From assembly GCA_945876865.1 (NCBI GenBank), contig CAMCPZ010000004.1, positions 1 through 59,398 of the forward strand: a stretch of 59,398 bases of DNA, given 5' to 3'. Source of the stretch: Bifidobacterium breve (GTDB taxonomy: Bacteria > Actinomycetota > Actinomycetes > Nanopelagicales > Nanopelagicaceae). Shown piece after piece: positions 1 to 59,398 of the stretch. A model generated the notes under the pieces. It saw only the letters and a program-made list of their open reading frames with translations. It did no database searches and had not been told where the DNA came from. Within the stretch, counting starts at the first letter, position 1. Each line of letters begins with the position of its first letter. A program made the position numbers and the translations under genes.

Positions 1-63
1 GACTTGCATGTGTTAAGCACGCCGCCAGCGTTCGTCCTGAGCCAGGATCAAACTCTCCATAGA
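1..63 (-). rRNA. rrs: 16S ribosomal RNA, 5' end only (partial)
   Basis: The reverse complement contains the universal bacterial 16S start region (AGAGTTTGATCCTGGCTCAG), followed by GACGAACGCTGGCGGCGTGC and then the ACATGCAAGTC block, which is the actinobacterial form. Only the first 60 or so bases are present; the rest of the gene lies left of the window. The exact mature 5' end (placed near base 63) is an estimate by comparison with the E. coli end. Confidence 0.97.
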
Positions 64-260
64 AAGTTGTGATCTGGCAAAAAAACGAAACTAGCGTTTA
101 TAGCTATTTCATTTTTACCAATTGTTTTTGTTTCTGTACCCAATATCCGCCGCCTTTTGAGGGGCGTCGAAGTCATGGAAATACAAAGGAATTTGGCATA
201 TTTTTTCTGCTCCTGCAAGACAGGGGCAGGCCAATATATGCCGATTGGCATTGATTTTTT

Positions 261-282
261 GCACGTTGTTGAGTTCTCAAGG
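261..282 (-). promoter_or_regulatory. BoxA-like rRNA leader element
   Basis: On the minus strand the leader reads CTTGAGAACTCAACAACGTGC. The core TTGAGAACTCAACA is a hallmark of actinobacterial pre-16S leaders and is thought to take part in antitermination and processing. It lies about 200 bases before the 16S 5' end, which is the usual place. The match to the family is from memory. Confidence 0.6.
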
Positions 283-475
283 TACGAATGCACACCGGTC
301 ACGGAGATTTCTCACCGATTGCAGGGCAGACCGCCAAACCTAGCGGAAGGCACACGGAAGAGCAAATCCGGTAGTCCTTCATAGAGCTTGGTCATACTTG
401 TTACTTCAGATCGTTGCTTGGCCTTATTTACCCCGGTTTTAAAGGGTTTTTCGTCCAATTCGCAAGCGAGGGGTA

Positions 476-504
476 AAGATAGCCGATGCCCGGGAAAGGG
501 TCAA
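476..504 (-). promoter_or_regulatory. rRNA promoter (-35 TTGACC, 17 bp, -10 TATCTT)
   Basis: The minus strand has TTGACC at 504-499, a 17-bp spacer, and TATCTT at 481-476, close to the housekeeping sigma-70/SigA consensus with ideal spacing. Transcription would begin near base 469 and run into the 16S gene. It is the best -35/-10 pair I found in the window, as expected for a stable RNA promoter. Confidence 0.8.
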
Positions 505-617
505 ATTCCCTCCCCTAAAAATGGCCAAAAATGAGCCCGAAAAGGCCCCAATTGGTGCGAGGTTTATCACCGTGAAAATTGCACATTTATACGCTTAAAG
601 ATTGGGTATTTCTTTGG

Positions 618-632
618 GCAGTTAAGAACTGC
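618..632 (-). terminator. Possible weak terminator after tyrS
   Basis: A short inverted repeat, GCAGTT-CTT-AACTGC on the minus strand, lies 17 bases past the tyrS stop. No clear run of T follows, so it may only be a processing or decay barrier. Confidence 0.3.
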
Positions 633-648
633 TCGACCAGAGTAGAAC

Positions 649-1923
649 TTAAACGACCTCAACAGAGGCTAAATCGCGCTTACCTTTACGTAAAACTAGG
701 AAACGACCGTGTATTAAATGCTCTTTTGAAGGCGCGAAATCCTCACCGGAGATCTTCTCGTTGTTGAGGTATGCGCCATTCTCTTTCACTATCCGTCGCG
801 CAGCGGATTTAGATTCAACAACTCCTGTTGCAGCGAGAAGATCAACCCAAGTTGGAAATGCTTCGTTCCTATTAATGGAAACTTTTGGTAACTGCGAGAG
901 TGCAGCAGCTAAAGTTTTTTCATCGAGTGAATTCAATTCACCTTGACCGAATAGCGCGGATGATGCAGCTTCAACCTTTTCGCTCTGATCTGAACCATGA
1001 ACCATTGCAGTTAACTCACGAGCAAGTTCTCTCTGTGCTTCCCTTGCTCCCGGATTTGTTTTGCCGGTTTCAACAAGGCGTTCTATTTCAGCGCGTTCTT
1101 TAAATGAAAAGACTTTCAAATACTTTTCGACATCTGCATCTTCGGTGTTAAACCAAAATTGATAGAACGCATAAGGTGAAGTCATTTCAGGATCTAGCCA
1201 GACCGAGCCGCCCGCAGTCTTTCCGAATTTACTTCCATCAGATTTGGCCATTAATGGAATAGTGAATGCGTGCGCAGAACCACCTTCGACTTTACGAATT
1301 AAATCAAGTCCAGCAACTATGTTTCCCCATTGATCCGAACCACCCAGTTGCAATTTGCAATTGTCTCGTCGGTAAAGTTCCAGGTAATCAAAAGCTTGCA
1401 ATACTTGATAAGAGAATTCAGTATAAGAAATGCCGCCACTTTCAAGGCGTGAAGCAACAGAATCTTTAGCAAGCATCTGATTAACGCTGAAATGCTTACC
1501 AATATCGCGCAGGAATTCCAGTGCTGAAACTGGCTTGGTCCAATCCAGGTTATTTGCCATGACTGCTGGATTCTTCTTTGTATCAAAGTCCAAGAATTTA
1601 GATAGTTGATTTTTAATGTTACCGACCCATTCAAGAACCACAGATTCATCATTTAGGGTGCGTTCTTCATTGCGTCCACTGGGGTCTCCGACTAGGCCAG
1701 TCGCTCCCCCAACCAATGCGATAGGAAGATGTCCCGCTAATTGGAAGCGTCGCATTACAAGAATCACAACAAGATTACCTACGTGAAGACTTGGTGCAGT
1801 CGGATCAAAACCAATGTAAAACTTAGTTGGCGCCGCCTTAAGTTCCTTAATCAAAGCATCGCGATCGGTTGTTTGAGCCAACAATCCACGCCACTCTAAA
1901 TCTGCAAAGAAGTCCAAACTCAT
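649..1923 (-). CDS. tyrS: Tyrosyl-tRNA synthetase
   Basis: Charges tRNA-Tyr with tyrosine in the cytoplasm. The 424-residue protein has the class I signature as HVGN (about residues 47-50), a KMSKS-like KFGKT loop in the middle, and a C-terminal S4 RNA-binding domain with the ARRIVKENGAYLNN stretch; length is typical of the family. The start is the ATG whose last two bases join the argH TGA stop (ATGA overlap). An upstream in-frame ATG at 1968 lies inside argH and adds 15 unconserved residues, so I rejected it. It is translationally coupled to argH and closes the arginine cluster, the same neighbourhood as in mycobacteria (argH then tyrS). Likely transcribed from the ArgR-controlled argC promoter, although an internal promoter is possible. 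Confidence 0.96.
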   Translation of the reverse strand: MSLDFFADLEWRGLLAQTTDRDALIKELKAAPTKFYIGFDPTAPSLHVGNLVVILVMRRFQLAGHLPIALVGGATGLVGDPSGRNEERTLNDESVVLEWVGNIKNQLSKFLDFDTKKNPAVMANNLDWTKPVSALEFLRDIGKHFSVNQMLAKDSVASRLESGGISYTEFSYQVLQAFDYLELYRRDNCKLQLGGSDQWGNIVAGLDLIRKVEGGSAHAFTIPLMAKSDGSKFGKTAGGSVWLDPEMTSPYAFYQFWFNTEDADVEKYLKVFSFKERAEIERLVETGKTNPGAREAQRELARELTAMVHGSDQSEKVEAASSALFGQGELNSLDEKTLAAALSQLPKVSINRNEAFPTWVDLLAATGVVESKSAARRIVKENGAYLNNEKISGEDFAPSKEHLIHGRFLVLRKGKRDLASVEVV

Positions 1924-3347
1924 GGCTTCATCATGCCTGAAAAACGTGCAACCTCGTTGGATATCCAACTCTTGGCTTCCTTCGTGGCATCCTTCAAATC
2001 TGAAATCTGGGCAAGAACGCTAGAAGTCGAAGTTCCCAATAAAGATGTTCTCGAAGCAACTGCACCGGAGGTAGTAAGGCTGTCTCGTAGATCGGGTGCA
2101 AGTTCCGGATGTATCTTTAACAGTTGTTCATCCGAAAGTTCATGAAGTTCGATACCAGATTTTTCACACAACCGAACACACTCGCCTGCAGCTTCATGTG
2201 CTTGAGCAAATGGAACAGCCTTCTTTGCTAAATAATCTGCAATTTCGGTAGCTAGTGCGAATTCTGCTTGAGCTCCACTCGAAATAACTTTCTCATGGAA
2301 TTTCGCGGTTTCAACCATCCCGATTAGCGCAGGAAGTAAGACGATTAACGTTTCAACCGAATCGAAGATTGGTTCCTTGTCCTCTTGCAAGTCACGGTTG
2401 TAGGCGAATGGGAGTCCCTTAAGTGTCGCTAATAAGCCAGTTAGATTGCCTATCAATCGACCGCTCTTGCCACGAGCAAGTTCAGCAATATCTGGATTCT
2501 TTTTTTGAGGCATGATCGATGAACCAGTTGAATAGGCATCATCAATTGTCACCCAATCAAACTCCCAAGTGCTCCAGAGTGTGAACTCCTCGCCAATTCT
2601 TGAAAGGTGAACGCCTAGCATCGCCATTACGAATAGCGCTTCCGCCGCGAAATCGCGATCGCTTACTGCATCAATGCTATTTGCTAAGACGCCATCAAAG
2701 CCAAGTAATTCTGCGCTTTTCTCTGGGTTAGGTTGCAAGGCGCTTCCGGCTAGTGCACCAGCACCTAACGGAGAAAAATTATTTCTTACTAACCAATCAC
2801 CGATTCGATCCACATCTCGCAATAGTGCCTGCGAATGTTTAGCTAATTCATGCCCGAAGACAATTGGTTGGGCATGTTGTAAGTGGGTAAATCCAGGCGC
2901 CACTACTTTCGCTAATTTTTCACTCTGATCGTTAAAGACCGAAATCAGATCCGTAGTCAGTGAAGCGATTTCCAGCAGATGGTCAACCAGGTAAAGTTTG
3001 AAGTCAGCAACCACTAAATCGTTACGAGAGCGACCAGCCCTAAGTGCGCCGCCGATAGCGCCGATCTTTGCAATCAGGCCACGTTCTATCGCGCTGTGAA
3101 CATCTTCATCTGAATCGTTGTAAGTAAATTTACCGGCAAGAATTTCAGTTCCCAAGGCTTTCAATCCTGCGCGAATGACTTCGCCATTGCCAGCAGCAAT
3201 AACTCCCGAGGCGATCAAGCCATCTAAATGTGCAAGATTTACCTTGATGTCATAAGGCGCAAGACGCCAATCGAATTCCACACTGCGAGAGAGCGCGGCA
3301 ACCACCGATGATGGTTCCGCTGAAAATCTTCCACCCCAAAGCGCCAT
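1920..3347 (-). CDS. argH: Argininosuccinate lyase
   Basis: Splits argininosuccinate into arginine and fumarate, the last step of arginine synthesis. The 475-residue length fits, and the fumarase/aspartase superfamily signature GSSIMPQKKNP sits near residue 280, on the flexible catalytic loop. The N-terminus MALWGGRF is characteristic of the family. The ATG follows directly after the argR stop with no spacer, and its own stop overlaps the tyrS start by four bases. argG and argF, which usually precede argH in Actinobacteria, are absent here. Confidence 0.97.
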   Translation of the reverse strand: MALWGGRFSAEPSSVVAALSRSVEFDWRLAPYDIKVNLAHLDGLIASGVIAAGNGEVIRAGLKALGTEILAGKFTYNDSDEDVHSAIERGLIAKIGAIGGALRAGRSRNDLVVADFKLYLVDHLLEIASLTTDLISVFNDQSEKLAKVVAPGFTHLQHAQPIVFGHELAKHSQALLRDVDRIGDWLVRNNFSPLGAGALAGSALQPNPEKSAELLGFDGVLANSIDAVSDRDFAAEALFVMAMLGVHLSRIGEEFTLWSTWEFDWVTIDDAYSTGSSIMPQKKNPDIAELARGKSGRLIGNLTGLLATLKGLPFAYNRDLQEDKEPIFDSVETLIVLLPALIGMVETAKFHEKVISSGAQAEFALATEIADYLAKKAVPFAQAHEAAGECVRLCEKSGIELHELSDEQLLKIHPELAPDLRDSLTTSGAVASRTSLLGTSTSSVLAQISDLKDATKEAKSWISNEVARFSGMMKP

Positions 3348-3845
3348 TTAATTCCTCTTTCCTTTTGGCTTGTTTGTTCTGGTTGCATAAGTTGTGATTG
3401 ATTTTGCAAGTTCGGCTCCGCCGTTTGCAGTCTTAGCGACTACCAATACCGTGTCATCCCCAGCGATAGTTCCGATGGCGCTCTTGAGAAGACCGTTCAA
3501 TGAGTTACGGTCGATCGCACTCGCCAACAACTGCGCACCACCAGGCGGGGTTCGGACTACCGCTAAATTTCCACTCGCAGTAACGCTCATAATCAAATTC
3601 GCCGCTGAACTATTTTTCGAATTAGCTTCTTCCGGAATTACATACTGGAATTCACCATTCGCATCTCGAACCCGAGTCGCACCTAAATCTTCCAAATCGC
3701 GGCTAGCCGTTGCTTGGGTAACTTTCACACCCTCGCGGGCAAGCAACTTCACCAAGTGGGATTGCGATTCAACGCCACCTTGTTTAATCATTTTCGCTAT
3801 CAGCGCCTTACGTTGATTTGATGTGAGGTTTGTTTTAACGCTCAT
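3348..3845 (-). CDS. argR: Arginine repressor ArgR
   Basis: Hexameric arginine-sensing repressor of arginine biosynthesis. An N-terminal winged helix ([13 protein letters not shown] then [13 protein letters not shown], about residues 25-60) binds DNA; the C-terminal domain with the [12 protein letters not shown] motif binds arginine and makes hexamers. I use the ATG giving 165 residues (MSVKTNLTS...), the usual family length; the longer frame adds 20 residues that lie inside argD. It overlaps argD by 11 bases. Its probable targets are the two ARG boxes before argC (6819-6852), so the operon is predicted to be autoregulated. Confidence 0.95.
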
Positions 3846-5013
3846 AATTAGACGACACCTTTCTGAAGACCTCGATGAAGTGTGAAACTTGAGAATCCGC
3901 AACAATCAGCGGAGGTGCGATCCGAATTACGGAATCCGAAGTGGCATTAGCTAGGACTCCATTTTGTTGAAGATCAGTTATGATTTTTTTTGCAATTGGC
4001 TCTTTAAGAACTATTCCAATCAAGAGTCCCGAACCACGAACAGTGGAAACCATAGGATTCTTGGAAATTTCTAATTTCAAGGTTAACTCGAGGTTTTTAA
4101 CGCGTTCCAAAATCTTCTCATCTTCCAAATACTCAATTGAAGCAAGAGCTGATGCGCAGGCAACTGGACTTCCGCCGAAAGTGCTGCCATGAGAACCTGG
4201 CTCGAAGAGTGACGATGCTTCTCCAATTGCAATCATTGCGCCCAGTGGTAATCCACCACCAAGCCCCTTAGCCAAAGTAATCACATCTGGCGTGACGCCC
4301 TCGTGTTCGAAACCGAACCATTCTCCGGTCCTACCCATTCCGGTCTGCACGCAATCGAAAACTAGAAGAACGCCGTGCTTCGAAGTTAGTTCGCGCAAGG
4401 TTTTTAGGTAACCAAGATCTGGGACAACAACGCCATTCTCGCCCTGAATCGGCTCGACAATCACCATGGCGACTTTTTTGCCTATAGCTTTCTTGGCAGC
4501 CTTAACATCGTTGAATGGAATAAAAGTGACGTCTTTCAGAAGCGGAAGAAACGCTTTGCGTTTGGCAATTTGGCCGGTGATTGAAAGGGCGCCGATGGTC
4601 CTTCCGTGGAACGAACCTAAAGTCGAAACTACTTTCTTGCGCCCACTTAACCTAGAAAGCTTAAGCGCTGCCTCATTGGCTTCGGCTCCTGAATTGCAGA
4701 AAAACACCTTTGCTTCAGTCGAACCAGTTAGCTCCTTCAATTTTTCTGCTAACTCAATCGCACGAGGATGAGAGTAAAGATTGCTCACATGTCCAAGTTC
4801 GGTTACTTGTTTCGTGACAGCTGAGATAAGAGCTGGGTGGGCATGGCCCAGAATGTTTGTTGCGATTCCACCAAGAAAATCTAGATACTCATTTCCATCG
4901 GCGTCCCAAACTTGAGCCCCTAGCCCTTTGACGAGAGAAATCTCCGGAGTTCCGTAGTTGTTTTGCAGCGAAGATTTCCAACGCTCTTGCAGCAATTGGT
5001 TTTTGTTAGTCAA
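3835..5013 (-). CDS. argD: Acetylornithine aminotransferase
   Basis: PLP-dependent class III aminotransferase converting N-acetylglutamate semialdehyde to N-acetylornithine with glutamate as amino donor. The protein is 392 residues, standard for ArgD. Visible motifs are the cofactor-binding [15 protein letters not shown] (about residue 105) and the lysine of [15 protein letters not shown] (about residue 245), which forms the Schiff base with PLP. The start overlaps the argB stop by four bases, indicating coupled translation. A role as succinyldiaminopimelate aminotransferase as well is possible in this family, but the arg context favours arginine synthesis. Confidence 0.95.
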
Positions 5014-5777
5014 GGTGACACCAACGTTCCACCTTCGCCATGAAGTGCAAGTTCAACGCTAGAAACTTCTCGACCATCAAAAATCTGGACTTTCTTTGCT
5101 CCAGATTTAATTGCATTGATTGCTGATTCTGCCTTTGGGATCATTCCACCTTCGAGCGTCTTTGAAATTTCAGAAAGTTCAATGATGCTAATGTTCTGAA
5201 TCAAGGAATCTTTATCAGGCCAATTGCGATATATACCTGAAACATCGGTTGAGAAGAGCACTGAATCAACGTTTAGCGCCCCACCGATTGCGCCAGCAAT
5301 AATGTCAGCATTCATATTCACTGCTTGTCCATCAGTAGTAATCGAAACTGGTGAGATCACCGGAGTGATACCAAGATCCATCTGGGCAATCAGATAGTCA
5401 GGATTTACCGAAACAACTTCGCCCACTAAACCAAGCTCTGGCTTCGATATTTTGGCGCGAGTTACATCCCCATCTCCAGCCGTTAAACCCACGGCATTCA
5501 CTCCGAGAGCGATTAACTGATTAACCAACTTCCTCTGAACTTCCCCACATAAAGTGCGCTGAACGATCGCGAAAACTTCGGGTGTAGTTTTGCGCAATCC
5601 TCCGATCATCTCGCTTTTCACACCATGAATTTCTAACTCTTTGTTGATTGCTGGACCACCACCATGAACAATGACAATCTTCTTGCCTGCTTTAATTTGC
5701 TTTGACAGAAGCGAAAGGACTGGATCTATCCCCTGGTCATCTGAGATTGCATGACCCCCGTATTTGAAGAGAATCAT
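5010..5777 (-). CDS. argB: Acetylglutamate kinase
   Basis: Phosphorylates N-acetylglutamate. The 255-residue protein is a compact amino-acid kinase with the N-terminal KYGGHA strand, the substrate-binding IVHGGGPAIN loop near residue 40, and the C-terminal GGMIPKAESAI segment. It is on the short side: it lacks the 30 to 40 residue N-terminal helix that gives arginine feedback inhibition in many hexameric ArgB enzymes. I therefore infer that flux may be controlled mainly by ArgR, as the ARG boxes suggest. It overlaps argC by one base and argD by four. Confidence 0.94.
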   Translation of the reverse strand: MILFKYGGHAISDDQGIDPVLSLLSKQIKAGKKIVIVHGGGPAINKELEIHGVKSEMIGGLRKTTPEVFAIVQRTLCGEVQRKLVNQLIALGVNAVGLTAGDGDVTRAKISKPELGLVGEVVSVNPDYLIAQMDLGITPVISPVSITTDGQAVNMNADIIAGAIGGALNVDSVLFSTDVSGIYRNWPDKDSLIQNISIIELSEISKTLEGGMIPKAESAINAIKSGAKKVQIFDGREVSSVELALHGEGGTLVSP

Positions 5778-6799
5778 TACTTAGCAGCTAACTGATTTAG
5801 TCCGGTTGTTTCTGGATAACCACACATCAAATTCGCATTCTGAATTGCCTGGCCAGCCGCACCCTTGCCCAAATTATCAATCGCGACAGATACCATCAAG
5901 CGATTAGCATGCTCGTCAACCGCAACTTGCAAGAATGCAAAATTGGTTCCTATAGTCATCGAAGTCTGCGGGAGCTCTCCGATTGGCAGCACTTTAACAA
6001 AATCAGATTTCGAGTAATAGCCAGAATAAACTTGATGTGCTTGATCTGTTGAAATTATCTTCTTCAACTGCGAACTTACAGTCGCCAAAATGCCCCTTGG
6101 CATTGGAGCCAGGATTGGCGTAAATGAAAACTTAACCGGAGAATCTCCTATAGCGCTTAGGCACTCTTCGATTTCTGGTGTGTGTTGATGAACACCACCG
6201 AACTTGTAAGAACCCATGTTGTTCATAACTTCGCTAGCCGAAAGATTGATTTTTGCATTTCTACCAGCACCGGTTGTACCGCTAGCGGCGACCGAGATGA
6301 AATTCTGGTTCTCAACTAAGTTTGAAGATACTGCTGGCGCACTTCCTAGAATGATTGCGGTTGCATAACAACCCGGATTGGCGACCCGGTTTGACGCTGA
6401 AATTAGCTTTTTGTTACCTCCTACTTCAGGTAGCCCATAAACAAGCTTGCCTGCATATTCTCCTGAATAGTATTTCGCCCAGGCGCTATGATTTTCGAGA
6501 CGGAAGTCAGCACCAAGGTCTACTACCTTTACGGATTCTGCAATCTGAGGAATTAAGGAACCGGATTCACCATGCGGAAGGGCAAGGAAAACCAGATCAC
6601 ATTTATTGATCTCAGAGATATTGGTCGCAGCAAATTTTTCGCCAGAATAAGAGATTAGTTGTGGATGGATAGAGGTGATTAGCTCTCCGGCGTTTGCGCC
6701 AGCGCTTGCATAAACAACTTTGAATTTATCGTGCCCGGCAAGAATTCTCAGAAGCTCTCCACCAGCGTAACCGCTGGCACCAACTACCCCAATTTTCAT
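5777..6799 (-). CDS. argC: N-acetyl-gamma-glutamyl-phosphate reductase
   Basis: NADPH-dependent reduction of N-acetylglutamyl phosphate to the semialdehyde. The N-terminal Rossmann motif is GVVGASGYAGGELLR, and the catalytic cysteine lies in the family signature ANPGCYATA near residue 145; 340 residues is normal. It is the first gene of the argCBDRH-tyrS run. The ATG follows a TATGAT hexamer by exactly six bases with no usable Shine-Dalgarno sequence, so the mRNA is predicted to be leaderless. Two ARG boxes overlap and flank that promoter. Confidence 0.96.
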   Translation of the reverse strand: MKIGVVGASGYAGGELLRILAGHDKFKVVYASAGANAGELITSIHPQLISYSGEKFAATNISEINKCDLVFLALPHGESGSLIPQIAESVKVVDLGADFRLENHSAWAKYYSGEYAGKLVYGLPEVGGNKKLISASNRVANPGCYATAIILGSAPAVSSNLVENQNFISVAASGTTGAGRNAKINLSASEVMNNMGSYKFGGVHQHTPEIEECLSAIGDSPVKFSFTPILAPMPRGILATVSSQLKKIISTDQAHQVYSGYYSKSDFVKVLPIGELPQTSMTIGTNFAFLQVAVDEHANRLMVSVAIDNLGKGAAGQAIQNANLMCGYPETTGLNQLAAK

Positions 6800-6805
6800 G
6801 GGTTA

Positions 6806-6811
6806 ATCATA
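6806..6811 (-). promoter_or_regulatory. argC -10 element, leaderless type (TATGAT-N6-ATG)
   Basis: TATGAT on the minus strand is followed by TAACCC and then the argC ATG, which puts the expected transcription start on the A of the start codon. A weak -35 (TTGCAT) lies 16 bp upstream inside the first ARG box. Confidence 0.7.
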
Positions 6812-6818
6812 TCCTAAA

Positions 6819-6852
6819 TGTATATTTATGCAAATGCATGCATATTTATGCG
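6819..6852 (-). promoter_or_regulatory. Tandem ArgR operators (two ARG boxes)
   Basis: Two near-identical 14-mers, TGTATATTTATGCA (6819-6832) and TGCATATTTATGCG (6839-6852), match the ARG box core TGNATWWWWATNCA and are spaced 20 bp centre to centre, one to two helical turns, as expected for the two halves of an ArgR hexamer site. They occupy nearly the whole 58-bp gap between pheT and argC and cover the -35 region of argC, so arginine-bound ArgR should block polymerase. Spacing and sequence are seen; regulation is inferred. Confidence 0.8.
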
Positions 6853-6857
6853 CAATC

Positions 6858-9320
6858 CTAAGCCCTTAATACCGCCCCGTATTTTTTAGTAGCAGATTCG
6901 GTAGCCGCCTGTCGAAACTTGGAGACCTCGTCAGCCGTGAGAGTCCGATCAGTTGCCCTAAAGACCAGGGTGAAAGCCAGAGAGACTTTCCCATCTTCGA
7001 CCTTCTCGTATCTATCAAATAACGAAATGCTCTCTAGGAGATCGCCTGCACCCTCCCGTAATGCTTTCTCAACCGAGGCCGCAGGAATAGATTCGTGGAC
7101 GATTAATGAAATATCTTGAATCGCTGGTGGCATTGTCACAAGAGACTTGGCCTTCTTCGATTCTAAAAACGGAATAGCGCTAAGCACTACTACAAAAGCA
7201 CAAGATCTCTCAGGCAAACCAAGCAACGAAATTACACGTGGGTGCAACTCTCCCGCATGACCAACTGGTTTTCCATCTATCTGAATCTCTGCGCAACGGC
7301 CAGGATGCCAAGGAGCGAAATCAGATGGGACCGTAGTTGTGACACTGCCTGTGTTTTCGACAATTGAACGAGCGAAACCGATTGCTTCAACCCAAGTAAA
7401 TTTCTCGCCCTTGGTGTGCCAGCTATCTGCTGAAAGCTTTCCTGCTACAACTGCCCCGACATGAAGAGGTTGGTTTGGCACACTCTTGTAAATACTTGTC
7501 TTAATCTTTTCGCTTGGAACCGCATCTACTCCTACTAGACCAGGACTCTCAAGTTTCTCGGTATTTCTAAACACTGAGCCAATCTCAAAGATAGCGATGT
7601 CTTTTGCGCCTCGGCCTTGATTGCGAACCGCCGTTAGCAACAAACCCGGAAGCAAGTGGGTTCGTAAATCTGGGAATTCTTCCGACATCGGATTGGCAAG
7701 TTTAAAACTCTTTGCACGATCACCAGTGAAGCCGAGATCGGCAACAAAGTTTGGATTAACAAATGGTGAGTTATAGACCTCGGAGAATCCTTTACTCGCT
7801 AAATAATTCGCTGTTGATCTCTTTCTAATCTGGGCCGGAGTTAATTGCGCTCCGCTTTTCCCGATCGGAAGCTTTGAGGGAATACGTTGATAACCAATCA
7901 TTCTTGCGACTTCTTCCACCAAATCAGGACCAAGTAGTAAATCGGCTCGCCAGGATGGTGGAGTTATTGACCACTGGATATCTGATTTTTTGGAAATTGC
8001 GCAACCAACTACATTGAGCTTCTCTTCGACCTCCTCAAGTGCAACGTTTGTTCCTAGATACTGTGAGACAAAGTTGGGATCAAAGGTGACGACTGGTGCG
8101 AACTTTGGCTCCCCTGATTTGGCTGAACCAATATGTCGCGCGCCCCCAAGTTCAATCATTAAATCAATTGCACGTGCGGAGGAAATCTCTGCCAGTGAAG
8201 GATCAACACCACGTTCAAGTCTGCGAGATGCTTCCGAAGACAACTTATGTCTTCTCGATCCTCTTGCAATTGAGACCGGATCGAAGCGAGCGGCTTCCAG
8301 CGCAATAGAAGTTGTTGAACTTGTAACTTCGGAGCTTGCGCCTCCCATAACTCCAGCAAGTGCAAGTGGCCCTTTCTTATCGGCCACCACTAAATCTTCC
8401 TTATCGAGTTTACGTTCCTGGCCATCTAAGGTCTTGAACTTCAAACTATCTCCAGCCCGCTTAATGATTAATGAGCCGTCGACTTTTGATGAATCAAAGG
8501 CGTGAAGGGGCTGCCCTAGTTCGAGCATGACATAGTTTGTAATATCTACAGCTAGCGAAATCGATCTCATGCCGCACTTTTCAATTCTGCGACTCATCCA
8601 GATTGGTGTGGGAGCCGATGCATCGAAACCTGAAATGCTGCGTATGAAAACAATTGATAGCGCAGATGGATCATCAACGCTAACTTGAACTCCCTCTTTA
8701 TTAACTTGATACTTACTTGCATCAACTCTTGTAATTGGGTCTAAATATTTAAGATTTAAGGAGGCCGCTAACTCGCGAGCCAGACCTCTGATTGAAAGCG
8801 CATATCCGCGATCAGGGTTTACAGCTGCATCAACGATTACATCACTGATTTCCAAAAGTGATATTGCATCGGCTCCCGGCTTTGCGGAGTCTGCTGGCAA
8901 TACGATAATTCCAGAATGCTCGTCGCTCAATCCGAGTTCGCGGGATGAGCAGATCATTCCGTTACTTGTCTTACCGTAAGTTTCTCGAGCGGATATCGCA
9001 AAATTATTTGGAAGCACTGCTCCGGGTAGCGCTGCCACTACCAAATCCCCTACTTTAAAGTTGGTGGCTCCGCAGATTACATACCGGGTATTGCTCTCAC
9101 CGCAATCAAGACCAACGTATCTAATTGGCTTTTTGTTGCCTGAAAGTTCCTCGATTGACTCAACTTTGGCCACTACAAGTGGGCCAGTTAAATCAGAGCC
9201 CGCTTCAATAATCTCTTCTACTTCAAAACCAACTCGAACGAAGGCATCTTCTAAATCAGAGTTGGATATTTTGGCTGGAAGTTCTACGAATTCTCGAACC
9301 CACGAAAGCGGAATCTTCAT
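6858..9320 (-). CDS. pheT: Phenylalanyl-tRNA synthetase beta subunit
   Basis: Forms the alpha2-beta2 enzyme with PheS; the beta chain binds tRNA and edits mischarged Tyr-tRNA. The 820-residue protein has the N-terminal tRNA-binding OB domain (about residues 40-150), the B3/B4 editing region in the first half, a B5 domain in the middle, and a C-terminal ferredoxin-fold anticodon-binding domain whose sequence reads SLFDRYEKVEDGKVSLAFTL. The ATG overlaps the pheS stop by four bases. Its stop is 58 bases before the arg operon start codon on the same strand, with no hairpin between, so read-through into argC is conceivable. Confidence 0.97.
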   Translation of the reverse strand: MKIPLSWVREFVELPAKISNSDLEDAFVRVGFEVEEIIEAGSDLTGPLVVAKVESIEELSGNKKPIRYVGLDCGESNTRYVICGATNFKVGDLVVAALPGAVLPNNFAISARETYGKTSNGMICSSRELGLSDEHSGIIVLPADSAKPGADAISLLEISDVIVDAAVNPDRGYALSIRGLARELAASLNLKYLDPITRVDASKYQVNKEGVQVSVDDPSALSIVFIRSISGFDASAPTPIWMSRRIEKCGMRSISLAVDITNYVMLELGQPLHAFDSSKVDGSLIIKRAGDSLKFKTLDGQERKLDKEDLVVADKKGPLALAGVMGGASSEVTSSTTSIALEAARFDPVSIARGSRRHKLSSEASRRLERGVDPSLAEISSARAIDLMIELGGARHIGSAKSGEPKFAPVVTFDPNFVSQYLGTNVALEEVEEKLNVVGCAISKKSDIQWSITPPSWRADLLLGPDLVEEVARMIGYQRIPSKLPIGKSGAQLTPAQIRKRSTANYLASKGFSEVYNSPFVNPNFVADLGFTGDRAKSFKLANPMSEEFPDLRTHLLPGLLLTAVRNQGRGAKDIAIFEIGSVFRNTEKLESPGLVGVDAVPSEKIKTSIYKSVPNQPLHVGAVVAGKLSADSWHTKGEKFTWVEAIGFARSIVENTGSVTTTVPSDFAPWHPGRCAEIQIDGKPVGHAGELHPRVISLLGLPERSCAFVVVLSAIPFLESKKAKSLVTMPPAIQDISLIVHESIPAASVEKALREGAGDLLESISLFDRYEKVEDGKVSLAFTLVFRATDRTLTADEVSKFRQAATESATKKYGAVLRA

Positions 9321-10333
9321 TTGATTCCCAATCCAAAGCTACGAGTGAAACGAATGTCGCCCTCAACGATGTCGTGCATGTCGGTAATTCCGTGGCGAAC
9401 CATAAGTGTGCGCTCGAGTCCCATTCCAAAAGCAAACCCAGAAAATTCCTTTGTATCTATCCCGCAGACTTCAAGAACTTTTGGATTCACCATTCCGCAA
9501 CCACCCCATTCAATCCAACGGCCATTGAAAAAGAAGTCAACTTCCGCACTTGGTTCGGTGAATGGGAAAAATGATGGCCGCAATCTAGTAACCACGTCAG
9601 GTCCAAAGATGCTTTGAGCAAAATAATCGAGCGTCCCCTTTAAATCTGCCATTGTGATTCCACGATCAATCACGAGACCTTCTACCTGACTAAAGACTGG
9701 AGTGTGCGTCGCATCCAATTCATCTGCGCGATATGTACGTCCGGGACAAATAACATAAATTGGCGGCTTGTTCTCGAGCATTGTTCGAATTTGAACCGGT
9801 GAGGTATGAGTTCGCAGAACCAACCTTGAATCTAGCGGCTCGATAAAAAATGTGTCCTGCATTGTTCGCGCCGGATGGTCTGCCGGAATGTTTAAAGCAT
9901 CAAAATTCAGCCACTCAGCTTCGAGTTCCGGACCTTCGGCTACGCGATAACCCAAGCCCAAGAAAAGATCTGAAATCTCATTTGTAAGAATCGTTAGTGG
10001 GTGCAGTCCGCCCTTTGGAATGTTCGTGGCTGGCAGAGTTACATCTACCCGCTCTTCAATCAGAACGCGAGCATCACGATCAGCTTCCAGAACTTTGATC
10101 CGCGCTTCAAAAGCCGCTGAAACTTTAGCTTTTGCTTCTCCTACTATTTTGCCGAATGATGCTTTCTCTTCTGCCGGAACTTTTCCTAGAGCCTGGCTCG
10201 CTTTTGATAGCCCAGATTTGTCACCAAGATGCTCAATTTTTACAACTTTTAACTCTGCAAGATCTTTTGCTCCAGCAATCGCGCTAAGTGCACTAGCTGC
10301 ACTCTCTTCAACCTCTGCGATGCTTATCGACAT
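9317..10333 (-). CDS. pheS: Phenylalanyl-tRNA synthetase alpha subunit
   Basis: Catalytic subunit of PheRS, class II synthetase. After an N-terminal coiled coil (about residues 1-90), motif 2 is visible as GRTYRADELDATHTPVFSQ and motif 3 as GFAFGMGLERTLMVRHGI near the C-terminus; length 338 residues is typical. It begins 12 bases after the SpoU-type methyltransferase gene and is coupled to pheT by a four-base overlap. It sits in the infC-rpmI-rplT-methyltransferase-pheST string that is widely conserved in Actinobacteria. Confidence 0.97.
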   Translation of the reverse strand: MSISIAEVEESAASALSAIAGAKDLAELKVVKIEHLGDKSGLSKASQALGKVPAEEKASFGKIVGEAKAKVSAAFEARIKVLEADRDARVLIEERVDVTLPATNIPKGGLHPLTILTNEISDLFLGLGYRVAEGPELEAEWLNFDALNIPADHPARTMQDTFFIEPLDSRLVLRTHTSPVQIRTMLENKPPIYVICPGRTYRADELDATHTPVFSQVEGLVIDRGITMADLKGTLDYFAQSIFGPDVVTRLRPSFFPFTEPSAEVDFFFNGRWIEWGGCGMVNPKVLEVCGIDTKEFSGFAFGMGLERTLMVRHGITDMHDIVEGDIRFTRSFGLGIK

Positions 10334-10345
10334 AATGGCGAAATC

Positions 10346-11152
10346 CTACCGAATTCCAACCTCAAACATCGCGATTGCGGCTGCGCTTGCCACATTTAAA
10401 CTCTCTGACTTGCCTTTCATCGGAATTGAGACTCGAGCCGAGACGCCAGCAATATCCGGAAGCCCACGAGCCTCGTTGCCAAAAATAAGAATAGTTTTCT
10501 CACTCTTCTCAAGCTCAAGAATTGATCCCGTGCTATCTCCCGCGAATGCAACAGTAAAGAAGCCTTCGCTGCTAGCAAATTCGATTAGCTCTTCTACATC
10601 AATGTTTTCAACAACGGGAATATGCCATAACGCACCTACGGTTGCTCTCACTGTCTTTGGTGAATAAACATCGACGCTATTCTTTGAGAAAATAACGGCA
10701 TCGAAACCAAGTGCCTCCGCCGTTCTAATTACGGTACCTGAATTACCGGGATCTTGAAGCTCCCAGAAATAGGCAATCTTCTTAGTCTGACGCTGCTTAA
10801 CTTTATAGAGCGTGATTTCAGTGAATTTACAGAGCGCCAGGATTCCTTGTGGCGATTCGGTTTCAGCCATCTCATCCATCACGGCATCAGAAACATGAAC
10901 AACCGGAGCCCCATCAAGAACTGCACTATCTATTTCACTCTGTAATTTTGTATAACCTTTTTCGGTTACATAGAGATGGAGAAGTGCCGGTGCATCATCA
11001 AAACTTGGAGATAAGACTTCGCGAACACTTTGAATCCCATCAGCAATAAATTCGCGTTCGGACGCTCGAATTTTCTTGCCACGAGAACCCAAAAGAGCCT
11101 TCACTCTCGCGACGTGCGGAGACTGAAGGCTCGTAATTTGGTTATTAGGCAT
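10346..11152 (-). CDS. TrmH/SpoU family rRNA 2'-O-methyltransferase
   Basis: Predicted to methylate a ribose 2'-hydroxyl in rRNA or tRNA using S-adenosylmethionine bound in a trefoil knot. The 268-residue protein has an N-terminal SpoU substrate-binding region and the three C-terminal SpoU motifs: [22 protein letters not shown], then [12 protein letters not shown], then [21 protein letters not shown]. The arrangement between rplT and pheS is the same as for the mycobacterial TsnR-like protein, and the start overlaps rplT by eight bases. The exact nucleotide modified cannot be told from sequence; self-resistance to thiostrepton is not implied. Confidence 0.9.
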
Positions 11153-11507
11153 TTACGACGTGCTTGCGAGCTACTTCAACTAAAGCAGCAAATGCAGCTG
11201 GATCGTTAGTTGCGAGCTCGGAAAGAATACGGCGATCAACTTCAACACCAGCACTCTTTAAACCTTGGATGAAACGGTTATAAGTCATTCCGTTGGCACG
11301 TGTTCCGGCATTGATGCGTTGAATCCAAAGACGACGGAAGTCACCTTTCTTATCTTTACGATCATTAAATGCATATACAAGTGAGTGAGTAACTTGCTCT
11401 TTTGCTTTTGAGAACAGACGGGAACGTTGACCACGATATCCGGCTGCGCGCTCAAGTGTTGTGCGACGCTTCTTTGCGGCGTGAACGCCACGTTTTACTC
11501 TTGCCAT
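11145..11507 (-). CDS. rplT: 50S ribosomal protein L20
   Basis: Binds 23S rRNA early in large-subunit assembly. The 120-residue protein begins [15 protein letters not shown] and has the signature region [23 protein letters not shown], almost the canonical length. It is third in infC-rpmI-rplT, the order found in nearly all bacteria, and is preceded by the Shine-Dalgarno sequence AGGAAGG. Its stop lies inside the next gene, eight bases past that start codon. Confidence 0.98.
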
Positions 11508-11523
11508 GGTTTATTCCTTCCTG

Positions 11524-11721
11524 TTATTTCAAGCCGAGCATGCGCTTGGCGGTGAATGAGTTTGGTGCCTTAGCTACTGAATCGCCGCTAAGACGACGTG
11601 TTACGCGAGATGATTTGTGCTCGAGAAGGTGGCGCTTTCCTGCACGCTCGTGCATGACCTTGCCAGTTCCGGTTAAACGGAACGTCTTCTTCGCACCGCT
11701 ATGGGTCTTCATCTTTGGCAT
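11524..11721 (-). CDS. rpmI: 50S ribosomal protein L35
   Basis: Small basic large-subunit protein of 65 residues with the typical start [14 protein letters not shown] and a central [14 protein letters not shown] stretch. It lies between infC and rplT, 36 bases from the former and 16 from the latter, and is preceded by a GGGAGG Shine-Dalgarno sequence. Confidence 0.98.
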
Positions 11722-11757
11722 TCGCTAACCTCCCAGTTAGTTGTTTACTAAAACTTT

Positions 11758-12351
11758 TTAAGCTTCTGTTACTTCTTCTACTACTTCTTTCTTACGGCTA
11801 GCTGCCTTCGCGGCTTTTTGCTGCGAAACTGACTGGCCCTTCTTTACATTCGTTCCTAAAACCATTGTCATATTTCGCCCCTCTTGCTTAGGAGCGAATT
11901 CAACAAAAGCTACTTCGGATAATTCTTCAGCGAGTTTCATAAGTAAGCGATAACCGATTTCTGGTCTAGCTTGCTCACGTCCACGGAATTGAATTGTCAC
12001 CTTAACCTTGTCGCCACCCTTTAGAAAACGTTCGATATGTGTTTTCTTGGTTTCATAATCGTGTGGCTCAATCTTTGGTCGTAACCGCATTTCCTTAACA
12101 ACAATATGTGTCTGGTTCTGTCTTGCCTCACGAGCTTTTTGTGCGATTTCGTATTTATACTTTCCGAAATCCATCACTTTACAAACCGGAGGTTGGGCTT
12201 CTGGCGCAATCTCGACAAGATCTAAACCGACTTCATCTGCCATTTTTAATGCAGTATCGATATCGACAACGCCTACTTGCTCACCGGAAAAACCAATCAG
12301 ACGAACTTGCGGAACGCGAATCCGATCGTTGATTCTTGGTTCAGTGCTGAT
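11758..12351 (-). CDS. infC: Translation initiation factor IF-3 with AUC start
   Basis: IF-3 keeps ribosomal subunits apart and checks start codons. Full-length IF-3 needs the N-terminal domain beginning [19 protein letters not shown], which is encoded upstream of the first ATG (12243). No ATG, GTG or TTG occurs in frame between that ATG and the in-frame TAA upstream. The conserved N-terminus begins at ATC (12351), five bases after a strong GGGGGGAG sequence (12357-12364), giving 197 residues. A less likely alternative is ATT at 12372. Rare start codons in infC are known in E. coli (AUU), where IF-3 represses its own translation by rejecting them; the same autogenous control is inferred here. 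The C-terminal domain has the usual KEMRLRPKI and RGREQARPE blocks. Confidence 0.92.
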
Positions 12352-12527
12352 AACTTCTCCCCCCTGGTTAATCGCTTCCTTTTTTGAAGTTCTTTAGAAG
12401 CAGGTGGAGACAGTCGCAAATGCAGGTTTAAAAACCTGTAATGACCAATTCGCCGAAGCAATAAAGGTGGGAGCGACTAGCTCCACTTGATTGCGCAAGG
12501 TTACCTCAGGATCTCGGTATCCAGAAA
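12352..12527 (-). promoter_or_regulatory. infC leader with two hairpins
   Basis: The 176 bases between fabI and infC hold two inverted repeats: CAGGTTT-AA-AAACCTG (12423-12438) and a bulged GTGGGAGC/GCTCCAC pair (about 12466-12485). The first could be a terminator-like or translational control hairpin. I see no confident -35/-10 pair. This is the longest non-coding gap in the left half after the rRNA leader, which fits a regulated leader for the IF3-L35-L20 genes. Confidence 0.45.
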
Positions 12528-13301
12528 TCAGCTACCGATTGCGTGAACGCCCCCGTCTACATGGATGATTTCACCCGTAGTTTTTGGGAAAAATGGAGAG
12601 AGCAGGGCAACCGCCCCTTGGGCTGCCGGGACTGGATCCGCGACATCCCAGAACAATGGCGCCCGTTCATTCCAAACATCTTCAAATTCTTGAAAACCGG
12701 GAATTGATTTCGCAGCCATAGTCTTAATGGGTCCAGCTGCAATTAAGTTGCAGCGAATATTTTCAGATCCGAGATCACGTGCCAAATATCGGTTTGCAGA
12801 TTCCAGGCCTGCCTTAGCTACGCCCATCCAGTCATACTTTGGCCAAGCAACTGTTGCGTCAAACGTCAGACCAACAATCGAAGCACCAGCTTCACTATTG
12901 AAAAGCGGCTTGCAAGCCATAGCAAGTGATTTATATGAGAATGTAGAAACGTGAACCGCGGTCGCAACATCTTCCCAAGTTGTATTTAGGAAATTACCAC
13001 CCAACGCTGCTTCTGGTGCGAAACCTATTGAATGAACTACTCCATCTAGATGTGGGAGGTGCTCTTTTACTAACGATGCCAATCTATCTAAATGTTCAAC
13101 GTTAGTAACATCTAATTCCAAAACTGGAGCTGGCTTTGGCAGCCTGGTTGCGATTCGATTTGTGATACTTAGGGCTCTGCCAAAAGATGTAAGCACAACA
13201 TTCGCACCCTCTTCTTGAGCTATCCGTGCAATGTGAAAAGCGATTGACGATTCAGTGAGGACTCCGGTAACTAACACATTCTTGCCAGCAAGAATTCCCA
13301 T
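12528..13301 (-). CDS. fabI: Enoyl-ACP reductase (FabI/InhA type)
   Basis: Last reduction of the fatty-acid elongation cycle, NADH-dependent. The 257-residue short-chain dehydrogenase has the FabI/InhA-type nucleotide motif GVLTESSIAFHIARIAQEEGA rather than the usual TGxxxGIG, and the catalytic Tyr-x6-Lys appears as YDWMGVAKAGLES near residue 160. Its ATG overlaps the fabG stop by one base. fabG-fabI order equals mycobacterial fabG1-inhA. It contains the features of an isoniazid/triclosan target family, although susceptibility cannot be judged here. Confidence 0.95.
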   Translation of the reverse strand: MGILAGKNVLVTGVLTESSIAFHIARIAQEEGANVVLTSFGRALSITNRIATRLPKPAPVLELDVTNVEHLDRLASLVKEHLPHLDGVVHSIGFAPEAALGGNFLNTTWEDVATAVHVSTFSYKSLAMACKPLFNSEAGASIVGLTFDATVAWPKYDWMGVAKAGLESANRYLARDLGSENIRCNLIAAGPIKTMAAKSIPGFQEFEDVWNERAPLFWDVADPVPAAQGAVALLSPFFPKTTGEIIHVDGGVHAIGS

Positions 13302-14014
13302 CAGTGCCCCATTCCCAATCCGCCATCAACTGGAATAACCGCTCCAGTTATATAACCCGCTTCTGGTGATGCCAAGAAAGCTACCACTCCAGCAATCTCA
13401 TCTGCCGAACTAAATCTTCCAAGTGGAACCGCTGCACTAATTTCGGTTTTTCGCTTCTCATCGAGAACGGCAGTCATCTCAGTTTCTACAAATCCTGGGG
13501 CCACGACATTCGCCGTAATTCCACGGCTACCAAGTTCACGGGCAAAACTTCGCGCCATTCCAATCAGTCCACTCTTCGTTGCGGCGTAGTTCACTTGGCC
13601 TGCCGAACCGAGCATTCCAACAACTGAGCCAATAAAAATCATTCGACCTGACTTCTGTTTCATCATCCCTCTGGTACAGGCGCGGGCGACCCTGAAAGCA
13701 CCATTCAAATTAGTGTTGATCACTGAATCGAAATCTTCGTCACTCATTCGCATGACCAAGCCATCTTTGGTTATTCCAGCATTAGCAACCAAAACATCTA
13801 TCTTTCCAAATTTCGCTTCGACGCTTGAAACTGCAGAGTTAACACTTTCGCTATCTGCGACATCCATAATTACGGAATCAAAGCCATCGGGCGCAGAACC
13901 TGAGCGAAGAGTAATAACAACCTGATAGCCATCTGACTTAAATTTTTTAGCTATCGCAAGGCCGATTCCCCGGTTTCCGCCCGTAATCAAGGCAACTTTC
14001 GAATCAGATGTCAT
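13301..14014 (-). CDS. fabG: 3-oxoacyl-ACP reductase
   Basis: NADPH-dependent beta-ketoacyl-ACP reductase of type II fatty acid synthesis. The 237-residue SDR has TGGNRGIGLAIA at the N-terminus, VANAG near residue 78, and the catalytic YAATKSGLIG (Tyr-x3-Lys) near residue 143. It leads the fabG-fabI operon. The ATG comes six bases after TAAGTT with no Shine-Dalgarno sequence, so its transcript is predicted to be leaderless. Confidence 0.96.
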   Translation of the reverse strand: MTSDSKVALITGGNRGIGLAIAKKFKSDGYQVVITLRSGSAPDGFDSVIMDVADSESVNSAVSSVEAKFGKIDVLVANAGITKDGLVMRMSDEDFDSVINTNLNGAFRVARACTRGMMKQKSGRMIFIGSVVGMLGSAGQVNYAATKSGLIGMARSFARELGSRGITANVVAPGFVETEMTAVLDEKRKTEISAAVPLGRFSSADEIAGVVAFLASPEAGYITGAVIPVDGGLGMGH

Positions 14015-14020
14015 GGGAGA

Positions 14021-14026
14021 AACTTA
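14021..14026 (-). promoter_or_regulatory. fabG -10 element, leaderless type (TAAGTT-N6-ATG)
   Basis: Minus-strand TAAGTT is followed by TCTCCC and the fabG ATG, placing the transcription start at or next to the start codon. No convincing -35 is visible, which is common at actinobacterial promoters. Confidence 0.65.
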
Positions 14027-14091
14027 CCTGTTACTACTGCGTAGCAAAATATCCACACTGACGCCAATGCGAAATTTTATGCTCATCGGCA

Positions 14092-14097
14092 TACAGT
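14092..14097 (+). promoter_or_regulatory. DUF3099 gene -10 element, leaderless type (TACAGT-N6-ATG)
   Basis: TACAGT is followed by TATCCC and ATG on the plus strand. It faces away from the fabG promoter in the same 89-bp gap; the two hexamers are 65 bp apart and do not overlap. Confidence 0.65.
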
Positions 14098-14103
14098 TAT
14101 CCC

Positions 14104-14400
14104 ATGGCGACAAATCCAGAGGGTCCTGCGAAATCAGTATCGGCTTCAATTTCGAATGTTGGCCAGCCACTATCGATAGATCAATCCTCTAGGGCACGAA
14201 AATACTTTATTTCAATGATGATAAGAACAGCTTGTTTTATTCTCGCTGTTGTTTTACCTAGTCCATATCGTTGGATTGCGTTATTTGGCGCTGTGGTGCT
14301 TCCATACATAGCAGTCGTCGTTGCGAATGCGGGACGAGAAAGCATTCGAGGTCAGGCGACAGTGCTTAACAAGGGGCCAAAGGAAATCGGAAGCAACTAA
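14104..14400 (+). CDS. DUF3099 membrane protein
   Basis: An uncharacterised actinobacterial membrane protein of 98 residues. After a polar 30-residue N-terminus come two hydrophobic segments (about residues 38-55 and 58-76) linked by a short PSPYRW turn, which is the DUF3099 pattern (RKYFISMMIRTACF then VVVANAGRE). Function is unknown in the family. It begins leaderless and is followed three bases later by the SURF1 gene, so the two are cotranscribed; a link to cytochrome oxidase assembly is only a contextual guess. Confidence 0.8.
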   Translation: MATNPEGPAKSVSASISNVGQPLSIDQSSRARKYFISMMIRTACFILAVVLPSPYRWIALFGAVVLPYIAVVVANAGRESIRGQATVLNKGPKEIGSN

Positions 14401-14403
14401 CTG

Positions 14404-15135
14404 GTGAAGCGCTTTTTTAATCCAGTCTCACTTCTACAGAGTTTCATCGCATTGGTTCTAGTAGCGGTATGTTTATTCGCTGCCCAATGGCAATTTAGTA
14501 GAGGCGCAAGTCAATCAGCAACAAACAGAGTCATTTCAGCAAATTTAGATTTACCTAGTCTTACTATGGCTGACATTGAGAATTTGGATCCCGTAAATAA
14601 CCAGTGGCGCAAAATAACCTTGCAGGGCAATTTCTCTCAAGATAAGCAAGAGCTCGTTCGCAATCGATACTACGAAGGAAAGTTTGGATTTGAAGTTCTG
14701 ACCTTGTTCACTGCTTCCAATGGTGAAAATTTCTGGGTGGATCGGGGCTGGGTTGCAGCTGGTCCGAATGCGGCTACCCCTCCCGTAGTGGAGCCCATTT
14801 CGATTGAGAACTTAGAGATAATTGCTCGAATTAGATCCGAGAATTTAAGTCGGCAGTTGCAAGGATCGTTCTTTGTTACAAGAGCTTCTAACGAGAAACC
14901 CGAATCCATAACCAAACTTCAAGGTGTTGAAGCAAATGCTTATTACCTAGATCTACTGGGAAGTCCTGATGGAAAGGTGGAGCCGCTAACCGAAATCGAA
15001 TTGCCAGAACTATCGAATGGTCCGCATTATGCCTATGGGGTTCAGTGGTTGGCCTTCGCACTTCTTGTGATTATTGGAAGATTCTTACTGTTCCGTGAAA
15101 CCAAGAGATTGTCTCTGGTAAAGGTCGAAATATAA
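14404..15135 (+). CDS. SURF1-family cytochrome oxidase biogenesis protein
   Basis: Membrane protein needed for assembly of aa3-type cytochrome c oxidase, thought to help deliver heme a. The 243-residue protein has the SURF1 plan: a transmembrane helix near residues 10-27, an extracytoplasmic domain with FWVDRGWVAAG, and a second helix near residues 210-228 preceded by the HYAYGVQWLAFAL motif. The start is GTG three bases after the DUF3099 gene. Its last 51 bases overlap the 3' end of the ABC exporter gene on the other strand. Together with ctaA it shows that the cell makes heme-A oxidase. Confidence 0.88.
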   Translation: MKRFFNPVSLLQSFIALVLVAVCLFAAQWQFSRGASQSATNRVISANLDLPSLTMADIENLDPVNNQWRKITLQGNFSQDKQELVRNRYYEGKFGFEVLTLFTASNGENFWVDRGWVAAGPNAATPPVVEPISIENLEIIARIRSENLSRQLQGSFFVTRASNEKPESITKLQGVEANAYYLDLLGSPDGKVEPLTEIELPELSNGPHYAYGVQWLAFALLVIIGRFLLFRETKRLSLVKVEI

Positions 15136-16956
15136 ACCGCCTTTTGCCACTAGTTCATCATGCTTTCCTGATTCAACTATCTTTCCGTTCTCTAAAACTA
15201 AAATTTGATCTGCTTGGACAATTGTTGATAGTCGGTGTGCGATGACGATGCTTGTTCTCCCCGCCAAGGCGCTAGCAAGAGCGTTCTGGACCAAGGCCTC
15301 ATTCTCGGAATCTAAATGTGCTGTTGCCTCATCGAGAACAACAATCTGAGGCTTCTTCAACAACAACCTGGCAATCGCCAATCGTTGTTTCTCACCGCCA
15401 GATAATCTGTGCCCTCGCTCGCCAACTACGGTGTTCAAGCCATTTGGAAGTGTTCGAATGAATTCACCAATTTGCGCAGCATCACATGCCGACCACATTT
15501 CACTTTCTGTGGCATCTAACTTTGCATAGCGAAGATTCTCAGCAATGCTCTCATGAAGCATATGAGAATCTTGCGTGACGATTCCAATTAGAGATCGAAG
15601 TTCAATAATGGTTGTGTCTCGAACATCAACTCCGTTAATTTTTATCGCACCTTCTGTTACATCGTAAAGCCTTGGTAACAAACCAGAGATCGTGCTCTTC
15701 CCGGCTCCTGAGGGGCCGACAATTGCTGTCAAAGTTCCAGGCTTGCAGATGAATGAAACCTCTTCTAGAACAGATTCGCTCTCAATCCCCTCGCCCACCG
15801 ATGCACCTTCTAGGGTGGCAATAGAAATTTCATTAGCTTTTGGATAAGTAAAGCTCACCTTAGAAAATTCGATTGTTGGCATAGCTTTAGGAATCGAAAT
15901 TGGATTCGCCGGATCGGTAACCATAGGCTTTAAATCCAAAACTTCAAACACTCTCTCAAAAGAAACAAGCGCTGACATGACATCTACTCGAATGTTTGAG
16001 AGCGAGGTAAGCGGACCGTATAAACGAGCAAGAAGCGCTGTAATCGCAAGCAGAGTTCCAATGGTTATTTCTTTATTTATGGCTAAGTGGCCACCAATTC
16101 CGTAGGCGAAAGAAGTTGCGATTGCTGCAACTGAAGTCATAGCTATAAAGAACACCCGATTAAGCATCGCAATCTTTATTCCCATGTCTGCAACACGTCG
16201 CGCTTTACCTCTAAAATTGCTACCTTCGGCAATCCGATCTCCGTATAGCGAGACCAAAAGTGCACCGGAAACGTTGAATCGTTCAGTCATGGTCGAAGAC
16301 ATTTCAGCATTCAAGTCAAAGGATTGTCTGGTGTAAATGGCAAGCTTTCTGCCAATCCATTTTGTCGGCACAATAAAAACAGGAAGAAGAATCAGGGATA
16401 CCAAAGTTATCTGCCAAGAGAGTGTCAGCATTGCAATTACAACCAAGAGTAAAGTTAGTGAATTACTTACTATCCCAGAGAGCGTCGATGTAAAAGCTTG
16501 CTGGGCGCCAATCACATCGCTGTTGATCCGAGAAATAAGCGAGCCGGTCTGAGTTCTTGTAAAGAATGCAATTGACTGCTTCTGGACATGTTCGAAGACT
16601 TGACTACGAAGATCGTAAATAAGACCCTCGCCGATCCGACTTGAGAACCATCGACCCAACATGCTAAATGCTGCATCTGCAATTGCTAGCGCTGCGACAA
16701 TGGCTGCTAATCGTGTGACCACATCGGGGCGACCAGGAACTACTCCATCATCGACCAACGAGCGTAATAACAGCGGTGTAGCAACAACTAATATCGCATC
16801 GATAATGACTGTGAAAATGAAGATAGCTAGAAATTTTCGATACGGAAGTGCGAAACTAAAAATTCTTTTTAGGGTTCCGGCCTTTAACTTTTGGTGCTTA
16901 ACCGATTGATCTGAACTCATCGATCTTAAGGCCATCCACTGGCCATGCATCGACAC
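15085..16956 (-). CDS. ABC exporter, fused permease and ATPase, joined to suf operon
   Basis: Half-transporter of the ABCB/MsbA type, 623 residues, working as a dimer. Six hydrophobic segments fill residues 40-330, followed by a nucleotide-binding domain with Walker A GPSGAGKST, signature LSGGEKQRLAIARLLL, Walker B VVLDEATAHLD and a switch histidine in IVIAHRL. It begins three bases after sufT on the same strand and so looks like the last gene of the suf operon. Substrate is unknown; the mitochondrial Atm1 analogy (export of a sulfur compound linked to Fe-S assembly) is a hypothesis only. Start is uncertain: ATGs at 16950, 16935 and 16920 are alternatives. It overlaps the SURF1 gene by 51 bases tail to tail. 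Confidence 0.9.
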   Translation of the reverse strand: MSMHGQWMALRSMSSDQSVKHQKLKAGTLKRIFSFALPYRKFLAIFIFTVIIDAILVVATPLLLRSLVDDGVVPGRPDVVTRLAAIVAALAIADAAFSMLGRWFSSRIGEGLIYDLRSQVFEHVQKQSIAFFTRTQTGSLISRINSDVIGAQQAFTSTLSGIVSNSLTLLLVVIAMLTLSWQITLVSLILLPVFIVPTKWIGRKLAIYTRQSFDLNAEMSSTMTERFNVSGALLVSLYGDRIAEGSNFRGKARRVADMGIKIAMLNRVFFIAMTSVAAIATSFAYGIGGHLAINKEITIGTLLAITALLARLYGPLTSLSNIRVDVMSALVSFERVFEVLDLKPMVTDPANPISIPKAMPTIEFSKVSFTYPKANEISIATLEGASVGEGIESESVLEEVSFICKPGTLTAIVGPSGAGKSTISGLLPRLYDVTEGAIKINGVDVRDTTIIELRSLIGIVTQDSHMLHESIAENLRYAKLDATESEMWSACDAAQIGEFIRTLPNGLNTVVGERGHRLSGGEKQRLAIARLLLKKPQIVVLDEATAHLDSENEALVQNALASALAGRTSIVIAHRLSTIVQADQILVLENGKIVESGKHDELVAKGGLYFDLYQRQSLGFTEQ

Positions 16957-16959
16957 TAA

Positions 16960-17280
16960 TTAAACCGTGAACCCAATCGCCCGCAGTTGCTCGCGACCAT
17001 CATCAGAAATTTTTCCTGGACCCCAAGGTGGCATCCAAACCCAATTGATTTTTACATCAGAAGTTATATCAGCCAATACCTGGTGAGTCTGATCCTCAAT
17101 CACGTCTTGCAGTGGGCAAGCCGCTGAAGTTAGCGTCATATCGAGAATCGCAACGTTATTTTCATCAAGACGCATGTCATAAACCAGACCAAGATCAATT
17201 ACATTGATACCCAATTCTGGATCTATCACATCTTTCATGGCCTCTGTTATGTCATCCAAAGTTGTATTAGCGCTGCTCAT
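16960..17280 (-). CDS. sufT: SufT / MIP18-family Fe-S assembly protein
   Basis: Small DUF59/MIP18 protein (106 residues) that helps mature Fe-S proteins, probably at the carrier or insertion step. The family pattern is clear: TEAMKDVIDPELGINVIDLGLVYD at the N-terminus, the conserved cysteine in LTSAACPLQDVIEDQ, and the C-terminal WMPPWGPGKISDDGREQLRAIGF. It lies eight bases after sufU and three before the exporter gene, the normal position in actinobacterial suf operons. PaaD-like annotation is the usual alternative but the suf context decides it. Confidence 0.93.
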   Translation of the reverse strand: MSSANTTLDDITEAMKDVIDPELGINVIDLGLVYDMRLDENNVAILDMTLTSAACPLQDVIEDQTHQVLADITSDVKINWVWMPPWGPGKISDDGREQLRAIGFTV

Positions 17281-17288
17281 ATTTCTCC

Positions 17289-17726
17289 TTAGTTTTTCGA
17301 ACTCTGAATTGCTGCATCTTTAAAAGCCATCCACCCTAATAAGGCACATTTTATACGAGCCGGGAACTTGGAGACACCAGCCAACGCTACGCCATCTTCA
17401 AGAACATCTTCATTACCAGCCATAGTTCCCTTGCTGCTCATCAGGTCAGAGAAAGATTCAACTATCTTGAGGGCTTCTTCCAGATTTTTACCGGTCATTA
17501 AATCACTGGCTATCGAAGTGCTTGCCTGCGAAATAGAGCAGCCAACGCCTTCCCAAGAAACGTTAGTGACAATTCCATCAGTTATGTTCACATTCAACGT
17601 TATCTCATCGCCACAACTTGGATTAACGTGATGGACCTGCGCCGTAAATGTCGGGCTCAACTTCTTATTCAAAGGGTGCTTGTAGTGATCGAGAATCACT
17701 TCCTGATATAACGAATCAAGTTCCAT
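17289..17726 (-). CDS. sufU: SufU-type sulfur transfer/zinc protein
   Basis: Accepts persulfide sulfur from SufS for cluster building. The 145-residue protein has the three conserved cysteines of the SufU/IscU family (NPSCGDEITL, GVGCSISQAS, IKCALLGWMAF) and the SufU-specific insertion before the last one. The chosen ATG (MELDSLYQEVILDHYKHP) is the family start and lies one base after the sufS stop; an upstream in-frame ATG would add 14 residues inside sufS. Confidence 0.95.
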   Translation of the reverse strand: MELDSLYQEVILDHYKHPLNKKLSPTFTAQVHHVNPSCGDEITLNVNITDGIVTNVSWEGVGCSISQASTSIASDLMTGKNLEEALKIVESFSDLMSSKGTMAGNEDVLEDGVALAGVSKFPARIKCALLGWMAFKDAAIQSSKN

Positions 17727-17727
17727 G

Positions 17728-18984
17728 TTAAACCTTAAAGTATTTCTGAGCTTCGAGAATTGAATCAATCAAAGCATCGACATCAGCTTCATCGTTGTAG
17801 ACATAAAATGAAGCTCTCGTAGTTCCGACAAGTCCCAGCTTACGCATAAGTGGCCACGCACAATGGTGACCGGTTCGTACCGCAACGCCATATTGGTCTA
17901 AAACTTGACCAACATCATGTGGATGAATTCCTTCTATTGTGAAAGATATAACTGAACCGCGGTCAATATTGTTCTTAGGCCCTATTACTTCGACCTTATC
18001 CAATTGCAGAAATTTCTTAAGCGCGTAGGCAGTTAGATCCTGCTCGTGCTTTGCAACGTTGTCCATGCCTAGTTCATTCAAATAATTAATAGCGGCAGCA
18101 AAACCAACCGCCTGAGCCATATTTGGAACACCTGCTTCAAATCGCTTAGGTGACGCCGCCCATTTAGCTTCCGTCATTGTTACTGATTCAATCATCGAAC
18201 CACCCGTTAAAAATGGCTCCATTGAATTTAAGAACTCACTTCTCCCCCACAAAATTCCAATTCCTGTTGGGCCCAGAGCCTTATGTGCGGAGAAAGCCAG
18301 AAAATCTATTTCAAGCGCTTTAACGTCGATTGCAAAGTGAGGTGCTGACTGACAAGCATCAAGGACTACAACTGCACCTACTGAGTGCGCTCGCGAAACA
18401 ATATCCTTTATCGGAACGATCGTTCCTAATACATTTGATTGATGAGTTATCGCAACTATTTTCGTAGATGGATTAATCAATTCTTCAAGGTTGCTCAGAT
18501 CTAATCGACCTTCAGAGTCGACAGAGAACCAGACTAATTCGGCCCCGGTGCGCTTTGCTAACTGCTGCCAAGGAATCAGATTTGCATGATGTTCTATTTC
18601 TGAAACCACGATTCGGTCACCTGGTTTCAATGCAAAGCGCGAGCCATTTGCACTGTTTCCAAAAGAATATGCAAGGGCATTGATGCTTTCGGTGGCACTC
18701 TTGGTGAAAATTACTTCATCCAGTTCTGCATTAAGAAAATCGGCAAGGACCTGCCTTGCACCTTCATATGCAATGCTCGCTTCTTCAGCCAGTAAGTGCG
18801 CACCTCTATGAACAGCGGCATTACTGTGCTCATAAAAATTCCGTTCGGCATCTAAAACTTGGCGGGGTTTCTGACTTGTCGCGCCGCTGTCGAGATACAC
18901 CAGACGATTTCCACCTCGCATGACTTTGGAGAAGATTGGGAAATCTCTCCGAATCTCTGCTGGGGAAAATATAGGTTTCATCAA
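17728..18984 (-). CDS. sufS: Cysteine desulfurase SufS
   Basis: PLP enzyme that takes sulfur from cysteine as a persulfide. Group II desulfurase features are visible: the PLP lysine in FSAHKALGPTGIGILWG (about residue 235) and the active cysteine in RTGHHCAWPLM (about residue 375). At 418 residues it is full length. The start directly abuts the sufC stop and the product feeds SufU, encoded next. Confidence 0.97.
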   Translation of the reverse strand: MMKPIFSPAEIRRDFPIFSKVMRGGNRLVYLDSGATSQKPRQVLDAERNFYEHSNAAVHRGAHLLAEEASIAYEGARQVLADFLNAELDEVIFTKSATESINALAYSFGNSANGSRFALKPGDRIVVSEIEHHANLIPWQQLAKRTGAELVWFSVDSEGRLDLSNLEELINPSTKIVAITHQSNVLGTIVPIKDIVSRAHSVGAVVVLDACQSAPHFAIDVKALEIDFLAFSAHKALGPTGIGILWGRSEFLNSMEPFLTGGSMIESVTMTEAKWAASPKRFEAGVPNMAQAVGFAAAINYLNELGMDNVAKHEQDLTAYALKKFLQLDKVEVIGPKNNIDRGSVISFTIEGIHPHDVGQVLDQYGVAVRTGHHCAWPLMRKLGLVGTTRASFYVYNDEADVDALIDSILEAQKYFKV

Positions 18985-19737
18985 TTATGCAGTTGTGTAC
19001 TCTGCATAACCCTTCTCTTCTAGCTTGTCAGCTAGTTCTGGGCCGCCTGCTTCAACGATCTTTCCTGCAGAAAAGACGTGCACGAAATCTGGCTTGATGT
19101 AGCGAAGGATTCTTGTGTAGTGAGTGATCAACATGATTCCTAAATCACTATTTCCCTTTACGCGATTTACTCCTTCGGAAACAATTCGAAGTGCGTCAAC
19201 GTCAAGTCCAGAATCAGTCTCATCCAAGATTGCAAACTTTGGTTTCAAGAGTTCAAGTTGCAGAATTTCATGGCGCTTCTTCTCGCCACCAGAGAATCCT
19301 TCATTCACATTTCGTTCCGCAAAATTTGGATCCATGTTAAGAGATTTCATTGCCTCTTTAACTTCCCCAACCCAGGTACGAACCTTGGGTGTTTCACCAC
19401 GTATTGCGGTTGCTGCTGTACGCAAGAAGTTTGTTACAGAAACGCCAGGAACTTCAACTGGATATTGCATCGCAAGAAATAGACCTGCTTTAGCTCGCTC
19501 ATCTACTGACATGGCTAACACGTCAACGCCATCGAGAGTGACTGATCCACCTGTGATTGTGTATTTTGGGTGTCCTGCAATTGAGTAAGCAAGAGTTGAT
19601 TTGCCTGAACCATTCGGTCCCATGATTGCGTGGGTTTCACCAGACTTGATTGTTAAATCAACGCCCTTAAGAATTTCTGTAAAGCCGGCCTCAGTTGCTA
19701 TCGATACTTGCAATCCCTTGATATCTAATGTGCTCAT
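18985..19737 (-). CDS. sufC: Fe-S assembly ATPase SufC
   Basis: Cytoplasmic ABC-type ATPase that drives the SufBCD scaffold. The 250-residue protein has Walker A GPNGSGKSTLAYSIAG, the SufC-type signature NEGFSGGEKKRHEILQL and Walker B FAILDETDSGLD. There are no membrane segments. It lies between the Rieske gene and sufS with a nine-base gap upstream that contains an AGGGGAG Shine-Dalgarno sequence. Confidence 0.97.
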   Translation of the reverse strand: MSTLDIKGLQVSIATEAGFTEILKGVDLTIKSGETHAIMGPNGSGKSTLAYSIAGHPKYTITGGSVTLDGVDVLAMSVDERAKAGLFLAMQYPVEVPGVSVTNFLRTAATAIRGETPKVRTWVGEVKEAMKSLNMDPNFAERNVNEGFSGGEKKRHEILQLELLKPKFAILDETDSGLDVDALRIVSEGVNRVKGNSDLGIMLITHYTRILRYIKPDFVHVFSAGKIVEAGGPELADKLEEKGYAEYTTA

Positions 19738-19746
19738 TTTCTCCCC

Positions 19747-20061
19747 TTAGCCTTCTGCAGATTTTCTGCTGGAAATAGTTAATTCATCGCCATTGCGTTT
19801 TACTTCGAAAGTTTCAACTGGAATTGATGCTGGCGGAGTTGCTACTTCCCCAGTCCTGAGATCGAACTCGGCGCCGTGTAGCCAACATTCAATCTTGAAA
19901 TTAGTTACATCACCTTCAGATAGCGAAGCTTCCGAGTGCGAACACGTGTCAGCAATCGCAAAGACTTCGTCCCCGATTCGAGTAACACAAACCGGTGTCC
20001 CATCTAAATCAATTTTTACCGGCTTGCTATCTACAAGTGATTCAAATGAAATGTTGACCAT
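19747..20061 (-). CDS. Rieske [2Fe-2S] ferredoxin of the suf operon
   Basis: A 104-residue Rieske protein with the two cluster-binding boxes C-S-H (CSHSEASLSEG) and C-W-L-H (CWLHGAEFDLRTG). Small Rieske ferredoxins at this spot between sufD and sufC are common in Actinobacteria and are annotated as non-heme iron oxygenase ferredoxin subunits. A role as an electron donor during cluster assembly is plausible but not proven. It overlaps sufD by one base. Confidence 0.92.
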   Translation of the reverse strand: MVNISFESLVDSKPVKIDLDGTPVCVTRIGDEVFAIADTCSHSEASLSEGDVTNFKIECWLHGAEFDLRTGEVATPPASIPVETFEVKRNGDELTISSRKSAEG

Positions 20062-21146
20062 TACGCGCCAACCTTTGCAAGTTCGGCATCGATGCGATCC
20101 ATAAGGCGGTTTTCAATCTCTTCATCCTTGATTTTGCCGACAATTTCAGCAAAGAAACCACGAATAACAAGTCGTCTAGCAATCTCAGCTGGAATTCCGC
20201 GAGAAGAGAGATAGAAAAGTTGTTCATCATCAAAGCGACCAGTTGTGCTTGCGTGACCAGCGCCTACGATCTCGCCAGTTTCAATCTCTAGATTCGGAAC
20301 TGAATCTGCCCGAGCACCATCTGAAAGAAGTAAGTTTCGATTTAGTTCGTAAGTGTCAGTTCCTTCAGCATTTGAACGGATATACACATCCCCGATCCAA
20401 ACTGTGTGTGCTTTATCGCCAGCAAGAGCGCCCTTGTAATTTACCCGGCTCTTGGCATTAGGAACATTGTGATCGACATGAAGGCGATGTTCTAAGTGTT
20501 GACCGTCGGTCGCAAAATATAAGCCTTGTAAATCAGCGCTTGAACCAGGGCCACTGTATTCAACGGTTGGCAATAACCTCACTAGAGATCCACCAACTGT
20601 TACAACTATCGAATTGAAAGTTGCATCCTTCGCGATAATTGCGTGCTGACGCCCAAGGTGAATAGCTTTGCTGCTCCACTCTTGAAGTGAGACAAAGGTG
20701 AGCGTTGAGCCTTGAGATAATTCAAATTCAATCTCATCTGACAGAATCGCATTGCCAGAATTATTGAGAATTATCGTTGCATGTGAGTTAGCGCCGCAGG
20801 TGATTAAGGTGCGAGACGCTTGAGGCTTACCAGTTAGATTTGCACGTTCCAGAAGCAGAGGTCGTTCTAACTGGGCATTTGCAGCTATTTCAATATGAGA
20901 AACTTCGGTTACAACTTCACGAGCTCGGATAGTGGCCAAATCATCACTTGTCGAAATCGCAGGTTGATCGCCCACACTTTTAACAGTTAGTTTCACACCA
21001 TTTTGCGAGTTGACTGTCTTGATGCTGTTGACGCTACTAACTGCGACAGCCGAATCAAGCAAGCCACCGACTCTGGCAAGAGGAGTGAAGCGCCAAGCTT
21101 CTTCCCTACCGGTTGGTGCTAAATAATTTGTGGTTAAAGTGCTCAT
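20061..21146 (-). CDS. sufD: Fe-S scaffold subunit SufD
   Basis: Partner of SufB in the SufBC2D scaffold, 361 residues with the right-handed beta-helix core. The C-terminal block GHASTTGRFDDEQLFYLSSRGI is the SufB/SufD family signature. It overlaps sufB and the Rieske gene by one base at each end, indicating tightly coupled translation. Confidence 0.95.
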   Translation of the reverse strand: MSTLTTNYLAPTGREEAWRFTPLARVGGLLDSAVAVSSVNSIKTVNSQNGVKLTVKSVGDQPAISTSDDLATIRAREVVTEVSHIEIAANAQLERPLLLERANLTGKPQASRTLITCGANSHATIILNNSGNAILSDEIEFELSQGSTLTFVSLQEWSSKAIHLGRQHAIIAKDATFNSIVVTVGGSLVRLLPTVEYSGPGSSADLQGLYFATDGQHLEHRLHVDHNVPNAKSRVNYKGALAGDKAHTVWIGDVYIRSNAEGTDTYELNRNLLLSDGARADSVPNLEIETGEIVGAGHASTTGRFDDEQLFYLSSRGIPAEIARRLVIRGFFAEIVGKIKDEEIENRLMDRIDAELAKVGA

Positions 21147-22564
21147 TAACCAACTGCACCTTCCATCTGCATTTCAATTAAACGGTTAAGTTCCAGTGCG
21201 TATTCCATTGGAAGTTCGCGAGCGATTGGCTCGATGAAGCCACGAACAATCATGGCCATAGCTTCATCTTCGCCTAGACCACGCGACATCAAATAGAAGA
21301 GTTGATCATCGCTAATCTTCGAAACCGTCGCTTCGTGACCCATCGAAACATCATCTTCACGAACATCGACATAAGGGTAGGTGTCTGATCTAGAAATTGA
21401 ATCGACAAGTAGCGCATCACACTTCACTGTTGATTTAGAGTGATGAGCACCCTCGTTTATTTGAACAAGTCCGCGATACGAAGTTCGGCCACCTCCGCGC
21501 GCTACTGACTTAGAAATAATTGTTGATGAAGTGTGTGGGGCTGCGTGAACCATCTTTGCACCAGCATCTTGATGTTGACCTTCGCCTGCAAAAGCAATTG
21601 AAAGAGTCTCGCCCTTTGAATGTGGGCCCATCAACATAACAGCTGGATACTTCATGGTTACCTTGGAACCGATGTTTCCATCAATCCATTCCATGGTTGC
21701 ACCTTCAGCACATGTAGCACGCTTTGTTACTAGGTTGTAAACGTTGTTCGACCAGTTCTGAATAGTCGTATAACGAACACGGGCACCCTTTTTGATAATA
21801 ATTTCTACTACTGCACTGTGTAGAGAATCTGAAGAGTAAATAGGCGCTGTGCAACCTTCAACATAATGCACATATGAATCTTCATCCGCAATAATCAAGG
21901 TGCGTTCGAACTGACCCATATTTTCGGTATTGATGCGGAAATATGCCTGCAACGGAATATCAACCTTTACGCCCTTTGGAATATAGATAAATGAACCGCC
22001 AGACCATACAGAAGTATTCAGCGCTGCGAACTTGTTATCGCCAACCGGGATAACAGTTCCGAAATACTCCTTGAACAATTCTTCATGTTCACGAAGTCCA
22101 GTATCGGTGTCAACAAAGATAACTCCCTGAGCTTCTAAATCTTCACGGATCGAGTGATAAACAACTTCTGATTCATATTGAGCCGCAACACCTGAAACTA
22201 GACGTTGCTTCTCTGCCTCAGGAATTCCTAGACGATCGTAAGTATTTTTAATGTCATCAGGTAGGTCTTCCCATGATGTTGCCTGCTTCTCGGTTGATCG
22301 CACGAAATACTTGATTGTGTCGAAGAAAATTCCAGTTAAGTCAGATCCCCAAGTAGGCATTGGCTTCTTCTCGAAAAGGCTTAAACCTTTTAGTCGCAAA
22401 TCCAACATCCATTGCGGTTCGCTCTTCTTTGATGAAATATCGCGTACAACTTCTTCGTTTAGACCACGGCGAGAGTTAGCACCCACATCGTTCTTGTCTG
22501 ACCAGCCGAATTCATAATTTCCGATTCCCTCTAGTCCAGGGTTCTTTGCTAAAACATCACTCAT
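21146..22564 (-). CDS. sufB: Fe-S scaffold subunit SufB
   Basis: Main scaffold of the Suf system on which the cluster is built, 472 residues. Conserved parts include [19 protein letters not shown], the [19 protein letters not shown] region with a conserved cysteine, and the C-terminal [21 protein letters not shown]. No intein interrupts it, unlike the mycobacterial SufB. It starts one base after the sufR stop. Confidence 0.97.
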
Positions 22565-22565
22565 A

Positions 22566-23240
22566 TTAAGCTCGCTTTCCGGATTTACTTAGGTTTTTTG
22601 GGTTTGGTATAAACGTGGTGCAAACACCGTCGCCATGAGCGATGGTGGCAAGTCTTTGAACGTGGGTACCGAGTAATTCGGAGAAGGCTTGGGTTTCAGC
22701 TTCACAGAGTTCTGGAAATTGTGATGCAACGTGAGCAATCGGACAATGATTTTGGCAAAGCTCTTCGCCAATTCCTTGGGAATGATTATTTGCTGCGTAA
22801 CCTTCGCCAGTTAAGAATGTTGCTAGCGCTTCGCTCTTCTCGCTTAGATTCTTCTTGTTAGCAAGAATCTGGGCTGCACGTTTCGTGATTTCTTCCGCGC
22901 GATTTCGAGCGAACTCTTTTACTAATGTCTTATCGCCCTTTGATGCCATAAATCGCAGAGCTGATACCGCCAGATCGTCATAAGTGTGTTCAAATTTTTC
23001 ACGACCAAGATCTGTCATAACAAAAACTTTTGATGGACGCCCACGTCCTCTTGAATCTTTTGCACTTGTGAATGGTTCACGAGCAGTCAAAACACCTTCA
23101 GCAATTAAGTTATCTAAATGCCTGCGAATTCCCGCCGGGGTTATGTGTAGCTTTGAAGCCAATGACACCGCAGTGGCGGGTCCATTTTCGAGGATGGCGC
23201 GAGCCACTAAATCACGGGTTCTGTCCTCGGTCTTTTTCAC
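22566..23240 (-). CDS. sufR: SufR, Fe-S sensing repressor of the suf operon
   Basis: DeoR/ArsR-like winged-helix regulator that binds a [4Fe-4S] cluster and represses suf genes when cluster supply is sufficient. The helix-turn-helix covers [20 protein letters not shown], and the cluster-binding cysteines are in [20 protein letters not shown] near the C-terminus. The start is uncertain. I favour GTG at 23240 ([15 protein letters not shown], 224 residues) because a SufR-type operator ends on this codon and so should lie in or before the promoter. The longer frame from ATG 23312 or TTG 23306 gives 22 to 24 more unconserved residues and would reach into the ctaA promoter. It leads the operon and overlaps nothing upstream. 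Confidence 0.88.
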
Positions 23241-23253
23241 AACATTATTGTTG
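23240..23253. promoter_or_regulatory. Probable SufR operator (CAAC-N6-GTTG)
   Basis: CAACATTATTGTTG is a 14-bp inverted repeat with arms CAACA/TGTTG. It fits the CAAC-N6-GTTG motif that I recall for SufR in Streptomyces. Its last base is the G of the proposed sufR GTG start, so the operator covers the position of a leaderless -10 (AACAAT, 23252-23247). The sequence and position are seen; binding is inferred. Confidence 0.72.
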
Positions 23254-23311
23254 CGTAATTCACCCAAACCCGCCACTCGGCGCACTGCCACAGGAGGAGA
23301 CTTCAAGCGCA

Positions 23312-23317
23312 TAGGCT
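23312..23317 (+). promoter_or_regulatory. ctaA -10 element, leaderless type (TAGGCT-N6-ATG)
   Basis: TAGGCT is followed by ACGAGC and the ctaA ATG. The site is part of the symmetric TAGGCTA, so the other strand offers TAGCCT six bases before an in-frame TTG of the sufR frame. Confidence 0.62.
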
Positions 23318-23323
23318 ACGAGC

Positions 23324-24217
23324 ATGAAGCTTCGTTTCACACTTTTCACCGCCTTGCTGGTTTTACAGGCGGGGTTGGTGGTAACAGGTGGTGCGGTTCG
23401 TTTATCCGGCGCCGGACTTGGATGTCCAACCTGGCCAGAGTGCGTGGATGGTTCAATCAAGCCAGTTATAGGGCAGGACGAAAGCCAATTACATGCCTGG
23501 ATCGAATTCGGCAACCGCTTGATCGCCTGGCTTATTCTGATTCTTGCTTTAGCGGCCTTAGTTTATATTTTTAAGAGATTGCGCGACCGCAGTGACTTTA
23601 AACGGTTGCGACTCTTAGCAATACTTCAAATTCTAGGATTTTTGGGACAAGTTGTTTTAGGTGGCATTACCGTTCTAACAAAGTTGAATCCAATTTCAGT
23701 ATCTGCCCACTTTGTTCTTACCCTTCCGCTAATCGCGGGGGCGCTAGCACTTCGTCACCGAGTTCTCGATCGCCCGGTTATTCAAGTGCTTCCAATGACA
23801 AGGAATTTAACTAAGGTTGTTACAACTTTAACTTTTATCGTGCTCCTCTTTGGCGTTGTTGTTACTGGAACTGGACCACATGCTGGTGACGCAGATGCCA
23901 AGCGATACCCATTTAATTTCCGCGCAGTTTCCTGGCTTCATGCTGATTCGGTAATCGTTCTTATCTCTTTAACAATTGCGCTTTACTTGGTCGTTAAAGT
24001 CTCAGAAACACCTGCGGTTAAGAAACTTTTCGGCCGCATGATTTTAATCTTTCTAGGCATATCACTTGGCCAAGGGGCTATTGGTTATTTGCAATACATC
24101 ACTGGGCTTCCCGCCTTAATAGTTGGAGCGCATTTACTGGGAGCAACGTTGGTTTGGATACATGGTTGGCGATTGAATCTAACGGCCCGATTAGAACAGG
24201 AAGTGAGAATCCAGTGA
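23324..24217 (+). CDS. ctaA: Heme A synthase (COX15/CtaA family)
   Basis: Membrane enzyme that oxidises the C8 methyl of heme O to the formyl group of heme A. The 297-residue protein has about eight hydrophobic helices, the N-terminal GAVRLSGAGLGCPTWPEC loop with paired cysteines, and the conserved histidines in SAHFVLTLPL, SWLHADSVIV and GAHLLGATLVWIHGW. The start is leaderless. The stop overlaps the tkt GTG start (GTGA). ctaA next to transketolase and divergent from suf is an arrangement shared with other Actinobacteria. Confidence 0.94.
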   Translation: MKLRFTLFTALLVLQAGLVVTGGAVRLSGAGLGCPTWPECVDGSIKPVIGQDESQLHAWIEFGNRLIAWLILILALAALVYIFKRLRDRSDFKRLRLLAILQILGFLGQVVLGGITVLTKLNPISVSAHFVLTLPLIAGALALRHRVLDRPVIQVLPMTRNLTKVVTTLTFIVLLFGVVVTGTGPHAGDADAKRYPFNFRAVSWLHADSVIVLISLTIALYLVVKVSETPAVKKLFGRMILIFLGISLGQGAIGYLQYITGLPALIVGAHLLGATLVWIHGWRLNLTARLEQEVRIQ

Positions 24218-26259
24218 GTGAAAAATGGAGCTCTTTAGATGACCAAGCTGTTGTCGTCAGTCGCGCACTCGCGATGGATGCCGTTCAGAAAGTTGGCAAT
24301 GGACATCCAGGCACCGCAATGTCCCTGGCTCCTGTTGCTTACACGCTCTTCCAAAGAATTCTAAAGCATGACCCTTCCGACCCTAATTGGCTTGGTCGAG
24401 ATCGCTTCGTTCTATCTGCCGGACATTCTTCGCTAACTCTCTACATTCAATTGTTTTTATCCGGCTATGGATTAGAGCTCTCTGACTTACAAAGTTTCCG
24501 AACCGCAGGTGCAAAGACTCCTGGCCATCCAGAGTTTGGACATACTGCTGGCGTCGAAATAACTACTGGTCCACTAGGTTCTGGAATTTCTAGCGCTGTT
24601 GGAATGGCGATGGCAGCACGATACGAAAAAGGCTTGCTTGATCCAGCCAGTAAGACATCTCTCTTTGATCACAATATTTGGGTAATCGCTTCCGATGGCG
24701 ACTTGCAAGAAGGTATTAGTTCTGAAGCTTGTTCGCTGGCTGGAACTCAGGAACTTGGAAACCTCAAAGTTATCTACGACGATAATCGAATCTCAATTGA
24801 GGGCGACACTCATGTTGCATTCACTGAAGATGTTTCAATGCGATTTAAAGCTTATGGTTGGAATGTCGTAGAAGTTGCAGCCCTTGCTAATGGTGACGTC
24901 GATCAACCGGCCTTAGAAAAAGCGATGATTGCAGTGGCTAATGAAAAGATGAAACCCTCACTAATTAGATTAAAAACTGTAATTGCCTGGCCAGCTCCTA
25001 ATGCGCAAGGAACTGCAGAATCACATGGTTCTGCCCTTGGTGCAGATGAAATTGCTGCAACAAAAGTTGCGCTTGGGCTAGATCCGGAGAAATCCTTTGA
25101 TGTCCCAGATTCTGTTTTAAAACATACCCGCAAAGTTATCGAACGTGGCGCTGAACAGCGAGCAATCTGGAACAACGAACTAGCAACGTGGGCAAAGACT
25201 AATCCTGAACAAAATGAATTGCTCAAAAGATTGCAGAACCGAAAATTGCCAAAAGATTGGCAACAAGTAATTCCCACATTCGAAAGTGGAAAAGATATTG
25301 CCACTCGTGCGGCATCTGGAAAAATCATCAACGCTATTGCTGGGGTATTGCCCGAGTTTTGGGGTGGCTCCTCCGACCTTGCCGGAAGTAATAACACGAC
25401 TATAAATAACGGTAGTTCATTCTTGCCTGCAAATAGCAGAATGAAGGATGCAAATCCGTATGGTCGAATCATTCACTTCGGAATTAGAGAGCATGCAATG
25501 GGGGCCATACTTAACGGCATTGCACTTCACGGCCTAACTCGATCCTTCGGTGGCACCTTCCTAGTATTTAGTGATTACATGCGAGGTGCCGTTCGCTTGG
25601 CAGCGCTAATGAATATTCCATCAATCTTTATCTGGAGCCACGATTCAATTGGCTTGGGAGAAGATGGCCCAACTCACCAACCTGTCGAACACATCGCCTC
25701 TCTACGTTTGATTCCGAATTTTTCAATTGTTCGGCCAGGTGACGCTAACGAAACCGCAATTGCTTGGCGCGAAATAATCACTCGTGACAAGCCGGTAGGA
25801 ATCGCGTTATCGCGACAGAATCTCCCCGTTTTTGATCGCACCGAATGTGGCAGTGCCGAAGGCGTGGCAAAGGGTGCCTATGTAATCATGGAAGCAAAGA
25901 GTGAACCCGATGTTATTTTGATTGCGACAGGCTCAGAAGTGCATGTTGCTATTGCGGCAGCGAAAATTCTTTCAGATCAAAACATTGCCGCACGTGTTGT
26001 AAGTGCGCCTTGCTTGGAATGGTTTGAGGAACAACCTGATTCATATAAAGAAAGCATTCTGCCTAGAAACGTTAAGGCACGAGTAAGTGTTGAAGCTGGA
26101 GTCGGAGCCGGATGGCATAAGTATGTTGGCGATAATGGCGAGATTGTTAGCCTCGAACACTTTGGCGCATCTGCATCTGCCGGGACGCTCTTCAAAGAGT
26201 ATGGATTCACACCAGAAAATGTCGCGGAAGCCGCAAAGAGAACTATTGCAAGGTCTTAA
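24214..26259 (+). CDS. tkt: Transketolase
   Basis: ThDP- and Mg-dependent transfer of two-carbon units in the pentose phosphate pathway. Of 681 residues, the N-terminal NGHPGTAMSLAPVAY and the ThDP motif GDGDLQEGISSEA are clear, as is the pyrimidine domain HFGIREHAMGAILNGIALHG. The GTG at 24214 is the family start (VSEKWSSLDDQ) and overlaps the ctaA stop; the longer frame from 24154 only reads through the end of ctaA. pgi starts immediately after the stop. The transaldolase gene that normally follows tkt in Actinobacteria is absent here. Confidence 0.96.
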   Translation: MSEKWSSLDDQAVVVSRALAMDAVQKVGNGHPGTAMSLAPVAYTLFQRILKHDPSDPNWLGRDRFVLSAGHSSLTLYIQLFLSGYGLELSDLQSFRTAGAKTPGHPEFGHTAGVEITTGPLGSGISSAVGMAMAARYEKGLLDPASKTSLFDHNIWVIASDGDLQEGISSEACSLAGTQELGNLKVIYDDNRISIEGDTHVAFTEDVSMRFKAYGWNVVEVAALANGDVDQPALEKAMIAVANEKMKPSLIRLKTVIAWPAPNAQGTAESHGSALGADEIAATKVALGLDPEKSFDVPDSVLKHTRKVIERGAEQRAIWNNELATWAKTNPEQNELLKRLQNRKLPKDWQQVIPTFESGKDIATRAASGKIINAIAGVLPEFWGGSSDLAGSNNTTINNGSSFLPANSRMKDANPYGRIIHFGIREHAMGAILNGIALHGLTRSFGGTFLVFSDYMRGAVRLAALMNIPSIFIWSHDSIGLGEDGPTHQPVEHIASLRLIPNFSIVRPGDANETAIAWREIITRDKPVGIALSRQNLPVFDRTECGSAEGVAKGAYVIMEAKSEPDVILIATGSEVHVAIAAAKILSDQNIAARVVSAPCLEWFEEQPDSYKESILPRNVKARVSVEAGVGAGWHKYVGDNGEIVSLEHFGASASAGTLFKEYGFTPENVAEAAKRTIARS

Positions 26260-27807
26260 ATGATCGAAATTTCAGGACGGCTACTAGATAAGTTTGATGG
26301 CGATAGTTCAACCGCAAGGGATTTGAATTCAATTGCAGCTGCACTTGCCACAAAGGATTCAACACTCTGGGGCGCTGCAGCTGAGCCAGAAGCTCGAGAA
26401 CGCCTTAATTGGATTGACCTACCAAAAACTAGTCGAGATTTACTCCCCCAGTTGGATGCGCTTAGCGCATGGGCAAGATCAAAGAATCTAAGTAATTATA
26501 TTTTATGTGGAATGGGTGGGTCTTCACTAGCACCTGAAGTGATTGCAAAAACTTGCGGCAAGAAACTAACGATTCTCGACACGACAGATCCAGATCAGAT
26601 ACGACTAGCGATACCTGAAAACCTTAGCGAGACTCTGATAATTATTGGATCAAAGTCTGGATCAACAATCGAGACTGAGTCACAAAAAGCACTCTTTGAA
26701 AAGCTATTTACTGATGCCAATTTAGATCCTCGAGAACACTTTGTAATTGTGACTGATCCTGGTTCGCCATTAGATACATCAGCTCGATCTTCAGGCTTAC
26801 GAGTTATCAATGCCGATCCTTTTGTAGGTGGGAGATTTAGCGCCCTCAGCGCCTTCGGGCTGGTTCCGGCTGCGTTGTTAGGAATTGATGCCTCAGTACT
26901 GCTCGATGATGCAGATGTTGCCGCTGAAACTTTTCCAGAGCGTAATTCATCTGCAATCAAGTTAGCCACGTTAATTTTCGAGCAAACCATCCAGAATTTT
27001 TCGCTTCATGATTCTGGATCTAGCGTTCCAGGTATCGGAGATTGGATTGAACAATTAATAGCTGAATCAACTGGTAAAGATCAGAAAGGTCGCTTACCAA
27101 TCGTTGTTGAATCCCATAATTCAAAAATATCGGGTCCAGCACTTTCAATTGGATTTGGAGATGGCCAATGCGATCTCAATATAAATGCATCACTGGGTGA
27201 ACACTTCATACTTTGGGAATGGGTAACCGCGTTATTGTGCCGAGCGCTCGGAGTCGATCCGTTTAATCAACCAAATGTGACCGAAGCTAAAGAGCGAACT
27301 AGCAAACTTTTAAATGACTGGAGCAAAAATGGAAAACCTACGAGTCAACCGGTCTTCGAAAACAAGGATCTAGCAGTTTACGGTGAAAGCGCTTCGACGG
27401 AACTGGGCGAAATACTTCGCGACTTAATTGGCCGTTCTGACAAATATCTTGCAATCATGGCGTATTTAAATCGAGAAGCAGATGTAGAGATACTTAAGTT
27501 ACGAGAAGCGATTGCAGCGAAGAAAGATATTGGAGTCACTTTTGGCTGGGGTCCTAGATTTTTACACTCAACTGGGCAATTTCATAAAGGTGGCGCTAGC
27601 AATGGTGGCTTCCTTCAAATTACTGCTGAGGCTGATGCTGACATGGAGATACCTGGAAAAGATTTTTCATTTAGCGAACTTTTAATGGCACAAGCACTTG
27701 GTGATGGCGAAGCACTTTCTTCGCGCGATTTACCGGTTGTAAGAGTTCACCTAAAGAATCGGGCTTTGGGAATTAACTCGCTTCTAGAAGCAGTAGCAAA
27801 GATCTAA
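26260..27807 (+). CDS. pgi: Glucose-6-phosphate isomerase
   Basis: Interconverts glucose-6-phosphate and fructose-6-phosphate. The 515-residue protein has the sugar-isomerase motifs LCGMGGSSLAPEV (about residue 85) and IIGSKSGSTIETES (about residue 125), and a C-terminal part (GWGPRFLHSTGQFHKGG) like the isomerase half of bifunctional transaldolase/isomerase proteins. No transaldolase domain precedes it. Its ATG follows the tkt stop with no gap. It converges on rbpA with only four bases between stops and no terminator hairpin, so 3' ends probably overlap. Confidence 0.93.
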   Translation: MIEISGRLLDKFDGDSSTARDLNSIAAALATKDSTLWGAAAEPEARERLNWIDLPKTSRDLLPQLDALSAWARSKNLSNYILCGMGGSSLAPEVIAKTCGKKLTILDTTDPDQIRLAIPENLSETLIIIGSKSGSTIETESQKALFEKLFTDANLDPREHFVIVTDPGSPLDTSARSSGLRVINADPFVGGRFSALSAFGLVPAALLGIDASVLLDDADVAAETFPERNSSAIKLATLIFEQTIQNFSLHDSGSSVPGIGDWIEQLIAESTGKDQKGRLPIVVESHNSKISGPALSIGFGDGQCDLNINASLGEHFILWEWVTALLCRALGVDPFNQPNVTEAKERTSKLLNDWSKNGKPTSQPVFENKDLAVYGESASTELGEILRDLIGRSDKYLAIMAYLNREADVEILKLREAIAAKKDIGVTFGWGPRFLHSTGQFHKGGASNGGFLQITAEADADMEIPGKDFSFSELLMAQALGDGEALSSRDLPVVRVHLKNRALGINSLLEAVAKI

Positions 27808-27811
27808 ATTT

Positions 27812-28147
27812 TTAATCTTCACCACGAAGTCGTGCTAAAGCATCTTCCAAAATCTTCTTTGATTCAGCTTCAGTGCGGCGTTCTTTGACGTAAGCCAGGT
27901 GAGTTTTGTATGGCTCATTCTTGATTGGCATTGGTGGTTTATCTTTATTCAAACCAGCTGGGTAGCCACATCGAGGACAATCCCAAATCTCTGGAATCTG
28001 AACAGTTTCATCTTCAGCAAATGAAGGACGAGTTTCATGGCCTTGCGCGCACCAATACGAAACTCGGAAACGAGCAATGGCATCGCCACGCTCTGCCTCG
28101 CCCATAGGACCTGCGCCAACGCGACTTCCACGAATTGCGCTACCCAT
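27812..28147 (-). CDS. rbpA: RNA polymerase-binding protein RbpA
   Basis: Actinobacterial transcription activator that binds the housekeeping sigma factor and stabilises open promoter complexes. The 111-residue protein has the N-terminal tail with RGSRVGAGPMGEAERGDAI (sigma-interacting/basic linker type), the SYWCAQGH...CPRCG core with metal-binding-type cysteines, and the C-terminal SID-like KTHLAYVKERR helix. It is preceded by an AGGGAG Shine-Dalgarno sequence with good spacing, so it is a leadered gene unlike several neighbours. The presence of RbpA is a strong phylum marker. Confidence 0.94.
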   Translation of the reverse strand: MGSAIRGSRVGAGPMGEAERGDAIARFRVSYWCAQGHETRPSFAEDETVQIPEIWDCPRCGYPAGLNKDKPPMPIKNEPYKTHLAYVKERRTEAESKKILEDALARLRGED

Positions 28148-28196
28148 AATTAACTCCCTTTTTCAGTTTTTGCCGAATTACTTTTGTAAAACTTAA

Positions 28197-28427
28197 CTAC
28201 TTCTTCAACACCAAGCTAAGCACAATCACTCCCGCAAACCAGAGGCCGCCAACAACGATAGTTATGCGATCAAGATTCTTCTCAACGACTGAAGAGCCAC
28301 CGTAGCTTGAAGAGACGCCGCCGCCAAAGAGGTCAGACAATCCGCTGCCTTTGCCTTTGTGAAGCAATACGAGCAGAACCATCAGAACGCTGGTTATAAC
28401 TAGCAAGATTGATAAAGCTAAAACCAC
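28197..28427 (-). CDS. secG: Preprotein translocase subunit SecG
   Basis: Small accessory subunit of the SecYEG channel, 76 residues, with two hydrophobic helices (about residues 3-22 and 52-74) around the GKGSGLSDLFGGGVSS loop that is typical for SecG. The start is GTG, six bases after GGGAG. It is in the conserved gap-pgk-tpiA-secG order. Confidence 0.93.
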   Translation of the reverse strand: MVLALSILLVITSVLMVLLVLLHKGKGSGLSDLFGGGVSSSYGGSSVVEKNLDRITIVVGGLWFAGVIVLSLVLKK

Positions 28428-28516
28428 GAATTTCTCCCTCTAATTTGAAAATTGATAACGCCTGGATATTTCTTCCACGAGCACTGGCGTAAGGATACCC
28501 GCCATTTGCTCCTAAA

Positions 28517-29296
28517 TTATGCGCTAACCGCCCGATGGAATCGAGCAATTCTGGCGAATTCATCGGCATCAAGGCTGGCGCCACCGACCAGAACGCCATC
28601 GACATCTGGCTGCTTCATGATTTCTACTATGTTCGATGACTTCACCGATCCGCCATAAAGGATGCGAGCTGCCTCAGCTATTTCTGGTGAACCAAATTTT
28701 GCCAATTCGACACGAATCGCGGCACAGACTTCCTGCGCATCTTCGGCGCTTGCAGTTTTTCCGGTTCCGATTGCCCAGACTGGTTCGTATGCGAAGACTA
28801 TCTTCTTTAAATCCGGTTTGTGAAAGCCCTTGAGTCCATTGCGAAGCTGACTTAACACATGTTCAACATGAGTTCCCGCTTCGCGAATTGCAAGTTCTTC
28901 ACCAATGCAGAAAATTGGCGTGATTTCATTTGCGAGAGCGGCCTTAATTTTACGATTTACAGTTTCATCGCTCTCATTGTGAATCGCTCGGCGCTCGGAG
29001 TGGCCAACCACAACATAAGAGCATCCGAGTTTGTTTAGCATCGAACCGCTGATATCACCGGTATAAGCACCACTAGCTTCAGGTGATAGATCCTGCGCAC
29101 CGTAGGAAAGACGAAGTCGATCGCCATCAATAAGTGTTTGAACTGAACGAATATCGGTAAATGGTGGAATTACGACAACATCTACTGCATCGAAATCTTT
29201 ATCGTCCAGTGAGTAAGAAAGCTTCTGGGTAACGGCGATAGCCTCAAGATGATTGAGATTCATCTTCCAGTTACCAGCTATTAAGGGCTTACGCAT
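28517..29296 (-). CDS. tpiA: Triosephosphate isomerase
   Basis: Converts dihydroxyacetone phosphate to glyceraldehyde-3-phosphate. The 259-residue TIM barrel has the N-terminal GNWKMNL (catalytic Lys), the histidine in [11 protein letters not shown], and the glutamate in [14 protein letters not shown] followed by loop 6. An ideal GGAGGA Shine-Dalgarno sequence precedes the ATG. Part of the gap-pgk-tpiA run. Confidence 0.97.
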
Positions 29297-29333
29297 TCTT
29301 CCTCCAGATTTATGTTTTTTGTTGTAAAAGTTA

Positions 29334-30502
29334 TTACTGTAAAACGATTAGGCCCGGCAATTCTTTTCCTTCAAGATATTCAAGAGAGGCTCCGCCGCCA
29401 GTCGAGATGTATCCAAAATCAGTATCAACAAATCCTAGTTTACGGACAGCTGCTGCAGAGTCTCCCCCGCCAACAACGCTGATGCCACTTACTTTTGTTA
29501 ACGCTTCAGCAAGAACTTTTGTTCCATTTGCGAAATTTGGAAACTCGAATACGCCCATTGGACCATTCCAGAATACAGTCTTACATTCGCCAATCGCAGC
29601 CGCGAATGCTGCGGCGCTTGCTGGCCCGATATCTAGCCCCATCTGATCAGCTGGAATTGCATCAGCTCCAACAATTGTTGGTCTGGCATCAGAGCTAAAT
29701 TCTGGGGCGACGACAATATCGGTTGGCAATAGAAACTTAACTCCACGCTTCTCAGCGCGTTCCATTAGTTCTATAACAGTTGGAATCAAATCTCTTTCAA
29801 CCAGCGATTTTCCAATCTGCAGACCCTTTGCTGCAAGAAAGGTAAAGAGCATTCCGCCGCCAATTGCAATTGTGTCTACCTTCTCCAACAGATTCGAGAT
29901 GACACCAATTTTGTCTGACACCTTTGATCCACCTAGTGCAACACCATAAGGGCGCTCAGGGCTCTGAGTTAATTTTTTTAAAACATCTACTTCAGCAGCG
30001 ACTAGATAACCAGCTGCATGTGGCAGTAACTTTGCAACATCATAAACGGAGGCATGCTTGCGATGAACCGCGCCAAAGCCATCGCTCACAAAAATATTTG
30101 CGTAAGTGGCAAGCTCCTTTGCAAGCACCAATCTATCTGCTTCATCCTTCGAAGTTTCGGCTGCTTCATAGCGAATATTTTCAAGAAGTGTTACGCCATA
30201 GCCACTTAATTTCGCTCCGAAAATCTCACTAGAAAATTCAACGCTCTCTCCAAGCAGTTCTGAAAGTCGCTTGGAAACAGGCGCTAACGAAAGCTCGGGT
30301 TTGCGCTCACCTTTTGGTCGACCAAGGTGGGCAGTAATTACTACTGATGCACCTTGGGCGAGCAAATATTTGATTGTCGGAAGTGACGCTTTGATTCGAC
30401 CGTCATCAGTTATTACGCCATCCTTCAGCGGAACATTGAGATCACATCGAAGTAGAACTCGCTTCCCGCGAACATCAACTGTGTCGAGGGTTTTGATATT
30501 CA

Positions 30503-30503
<1 letters not shown>
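29334..30503 (-). CDS. pgk: Phosphoglycerate kinase
   Basis: Produces ATP from 1,3-bisphosphoglycerate. The 389-residue form begins [25 protein letters not shown], the canonical start; an upstream in-frame ATG adds 19 residues inside gap and was rejected. Substrate and nucleotide sites are visible as HLGRPKG and GGGDSAAAV near the C-terminus. The ATG overlaps the gap stop by one base (TAATG). Confidence 0.97.
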
Positions 30504-31504
<1,001 letters not shown>

Positions 31505-31543
31505 TTAATTGCCTGCCTCAGAAAATAAGAAAATTAATAAACC

Positions 31544-31553
31544 ACAACGTTGT
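31544..31553. promoter_or_regulatory. Palindrome upstream of gap, possible operator
   Basis: ACAACGTTGT is a perfect 10-bp inverted repeat 40 bases before the gap start codon, next to AT-rich sequence that could hold the -10 element. It might be a regulator site for the glycolytic genes, but a chance 10-mer cannot be excluded. Confidence 0.3.
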
Positions 31554-31583
31554 AGAGACCAAATCCTATCAGCCGCGTCTGCC

Positions 31584-32564
31584 CTATTCGGCTAAGAGAT
31601 CTGGGCTTAAACCAGCCTCAGTATCAGGAATTCCCAAATCATGTGCCCGCTTATCGGCCATTGCAAGCAATCTTCTTATCCGACCAGCAATTGCATCCTT
31701 GGTCATCGGTGGCGTCGCTAGTGATCCCAACTCTTCAAGGCTTGCTTGTCCATGATTAATTCGAAGTTCACCTGCTTGTTTTAAGTGGTCTGGAATTTCG
31801 GGTCCAAGTATCTCCATTGCACGAGCAACGCGGGCCGATGCTGCTACTGCCGCTCGAGCGGAGCGACGCAGATTTGCATCATCGAAATTCGCTAACCGAT
31901 TGGCAGTTGCTCGAACTTCGCGGCGCATTCGACGTTCTTCCCAAGCCAGAACACTTTCATGTGCGCCAAGTCTTGTGAGCAGTGCACCGATTGCATCTCC
32001 GTCACGAAGCACAACTCGATCAACGCTTCTAACTTCACGTGCTTTTGCTGTTATACCTAATCTTCTTGCAGCACCGACGAGTGCCAGTGCAGCTTCAGGT
32101 CCCGGGCAAGTAATTTCTAGCGCTGAAGATCTACCTGGTTCAGTGAGCGAACCGTGCGCTAAAAATGCACCACGCCAGGCAGCTTCGGCATCACAGATTC
32201 CTGCTGATACAACCTGCGGCGGTAATCCACGAATCGGACGATTATTGGCATCGATTAAACCAGTCTGTCTCGCTAGCGCATCTCCGTCAGATGTAACTCG
32301 AACTACGTAACGACTTCCTTTGCGCAATCCACTTGGCGATAGAACTGCAAGTTCACTTTCATGCCCAAAAATTTCTGAAATATCTTTTCTTAAACGACGA
32401 GCACCTTGCGCAGTATCAAGTTCTACTTCGATCGCGATCTTGCCCGATGTGATATGTAATCCACCAGCGAATCTAAGAAGAGCGGAAACTTCGGCTTTGC
32501 GGCAGCATGGCTTTGAAATCGAAAGTCGACTTAATTCATCTTTTACTGCTGCAGTCATTGCCAT
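31584..32564 (-). CDS. whiA: WhiA, DNA-binding regulator
   Basis: Conserved Gram-positive protein with a degenerate LAGLIDADG homing-endonuclease fold and a C-terminal helix-turn-helix; in Streptomyces it controls sporulation and division genes with WhiB. This 326-residue form has the N-terminal [12 protein letters not shown], the degenerate endonuclease region around [16 protein letters not shown], and the terminal [29 protein letters not shown]-binding part. It retains the canonical rapZ-yvcK-whiA position. In a small non-sporulating cell a division or growth role is more likely. Confidence 0.95.
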
Positions 32565-32584
32565 GGGCGCTATTTAAGCAGGGT

Positions 32585-33520
32585 TCATTCAAAAATGTGG
32601 CTGAAAAGAGAACTCATTTTTGCAGGGTCATGGTGATTTCGGTCGTCATCCCTGGCCACATCGCTCACAATTAGTTCGCCACCGAGCTCTTTGACCATTT
32701 CCCGTAAGCCATTTTTCGAAACAAGAACTGTTGGATCCACGATTGCGATATCAAGTTTCAGAGAAGAGATGTGCGAAAGAACTAGGCGCAGATGTTCTTC
32801 CGGAGTATTACCCGCAAATTCATCGGCCCCTTCGGGTCCCTGCAAATTGAGAACCATAATCTTTTTTGCAGGGCTAGTAGAAATCGCTTTGGCCAGATCC
32901 TTAACCAAGAAGTGCGGCATAACACTCGAAAACCAGGAACCTGGTCCAAACACCAACCATTCGGCCTTAGAAATTGCTTCTAATACTTGTGGCGTTACTA
33001 CTGGGTTTTCTGGAAGCAATTTCAGTGATTGCAATTTACCTTTCGCGGTAGCTACTTCAATCTGGCCGCGAATAGTTTGTAGTCCAGAATTTGTTTCGAA
33101 AACGCCCTCGATTTCAAGCGGCTGAAGTGACATTGGCAGCACTCGACCAACAATTTTTAGCAAATCCCCCACACGATCTATTCCTGCGACCAGATCATCG
33201 GAACTATCCCAGAGCGCAGCCATTAGTAAATTTCCTAGCGCATGCCCATTTAGGTTTCCTGAAGTATTGAAACGATGCTGAATTATTTGGGCCCAGCTCT
33301 GGCCCCAGGCATCAGATCCGCAGAGCGCGGCTAGCGCCATTCGCATATCTCCAGGCGGGAGAAAATTAAATTCTTCACGAATTTTTCCGCTAGAACCACC
33401 GTTGTCAGCAACTGTTACGACCGCAGTGATTGTTGGAGTTACATCACGTAATGCAGTTAACGTCGCGGCAAGTCCATGACCCCCGCCGAATGCAACGACT
33501 TTGGGTGTTGCGCTAGACAT
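32585..33520 (-). CDS. yvcK: YvcK/CofD-like gluconeogenesis factor
   Basis: Conserved protein needed for growth on gluconeogenic carbon sources and for cell wall homeostasis; binds UDP-sugars in Bacillus and in mycobacteria (CuvA). The 311-residue protein opens with VVAFGGGHGLAATLTALRD and VTVADNGGSSGKIR, the family's nucleotide-binding signatures. Its start overlaps the rapZ stop by one base. It should not be read as a true CofD (coenzyme F420) enzyme: the whiA-yvcK-rapZ context decides that. Confidence 0.94.
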   Translation of the reverse strand: MSSATPKVVAFGGGHGLAATLTALRDVTPTITAVVTVADNGGSSGKIREEFNFLPPGDMRMALAALCGSDAWGQSWAQIIQHRFNTSGNLNGHALGNLLMAALWDSSDDLVAGIDRVGDLLKIVGRVLPMSLQPLEIEGVFETNSGLQTIRGQIEVATAKGKLQSLKLLPENPVVTPQVLEAISKAEWLVFGPGSWFSSVMPHFLVKDLAKAISTSPAKKIMVLNLQGPEGADEFAGNTPEEHLRLVLSHISSLKLDIAIVDPTVLVSKNGLREMVKELGGELIVSDVARDDDRNHHDPAKMSSLFSHIFE

Positions 33521-34395
33521 TAAACTTCGCGACCCAGATCTCTATGAACTGCTTGAGCAGATATAGAACGTGAATTTATTTGAGGTGAGCTCGCGAATCG
33601 CTTGGCAAGTTCTTCTGAGATTGCAACGCTTCGATGTTTGCCACCAGTGCAGCCAACTGCGAGAGTCAAATACTTACGCCCCTCTTGCATGAAACCAACT
33701 GCCATGGTTTCAAAGAGAGATTGATACTTTGTTAAAAACTCCTGCACATTTGCACTCGACAATACGTTCTCTGAAACCGGCCTATCCAATCCAGTCAGTG
33801 GTCGCAATTCAGGGATCCAATGTGGATTCGCGATGAATCTACAATCCATAACCAAATCAGCATCTACTGGGATTCCATATTTGTACCCAAAGGAGAGGAT
33901 ATTTACTCGTAGATCAGAATCTGAATCTGTGCTAAAAATTTCGCCGATCTTGGCTTCTAGTTGGTGGATATTCAAGGAGGAGGAATCGATCACGAAATCT
34001 GCAGCGGCGCGAACATCCTGTAACCGAGATCGCTCTTTTGTGATTCCGTCCAAAATTCGATCTGTTCCTTGAAGTGGGTGTGGCCGTCTCGTAGCTTCGA
34101 ATCTTCTTACTAGTGCTTCATCGGAGGCATCAACAAAGAGAATACGTCTCGAAATATTGAGTTCTCCTAGATCCGATAGCGACTTGGTCAGATCATCAAA
34201 GAATTCGCCACCTCGAACATCAATGACAACTGCAATTGCTGATGGAGTCTTTGCTGCCATTTCGCAGAGTGAGGCAATCATCGAAGGCGGAAGATTATCT
34301 ACGACATACCATCCGAGATCTTCTAGTGCATGTGACACTGTTGATTTACCGGCGCCGCTCATTCCGGTGATAACTAAGACCTCGTTAGAACTCAT
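33520..34395 (-). CDS. rapZ: RapZ-family RNase adapter / nucleotide-binding protein
   Basis: P-loop protein of 291 residues with Walker A GMSGAGKS (residues 11-18) and the C-terminal RapZ domain with VGCTGGKHRSVAISEELA. In E. coli RapZ directs RNase E to small RNAs; actinobacterial members are less well studied, so the RNA role is an extrapolation. It is 12 bases after uvrC and overlaps yvcK by one base. Confidence 0.94.
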   Translation of the reverse strand: MSSNEVLVITGMSGAGKSTVSHALEDLGWYVVDNLPPSMIASLCEMAAKTPSAIAVVIDVRGGEFFDDLTKSLSDLGELNISRRILFVDASDEALVRRFEATRRPHPLQGTDRILDGITKERSRLQDVRAAADFVIDSSSLNIHQLEAKIGEIFSTDSDSDLRVNILSFGYKYGIPVDADLVMDCRFIANPHWIPELRPLTGLDRPVSENVLSSANVQEFLTKYQSLFETMAVGFMQEGRKYLTLAVGCTGGKHRSVAISEELAKRFASSPQINSRSISAQAVHRDLGREV

Positions 34396-34407
34396 GGCTT
34401 AATCCTC

Positions 34408-36318
34408 TCAAGTAATTTCGCCAGTCTCCATATTAATACTCTGACCTGCTTTAGGTTGTTCGCTTAGGTAAGTAAATATGGACTCAGCAATATTGGGCCC
34501 GATACCAGGGATCGCCGCTAGTTCCGGTATCGAAGCTTTTCGGATTGCGGTTACGGAGCCAAACTGTTCAAGAAGGGCCGCTCTACGCGCCTCACCCAAT
34601 TTCGGAATATCGTCTAAAAGAGATTCAAGCATAACTTTCGAGCGCTTACTTCTATGAAACGTGATTGCAAAACGATGCGCTTCATCTCTGATTCGTTGTA
34701 GAAGATAGAGCCCTTCGCTGTGTCTAGGAAATATTACTGGCTCCTTGCTATCTACAAGCCACACTTCTTCAAGTCGCTTCGCCAGGCCACAAATAAATAT
34801 GTCAGATATGCCGAGTTCGGCCAACGCTTTTGAGGCCGCAGCAACCTGAGGTGCGCCACCATCAACGACAATTAATTGCGGCGGATATGCAAACTTTGGC
34901 CGGGCTCCGCCAGAGATAGATAACTCTGATGTATCAATTTCTCGCTCCGCTAAATACCGTTTCAATCTTCTAGTGAGAACATGATGCATGGCGCGCGTAT
35001 CATCGAATCCCGCTTCATCATCGATTGCGAATCTACGATAGTCACTCTTCTTGATTTGACCATCTTCAAATACCACCATAGAAGCAACCATGTGCTTTCC
35101 CTGAATATTTGAAATGTCGAAGCATTCGATACGTAACGGAAGCTCTGGAAGATCTAATAGATTGGCAATCTCCTCTAGGGCCCTACCCGAAACTGCCGCA
35201 TCATTAGAACGCTTACTGAGGTATTGGATGAGAGCTTGATGGGCATTGCGCTTTACGGTATTGATCACTTCAAACTTATCCCCACGTTGGGGCTTGGATA
35301 TCGATACCCGATGTCCAGATTTATCGGTCAACCAATTCTCAATTGTCTCAAGGTTTTCTGGCAATTCATCAACCAAGATTTCAGTAGGGGCATCGAGTTC
35401 AGAATAAATTTTGGAGATCATCGCTTCAATAACATTCTCGTCTTCGAGAACATCCGAGCGATCTAAAATCCAGGAGCGCGAACCCACTACTCGCCCAAAT
35501 CTCACCGTGAACATAGTTATGCTGGCGTGAGTTATTTCTGAATGCGTTGCTAGTAAATCAGCAGAGAAGTTGTCACTTAGAAAGGTACCAGAAGTTTCAG
35601 CAGATCTTTCAATCGCGGATATTTGATCCCGTATACGTGCCGCCTGTTCAAATTCTTCTCGCTCCGAGGCTTCGAGCATCTCTTTATTAAGCGTTGTTGC
35701 GATATCGCCTGAACTAGTGTCAACGAATTTCACAAGTTTCTTCGCAATTCCTAGATGTTCCTCTTTCGAAACCCAAGAGACACACGGCGCACTGCATTTG
35801 CCAATATCCCCAAGTAAGCATTGTCGCTTGCTCTTAACTGCCCTAGAGAAATTCGAATCGGTGCAACTGCGAATCGGATACAGCTTTTGAATTACATCAA
35901 AACTACTTCGCAGCGCCCAGGCATGAGCGTAAGGGCCAAAATATTTCACACCTGGCCGCTTCTTTGCTCGGGAGATAAAGAGCCGCGGAAATTCTTCAGC
36001 GATACTGACAGCAAGATAGGGATAAGACTTATCATCTTTAAATTGAATGTTGTATTTGGGATTTTCAGTTTTAATCCAAGTGAACTCAAGCTGTAACGCT
36101 TCGATTTCGGTGTTTACTATCGTCCAATCAACACGGACCGCTTCATGGACCATGCGATACGTTTTCTCGAGCAAGTTCTTCTGGAAATAAGAATTGAGTC
36201 GATTCTTTAAGTTCTTAGCTTTACCAACATAGATCACAACGCCCTTATCGTTGAAGAATCGATAGACACCAGGTTCGGTGGGAATTGATTCTGGGCGGTA
36301 ACTCGCAGGCTCACTCAT
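34408..36318 (-). CDS. uvrC: Excinuclease ABC subunit C
   Basis: Dual-incision nuclease of nucleotide excision repair. The 636-residue protein has the N-terminal GIY-YIG domain (GVYRFFNDKG...VIYVGKAKNLKNR) for the 3' cut, a UVR motif near residue 210 for UvrB contact, an RNase H-like domain with IECFDISNIQG and VVDGGAPQ for the 5' cut, and terminal helix-hairpin-helix motifs (IPGIGPNIAESIF). It starts two bases after the uvrA stop. Confidence 0.97.
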   Translation of the reverse strand: MSEPASYRPESIPTEPGVYRFFNDKGVVIYVGKAKNLKNRLNSYFQKNLLEKTYRMVHEAVRVDWTIVNTEIEALQLEFTWIKTENPKYNIQFKDDKSYPYLAVSIAEEFPRLFISRAKKRPGVKYFGPYAHAWALRSSFDVIQKLYPIRSCTDSNFSRAVKSKRQCLLGDIGKCSAPCVSWVSKEEHLGIAKKLVKFVDTSSGDIATTLNKEMLEASEREEFEQAARIRDQISAIERSAETSGTFLSDNFSADLLATHSEITHASITMFTVRFGRVVGSRSWILDRSDVLEDENVIEAMISKIYSELDAPTEILVDELPENLETIENWLTDKSGHRVSISKPQRGDKFEVINTVKRNAHQALIQYLSKRSNDAAVSGRALEEIANLLDLPELPLRIECFDISNIQGKHMVASMVVFEDGQIKKSDYRRFAIDDEAGFDDTRAMHHVLTRRLKRYLAEREIDTSELSISGGARPKFAYPPQLIVVDGGAPQVAAASKALAELGISDIFICGLAKRLEEVWLVDSKEPVIFPRHSEGLYLLQRIRDEAHRFAITFHRSKRSKVMLESLLDDIPKLGEARRAALLEQFGSVTAIRKASIPELAAIPGIGPNIAESIFTYLSEQPKAGQSINMETGEIT

Positions 36319-36320
36319 TG

Positions 36321-39164
36321 CTATCCCTTTAGCGAGGCTGCCAGAAACGTTCCGGTATAACTAGCTTTATTTTTTGCAACTGCTTCAGGTGTGCCTTCAG
36401 CCACAACAATTCCGCCACCAGAACCACCTTCTGGCCCTAGATCAATTACCCAATCTGCAGATTTGATTACATCTAAATTATGTTCAATAACAATTACAGT
36501 GTTGCCAGTATCCACTAAACGATTTAAAACAATCAGAAGTTTACGAACATCCTCGAAGTGAAGACCAGTCGTAGGTTCATCCAATACATAGATTGTGCGT
36601 CCAGTAGAGCGACGTTGAAGTTCGGTCGCTAACTTAACGCGCTGGGCTTCGCCGCCAGAAAGAGTTGGAGCGGATTGTCCCAGTCTTACATAACCAAGAC
36701 CTACATCATTTAAAGTCTTCAAATAGCGTGCAATTGCCGGAACAGATTCAAAGAAGGTGAAAGCCTCTTCGATTGGCATATTCAGAACTTCAGCAATTGT
36801 CTTGCCCTTGTAATGAACTTCTAAAGTTTCGCGGTTGTAACGAGCGCCATGACAGACTTCGCAAGGCACATAAACATCCGGCAGGAAGTTCATTTCAATA
36901 GTTATCGTTCCATCGCCAGCACAATTCTCGCAACGACCGCCCTTCACGTTAAATGAGAAGCGACCTTGTTGATAGCCACGAATTTTGGCCTCTGTTGTCT
37001 CAGCAAATAGAGCTCGGACCTTATCGAAGACACCCGTGTAAGTAGCTGGGTTAGACCTCGGAGTTCTACCAATCGGAGACTGATCAACATGAACTACTTT
37101 GTCCAGAAGTTCTAGTCCGGTAATCGTTTTATGACGACCGGGAACAATACGTGCACCATTTAATTTGTTAGCCAAAACTGAATACAAGATGTCATTTACA
37201 AGTGTTGACTTACCAGAACCACTCACACCAGATACAGCGACAAAAGCGCCTAACGGAAATGAGACATCTATATTCTGCAGGTTGTTCTCGCGTGCGCCTT
37301 TTACAACCAGACTTCGCTTGGCATCTAATTCGCGTCGTTTCTTCGGGACTTCAATCTTGGTTCGCCCTGCTAAATAGGCACCTGTAATTGAGTCTTTTGC
37401 TGTAATCAGAGCTTGATAATCGCCGGAGGAAACTACGTGTCCACCATGTTCACCTGCTCCAGGACCGATATCGACGATCCAGTCTGCGGTTCTAATTGTG
37501 TCTTCATCGTGTTCAACCACAATCAAGGTGTTTCCGAGATCGCGAAGTCTGGTTAACGTATCAATCAAACGTCGATTATCACGTTGGTGTAATCCAATAC
37601 TTGGTTCATCCAATACATATAGAACACCAACCAGCCCTGAACCTATCTGTGTCGCCAGACGAATTCGTTGTGCCTCTCCCCCAGAAAGAGTCGCAGCAGG
37701 TCTAGCAAGAGACAGATAATCCAAGCCAACATCAAGAAGAAAACCGAGCCGGGCATTGACCTCTTTGAGAACACGTTCGGCAATCTGTTTTTCGCGAGCA
37801 TTTAAGGAAATCTTCTTTAGGAAATCTGCGCATTCTTTAATCGAAAGTTCGCAGATTGCAGCGATGCTCTTATCGCCAATTGTTACTGCAAGAACTTCAG
37901 GCTTTAAGCGAGATCCTTTGCAGACTGGACAGGGAGTTTCGCGCATATAAGCTTCAAATTTATCCCGAGAATAATCGCTATCAGTCTCTAAATGGCGACG
38001 TTCGATAAAGGAGACAACGCCCTCGAAACCAGTTGAGTAATTGCGATCACGGCCATATCTATTTTTATATTTAACATGAACTTCGAAATCCCAGCCATTA
38101 AGAAGTGCATCCTTCGCCTTTGCAGGCAACTTCTTCCACGGAGTATCCATCGAAAATTTAAGCTCTTTCGCCAAACCTTCAACCAGTCGCGCCCAATATC
38201 CAGTTGATTGACCGCCAGCCCAAGGTGCAATCGCGCCCTCGTTGATTGAAAGTTCATCGTTCGGGATTACTAACTCTTCGTCGACTTCAAGTTTCGTGCC
38301 AATACCTGAGCAATCCGGACAGGCGCCAAAGGGTGAGTTAAACGAGAAAGATCTGGGTTCAAGTTCTTCAAAAGAGAGACCGCAATCATGACAGGCCATG
38401 TGCTCGCTATATGTTCGCTCTTTATCTGGCGAACCAACTTTCTTGTCTACAAAATCTAGAATGACTAACCCACTTGCAAGTCGTAGTGCAGTTTCAATCG
38501 AATCTGTTAAACGCGTCTTTGATTCTGCCTTTACAGTCAAGCGATCGACCACAACTTCAATCGTGTGCTTCTCTTGTTTCTTCAACTTAGGAACTTCCGC
38601 GATTGGATAGACAGTTCCATTAACACGAACTCGAGAGAATCCCTGAGTTGTGAAATCTTTAAAGAGATCGAGAAACTCACCTTTTCGGGCACGTATTACT
38701 GGCGCAAGAACCAAGAATTTTGTATCAACAGGCATTGCAAGTATTTGATCGACAATATTCTGGGGAGTCTGTTTCGCAATCGCCTCTCCACATTTAGGAC
38801 AATGTGGTCGACCGGCTCGAGCAAAGAGCAGGCGCAAATAATCGTAAACCTCGGTAATTGTTCCGACAGTTGAACGTGGATTTCGATTCGTTGATTTCTG
38901 ATCGATTGAGACTGCTGGTGAAAGTCCTTCAATGAAATCGACGTCTGGCTTATCCATCTGTCCAAGGAATTGGCGCGCATATGCCGAAAGTGACTCGACA
39001 TAACGACGTTGCCCTTCAGCAAAGATTGTGTCGAATGCTAGAGATGATTTTCCAGATCCGGATAATCCAGTAAAAACGATTAATGAGTTACGAGGAAGGT
39101 CGATTGAGACGTTCTTCAAATTATGCTCGCGAGCACCGCGAACAACTAAACGATCAATGCTCAA
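36321..39164 (-). CDS. uvrA: Excinuclease ABC subunit A
   Basis: Damage-recognition ATPase with two ABC domains in 947 residues. Walker A motifs are [11 protein letters not shown] and [10 protein letters not shown], both signatures read LSGGEAQR, and zinc-binding CxxC pairs occur in the insertion ([14 protein letters not shown]) and the C-terminal module ([14 protein letters not shown]). uvrB and uvrA overlap by four bases, so repair subunits are coupled. The actinobacterial uvrA-uvrB genes are usually LexA targets; I saw no LexA box in the few bases available upstream. Confidence 0.98.
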
Positions 39165-41215
39165 GTGCCCGCCTCTTCCATTCCGCGAAGCTCTTTCTTG
39201 AGCTCTCGGATCTCATCTCGGAATCTAGCTGCGAGTTCGAACTGCAAATCTCCCGCTGCCAGTTTCATCTGATCTGTAAGGGATTCTATGAGACCAATAA
39301 GTTCTTGTCTTGGTAGGGAGTGGCCAGAAATCTTAATTCCAGATGAAACCCCCTTAGAACTCAGAGTTTCAGTGTCTTCGGCCTCTTTAGTAATCAAATC
39401 TGTAATGTCCGCAATCTTTTTGCGCAATGGCGTCGGATCGATTCCGTGTTCGGTGTTGTATGCAACCTGTTTCTCCCGACGGCGATTTGTCTCATCAATC
39501 GCTTGCGCCATCGCGGGAGTAATGCTGTCGGCATACATGTGCACTTCACCAGAAACATTTCTTGCCGCGCGACCAATGGTTTGAATAAGTGAAGTAGCTG
39601 ACCGAAGGAAGCCTTGTTTGTCAGCATCCAGAATTGCAACTAAGGAAACCTCGGGAAGATCGAGTCCTTCACGAAGCAAGTTGATTCCGATTAAAACATC
39701 ATATTCACCAGATCTAAGCTCGCGAAGTAATTCAACCCGACGGAGTGTGTCCACTTCGGAGTGCAAATAACGAACTCTTATTCCAAGCCCCATCAAATAA
39801 TCAGTTAAATCCTCAGACATTTTCTTGGTCAAAGTTGTGACCAAAATTCTTTCATTCCTCGCCGCGCGAAGATTTATCTCATATACCAAATCATCAATCT
39901 GGCCCTTAATTGGTTTTATAACTATTTGGGGATCAACAAGCCCAGTCGGTCTAATGACTTGCTCTACGAATTGTCCACCAGTCTTCTCAAGTTCATATTT
40001 ACCAGGCGTTGCAGACAAGTAAACAGTCTGGCCTTTCCGTTCAATAAATTCTGCGAATCTAAGTGGTCGGTTGTCCATCGCAGACGGCAATCTAAATCCG
40101 TGTTCAACCAATGTGCGTTTACGAGAGGCATCGCCTTCATACATGGCACCAATTTGCGGCACAGTTACATGGGATTCATCAATGACAACTAGAAAATCTT
40201 CTGGGAAATAATCAAGTAGGCAGTTCGGTGGCGAACCCGCTTCTCGCCCATCGATGTGACGGGAATAATTCTCGATACCAGAACAGAAACCAAGTTGGCG
40301 CATCATCTCGATGTCAAAGGTGGTCCGCATCCGGATGCGTTGAGCTTCAAGCAATTTATTCTGACGCTCAAACTCATCCACCTTGGATTCCATTTCAATT
40401 TCGATAGCCGAGATCGCACGGTTCATAGTTTCAGGTCCAGCCGAATAATGGCTAGCCGGAAATATATACATTTCGGTTTCATCACGGATGATTTCGCCGG
40501 TTAATGGGTGCAACGTTGTAATTCGCTCGATCTCATCACCAAACATTTCAATTCGCAAGGCCAACTCTTCATACATAGGAATGATCTCAATAGTGTCGCC
40601 ACGAACTCGAAATGTTCCACGTTCAAATGCCATATCATTTCGCTTGTATTGAATATCAACAAACTTACGCAATAACTTATTGCGTTCTATTGAATCACCA
40701 ACCTGCAATTTAATCATTCGATCTACATACTCTTGGGGAGTCCCTAGGCCGTAAATACAAGAAACCGTTGCAACAACAATTACATCCCGGCGAGTAAGCA
40801 ATGAATTAGTAGCCGAGTGTCGAAGCCGTTCTACTTCACTGTTTACCGAACTATCTTTCTCGATAAAGGTATCGGTCTGTGGGACATATGCCTCGGGTTG
40901 GTAATAGTCGTAATAGGAAACAAAATATTCAACCGCGTTGTTAGGCATCAACTCGCGGAACTCGTTTGCCAATTGAGCAGCTAAAGTTTTATTCGGAGCT
41001 AGAACAAGAGTTGGACGTTGCAGCTTTTCGATGAGCCAGGCAGTCGTTGCAGATTTACCCGTTCCGGTTGCGCCAAGAAGAACTACATCAGACTCTCCCG
41101 CGTTGATCCGCATTGCAAGTTCTGCAATTGCTGATGGTTGATCTCCTGAAGGGATGTAATCACTAATAACTTCAAATGGATTTACTTTGCGCTGTAGCTC
41201 AGTTATTGGGCGCAT
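39161..41215 (-). CDS. uvrB: Excinuclease ABC subunit B
   Basis: Helicase-like damage verification subunit, 684 residues. Visible parts are the P-loop [12 protein letters not shown] (about 48-59), the beta-hairpin start [20 protein letters not shown] near residue 100, the helicase motif [11 protein letters not shown] and a C-terminal UVR motif ([20 protein letters not shown]) that pairs with UvrC. It begins three bases after the coaE stop. Confidence 0.98.
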
Positions 41216-41218
41216 AAC

Positions 41219-41824
41219 TTAAGAAATATTCGCTCTGGCCCGCGGAAGTAAGACATCCTCATAAACGTTTTCTACCTGCCGAAGCAATGAATCAAGGTCG
41301 CCATCATTTTTAAAGATTAGATCTGCGATCTCTGCCCGTTGCTCATCTGTCGCCTGAACTTTTATTCGAGCTTCAATTTCATAACCCTTTAGGCCGCGGC
41401 TTTTAAGTCTTGAAATGCGATTCTCTAGGCTGGCCTCTACAGTAATTACATAATCAAATCTATCTTGACCCTTTGTTTCAACCAGGATTGGGATCTGGTA
41501 AATAATCACAGCATCCTCTGGGCTAACTTCAACAATCTCGTCGAAGGCCTCAGCCACACGCGGATGAATGATCGCTTCTAAAGTTTTGCGAGCACCAGGA
41601 TCTGAAAAGACGACTTGGCCTAGTTTACTGCGATCTAAGATTCCATTGGTAAGAATTTCATCACCAAAAGTTGCTACTAGTTCATCAAAGCCATCTGTTC
41701 CACGCTCGATAACATCGCGGGCAAGTTGATCGGCATCCACAACAACTGCGCCCAAGTCTTCGAAGAAATCTCCGGCGGCAGATTTACCAGACCCGATACC
41801 GCCGGTAAGGGCAACCTTTATCAC
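41219..41824 (-). CDS. coaE: Dephospho-CoA kinase
   Basis: Last step of coenzyme A synthesis, ATP-dependent phosphorylation of dephospho-CoA. The 201-residue protein has the P-loop LTGGIGSGKSA, DADQLARDVIERG and the lid with RGLKGYEIEARI. The start codon is GTG, six bases after TAAGAT, so it should be leaderless; this promoter lies just beyond the rpsA terminator. It opens a long minus-strand run coaE-uvrB-uvrA-uvrC-rapZ-yvcK-whiA. Confidence 0.94.
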   Translation of the reverse strand: MIKVALTGGIGSGKSAAGDFFEDLGAVVVDADQLARDVIERGTDGFDELVATFGDEILTNGILDRSKLGQVVFSDPGARKTLEAIIHPRVAEAFDEIVEVSPEDAVIIYQIPILVETKGQDRFDYVITVEASLENRISRLKSRGLKGYEIEARIKVQATDEQRAEIADLIFKNDGDLDSLLRQVENVYEDVLLPRARANIS

Positions 41825-41830
41825 GTTGGA

Positions 41831-41836
41831 ATCTTA
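41831..41836 (-). promoter_or_regulatory. coaE -10 element, leaderless type (TAAGAT-N6-GTG)
   Basis: Minus-strand TAAGAT is followed by TCCAAC and the coaE GTG. It shows that the rule also holds for a GTG-start gene. It lies 26 bases from the end of the rpsA terminator hairpin. Confidence 0.65.
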
Positions 41837-41861
41837 TCTTTTAAAGTGCGAAGCAAATGAA

Positions 41862-41889
41862 AAGGGCCCCGACCGAGGTCAGGGCCCTT
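41862..41889 (-). terminator. Rho-independent-type terminator after rpsA
   Basis: Minus strand: AAGGGCCCTGACC, a two-base turn CT, then GGTCGGGGCCCTT, with one G-U pair. The GC-rich stem starts 11 bases past the rpsA stop and is followed by TTTTC. It separates rpsA from coaE. Confidence 0.82.
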
Positions 41890-41900
41890 AACTCTATTTA

Positions 41901-43256
41901 TTATTCTGCGGCTGTTTCTGCAGCAGGTGCATCGCCAGCAGCGGCATCGGCAGCTTTAGCCTCTTCCTTCTGCTTGCGGTGTGCCATGAAGCGGGTTTGC
42001 GCCTCAGCATATTGACGTTCCCACTCTTCGCGTTGCGCTTCATAACCTGGACGCCACTCTTGAGAATCAGCATCGAAACCTTCTGGATAAATGAAGTTTC
42101 CTTGTGCATCGTAGCGAGCAGACATTCCATATTGGGTTGGATCGAATGCTTCGATCTCTACTTCATGACCTTCATTAGCTTGCTTCAATGAAAGAGAGAT
42201 ACGACGACGTTCTAGATCGATATCAATGATCTTTACAAATAGCTCGTCGCCAACTTGAACAACTTGCTCTGGAATCTCAACGTGGCGTTCGGCCAACTCT
42301 GAAATGTGAACTAGTCCTTCGATTCCTTCGAATACTCGAATGAATGCACCGAATGGAACAAGTTTAGTAACTTCACCAGGAACAACTTGGTTAATTGTGT
42401 GTGTGCGAGCAAATGCTTGCCATGGATCTTCTTGAGTCGCCTTGAGAGAAAGCGATACGCGCTCACGTTCGAAGTCAACTTCTAGAACTTCAACGGTCAC
42501 TGCATCGCCAACTTCTACAACTTCATTTGGATGATCAATGTGCTTCCATGAAAGTTCAGATACGTGAACCAAACCATCTACGCCACCAAGGTCCACGAAG
42601 GCACCGAAGTTAACGATTGATGAAACAACACCAGAACGAACCTGACCCTTTTCAAGTTGGTTCAGGAATGTTGTGCGTGAAGCTGATTGGGTTTGTTCTA
42701 GGAATGCCCGACGTGAAAGGACAACGTTATTGCGATTCTTATCTAGTTCGATAATGCGAGCTTCAACTTGTTGTCCGATGTAAGGAGTCAGGTCGCGAAC
42801 GCGGCGCATTTCTACTAGAGATGCTGGAAGGAAGCCACGAAGACCGATGTCAACGATTAGGCCACCCTTAACAACTTCAATAACAGTTCCGGTGACAACT
42901 TCGTCACGCTCTTTCTTTCCTTCGATATCTCCCCAGGCGCGTTCGTATTGTGCGCGCTTCTTTGAAAGGATTAAACGACCTTCTTTATCTTCCTTGGTAA
43001 TTACAAGTGCTTCAACGCGATCGCCGACAGAAACAATCTCTGAAGGATCAATGTCGTGGCGGATAGATAGTTCGCGGGAAGGAATAACACCTTCGGTCTT
43101 GTAACCAATATCTAGCAAAACTTCTTCGCGATCAATTTGAACAACGGTTCCGATAACTAGATCGCCATCATTAAAATTCTTAATTGTGCCTTCGATTGCG
43201 GCAAGAAAATCTTCGGCTGAGCCGATGTCGTTTACTGTGATTTGTGTAGGGGTCAA
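41901..43256 (-). CDS. rpsA: 30S ribosomal protein S1
   Basis: RNA-binding ribosomal protein that helps load mRNAs. The 451-residue protein has four S1 domains (each with a GDxVxGxV or VGDxVxVxVL-type strand, e.g. GVVSSIVNFGAFVDLGG) and an acidic/alanine-rich tail. Four domains is the short actinobacterial form. The best start is TTG giving MTPTQITVNDIGSAEDFLAAIEG, which matches the VNDIG N-terminus of actinobacterial S1. There is no Shine-Dalgarno sequence upstream; possible -10 hexamers (TATTCC, TAGAAT) lie so close that the leader is zero to a few bases. A terminator follows. Confidence 0.95.
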   Translation of the reverse strand: MTPTQITVNDIGSAEDFLAAIEGTIKNFNDGDLVIGTVVQIDREEVLLDIGYKTEGVIPSRELSIRHDIDPSEIVSVGDRVEALVITKEDKEGRLILSKKRAQYERAWGDIEGKKERDEVVTGTVIEVVKGGLIVDIGLRGFLPASLVEMRRVRDLTPYIGQQVEARIIELDKNRNNVVLSRRAFLEQTQSASRTTFLNQLEKGQVRSGVVSSIVNFGAFVDLGGVDGLVHVSELSWKHIDHPNEVVEVGDAVTVEVLEVDFERERVSLSLKATQEDPWQAFARTHTINQVVPGEVTKLVPFGAFIRVFEGIEGLVHISELAERHVEIPEQVVQVGDELFVKIIDIDLERRRISLSLKQANEGHEVEIEAFDPTQYGMSARYDAQGNFIYPEGFDADSQEWRPGYEAQREEWERQYAEAQTRFMAHRKQKEEAKAADAAAGDAPAAETAAE

Positions 43257-43406
43257 AATTCTACGAAGGAATAGAAGTAGTAGGGATAGGACAGTTCATA
43301 AAATTCATGAATATGGCTGATTCACGAAGGGCTAAGGCTACTTGCGTGCTGCTGGATGGTCAAAATTCGGGCCTGACCTCAAAAAAGAGCGGTCTATTTA
43401 GCGTAA
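43257..43406 (-). promoter_or_regulatory. rpsA promoter region
   Basis: This 150-base gap between polA stop and rpsA start carries several -10-like hexamers on the minus strand (TATTCC at 43273-43268, TAGAAT at 43263-43258) and the palindrome ATTCATGAAT (43302-43311). No clear -35 or Shine-Dalgarno sequence is seen. It is the longest non-coding gap in this part of the window, consistent with a highly regulated ribosomal gene. Confidence 0.5.
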
Positions 43407-46001
43407 TTAGTGCGCCGCCAAGTCCCAACTGGTTCCAATTCCAATATTCACATCTAGCGGAACTGAGAGTTCAAACGCGCTGCCCATTCCATCTTTAACA
43501 AGGTCGGTGAGTATTTCAATCTCGCCTTCAGCTACTTCAAGAATGAGCTCATCGTGCACTTGAAGCAACAACCTAGATTTCAAGCCCTGCTCTGTAATTC
43601 CTTTAGCAACATTTAACATCGCAACTTTTATGATGTCTGCTGCGGATCCTTGAATCGGAGCATTGAGTGCCATGCGTTCTGCAACTTCGCGCCTTGGTCG
43701 ATTGTCACTCGTTAAGTCGGGGAGATAGCGACGTCTTCCCATAATCGTTTCGGTGTAACCCTTTTCGCGTGCAATCACTACAACTTGAGCTAAGTAGTCT
43801 CGAATTCCACCAAACCGAGAGAAGTATTTATCCATCAAAATGGCGGCATCAGTTGGTGATAAATCCAATTGTTGAGCTAACCCATATGCCGACAAACCAT
43901 AAGCAAGTCCATACGACATCGCCTTAATCTGTCTGCGCATTTCTGGGTCTACTCCATCTGGCGCGACACCAAAGACCAAACCTGCAACAGTCGAATGCAA
44001 GTCCTCTCCCATCTTAAATGCTTCAATTAAATTCGCATCTTTCGAGAGATGAGCCATGATTCGCATTTCAATTTGACTGTAGTCAGCAGTAAGCAGCGTT
44101 GTATAGGGAGCTTTCGAAACGAAACAATCGCGAATTTTGCGACCCTCTTCGGTTCGCACCGGAATGTTCTGCAAGTTTGGATTGGTTGAAGAAAGTCTTC
44201 CCGTGGCAGTTACCGTCTGCTGGAAAATTGTATGAATCCGCCCATCGCTAGCAGTTGCATCAATTAATCCGTCGACCGTTGTAAGCAACTTACTGGTTTC
44301 TCGGATTCGCAATAAGTGCTTGAGAATTGGGTGTTTAGTCTTTGCAAATAACCAGTCCAGGCTCTCGGCATCGGTTGTGAAGCCAGTCTTTATCTTCTTA
44401 GTCTTCGGAAGATCCAATTGATCAAACAAGATAGCCTGTAATTGCTTAGGTGAGCCAACATTAAATTCTTTGCCTGCTTCTCTATGGGCGCCACTGGTTT
44501 CTCGTTCAACTTCCCCTTTAAAGAATGCCGAAAGTCCTCGCAGCTTATCTAAATCGACTCCGATTCCGGTGCTCTCCATATCGGCCAACTCAACCAATAC
44601 CGGAATTTCCATCTCATTCATCAGGGCTGACATTTCTCGTTCTAAAATCTCTTTTTTCAGAACCGGAACTAATTTCATTATCGAAATCGCGCCTAGGCCA
44701 TCAAACTGTGAGAACAAGGACTCTTCCTGCTCCGCATTAACTACTCCAAGAAATCTTTCAGTTAAATCATCGAGGGCTAGATTGCGGCCACCTGAGTTAA
44801 TTAGATATGCGGCTAATTCAGTATCGAAAGCTAACCCTGAAACTGGAAAGTTGCGAGCCATTTCCTTTGCACTGTGCAGGTATTTTGGAAGATTTGCATC
44901 AACCCACCAATCTCCTAACTTAGAACCACGAACAATAAATAATTTAGCTTCATCAAGGGCAACGGAATATTCGAGAATTTTTCCTTCGGGTGCGCTGAAC
45001 GCAACCGCCACTGGGTCGGTGCGCCCTACAAGTAATTTAGAAAGTTCTTCAGAGGAGAGCTCTTTTGAGACTATCTTCGAATCTGCCGGTGTCGCCTTCG
45101 TTTCAGCTGTTTCGACCTCGCTAGAACCTAGAGACTTAATCCGCTCTTTAAGTGCCTTTATTTCTAGCTTATCCAGGAGCAAATTCAATTCTGATACCAA
45201 CGCTCCCTCCCACAACAATTGCGAGATGGGCGTTTCAATATCCATGTCACTTCGCAACCTCGTGAGTTCCGAATTCAATTCAACGCTGGCGATATTCGCT
45301 CGCAGCGAGTCGCCAACTTTCCCTCCGACCGATTCAATGTTCTCAATCAATTTTTCTAAGCTGCCATATTCGGCAATCCACTTTGCCGCAGTCTTCTCGC
45401 CAACACCAGGAATCGATGGCAAGTTATCACTTGGATCCCCCCGTAAAGCAGCAAAATCTGGATACTGCGCAGGAGTTAACCCATATTTTTCAATGACCGC
45501 ATCCGGTGTCATTCGAGTGAGATCTGTGACTCCGCGCTTTGGATACAAGACGGTTGTCTTTGAATTTATAAGTTGAAAAGAGTCGCGATCACCAGTGCAA
45601 ATCAAAACTTCAAAACCATCGGATTCGGCACGCTTAGCAAGCGTTGCAATAATGTCATCAGCTTCGAAACCCTCAACCGCAAAGTGTCGAATACCAAATC
45701 CATGAACCAAATCAAAGAGATAACTTGTTTGAGATCTAAACTCATCAGGGGTTGCCGAGCGATTTGCCTTGTAATCTGGAAAACGTTCTGAGCGAAATGT
45801 TTTTCTCGAAACATCGAAAGCCGTCGCAATGTGTGTGGGCTTCTCTGCGGTTATCAGGTTAATGAGCATCGAGGCGAATCCATAGATTGCATTAGTGTGC
45901 TGTCCACTTGAGGATACGAAATTTTCGGCCGGTAGCGCGTAAAACGCACGATAGGCCAGAGAATGGCCATCGATTAGTAAAAGTTTTTTGGTTGCGCTCA
46001 T
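43407..46001 (-). CDS. polA: DNA polymerase I
   Basis: Repair and Okazaki-fragment polymerase, 864 residues. The N-terminal 5'-3' exonuclease (about 1-290) has FSSxxQHTNAIYGFASM-type residues and RGDPSDNLPSIPGVGEKTA. The middle exonuclease-like domain lacks the DTE and NLKYD acidic motifs of E. coli proofreading, so 3'-5' exonuclease is probably dead, as in other Actinobacteria. The polymerase domain has motif A TADYSQIEMRIMAHLS, motif B KAMSYGLAYGLSAYG and motif C LQVHDELI. Motif B has Tyr where E. coli has Phe762, a change that in other Pol I enzymes relaxes dideoxynucleotide discrimination. Divergent from the thioesterase gene. Confidence 0.97.
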   Translation of the reverse strand: MSATKKLLLIDGHSLAYRAFYALPAENFVSSSGQHTNAIYGFASMLINLITAEKPTHIATAFDVSRKTFRSERFPDYKANRSATPDEFRSQTSYLFDLVHGFGIRHFAVEGFEADDIIATLAKRAESDGFEVLICTGDRDSFQLINSKTTVLYPKRGVTDLTRMTPDAVIEKYGLTPAQYPDFAALRGDPSDNLPSIPGVGEKTAAKWIAEYGSLEKLIENIESVGGKVGDSLRANIASVELNSELTRLRSDMDIETPISQLLWEGALVSELNLLLDKLEIKALKERIKSLGSSEVETAETKATPADSKIVSKELSSEELSKLLVGRTDPVAVAFSAPEGKILEYSVALDEAKLFIVRGSKLGDWWVDANLPKYLHSAKEMARNFPVSGLAFDTELAAYLINSGGRNLALDDLTERFLGVVNAEQEESLFSQFDGLGAISIMKLVPVLKKEILEREMSALMNEMEIPVLVELADMESTGIGVDLDKLRGLSAFFKGEVERETSGAHREAGKEFNVGSPKQLQAILFDQLDLPKTKKIKTGFTTDAESLDWLFAKTKHPILKHLLRIRETSKLLTTVDGLIDATASDGRIHTIFQQTVTATGRLSSTNPNLQNIPVRTEEGRKIRDCFVSKAPYTTLLTADYSQIEMRIMAHLSKDANLIEAFKMGEDLHSTVAGLVFGVAPDGVDPEMRRQIKAMSYGLAYGLSAYGLAQQLDLSPTDAAILMDKYFSRFGGIRDYLAQVVVIAREKGYTETIMGRRRYLPDLTSDNRPRREVAERMALNAPIQGSAADIIKVAMLNVAKGITEQGLKSRLLLQVHDELILEVAEGEIEILTDLVKDGMGSAFELSVPLDVNIGIGTSWDLAAH

Positions 46002-46009
46002 TTCCGGCG

Positions 46010-46026
46010 AGTCTATTGGTTAGACT
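46010..46026. promoter_or_regulatory. Divergent polA/thioesterase promoter, inverted repeat of -10s
   Basis: AGTCTA-TTGGT-TAGACT: two copies of the -10-like TAGACT face in opposite directions. The right copy (46021-46026) lies seven bases before the thioesterase ATG; the left copy (46015-46010, minus strand) lies eight bases before the polA ATG. Both transcripts would be leaderless or nearly so, and the two -10 elements fall in each other's upstream region. Confidence 0.6.
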
Positions 46027-46033
46027 TACCAAC

Positions 46034-46438
46034 ATGGATGATTTCCTTGAGATTCTGCGGAAGCGTGGCAGTGGCGCCCTTGGCGAAAAAATGGGAATTG
46101 AAATTCTCGAAGCATCACCACAGCGACTCGTAGCAAAGATGCCAGTTGAAGGCAATACCCAACCGATGGGCTTATTGCACGGAGGAGCAAGTGTTGTTCT
46201 TGCTGAAAGCCTTGGCTCGATCGGAACCGCTCTGCATGCAGGAGTAAATCGAAAAATTGTTGGTGTTGATATAAATGCGACGCATCATAAATCTGCGACT
46301 TCAGGATTCGTCATCGGAACCGCAACCGCGATATCACTGGGCAAAACTTTATGTTGCTATGAAGTGGTTATTACGAATGAGGCAGGCGAAAGAACCTGCA
46401 CCTCAAGAATTACCTGCCTGATTCTTGCCGAAAGATAG
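46034..46438 (+). CDS. PaaI-type hotdog-fold thioesterase
   Basis: Predicted acyl-CoA thioesterase of 134 residues with the hotdog fold. The active-site region GNTQPMGLLHGGASVVLAESLGSI carries the HGG motif and catalytic acid typical of PaaI/YdiI-like enzymes. Substrate is unknown; a menaquinone-pathway DHNA-CoA hydrolase is one possibility for this family. The start at 46034 is the family start; a longer frame from 45908 lies over polA. A PaaI-type thioesterase beside polA is a conserved actinobacterial pairing. Confidence 0.88.
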   Translation: MDDFLEILRKRGSGALGEKMGIEILEASPQRLVAKMPVEGNTQPMGLLHGGASVVLAESLGSIGTALHAGVNRKIVGVDINATHHKSATSGFVIGTATAISLGKTLCCYEVVITNEAGERTCTSRITCLILAER

Positions 46439-46503
46439 ACCAACTCGCTAAAGTTGTCAGATACCAGGTCGGTTTCAGCCAGTCTGAATGACCAACTCCA
46501 GGA

Positions 46504-47847
46504 TTGGAATCTACTTTGAATTTGGCCTCCGTCACAGTTACGAAAAGTTTTCGAAGGCACTCATCTTTCCGTAAATCCAGCTCCCTAACTCTTCTTCTCT
46601 TGCTCTCAGTTTCTTCACTTCTCTTCTTGGGTTCAAATGCAAGTGCCACAGAAACCGAAGCCGCTCCAACAAAACTTTATGGAACAGTTTCTGACAAAGA
46701 TGGCCTGCCACTTTCCAATATTGAGATTACCGCTACCGGACCAGAGGGATTCTCAAAAACTGTAGAAACAGATGCGCAAGGTAATTGGGAAGTTAGCGTC
46801 CTCACAAAGGGAACTTTTAGCTTGACCATTAATCAGGAGGATCTTCCAGAGGGCCAATCGCTAACAGACCCGACTAAGGGAACAGTTAAAGCCAACGTAT
46901 TTTCGTTGGGCATCGAGCTCAAACTTCTCTTTCCTATTGGTCCGGGTGTAGCGAAGACCAGTTTGCTCGAACGATCAGCACAACTTGCGGTCGATGGTTT
47001 GATTTTGGGTCTTGTAATTGGGTTGGCCGCGCTCGGACTAAACCTAATCTTTGGCACAACTGGTTTAACAAACTTCGCTCATGGTGAAATTCTTACACTT
47101 GGTGGACTGCTCACCTATTACTTAAGTGCAATCGTAAAACTCCCGGTTATCGTCTCCGTTCCGATTGCGGTTCTGCTTGGCGCCTTTATCTCTGGTTTCC
47201 TACAGGACAGATATCTCTGGAAACCTCTTCGCAAGCGTGGCACTGGACTTATTGCAATGCTTGTCGTTTCAATTGGACTTGCAATCTTCCTGCGCTACTT
47301 CTTCCTCTTCTTGTTCGGTGGAGATACGAGACAGCTTCCACAATATGCCGGGCAGGCAGGCTTGCAGCTTGGGCTTGTAAGCATTACTCCAAAATCAGTT
47401 GTGACCACCATTTTCGGAATTATTTTTATTGTCCTTGCAACACTTTGGCTGTTAAAAACTCGGATGGGCAAAGCAAGTCGCGCGGTGTCAGATAACCCAG
47501 CTCTAGCTTCAGCTTCAGGAATTGATGTTCAGAAAGTGATTCGAGCTGTCTGGATATTAGGTGCCGCTCTAGCTACGTATGCTGGTGTGATTATCACTGT
47601 GAATCAAGGCGTAAGTTTCTTGATGGGACAGGATATGTTGCTATTAATCTTCGCGGCTGTCACCTTGGGGGGCCTCGGAACTGCGAATGGCGCCTTAGTT
47701 GGTTCGCTCATTATTGGTTTGTTCGTTCAACTTTCAACCTTGTTTATTCCAACAGAACTTAAATATGTAGGTGCGCTCATTGTCCTGATCATTATTTTGA
47801 TCGTGAGACCACAAGGAATTTTGGGCAAGAAAGAGAGGATTGGATAA
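46504..47847 (+). CDS. livH: LivH-type ABC permease with secreted N-terminal domain
   Basis: Inner-membrane permease of a branched-chain amino acid (HAAT) type ABC importer, 447 residues against about 300 for normal LivH. The extra 150 residues are at the N-terminus: a basic start and signal peptide (RRHSSFRKSS then a Leu/Ser core ending SNASA, about 1-48), then a beta-rich domain (TKLYGTVSDKDGLPLSNIEI..., about 56-140) resembling carboxypeptidase-regulatory or Ig-like modules. LivH itself begins near residue 155 with LAVDGLILGLVIGLAALGLNLIFG, then GLTNFAHGEILTLGG; it ends with IVRPQGILGK. The start is read as TTG; no better ATG exists, and a leader of about 40 bases with a TAAAGT hexamer is possible. 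livM follows with no gap. Confidence 0.88.
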   Translation: MESTLNLASVTVTKSFRRHSSFRKSSSLTLLLLLSVSSLLFLGSNASATETEAAPTKLYGTVSDKDGLPLSNIEITATGPEGFSKTVETDAQGNWEVSVLTKGTFSLTINQEDLPEGQSLTDPTKGTVKANVFSLGIELKLLFPIGPGVAKTSLLERSAQLAVDGLILGLVIGLAALGLNLIFGTTGLTNFAHGEILTLGGLLTYYLSAIVKLPVIVSVPIAVLLGAFISGFLQDRYLWKPLRKRGTGLIAMLVVSIGLAIFLRYFFLFLFGGDTRQLPQYAGQAGLQLGLVSITPKSVVTTIFGIIFIVLATLWLLKTRMGKASRAVSDNPALASASGIDVQKVIRAVWILGAALATYAGVIITVNQGVSFLMGQDMLLLIFAAVTLGGLGTANGALVGSLIIGLFVQLSTLFIPTELKYVGALIVLIIILIVRPQGILGKKERIG

Positions 47848-48843
47848 ATGGACTTTCTCTTTGTTATACAGCAGACACTAAGTGCGACAATTGGCGTTAA
47901 CACAATCATCTTCGCTCTTGCAGCTATTGGTCTAAATATGCACTTCGGTTATACCGGTCTCCTAAACTTCGGACAAGCCGGCTTTTTGGCAATTGGTGCT
48001 TACAGTGTTGCCGTCCCTGTAGTTTCATTTGGTGTCCCACTCTGGATTGCTTTTCTGATTGGAATCTTTAATTCAGTAATCTTTGCCCTTCTTTTGGGAA
48101 TTCCTACCCTGAGGCTCCGAGCAGATTATCTTGCGATCGTAACTATTGCTGCCGCCGAGATTGTCCGACAGATTGCACGCTCTGCAACATTCAATGAGTG
48201 GCTAGGTGGATCCGATGGAATCACCGGCAAATTTGGAAAAGAGTTCTTCGATCTCAACCCATTTAAGTCGGGCTTAGATACTCCAATTTTGCGCTTCAAT
48301 GCAAATGATCTATGGGTTGTAATAGTTGGTTGGAGTTTGGTAGCAGTTATTACCTTTGTGATGTGGGTTATGGTCAACTCGCCTTGGGGACGCTTAATGC
48401 GCGCTATTCGTGAAGATGAGGATGCGGTTCGTTCTCTCGGAAAGAATGTTTATTTATACAAAATGCAATCTCTAATTATTGGTGGTGTTATTGGTTCTAT
48501 CGGTGGCTTTGTCTACGCCTTGTCTCGCCAATCTGTTCAGCCAGACAATTACGGAACCGCCTTAACGTTTTTCGCCTACACCGTTTTAATTCTTGGTGGT
48601 GCTGCGAGAGTCTTTTCACCGATCGTTGGAGCAATGATTTTCTGGTTCTTGATTGTCTTTATCGAGCAGATTCTGCGTCAAGGCGTAACAAATGATCTGA
48701 TTCCAGATTGGCTAATCGGGGTAAATCAAGTTGGCCAAATTAGATTCATGCTGATGGGCCTTGGGCTAATGGCGCTCATGATCTTTAGACCACAAGGAAT
48801 CTTTGGAGATAAGAAGGAGTTGGCACTCGATGCAAAAGCCTAA
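47848..48843 (+). CDS. livM: LivM-type ABC permease
   Basis: Second membrane subunit of the transporter, 331 residues, about eight hydrophobic segments. Family markers are the GLNMHFGYTGLLNFGQAGFLAIGAY start region, LRADYLAIVTIAAAEIVR, and the cytoplasmic coupling loop WGRLMRAIREDEDAVRSLGKN that contacts the ATPase. Its ATG follows the livH stop directly, and its 3' end overlaps livG by 14 bases. Confidence 0.95.
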   Translation: MDFLFVIQQTLSATIGVNTIIFALAAIGLNMHFGYTGLLNFGQAGFLAIGAYSVAVPVVSFGVPLWIAFLIGIFNSVIFALLLGIPTLRLRADYLAIVTIAAAEIVRQIARSATFNEWLGGSDGITGKFGKEFFDLNPFKSGLDTPILRFNANDLWVVIVGWSLVAVITFVMWVMVNSPWGRLMRAIREDEDAVRSLGKNVYLYKMQSLIIGGVIGSIGGFVYALSRQSVQPDNYGTALTFFAYTVLILGGAARVFSPIVGAMIFWFLIVFIEQILRQGVTNDLIPDWLIGVNQVGQIRFMLMGLGLMALMIFRPQGIFGDKKELALDAKA

Positions 48844-49699
48844 GAGCGCAGATGCAAGTTTTGCATTGACAACTTCACCTACACCTGGCTCTGCAAAGTC
48901 AGACCCGATTCTTATTGCGGATAAGATTGTTAGACAATTTGGTGGTCTTACTGCTGTAAATGTTGATCACCTGGAAATTCAAAGAGGTTCTATCACCGCA
49001 CTTATCGGACCTAATGGTGCAGGAAAGACAACATTCTTTAATCTATTAACAGGATATGACAGCCCGAACTCTGGTAAGTGGAGCTTCAACGGAAAAGACC
49101 TAAATGGAATTCCACCGCATAAAGTTGCCCGGCTGGGAATGGTAAGAACATTCCAATTAACAAAGGCTCTATATCGATTGACTGTGATCGAAAATATGGC
49201 GCTTGGAGCCCGCGGCCAAAAGGGTGAGTCTGTTCTGCGCTCAATCTTTCCATGGATCTGGCGCGCTCAAGAGGCCGAGATTCGCACTCGGGCTACCGCG
49301 ATTTTGACTAATTTCAAACTCATAGAGAAGCAAGATGATTTTGCCGCCGCGCTGTCGGGCGGCCAACGAAAACTTCTTGAGATGGCGCGCGCCCTTATGG
49401 TTGAACCCGAGATGATCATGCTTGATGAGCCAATGGCTGGAGTCAATCCCGCGCTTAAACAATCTCTTCTCGAACACATCAAAGAATTGCGGACCGAAGG
49501 TAAAACAGTCTTATTCGTTGAACACGACATGGATATGGTGCGTGAGATTAGTGACTGGGTAATTGTTATGGCACAAGGCGAAGTCATTGCCGAGGGCACA
49601 CCTGCATCTGTAATGGGCAATAAAGATGTTATTGCCGCTTATCTTGGTGCACATCATGACGAAGATTTGTCCACTAGTGCGGAAGGTGCGCAAGCATGA
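48830..49699 (+). CDS. livG: LivG-type ABC ATPase
   Basis: Cytoplasmic ATPase of the importer, 289 residues with Walker A GPNGAGKTTFFNLL, signature LSGGQRKLLEMARALM and Walker B MIMLDEPMAGVNP. I use the ATG at 48830 (MQKPKSADASF), preceded by AAGGAG at a good distance; the frame from 48803 starts inside livM. The LivG family hallmark VARLGMVRTFQLTKAL is present. It overlaps livF by four bases. Confidence 0.95.
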   Translation: MQKPKSADASFALTTSPTPGSAKSDPILIADKIVRQFGGLTAVNVDHLEIQRGSITALIGPNGAGKTTFFNLLTGYDSPNSGKWSFNGKDLNGIPPHKVARLGMVRTFQLTKALYRLTVIENMALGARGQKGESVLRSIFPWIWRAQEAEIRTRATAILTNFKLIEKQDDFAAALSGGQRKLLEMARALMVEPEMIMLDEPMAGVNPALKQSLLEHIKELRTEGKTVLFVEHDMDMVREISDWVIVMAQGEVIAEGTPASVMGNKDVIAAYLGAHHDEDLSTSAEGAQA

Positions 49700-50436
49700 C
49701 TACCTCAAATGCATCGGCTTCGCCGTTAGTTGACGCGAAGAACTTGGTTGCAGGTTATCTTCCAGGAATCAATATTCTTAATGGCTGCAATCTCTACGCC
49801 AATAAGGGTGAACTAGTTGGAATTATCGGACCCAATGGCGCCGGTAAATCAACTCTCCTAAAGGCGCTCTTTGGATTAGTTAAGGTTCGAGAGGGCGGAG
49901 TCACCTTGAATGGTGAGACCATTACAAATATGCGAGCCGATGAACTCGTAAGTCGAGGAATCGGATTCGTGCCTCAGAGCAACAATGTTTTTCCTTCACT
50001 AACAATTGAAGAGAATCTACAGATGGGTGCGTTTCAAGCACCCGCTCTATTCAATGAGCGCTTTGATTTTGTTGTAAATCTCTTTCCAACTCTTGGCACT
50101 CGCCGCAAACAACGCGCCGGTTCGCTATCTGGTGGTGAACGCCAGATGGTTGCCATGGGACGTGCTCTGATGATGAACCCATCCGTGCTCTTACTCGACG
50201 AGCCAAGCGCTGGGCTCTCTCCTGCGCTGCAAGATGAAGTTTTCGTCCGAGTTAGAGAGATTAATAAGATCGGTGTAACCGTAATCATGGTTGAGCAGAA
50301 TGCAAGGCGGTGCCTGCAGATTGTTGATCGTGGTTATGTTTTAGATCAAGGCACAAATGCTTATGAAGGAACTGGTAAATCACTTTCTACAGATCCTAAG
50401 GTCGTTGAACTCTATTTAGGCACCCTTGCTAAATAG
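49696..50436 (+). CDS. livF: LivF-type ABC ATPase
   Basis: Second ATPase of the heterodimer, 246 residues, with GPNGAGKSTLLKALFGL, LSGGERQMVAMGRALM and LLLDEPSAGLSP. The N-terminal LVAGYLPGINILNGCNL and RGIGFVPQSNNVFPSLTIEENL are typical of LivF. It ends 38 bases before a strong terminator hairpin shared with the convergent livK gene. Confidence 0.95.
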   Translation: MTTSNASASPLVDAKNLVAGYLPGINILNGCNLYANKGELVGIIGPNGAGKSTLLKALFGLVKVREGGVTLNGETITNMRADELVSRGIGFVPQSNNVFPSLTIEENLQMGAFQAPALFNERFDFVVNLFPTLGTRRKQRAGSLSGGERQMVAMGRALMMNPSVLLLDEPSAGLSPALQDEVFVRVREINKIGVTVIMVEQNARRCLQIVDRGYVLDQGTNAYEGTGKSLSTDPKVVELYLGTLAK

Positions 50437-50473
50437 CACTCTTTAATAACAATTAATGCTCGTCTAAATGTAA

Positions 50474-50506
50474 GAGAGGCCCGCCGATTTAATCGGCGGG
50501 CCTCTC
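50474..50506. terminator. Bidirectional terminator between livF and livK
   Basis: A perfect 15-bp inverted repeat (GAGAGGCCCGCCGAT and its complement) with a TTA loop lies between the convergent livF and livK genes. A T-rich tract follows on the plus strand (TTTCTACTTTTTT) and an ATTTAGACG-type AT stretch on the minus strand. It is the strongest hairpin in the window and should stop transcription from both sides. Confidence 0.92.
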
Positions 50507-50543
50507 CATTTCTACTTTTTTACTATTTGTGGCTAACCATTAT

Positions 50544-51770
50544 TTATTCGGCCGCTGGCACATCACCAGAGATGAACTCTGCTGGAAGTGCTACGTACTT
50601 ATCGTTAGCTGTGTATTGGTAGATACCCATAGTTGCGTATGAAGGATCTCCATTGTCAGCGAATTCAACTGGACCAGAAACACCGTCGTAGTCGATATCT
50701 TCGCCATCAGCGATTAGCTTCTTGCAAGCCGCAAAGGTTGTGCACTTTGTGCCACCCTTTGAAACAGATACTAGGTTGTCACGGATTGTCTGACCATCCG
50801 TTGCACCACCTTGCTCTGCTGCAAGTGCAATCAGAATAACTGCATCATATGACTCAGGAGCATATGAGAAGTCTGTAAGGTCTGGATCGACTCCAAGTAG
50901 TCGCTTTTGAAGTGTGTCATCTGCAAATACACCAGGAAGAGTAGCTTTTACGCCCTTCATGATTCCTGCAGGTAGATCCTTGTAAGCACCACTTGAAAGG
51001 TTTCCATCAACAAGATAGGTCTTGACCTTATCTGGGCCAATTCCTTGCTTGATTAGTTCAGTCAAGATCTTCGCAGTCTCATCAAAACCGATGATTGCGA
51101 TTGCATCTGGCTTTGCAGCCTTTGCCTTTGCAACATCTGCTGAGAACTCAGCCGCTGTTGGGTTATAAACAATTGTTGAAGAGGTTCCAGTAAAGGCGGC
51201 AGCTGCGTACTTAGCTAGACCGTTACCGTATGCATCATCAAGGTTTAGGAATACAGCGTTTTTCGCGCCTTCCTTAGCCATTAACTGACCGAGAACTGCT
51301 CCCTGGAAAGTATCTGATGGTGCTGTACGGAAGTAGTAACCATCATCAGCATAGTTTGTGAAGTCAGGTGATGTGTTCGCTGGTGAGAAGTGAACGATCT
51401 TTTCGCCGGCAATCTTGTCGATTACTGTGAAAGAAACTCCCGAAGATGCTGCACCAACGATTGCACTAACGCCAGCTGATATATGTGAATCAGTTGTTTG
51501 TTGTGCAATGTCAGAACTTGTGTCTCCTGAATCGCCACGAATGTGCTCAATGTTCTCGCCTAATACGCCACCGGCTGCATTGATTTCTTCAACTGCTAAA
51601 TCAACGCCAGCAAACTCTGGGGGCCCTAGGAATGCAAGACTTCCTGTCTCAGGAAGTAGTGAACCTATTTTTAATGGACCAGAGGCGTTGTTCCCGCTAC
51701 CGCAGCTAACTAGAACTAAGCTTGCAACAGCTGAAACAGCAACCAAGGTCGCTTTTTTGAATTTCTGCAT
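50544..51770 (-). CDS. livK: LivK-type substrate-binding lipoprotein
   Basis: Solute-binding protein of the branched-chain amino acid/amide family, 408 residues. It has a lipoprotein signal (KKATLVAVSAVASLVLVSC, lipid on Cys23) and the two-lobed type I periplasmic-binding fold with LPETGSLAFLGPPEFAGVDLAVEEINAAGG. It lies tail to tail with livF but is clearly the partner of livHMGF. GGGAGAAA precedes the ATG, so it has a normal ribosome-binding site. The true ligand (Leu/Ile/Val, other amino acids, amides or urea) cannot be read from sequence. Being transcribed apart from the permease lets the binding protein be made in excess. Confidence 0.93.
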   Translation of the reverse strand: MQKFKKATLVAVSAVASLVLVSCGSGNNASGPLKIGSLLPETGSLAFLGPPEFAGVDLAVEEINAAGGVLGENIEHIRGDSGDTSSDIAQQTTDSHISAGVSAIVGAASSGVSFTVIDKIAGEKIVHFSPANTSPDFTNYADDGYYFRTAPSDTFQGAVLGQLMAKEGAKNAVFLNLDDAYGNGLAKYAAAAFTGTSSTIVYNPTAAEFSADVAKAKAAKPDAIAIIGFDETAKILTELIKQGIGPDKVKTYLVDGNLSSGAYKDLPAGIMKGVKATLPGVFADDTLQKRLLGVDPDLTDFSYAPESYDAVILIALAAEQGGATDGQTIRDNLVSVSKGGTKCTTFAACKKLIADGEDIDYDGVSGPVEFADNGDPSYATMGIYQYTANDKYVALPAEFISGDVPAAE

Positions 51771-51802
51771 TTTCTCCCTTTCAGTATGTGCCTGCCTGAA
51801 CT

Positions 51803-51808
51803 TGTATA
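51803..51808 (-). promoter_or_regulatory. Possible livK -10 element (TATACA)
   Basis: TATACA lies 33 bases before the livK start codon on the minus strand, leaving a leader of about 25 bases that contains the GGGAG ribosome-binding site. The -35 region is weak. The 134-base gap between pdtaR and livK holds nothing else that I recognise. Confidence 0.4.
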
Positions 51809-51904
51809 GCTAGAGTTCAAGGAGGATTCCCGAAGCATAACTCGATTTAAATTTTGGGTAAATAGATTCGGTGTGTTTCAAGGGAGTAAAAACCCTGATT
51901 TATT

Positions 51905-52519
51905 TCAGAAATCAAACTTTTCGGCCTTTTCAGGGTCGGTTACTGCCAAAGCAACCTCCTTCATCGAGAGCCTGCGGTCCATCGCAGACCTCTGGATCCA
52001 GCTAAAGGCTTCTGGTTCACTCAAATCCATCGCCTTCATCAAGATGCCTTTGGCGCGGTCAATTATCTTTCTGGTCTCCAACCTTTCATATAAATCTGCA
52101 ACTTCTTCTCTTAAAGTCCGCATTTGAAGGTGCCTGCTCATAGCAATTTCGATTGCAGGCGTTAAGTCGCTAATACTAAATGGCTTTACTACATATGCCA
52201 TTACGCCAGCATCCCTAGCGCGCTCCACTAACTCCTTCTGACTAAATGCGGTGAGCATCAATACTGGTGAAATTTCAATTATTTCTTGGGCCGCTGAGAT
52301 TCCATCGAGCTCTGGCATTTTTACATCAAGGATTGCAAGATCTGGCTTTAACTCTTTTGCAAGAGTCACTGCCTCAACTCCGTTAGTTGCCTGGCCTACA
52401 ACTTCGTAACCAGCCTCGGTAAGCATTTCAACTAGGTCAAGACGAATTAGGGCTTCATCTTCGGCAACCAAAATTCTGGCTGGTCTATTTTCGGCCGTAT
52501 CTTTTAAATTCTTTGACAT
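51905..52519 (-). CDS. pdtaR: PdtaR-like response regulator with ANTAR domain
   Basis: Two-component response regulator that acts on RNA: phosphorylation lets the ANTAR domain bind paired hairpins in mRNA leaders and stop early termination. The 204-residue protein has a receiver domain with acidic pair EDE (about 20-22), phospho-acceptor Asp65 in AILDVKMPELDG and Lys in YVVKPF, then a coiled coil and the ANTAR helices (ETRKIIDRAKGILMKAMDLSEPEAFSWIQRSAMDRRLSM). The ATG is the family start. It lies one base after the tRNA gene and has no ribosome-binding site, so its mRNA must be leaderless after tRNA processing or be translated another way. Its sensor kinase is not in the window. Confidence 0.95.
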   Translation of the reverse strand: MSKNLKDTAENRPARILVAEDEALIRLDLVEMLTEAGYEVVGQATNGVEAVTLAKELKPDLAILDVKMPELDGISAAQEIIEISPVLMLTAFSQKELVERARDAGVMAYVVKPFSISDLTPAIEIAMSRHLQMRTLREEVADLYERLETRKIIDRAKGILMKAMDLSEPEAFSWIQRSAMDRRLSMKEVALAVTDPEKAEKFDF

Positions 52520-52520
52520 G

Positions 52521-52593
52521 TGCCTCGAGTCGGATTTGAACCGACACTGTGCGGATTTTGAGTCCGCCCTCTCTACCGTTGGAGTACCGAGGC
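52521..52593 (-). tRNA. tRNA with anticodon CAA (Leu), class I fold
   Basis: The minus strand folds into a 73-nt cloverleaf: acceptor GCCTCGG/TCGAGGC, D stem CTC/GAG, anticodon stem GCGGA/TCCGC with loop CTCAAAA (anticodon CAA, reads UUG), variable loop ACAGT, T arm GTCGG-TTCAAAT-CCGAC and discriminator A73. CCA is not encoded. The variable loop has five bases, whereas bacterial tRNA-Leu normally has a long variable arm. It lies between pyk (43 bases upstream) and pdtaR (one base downstream) on the same strand, so it is probably cut out of a pyk-pdtaR transcript or uses a promoter in the short gap. Confidence 0.9.
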
Positions 52594-52636
52594 AATTATT
52601 TCCTGAATTTTACTTAATTTACCTCCCCTACTTTAA

Positions 52637-54079
52637 CTACTTACGATATGCCGGAGCAATTCCTTCAACTGCATCGCCAACCCGGTGAACTCGCATAGCG
52701 TTGGTCGAACCCGGAATTCCGGGTGGTGAACCTGCAACGATAATTACGCTCTCGCCCTTAGACACGCGATTGGAATCAATAAGAATCCGGTCAACCTGGG
52801 CAACCATTTCATCAGTATGAGAAACCATCTGGGTAATCTTTGGTTCGATTCCCCAAGAGAGCGCCAACTGATTAAAGACTTCAATGGTTGGGGTTAACGC
52901 CATAATATTTATTGGAGAGCGAAGTCTCGACATCCGGCGTGCGGAATCACCGCTCTGAGTGAAGGCGACTAGATACTTTGCCCCGATGATTGCTCCAACC
53001 TCTGTTGCCGCCTTAGTGATTGCGCCACCTTTGGTTTTTGGATCATGCCGCAGCGCAGGAATTCGGTCCAACATAACTTCTTCAGTTCGTTCAATGATTC
53101 GGGCCATGGTTGTAACAGCTTCAATCGCGAATTCACCAATGCTAGTTTCGCCGGAGAGCATCAGAGCATCTGCCCCATCTAGAACCGCATTAGCGCAATC
53201 TGTTGCCTCGGCCCTAGTCGGCCTGGAATTTGTAATCATCGAATCAAGCATTTGTGTTGCCACGATTACCGGCTTGGCTGCCTCACGGGCGAGCATTACA
53301 CATTGCTTCTGAACTAGTGGGACTTCTTCGATTGGCATTTCAACACCGAGGTCTCCTCTTGCGACCATGATGCCGTCGAAGGCAGCAATAATTTCTTCTA
53401 AGTTATCAACAGCCTGCGGTTTCTCAATCTTTGCAATAACTGGGCGACGAATTCCCTCTTGATCCATAATCAAATGGACATCTTTAATATCTTTTGCGCT
53501 ACGAACAAATGAGAGCGCAATGAAATCAGCACCTGCTCGCAGTCCCCAGCGTAAATCTTCCTTATCTTTCTCTGACAGTGCCGGAACCGAAACCGCTACT
53601 CCCGGAAGATTGATTCCTTTGTTATTGCTCACAACGCCCGGTTCGATGCACTTTGTGATTACATCATTACCCTTAACTTCAAGAACTTCTACCGTAACTT
53701 TTCCATCGTCGATAAGAATTCGATCACCTGGCTTGCAATCGCCCGGAAGTCCTTTATAAGTTGTGCCAACCCGCTCCTTAGTCCCAGGAACTTCATCAGT
53801 AGTAATTGTAAAAATATCGCCGCGGGCCAGATCGTGTGGACCATCTTCAAATCTTGCTAGGCGAATTTTTGGGCCTTGCAGATCAACAAGTATCGCAACC
53901 GCTACACCAGCTTTAAGTGCCGCTGCCCGAACTGAATCAAGCCGGGCTTGATGTTCTGGATAGCCTCCGTGTGACAAATTAAGGCGCGCCATATTCATGC
54001 CGGCAGCAATTAACTCATCAACTTTTCCTGGTGCTTCAACAGCTGGTCCCATCGTGCAAACAATCTTTGCTCTACGCAT
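52637..54079 (-). CDS. pyk: Pyruvate kinase
   Basis: Makes pyruvate and ATP from phosphoenolpyruvate. The 480-residue protein starts MRRAKIVCTMGPAVEAP and has the substrate/metal motif VARGDLGVEMP near residue 240 and VATQMLDSMITN. The C-terminal domain holds a possible effector site. No strong Shine-Dalgarno sequence lies before the ATG (GAAAAA only); AT-rich sequence (TAAATAATTA) 20 to 30 bases upstream may be the promoter. Followed by the tRNA and pdtaR. Confidence 0.97.
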   Translation of the reverse strand: MRRAKIVCTMGPAVEAPGKVDELIAAGMNMARLNLSHGGYPEHQARLDSVRAAALKAGVAVAILVDLQGPKIRLARFEDGPHDLARGDIFTITTDEVPGTKERVGTTYKGLPGDCKPGDRILIDDGKVTVEVLEVKGNDVITKCIEPGVVSNNKGINLPGVAVSVPALSEKDKEDLRWGLRAGADFIALSFVRSAKDIKDVHLIMDQEGIRRPVIAKIEKPQAVDNLEEIIAAFDGIMVARGDLGVEMPIEEVPLVQKQCVMLAREAAKPVIVATQMLDSMITNSRPTRAEATDCANAVLDGADALMLSGETSIGEFAIEAVTTMARIIERTEEVMLDRIPALRHDPKTKGGAITKAATEVGAIIGAKYLVAFTQSGDSARRMSRLRSPINIMALTPTIEVFNQLALSWGIEPKITQMVSHTDEMVAQVDRILIDSNRVSKGESVIIVAGSPPGIPGSTNAMRVHRVGDAVEGIAPAYRK

Positions 54080-54129
54080 TTTTTCGAGACCGCTTTCTAA
54101 TTATTTACTTCATTATTTCGAGAAATCTA

Positions 54130-55587
54130 CTAGACCATCATTGGTCGAGCAGTTGGTTCGATTGGTGCAGGTAATTGGGTTTCACCAACTAAGAATTCAT
54201 CGACTGCTGCAGCGGCGCTACGACCTTCAGCAATTGCCCAAACAATCAGAGATTGTCCACGGCCAGCATCTCCAGCAACGTAAACACCTTCGACCGCAGT
54301 TGAATAACTGTCATCACGAATGATATTTCCACGATCGTCAAAGGCGACTTCAAGTTGCTTCAAAAGTTCGGACTTCTCTGGACCAACGAATCCCAGTGCT
54401 AGAAAGACTAAATCTGCCGGTAATTCTCTTTCAGAGCCTTCGACCTTGGTGAACTTGCCATCGATAAGTTCGGTTTCAACTAATTTGATGGCACGTAGAT
54501 TGCCCTTTCCATCGCCAAGAAACTCTTCGGTTGAAACTGCGAACATCCGCTCGCCCGCTTCTTCATGTGCACTACTTACTCGATAAATCATCGGATAAGT
54601 TGGCCACGGTTGAGAAGAAGGTCGCTCTTCAGTCGGCCTAGGCATAATTTCGAGTTGAGTAACGCTAGCTGCGCCTTGGCGAATAGCAGTTCCTAAGCAG
54701 TCTGCTCCGGTATCTCCGCCACCAAGAATTACCACGTGCTTTCCCTTGGCATTTATCTGTGGCTCGCCACTCAATTCGTTTAGTCCTTGCGCGTTACCCC
54801 AAGGTAAATACTCCATAGCTTGGTGAATACCTTGTAATTCGCGGCCTGGCACTTGTAGATCGCGCCAGTTTGTTGCTCCGACAGCAAGAACAATTGCATC
54901 GTATTTGGATTTAAGTTCGCTGCCAGTTATATCTACACCAACATTTATTCCACTTCTAAACCTTGTGCCTTCGGCTTCCATCTGTGAAATTCGTCGATCA
55001 AGAATTGACTTCTCCATTTTGAACTCTGGAATTCCGTAGCGCAGTAACCCACCTGGCTTTGCGCCCCTTTCATATACCGCCACAGTATGTCCGGCACGCG
55101 TTAATTGTTGCGCAGCCGCCAAGCCTGCTGGGCCCGAACCAATAACCGCAACAGTTTTACCAGTGAGACGTTCCGATGGAAGTGGGACAACTGAACCATT
55201 TGCGAATGCTTCTTCAATAGTGCGAAGTTCAACCTGCTTGATTGTTACTGCATCAGCATTAATCCCAACAACACATGCAGTTTCACAAGGAGCAGGACAG
55301 AGTCGCCCAGTGAATTCTGGAAAGTTATTGGTTGCATGCAGGCGATCAATGGCTTCGCGCATCTCGCCTCGCCAGATTAAGTCGTTCCACTCTGGGATCA
55401 AGTTCCCAAGTGGGCAACCTTGATGGCAGAACGGAATTCCGCAATCCATGCAACGTCCGGCTTGCTTCTTGAGAACAGATAAATCTTGTGGTTCGTAAAC
55501 TTCTTTCCAATCAAGAATTCGGACATCGACTGGTCTGCGCTTCGGTGTCTCTCTTGGAGTTGTTAGAAATCCCTTTGGATCAGCCAT
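54130..55587 (-). CDS. gltD: Glutamate synthase small (beta) subunit
   Basis: FAD/NADPH-dependent electron-input subunit of GOGAT. The 485-residue protein has the N-terminal [17 protein letters not shown] cysteine set for [4Fe-4S] clusters, the FAD motif [20 protein letters not shown], the NAD(P) motif [14 protein letters not shown], and the C-terminal [18 protein letters not shown]. It overlaps gltB by eight bases and lies 50 bases before pyk. Confidence 0.97.
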
Positions 55588-58500
55588 TGACCGCCTCCAT
55601 AACTACCTTGTCGACTGGTAAACCTTCACGTTCTGCTCGATCCATTGCGGCAAGAACTCGGGCATAATCTCGCGGCATAATCATGGAGATTCGCTTCTTG
55701 CTCTCCTCCCAATTTTTCAACAATTGTGCGGCAACAACTGAGCCAGTTTCGGCTTCGAAGTTAGAGAGTAAATCTCTTACATAAATTTCTTGATCTATAG
55801 CCAGCGCCAATACATCTACTAATTCTGTATTAACTAGCGCAGCATCAAGATCTAATACGAATGCTCTTCCACCAGACATGCCAGCTGCAAAGTTACGACC
55901 AGTTCGACCAAGAACTAAGGCAATTCCGCCAGTCATGTATTCACAACCGTGATCGCCAATTCCTTCAACGACTGCAACTGCGCCAGAATTTCTCACGCAA
56001 AAACGCTCTCCCACCCGGCCTCGAATAAATATCTGACCAGAAGTAGCGCCGTAGCCAATTACATTTCCAGCGATAACATTTAATTCCGAAGCAAAAGTTG
56101 CTTTCTCATCTGGTCGGACAATTACTCGACCACCTGATAGGCCCTTTCCAACATAGTCATTCGCATCGCCATAAAGTCGCAGAGTTAGACCCTTAGGTAT
56201 GAATGCTCCGAAGGAGTTTCCGGCGGTTCCGTGGAAAGAGATATTCACAGTGTTATCTGGAAGGCCAGCACCACCAAACTTGCGAGTTATTTCAGAGCCC
56301 AACATTGTGCCAACCGTGCGGTTCACATTCTTAATCGGCATTTCAATATTTACGGATTCACCAGACTTGAGTGCTGGAGCTGCGAGTTCGATTAATTTAT
56401 TATCAAGTGCTTTAGCCAAGCCGTGATCTTGAGTAGTTGAATTTCTGCGAGGTGCATCAGTATCGAATACCGGTGCCTGCAACAGCGGCGCCAAGTCGAG
56501 ACCACTTGCCTTCCAATGTTTAATTGCTTTCTTGGTATCCAAGTATTCAACTTGTCCGATAGCTTCTTGCAGTGTTCTAAAGCCTAACTCTGCCAATATT
56601 TCACGAACTTCGTCTGCAATATATTCGAAGAAGGTTTCAACGAACTCCGGCTTACCATTGAACTTTGCGCGTAATTCTGGGTTCTGAGTTGCGACTCCTA
56701 CTGGGCAGGTATCAAGATGACAAACACGCATCATCACGCATCCAGATACAACAAGTGGCGCGGTAGCAAAACCAAATTCTTCGCCGCCCAACAGCGCTGC
56801 AATAACAATGTCACGTCCAGTTTTCATCTGGCCATCTACCTGAACAACAATGCGGTCGCGCAATCCATTTAGCATTAGGGTCTGTTGAGTTTCGGCAAGA
56901 CCTAACTCCCAAGGTGCGCCCGCATGCTTTAGTGATGTAAGTGGAGATGCTCCGGTTCCACCATCATGTCCAGAGATCAGAACCACATCGGCATGAGCTT
57001 TGCTTACGCCGGCCGCAACCGTTCCTACTCCGACTTCAGCAACCAACTTCACATGAACGCGGGCATTCTTATTCGCATTCTTTAGATCGTGGATAAGTTG
57101 GGCCAGATCCTCAATTGAATAAATATCGTGATGGGGTGGTGGCGAAATTAAACCAACACCGGGGGTTGAGTAACGAACCTTTGCAATCCATGGATAAACC
57201 TTGCCACCAGGAAGTTGTCCACCTTCGCCGGGCTTTGCTCCTTGCGCCATCTTTATCTGGATGTCATCGGCATTAACTAGATATTCACTAGTAACTCCAA
57301 ATCGCCCTGAAGCGACTTGTTTAATCGAAGATCTACGAGAATCGCCATTCGCTTCAAGCTTGTAGCGTTCTGGATCTTCCCCGCCCTCGCCAGTATTTGA
57401 TTTACCACCAAGACGATTCATGGCGATTGCAAGAGTCTCGTGCGCTTCTGCTGATATCGAACCATATGACATGGCTCCGGTAGAAAAGCGTTTGATGATA
57501 TCTGAGCGAGATTCAACTTCTTCAATTGGAATAGCCGGACGAACTCCAGTTTTGAATTCAAAGAGACCGCGAAGTGTCATCAATCGTTTTGATTGATCAT
57601 CTACTCGACTGGTGTAGCGCTTAAAAATGTCATATCGCTTATTGCGGGTTGCATGTTGCAACGCAAATACAGTTTCTGGGTCGAACAAATGTGGTTCGCC
57701 CTCGCGTCGCCATTGATATTCGCCACCGATCGGCAAGCGTTTTGTTCCAGGAATCTCGCCCCCTGGTGGATATGCGATGTGATGGCGGGCAATAGTTTCT
57801 TGAGCAATCATGTCGATTGATACGCCGCCAAGTTTTGAAGTCACGCCAACGAAATATTCATCAACTACTTCACGAGATAAACCAATGGCTTCAAATACTT
57901 GGGCACCGGTATATGAAGCTATTGTCGAAATGCCCATCTTTGACATAACTTTTAGAACACCTTTGCCAAGGGACTTAATTAAATTCGCAACAGCTTTCTC
58001 TGGAGTTATTCCAGTAATCACACCTTGACGAACTAAATCTTCGGCTGACTCCATTGCAAGATAAGGATTAATCGCTGCTGCACCGAAGCCGACAAGAAGT
58101 GCAACATGGTGAACCTCACGCACTTCTCCAGATTCAACAACTAGTCCAACCTTGGTGCGGGTTTTCTCGCGGATTAAATGATGATGAACCGCGGCAGTTA
58201 ATAAAAGTGATGGGATTGGTGCATCTTCGGCATCGCCATCACGATCTGACAGCACAATTATGTGCGCACCATCTTTGATTGCTTGGGAAACTTCTTGACG
58301 AATCTCGGTGATTCGATTGGCTAGCGCCTCGCCCCCACCTTGCACTGGAAAGAGGCCGCGAACAACATGCGCTGCAAAGCCTGGATGGTTTCCATCAGCA
58401 TTAACGTGAATCAACTTTGCGAGTTCGTCATTATCAATCACTGGGAAATCGAGAGCGATTTGACGACATGAAGCTGGTCCTGGATCAAGAAGATTAAACT

Positions 58501-59398
58501 CTGGACCCACGGTGCTCGATAAACTAGTGACTAATTCTTCTCGAATTGCATCCAGTGGCGGGTTGGTAACCTGTGCAAATAGCTGTGAGAAATAATCGTA
58601 AAGAAGTCTTGGCTTTGCAGATAGCGCAGCAATCGGCGAATCTGTTCCCATTGATCCAAGCGCCTCGCCACCAGATTTAGCCATTGGTGTCAAAATAATT
58701 CTGATCTCTTCTTCGGTATATCCGAATGCACGTTGGCGTCTCAGAACAGAAGAGTGTGGATAGACAATATGTTCGCGAGAAGGTAAATCTTCAAGGCGCA
58801 CAAGTCCGGCATGCAACCACTCGCCATAAGGAGCAGCGTTTGCAAGCGAATCTTTAATCTCGTCATCTTCGATGATTCGGCCAGCCTCGGTATCAACCAA
58901 GAACATACGTCCTGGCTTCAATCTGCCCTTGCTCTCAATTTCTCCTGGTTCAAAATCCAGAACACCAAATTCACTAGCAAGAACAACTAAGCCAGATTTA
59001 GTTATCCAGTAACGCGATGGACGTAATCCATTGCGATCTAGAACTGCGCCGATTTGTCTACCATCTGTGAATGTGATGCAAGCAGGTCCATCCCAAGGTT
59101 CCATAATGCTTGAGTGGAAGGCATAGAAATCTTTTCGGGACTGCGGCATAGTTGCATGGTTCTCCCAAGCTTCAGGAATCATCATCAAAACTGAATGCGG
59201 AAGTGAACGACCGCCCAGATAAAGGAGTTCTAGAACTTCATCAAAAGAACCAGAGTCGCTACTTGAGTCATCGACAATTGGAAATAATCTATTCAAATCT
59301 CCCGGAATTATTTCACTAGCCAATAGAGACTCACGTGCTCGCATCCAGTTGCGGTTTCCACGGACTGTATTTATCTCACCGTTATGTGCGATGAATCG
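55580..59398 (-). CDS. gltB: Glutamate synthase large (alpha) subunit, 5' end beyond window
   Basis: Uses glutamine and 2-oxoglutarate to make two glutamates. About 1270 of roughly 1500 residues are present. The frame is open to the right edge: the last 18 codons read [18 protein letters not shown], a conserved part of the glutaminase domain, so the first visible ATG (59344) is internal. In order there are the rest of the class II amidotransferase domain, the central domain, the FMN domain with [19 protein letters not shown] and the 3Fe-4S cysteines in [15 protein letters not shown], and the C-terminal beta-helix (GXXG repeats such as [13 protein letters not shown]). Operon with gltD. Confidence 0.97.

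Follow-up and report, generated by a model that had tools for sequence, protein, structure and literature searches.

A predicted SufR operator on the sufR start codon and its copies at iron-importer genes in the order Nanopelagicales

We analyzed a 59,398-nucleotide stretch of DNA, here called the window (contig CAMCPZ010000004.1 of assembly GCA_945876865.1, placed by GTDB in the Nanopelagicaceae), in which a palindrome coincides with the start codon of sufR. Comparison of the site among relatives makes it likely that the palindrome is an autoregulatory SufR operator and that, in this order, SufR also controls iron importers, most likely in place of DtxR. The sufR operator by itself is ordinary and known in kind; the second copies at iron importers are the new part.

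The operator on the sufR start codon

The features of the window that bear on the operator are as follows.

23240..23253, minus strand: core of the predicted SufR operator, CAAC-N6-GTTG (CAACAATAATGTTG on the minus strand), kept in 24/24 congeners in which sufR was found
23235..23258, minus strand: extended operator TTACGCAACAATAATGTTGTGAAA, one mismatch against the pattern TTNCGCAAC-N6-GTTGCGNAA
23247..23252, minus strand: predicted -10 element AACAAT within the operator, assigned from sequence; Streptomyces avermitilis sufR has the same hexamer according to PMC11995493
23271..23276, minus strand: candidate -35 element GTGGCG, with an 18-nt spacer to the -10, placed from the sequence and the upstream listing
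23238..23240, minus strand: GTG start codon of sufR, in frame and in register with the box in 52/56 relatives, and probably also the transcription start (leaderless)
22566..23240, minus strand: sufR coding sequence from the GTG, 224 aa, with Cys 166/179/207 as C-X12-C-X27-C, plus Cys 162
21146..22564, minus strand: sufB, the first gene after sufR (TIGR01980, E = 1e-218)
20061..21146, minus strand: sufD (TIGR01981, E = 5e-73)
15085..20061, minus strand: the remaining, almost gapless collinear cluster, from reading frames: Rieske-type ferredoxin, SufC-, SufS-, SufU- and SufT-like proteins and an ABC exporter
23324..24217, plus strand: divergent ctaA (COX15-CtaA; PF02628, E = 7e-19)

The initial annotation had described a palindrome on the GTG at 23240-23253 with a leaderless -10, AACAAT, inside it, and both coordinates and sequence proved exact. 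CAACATTATTGTTG at this place is the sole exact CAAC-N6-GTTG in the window. Read on the minus strand as CAACAATAATGTT followed by GTGAAAAAG, the palindrome has as its final G (23240) the G of the sufR GTG, and AACAAT stands at -12 to -7 relative to that codon. TGGC-like candidate -35 sequences recur upstream of sufR in many congeners.

That the site is of the SufR type, as annotated, is supported by its retention at the same place in relatives and by the protein itself. The gene heads a suf operon (sufR-sufB-sufD and collinear genes), and its product has a predicted winged helix DNA-binding domain (PF13412, 26.0 bits against a cut-off of 21.9, residues 14-51) and the cysteine spacing C-X12-C-X(25-29)-C found in 56/56 relatives, in the window exactly C-X12-C-X27-C. 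The match to TIGR02702 (NCBIfam SufR_cyano; E = 8e-20, 71 bits) is under its cut-off of 179, and the window SufR is homologous to this cyanobacterial equivalog but not a member of it; among solved structures, no match to SufR was found. Among the cluster names, the Rieske-type ferredoxin comes from matches, the ABC exporter from PF00664 and PF00005, and SufC, SufS, SufU and SufT from reading the sequences alone. One SufR locus, 92% identical, is deposited as 'Bifidobacterium breve' (MAG MH-09jul19-317) and apparently belongs to a mislabelled freshwater actinobacterium.

We located sufR in 56/60 genomes and compared the upstream regions of these. The exact CAAC-N6-GTTG precedes sufR in 24/24 congeneric loci (L001-L024); in 23 its end falls on a GTG in frame with the gene, whereas in L024 no such GTG was found. 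Of ten other genera in the family, five have the exact form as well, and so does G054, a 9.2 Mb genome from the class. Class-wide the core drifts (e.g., GGTAACAT..GTTGTG or GACACT..GTTGTG) and TTGTG still follows directly and in frame in 52/56 sufR loci, so that the conservation of palindrome with GTG, proposed earlier as a check, was found both among the congeners, as box, and across the class, as register. Since five genera of the family (G028, G029, G030, G031 and G035) have an altered left half, e.g., TTACGACAC, the strict form is not universal in the family. The longest reading frame begins at the ATG at 23312, exactly 24 codons upstream of the GTG, and the annotation's relocation of the start by that distance agrees with the relatives: in L005, L021, L025, L030, L031, L036, L051 and others, the GTG is the sole in-frame start after an upstream stop and must thus be the start in those loci. 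A start farther upstream is ruled out wherever such a stop precedes the next start codon. No Shine-Dalgarno sequence is evident before the GTG in the upstream regions compared, and sufR is predicted to be leaderless, with its -10 and start inside the operator.

Motif rarity contributes nothing to this assignment. The genome scan suggested in the initial annotation gave 36 exact places for the bare 14-mer in the 1.25 Mb genome, compared to 74 for a reversed control; without its flanks, CAAC-N6-GTTG is not enriched, and we dropped it as a scanning pattern. We take the operator as real because of its position and conservation. Separately, matches with up to one mismatch are somewhat over-represented in the window (36, compared to 23 ± 4.8 expected), for no obvious reason.

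The comparison thus confirms the palindrome as a genuine predicted operator on the sufR start codon, in an arrangement already known in Streptomyces. In S. avermitilis (Cheng et al. 2020, as cited in PMC11995493), SufR binds a CAAC-N6-GTTG whose first part covers the -10 AACAAT and whose last G is the transcription start, and sufR heads the operon sufRBDCSU, a layout like the one here. The Fe-S feedback on the suf operon that the initial annotation deduced would follow by analogy from the known role of SufR. The palindrome might then be an operator for suf autoregulation and nothing further, a reading for which both the S. avermitilis layout and the statement in PMC11995493 that other SufR targets are not known could be cited; as it leaves the copies at iron importers in 266/296 genomes (control 0) unexplained, we consider it highly improbable. 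To the extent that sequence can tell, the operator at sufR, its start codon and the feedback stand as annotated; the scope given to the operator was too small, a second copy lying at an iron importer outside the window.

Copies of the extended operator at iron importers

Across the family, the conserved unit is longer than the core and reads TTACGCAAC-N6-GTTG(T/C)G(A/T)AA. At sufR it takes the form TTACGCAAC-N6-GTTGTGAAA, whose outer positions were invariant in the 33 sufR boxes compared, a descriptive count since these boxes were gathered with a pattern fixing most of the positions. This is nearly the perfect palindrome TTACGCAAC-N6-GTTGCGTAA, from which the right half departs by changes that include the C-to-T creating the GTG start; the sufR box is never perfect. 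It may be regarded as an operator-start codon compromise, in which the perfect half-site GTTGCGTAA has become GTTGTGAAA and the change supplies the GTG.

A search with the extended form gave two sites in almost all family genomes, the one at sufR and one other. In the whole order, a match to TTACGCAAC-N6-GTTGCGTAA with at most one mismatch was present in 266/296 genomes (102/108 of those of high quality) and in 0/296 with the reversed control, a count that leaves out the sufR site, which has two mismatches to this sequence. The second copy is usually perfect and, in the genomes that have it, almost always single. Six high-quality genomes lack a box at this threshold (G031, G064, G065, G292, G294 and G100), and the first three, all of genus g6, have one with two mismatches.

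Iron-uptake genes follow nearly all of the boxes examined. We examined 78 of the roughly 270 non-sufR sites; 75 precede genes for FTR1 or FbpA and 3 are at contig ends. Among the 37 family genomes searched first, all non-sufR sites with no more than one mismatch to TTNCGCAAC-N6-GTTGCGNAA are upstream of FTR1/EfeU or an FbpA-type Fe(III)-binding protein; 40 further sites from other genera lie before FTR1 (18), before FbpA (19) or at contig ends (3). Even with two mismatches allowed, recurrent sites in the 37 family genomes were confined to sufR and the iron importers. The genome from which the window comes has its second site at G000:C15:14684-14707, upstream of fbpA. Where we read further, the FbpA gene is followed by its permease and ATPase. 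The FTR1 proteins belong to PF03239 and score above the cut-off of the NCBIfam EfeU equivalog NF041756, and the FbpA protein matches solved ferric-binding proteins with E = 8e-71. As a binder of 2-aminoethylphosphonate or thiamine, the FbpA-like protein was rejected, its NCBIfam scores being far under the cut-offs and the matching solved structures being ferric-binding. FTR1 was not found in G000, G009, G024 and G034 (G009 and G034 being 98% complete), where the box is at fbpA instead; an unrelated importer has thus either retained the box or acquired it anew. In L179 (G005:C41), the box precedes a divergent FTR1-like permease (VIPTLVIFLREGIEASMIVAILLAYL...) unlike the EfeU of its congeners, so this operator may also serve a third lineage of importers.

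The boxes appear to occupy different promoter elements. Before FTR1, the right half TTGCGT(AA) can be placed as the -35; TAGGCT comes 17-18 nt downstream and the ATG about 7 nt beyond that, so that FTR1 would be leaderless with the box over its -35. Before fbpA, we would place the same -35, a -10 like TAGAGT or TAGGCT and a longer leader, and at sufR the box would cover the -10 and +1. That one symmetric sequence lies over different elements points to a single DNA-binding protein and not to promoter constraint. Were the palindrome simply a by-product of a leaderless promoter and a GTG AAA AAG start, binding no protein, the overlap of its left half with the -10 and of its right half with the start codon would be accounted for; the invariant TTACG arm upstream of the -10 and the same 24-bp symmetric sequence over the -35 of iron genes, free of both constraints, would not, and we give this explanation almost no credence. 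In the window, TAGGCT also stands about 6 nt before the ATG of ctaA (window 23312-23326, plus strand), which is probably leaderless too, like FTR1 in relatives; these genomes may hold many leaderless genes preceded by TAGGCT. We found no evidence that the sufR operator controls ctaA, whose own -10 TAGGCT is about 54 bp away.

The two kinds of box are linked by their left half, TTACGCAAC, which is identical in 29/33 sufR boxes and nearly all iron boxes. The FTR1 box of G292 (L196, 1450-1473), TTACGCAAC-AGTTGA-GTTGTGAAA, has the sufR-type right half, with no start codon requiring it. Against a shared SufR, the sufR and iron sites do not change together, because five genera (L029-L033, in G029, G030, G028, G035 and G031) show TTACGACAC or TTAGGACAC as an altered left half at sufR and keep a perfect or near-perfect iron box; autoregulation could possibly be weakened there relative to importer control.

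Outside the order, matches occurred in 11/354 class genomes, of which 8 belong to a single genus (g53). In g53 (L255-L262, around position 1501), a conserved TTACGCA-N10-TGCGTAA lies about 140-150 bp upstream of the gene for a geranylgeranyl-reductase-like FAD enzyme, with one CAAC/GTTG half broken. This could be a weak SufR site or the site of another regulator; with its broken core and unrelated gene, we rejected it as an extension of the iron regulon.

DtxR loss and other candidate regulators

The usual regulator of such genes in Actinobacteria is DtxR/IdeR, which has the same kind of target genes and differs in sensing Fe(II) and in its box, TTAGG..CCTAA. IdeR governs iron uptake in M. tuberculosis. 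We found DtxR (PF02742) in 20/23 class outgroups but, within the order, in just 4/296 genomes, which all belong to genus g6. The absence (292/296) was counted partly in incomplete genomes; among high-quality ones, 105/108 lack the gene. Most of the class genomes sampled from outside the order retain DtxR, and nearly all are without the iron box. Since the order, one sister genus excepted, has lost DtxR/IdeR, SufR most likely replaced it as the regulator of iron uptake.

Genus g6 may preserve how this happened. In its FTR1 promoters, a SufR-type box covers the -35 and a DtxR-like one (e.g., GTAGGTTAGGCATACCTAA) covers the -10 or lies near it; the two occur together in each of the three genomes of g6 where FTR1 could be located (L198, L199 and L201). 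DtxR-like sequences also stand in several FTR1 promoters of the outgroups, where no SufR box is close by. The SufR tree places G031 (g6) as the sister of all 33 other members of the family (support 100/95). The simplest order of events would be DtxR control, then the addition of a SufR box and then the loss of DtxR. We thus think it likely that in Nanopelagicales SufR replaced DtxR/IdeR through a visible dual-box intermediate, with the operator at whichever importer is used, FTR1 or FbpABC. If this is true, one sister genus preserves an intermediate stage, in which a single promoter has both a DtxR-like box and a SufR box, and a whole order of very abundant freshwater bacteria (acI-type) reads iron sufficiency from an Fe-S cluster and not from free iron.

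We also considered other binders of the iron boxes. Regulators of the Rrf2 family (IscR/RirA) were rejected, full-length members being present in just 3/37 family genomes. Fur-family proteins, one or two of them, are encoded in most family genomes; by neighbours named from reading the sequences, one such gene adjoins a ZIP-like permease (G000 and G035) and one a YgfZ/GcvT-like gene (G027 and G035). The homologue beside the YgfZ/GcvT-like gene is the chief competing candidate and might bind the iron boxes while SufR regulates only itself and suf, the likeness of the boxes being due to chance or shared ancestry. This YgfZ/GcvT-like gene, which has Fe-S links, adjoins the sole Fur found in the complete genome G027. 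In Streptomyces, Nur, a regulator of the Fur family, recognizes GCAA/TTGC half-sites that stand about 3 nt nearer to each other than those of the box; the GCAA/TTGC half-sites of the iron boxes resemble the Nur box apart from that spacing. Set against a Fur regulator are the identity of CAAC-N6-GTTG with the SufR motif reported in cyanobacteria and Streptomyces, the 9-bp left half common to sufR and iron boxes, the sufR-type right half at FTR1 of G292, and the restriction of recurrent sites with up to two mismatches to sufR and iron importers in 37 family genomes. Together, these make Fur control of the importers unlikely, and we retain SufR as the probable binder.

Proposed mechanism and known SufR systems

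The boxes, their positions, conservation and gene contexts, and the distribution of DtxR were read directly from the genomes; from them we infer SufR binding at the iron boxes, repression, the sensing step and the evolutionary order. A [4Fe-4S] SufR dimer would bind TTACGCAAC-N6-GTTGTGAAA, covering the -10, transcription start and GTG of the leaderless sufR-suf operon, and would block RNA polymerase in autorepression. On loss of the cluster, by shortage of iron or Fe-S or by oxidation, apo-SufR would release the DNA. The second target would be the operator copy over the -35 of the single FTR1/EfeU gene, or at an FbpABC-type transporter where FTR1 was not found, so that Fe-S shortage would induce Fe-S assembly and iron import together by the same signal. 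The takeover from DtxR would have passed through a stage at which the same promoter held both boxes. In open-access papers, we found no earlier report of SufR control of iron uptake or of such operator copies at iron importers.

Known SufR systems share parts of this layout and differ in their reported targets. M. tuberculosis Rv1460 (SufR) is leaderless, its start lying 72 nt downstream of the annotated one, at position +73 (PMC6034842); the 24-codon shift and the cysteine spacing (203/216/244) are the same as here, whereas its ChIP-seq sites lie upstream of a few other genes, which are not iron importers (PMC6034842). For S. avermitilis, unlike our proposal for this order, no iron importer target is reported in PMC11995493. 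Cyanobacterial SufR likewise uses CAAC-N6-GTTG (PMC8593673, PMC13421787), and Synechocystis sll0088 SufR is a [4Fe-4S] repressor of sufBCDS and itself; there, however, sufR is divergent from sufBCDS, and the further target listed is ftrC (PMC13421787), not iron importers. RirA and IscR of Alphaproteobacteria resemble the proposed SufR role, as Fe-S cluster proteins regulating iron uptake, but are of the unrelated Rrf2 family, full-length members of which are absent from 34/37 family genomes here. If SufR does control iron uptake in Nanopelagicales, it would be an independent solution with an Fe-S sensor, built on another protein family than RirA.
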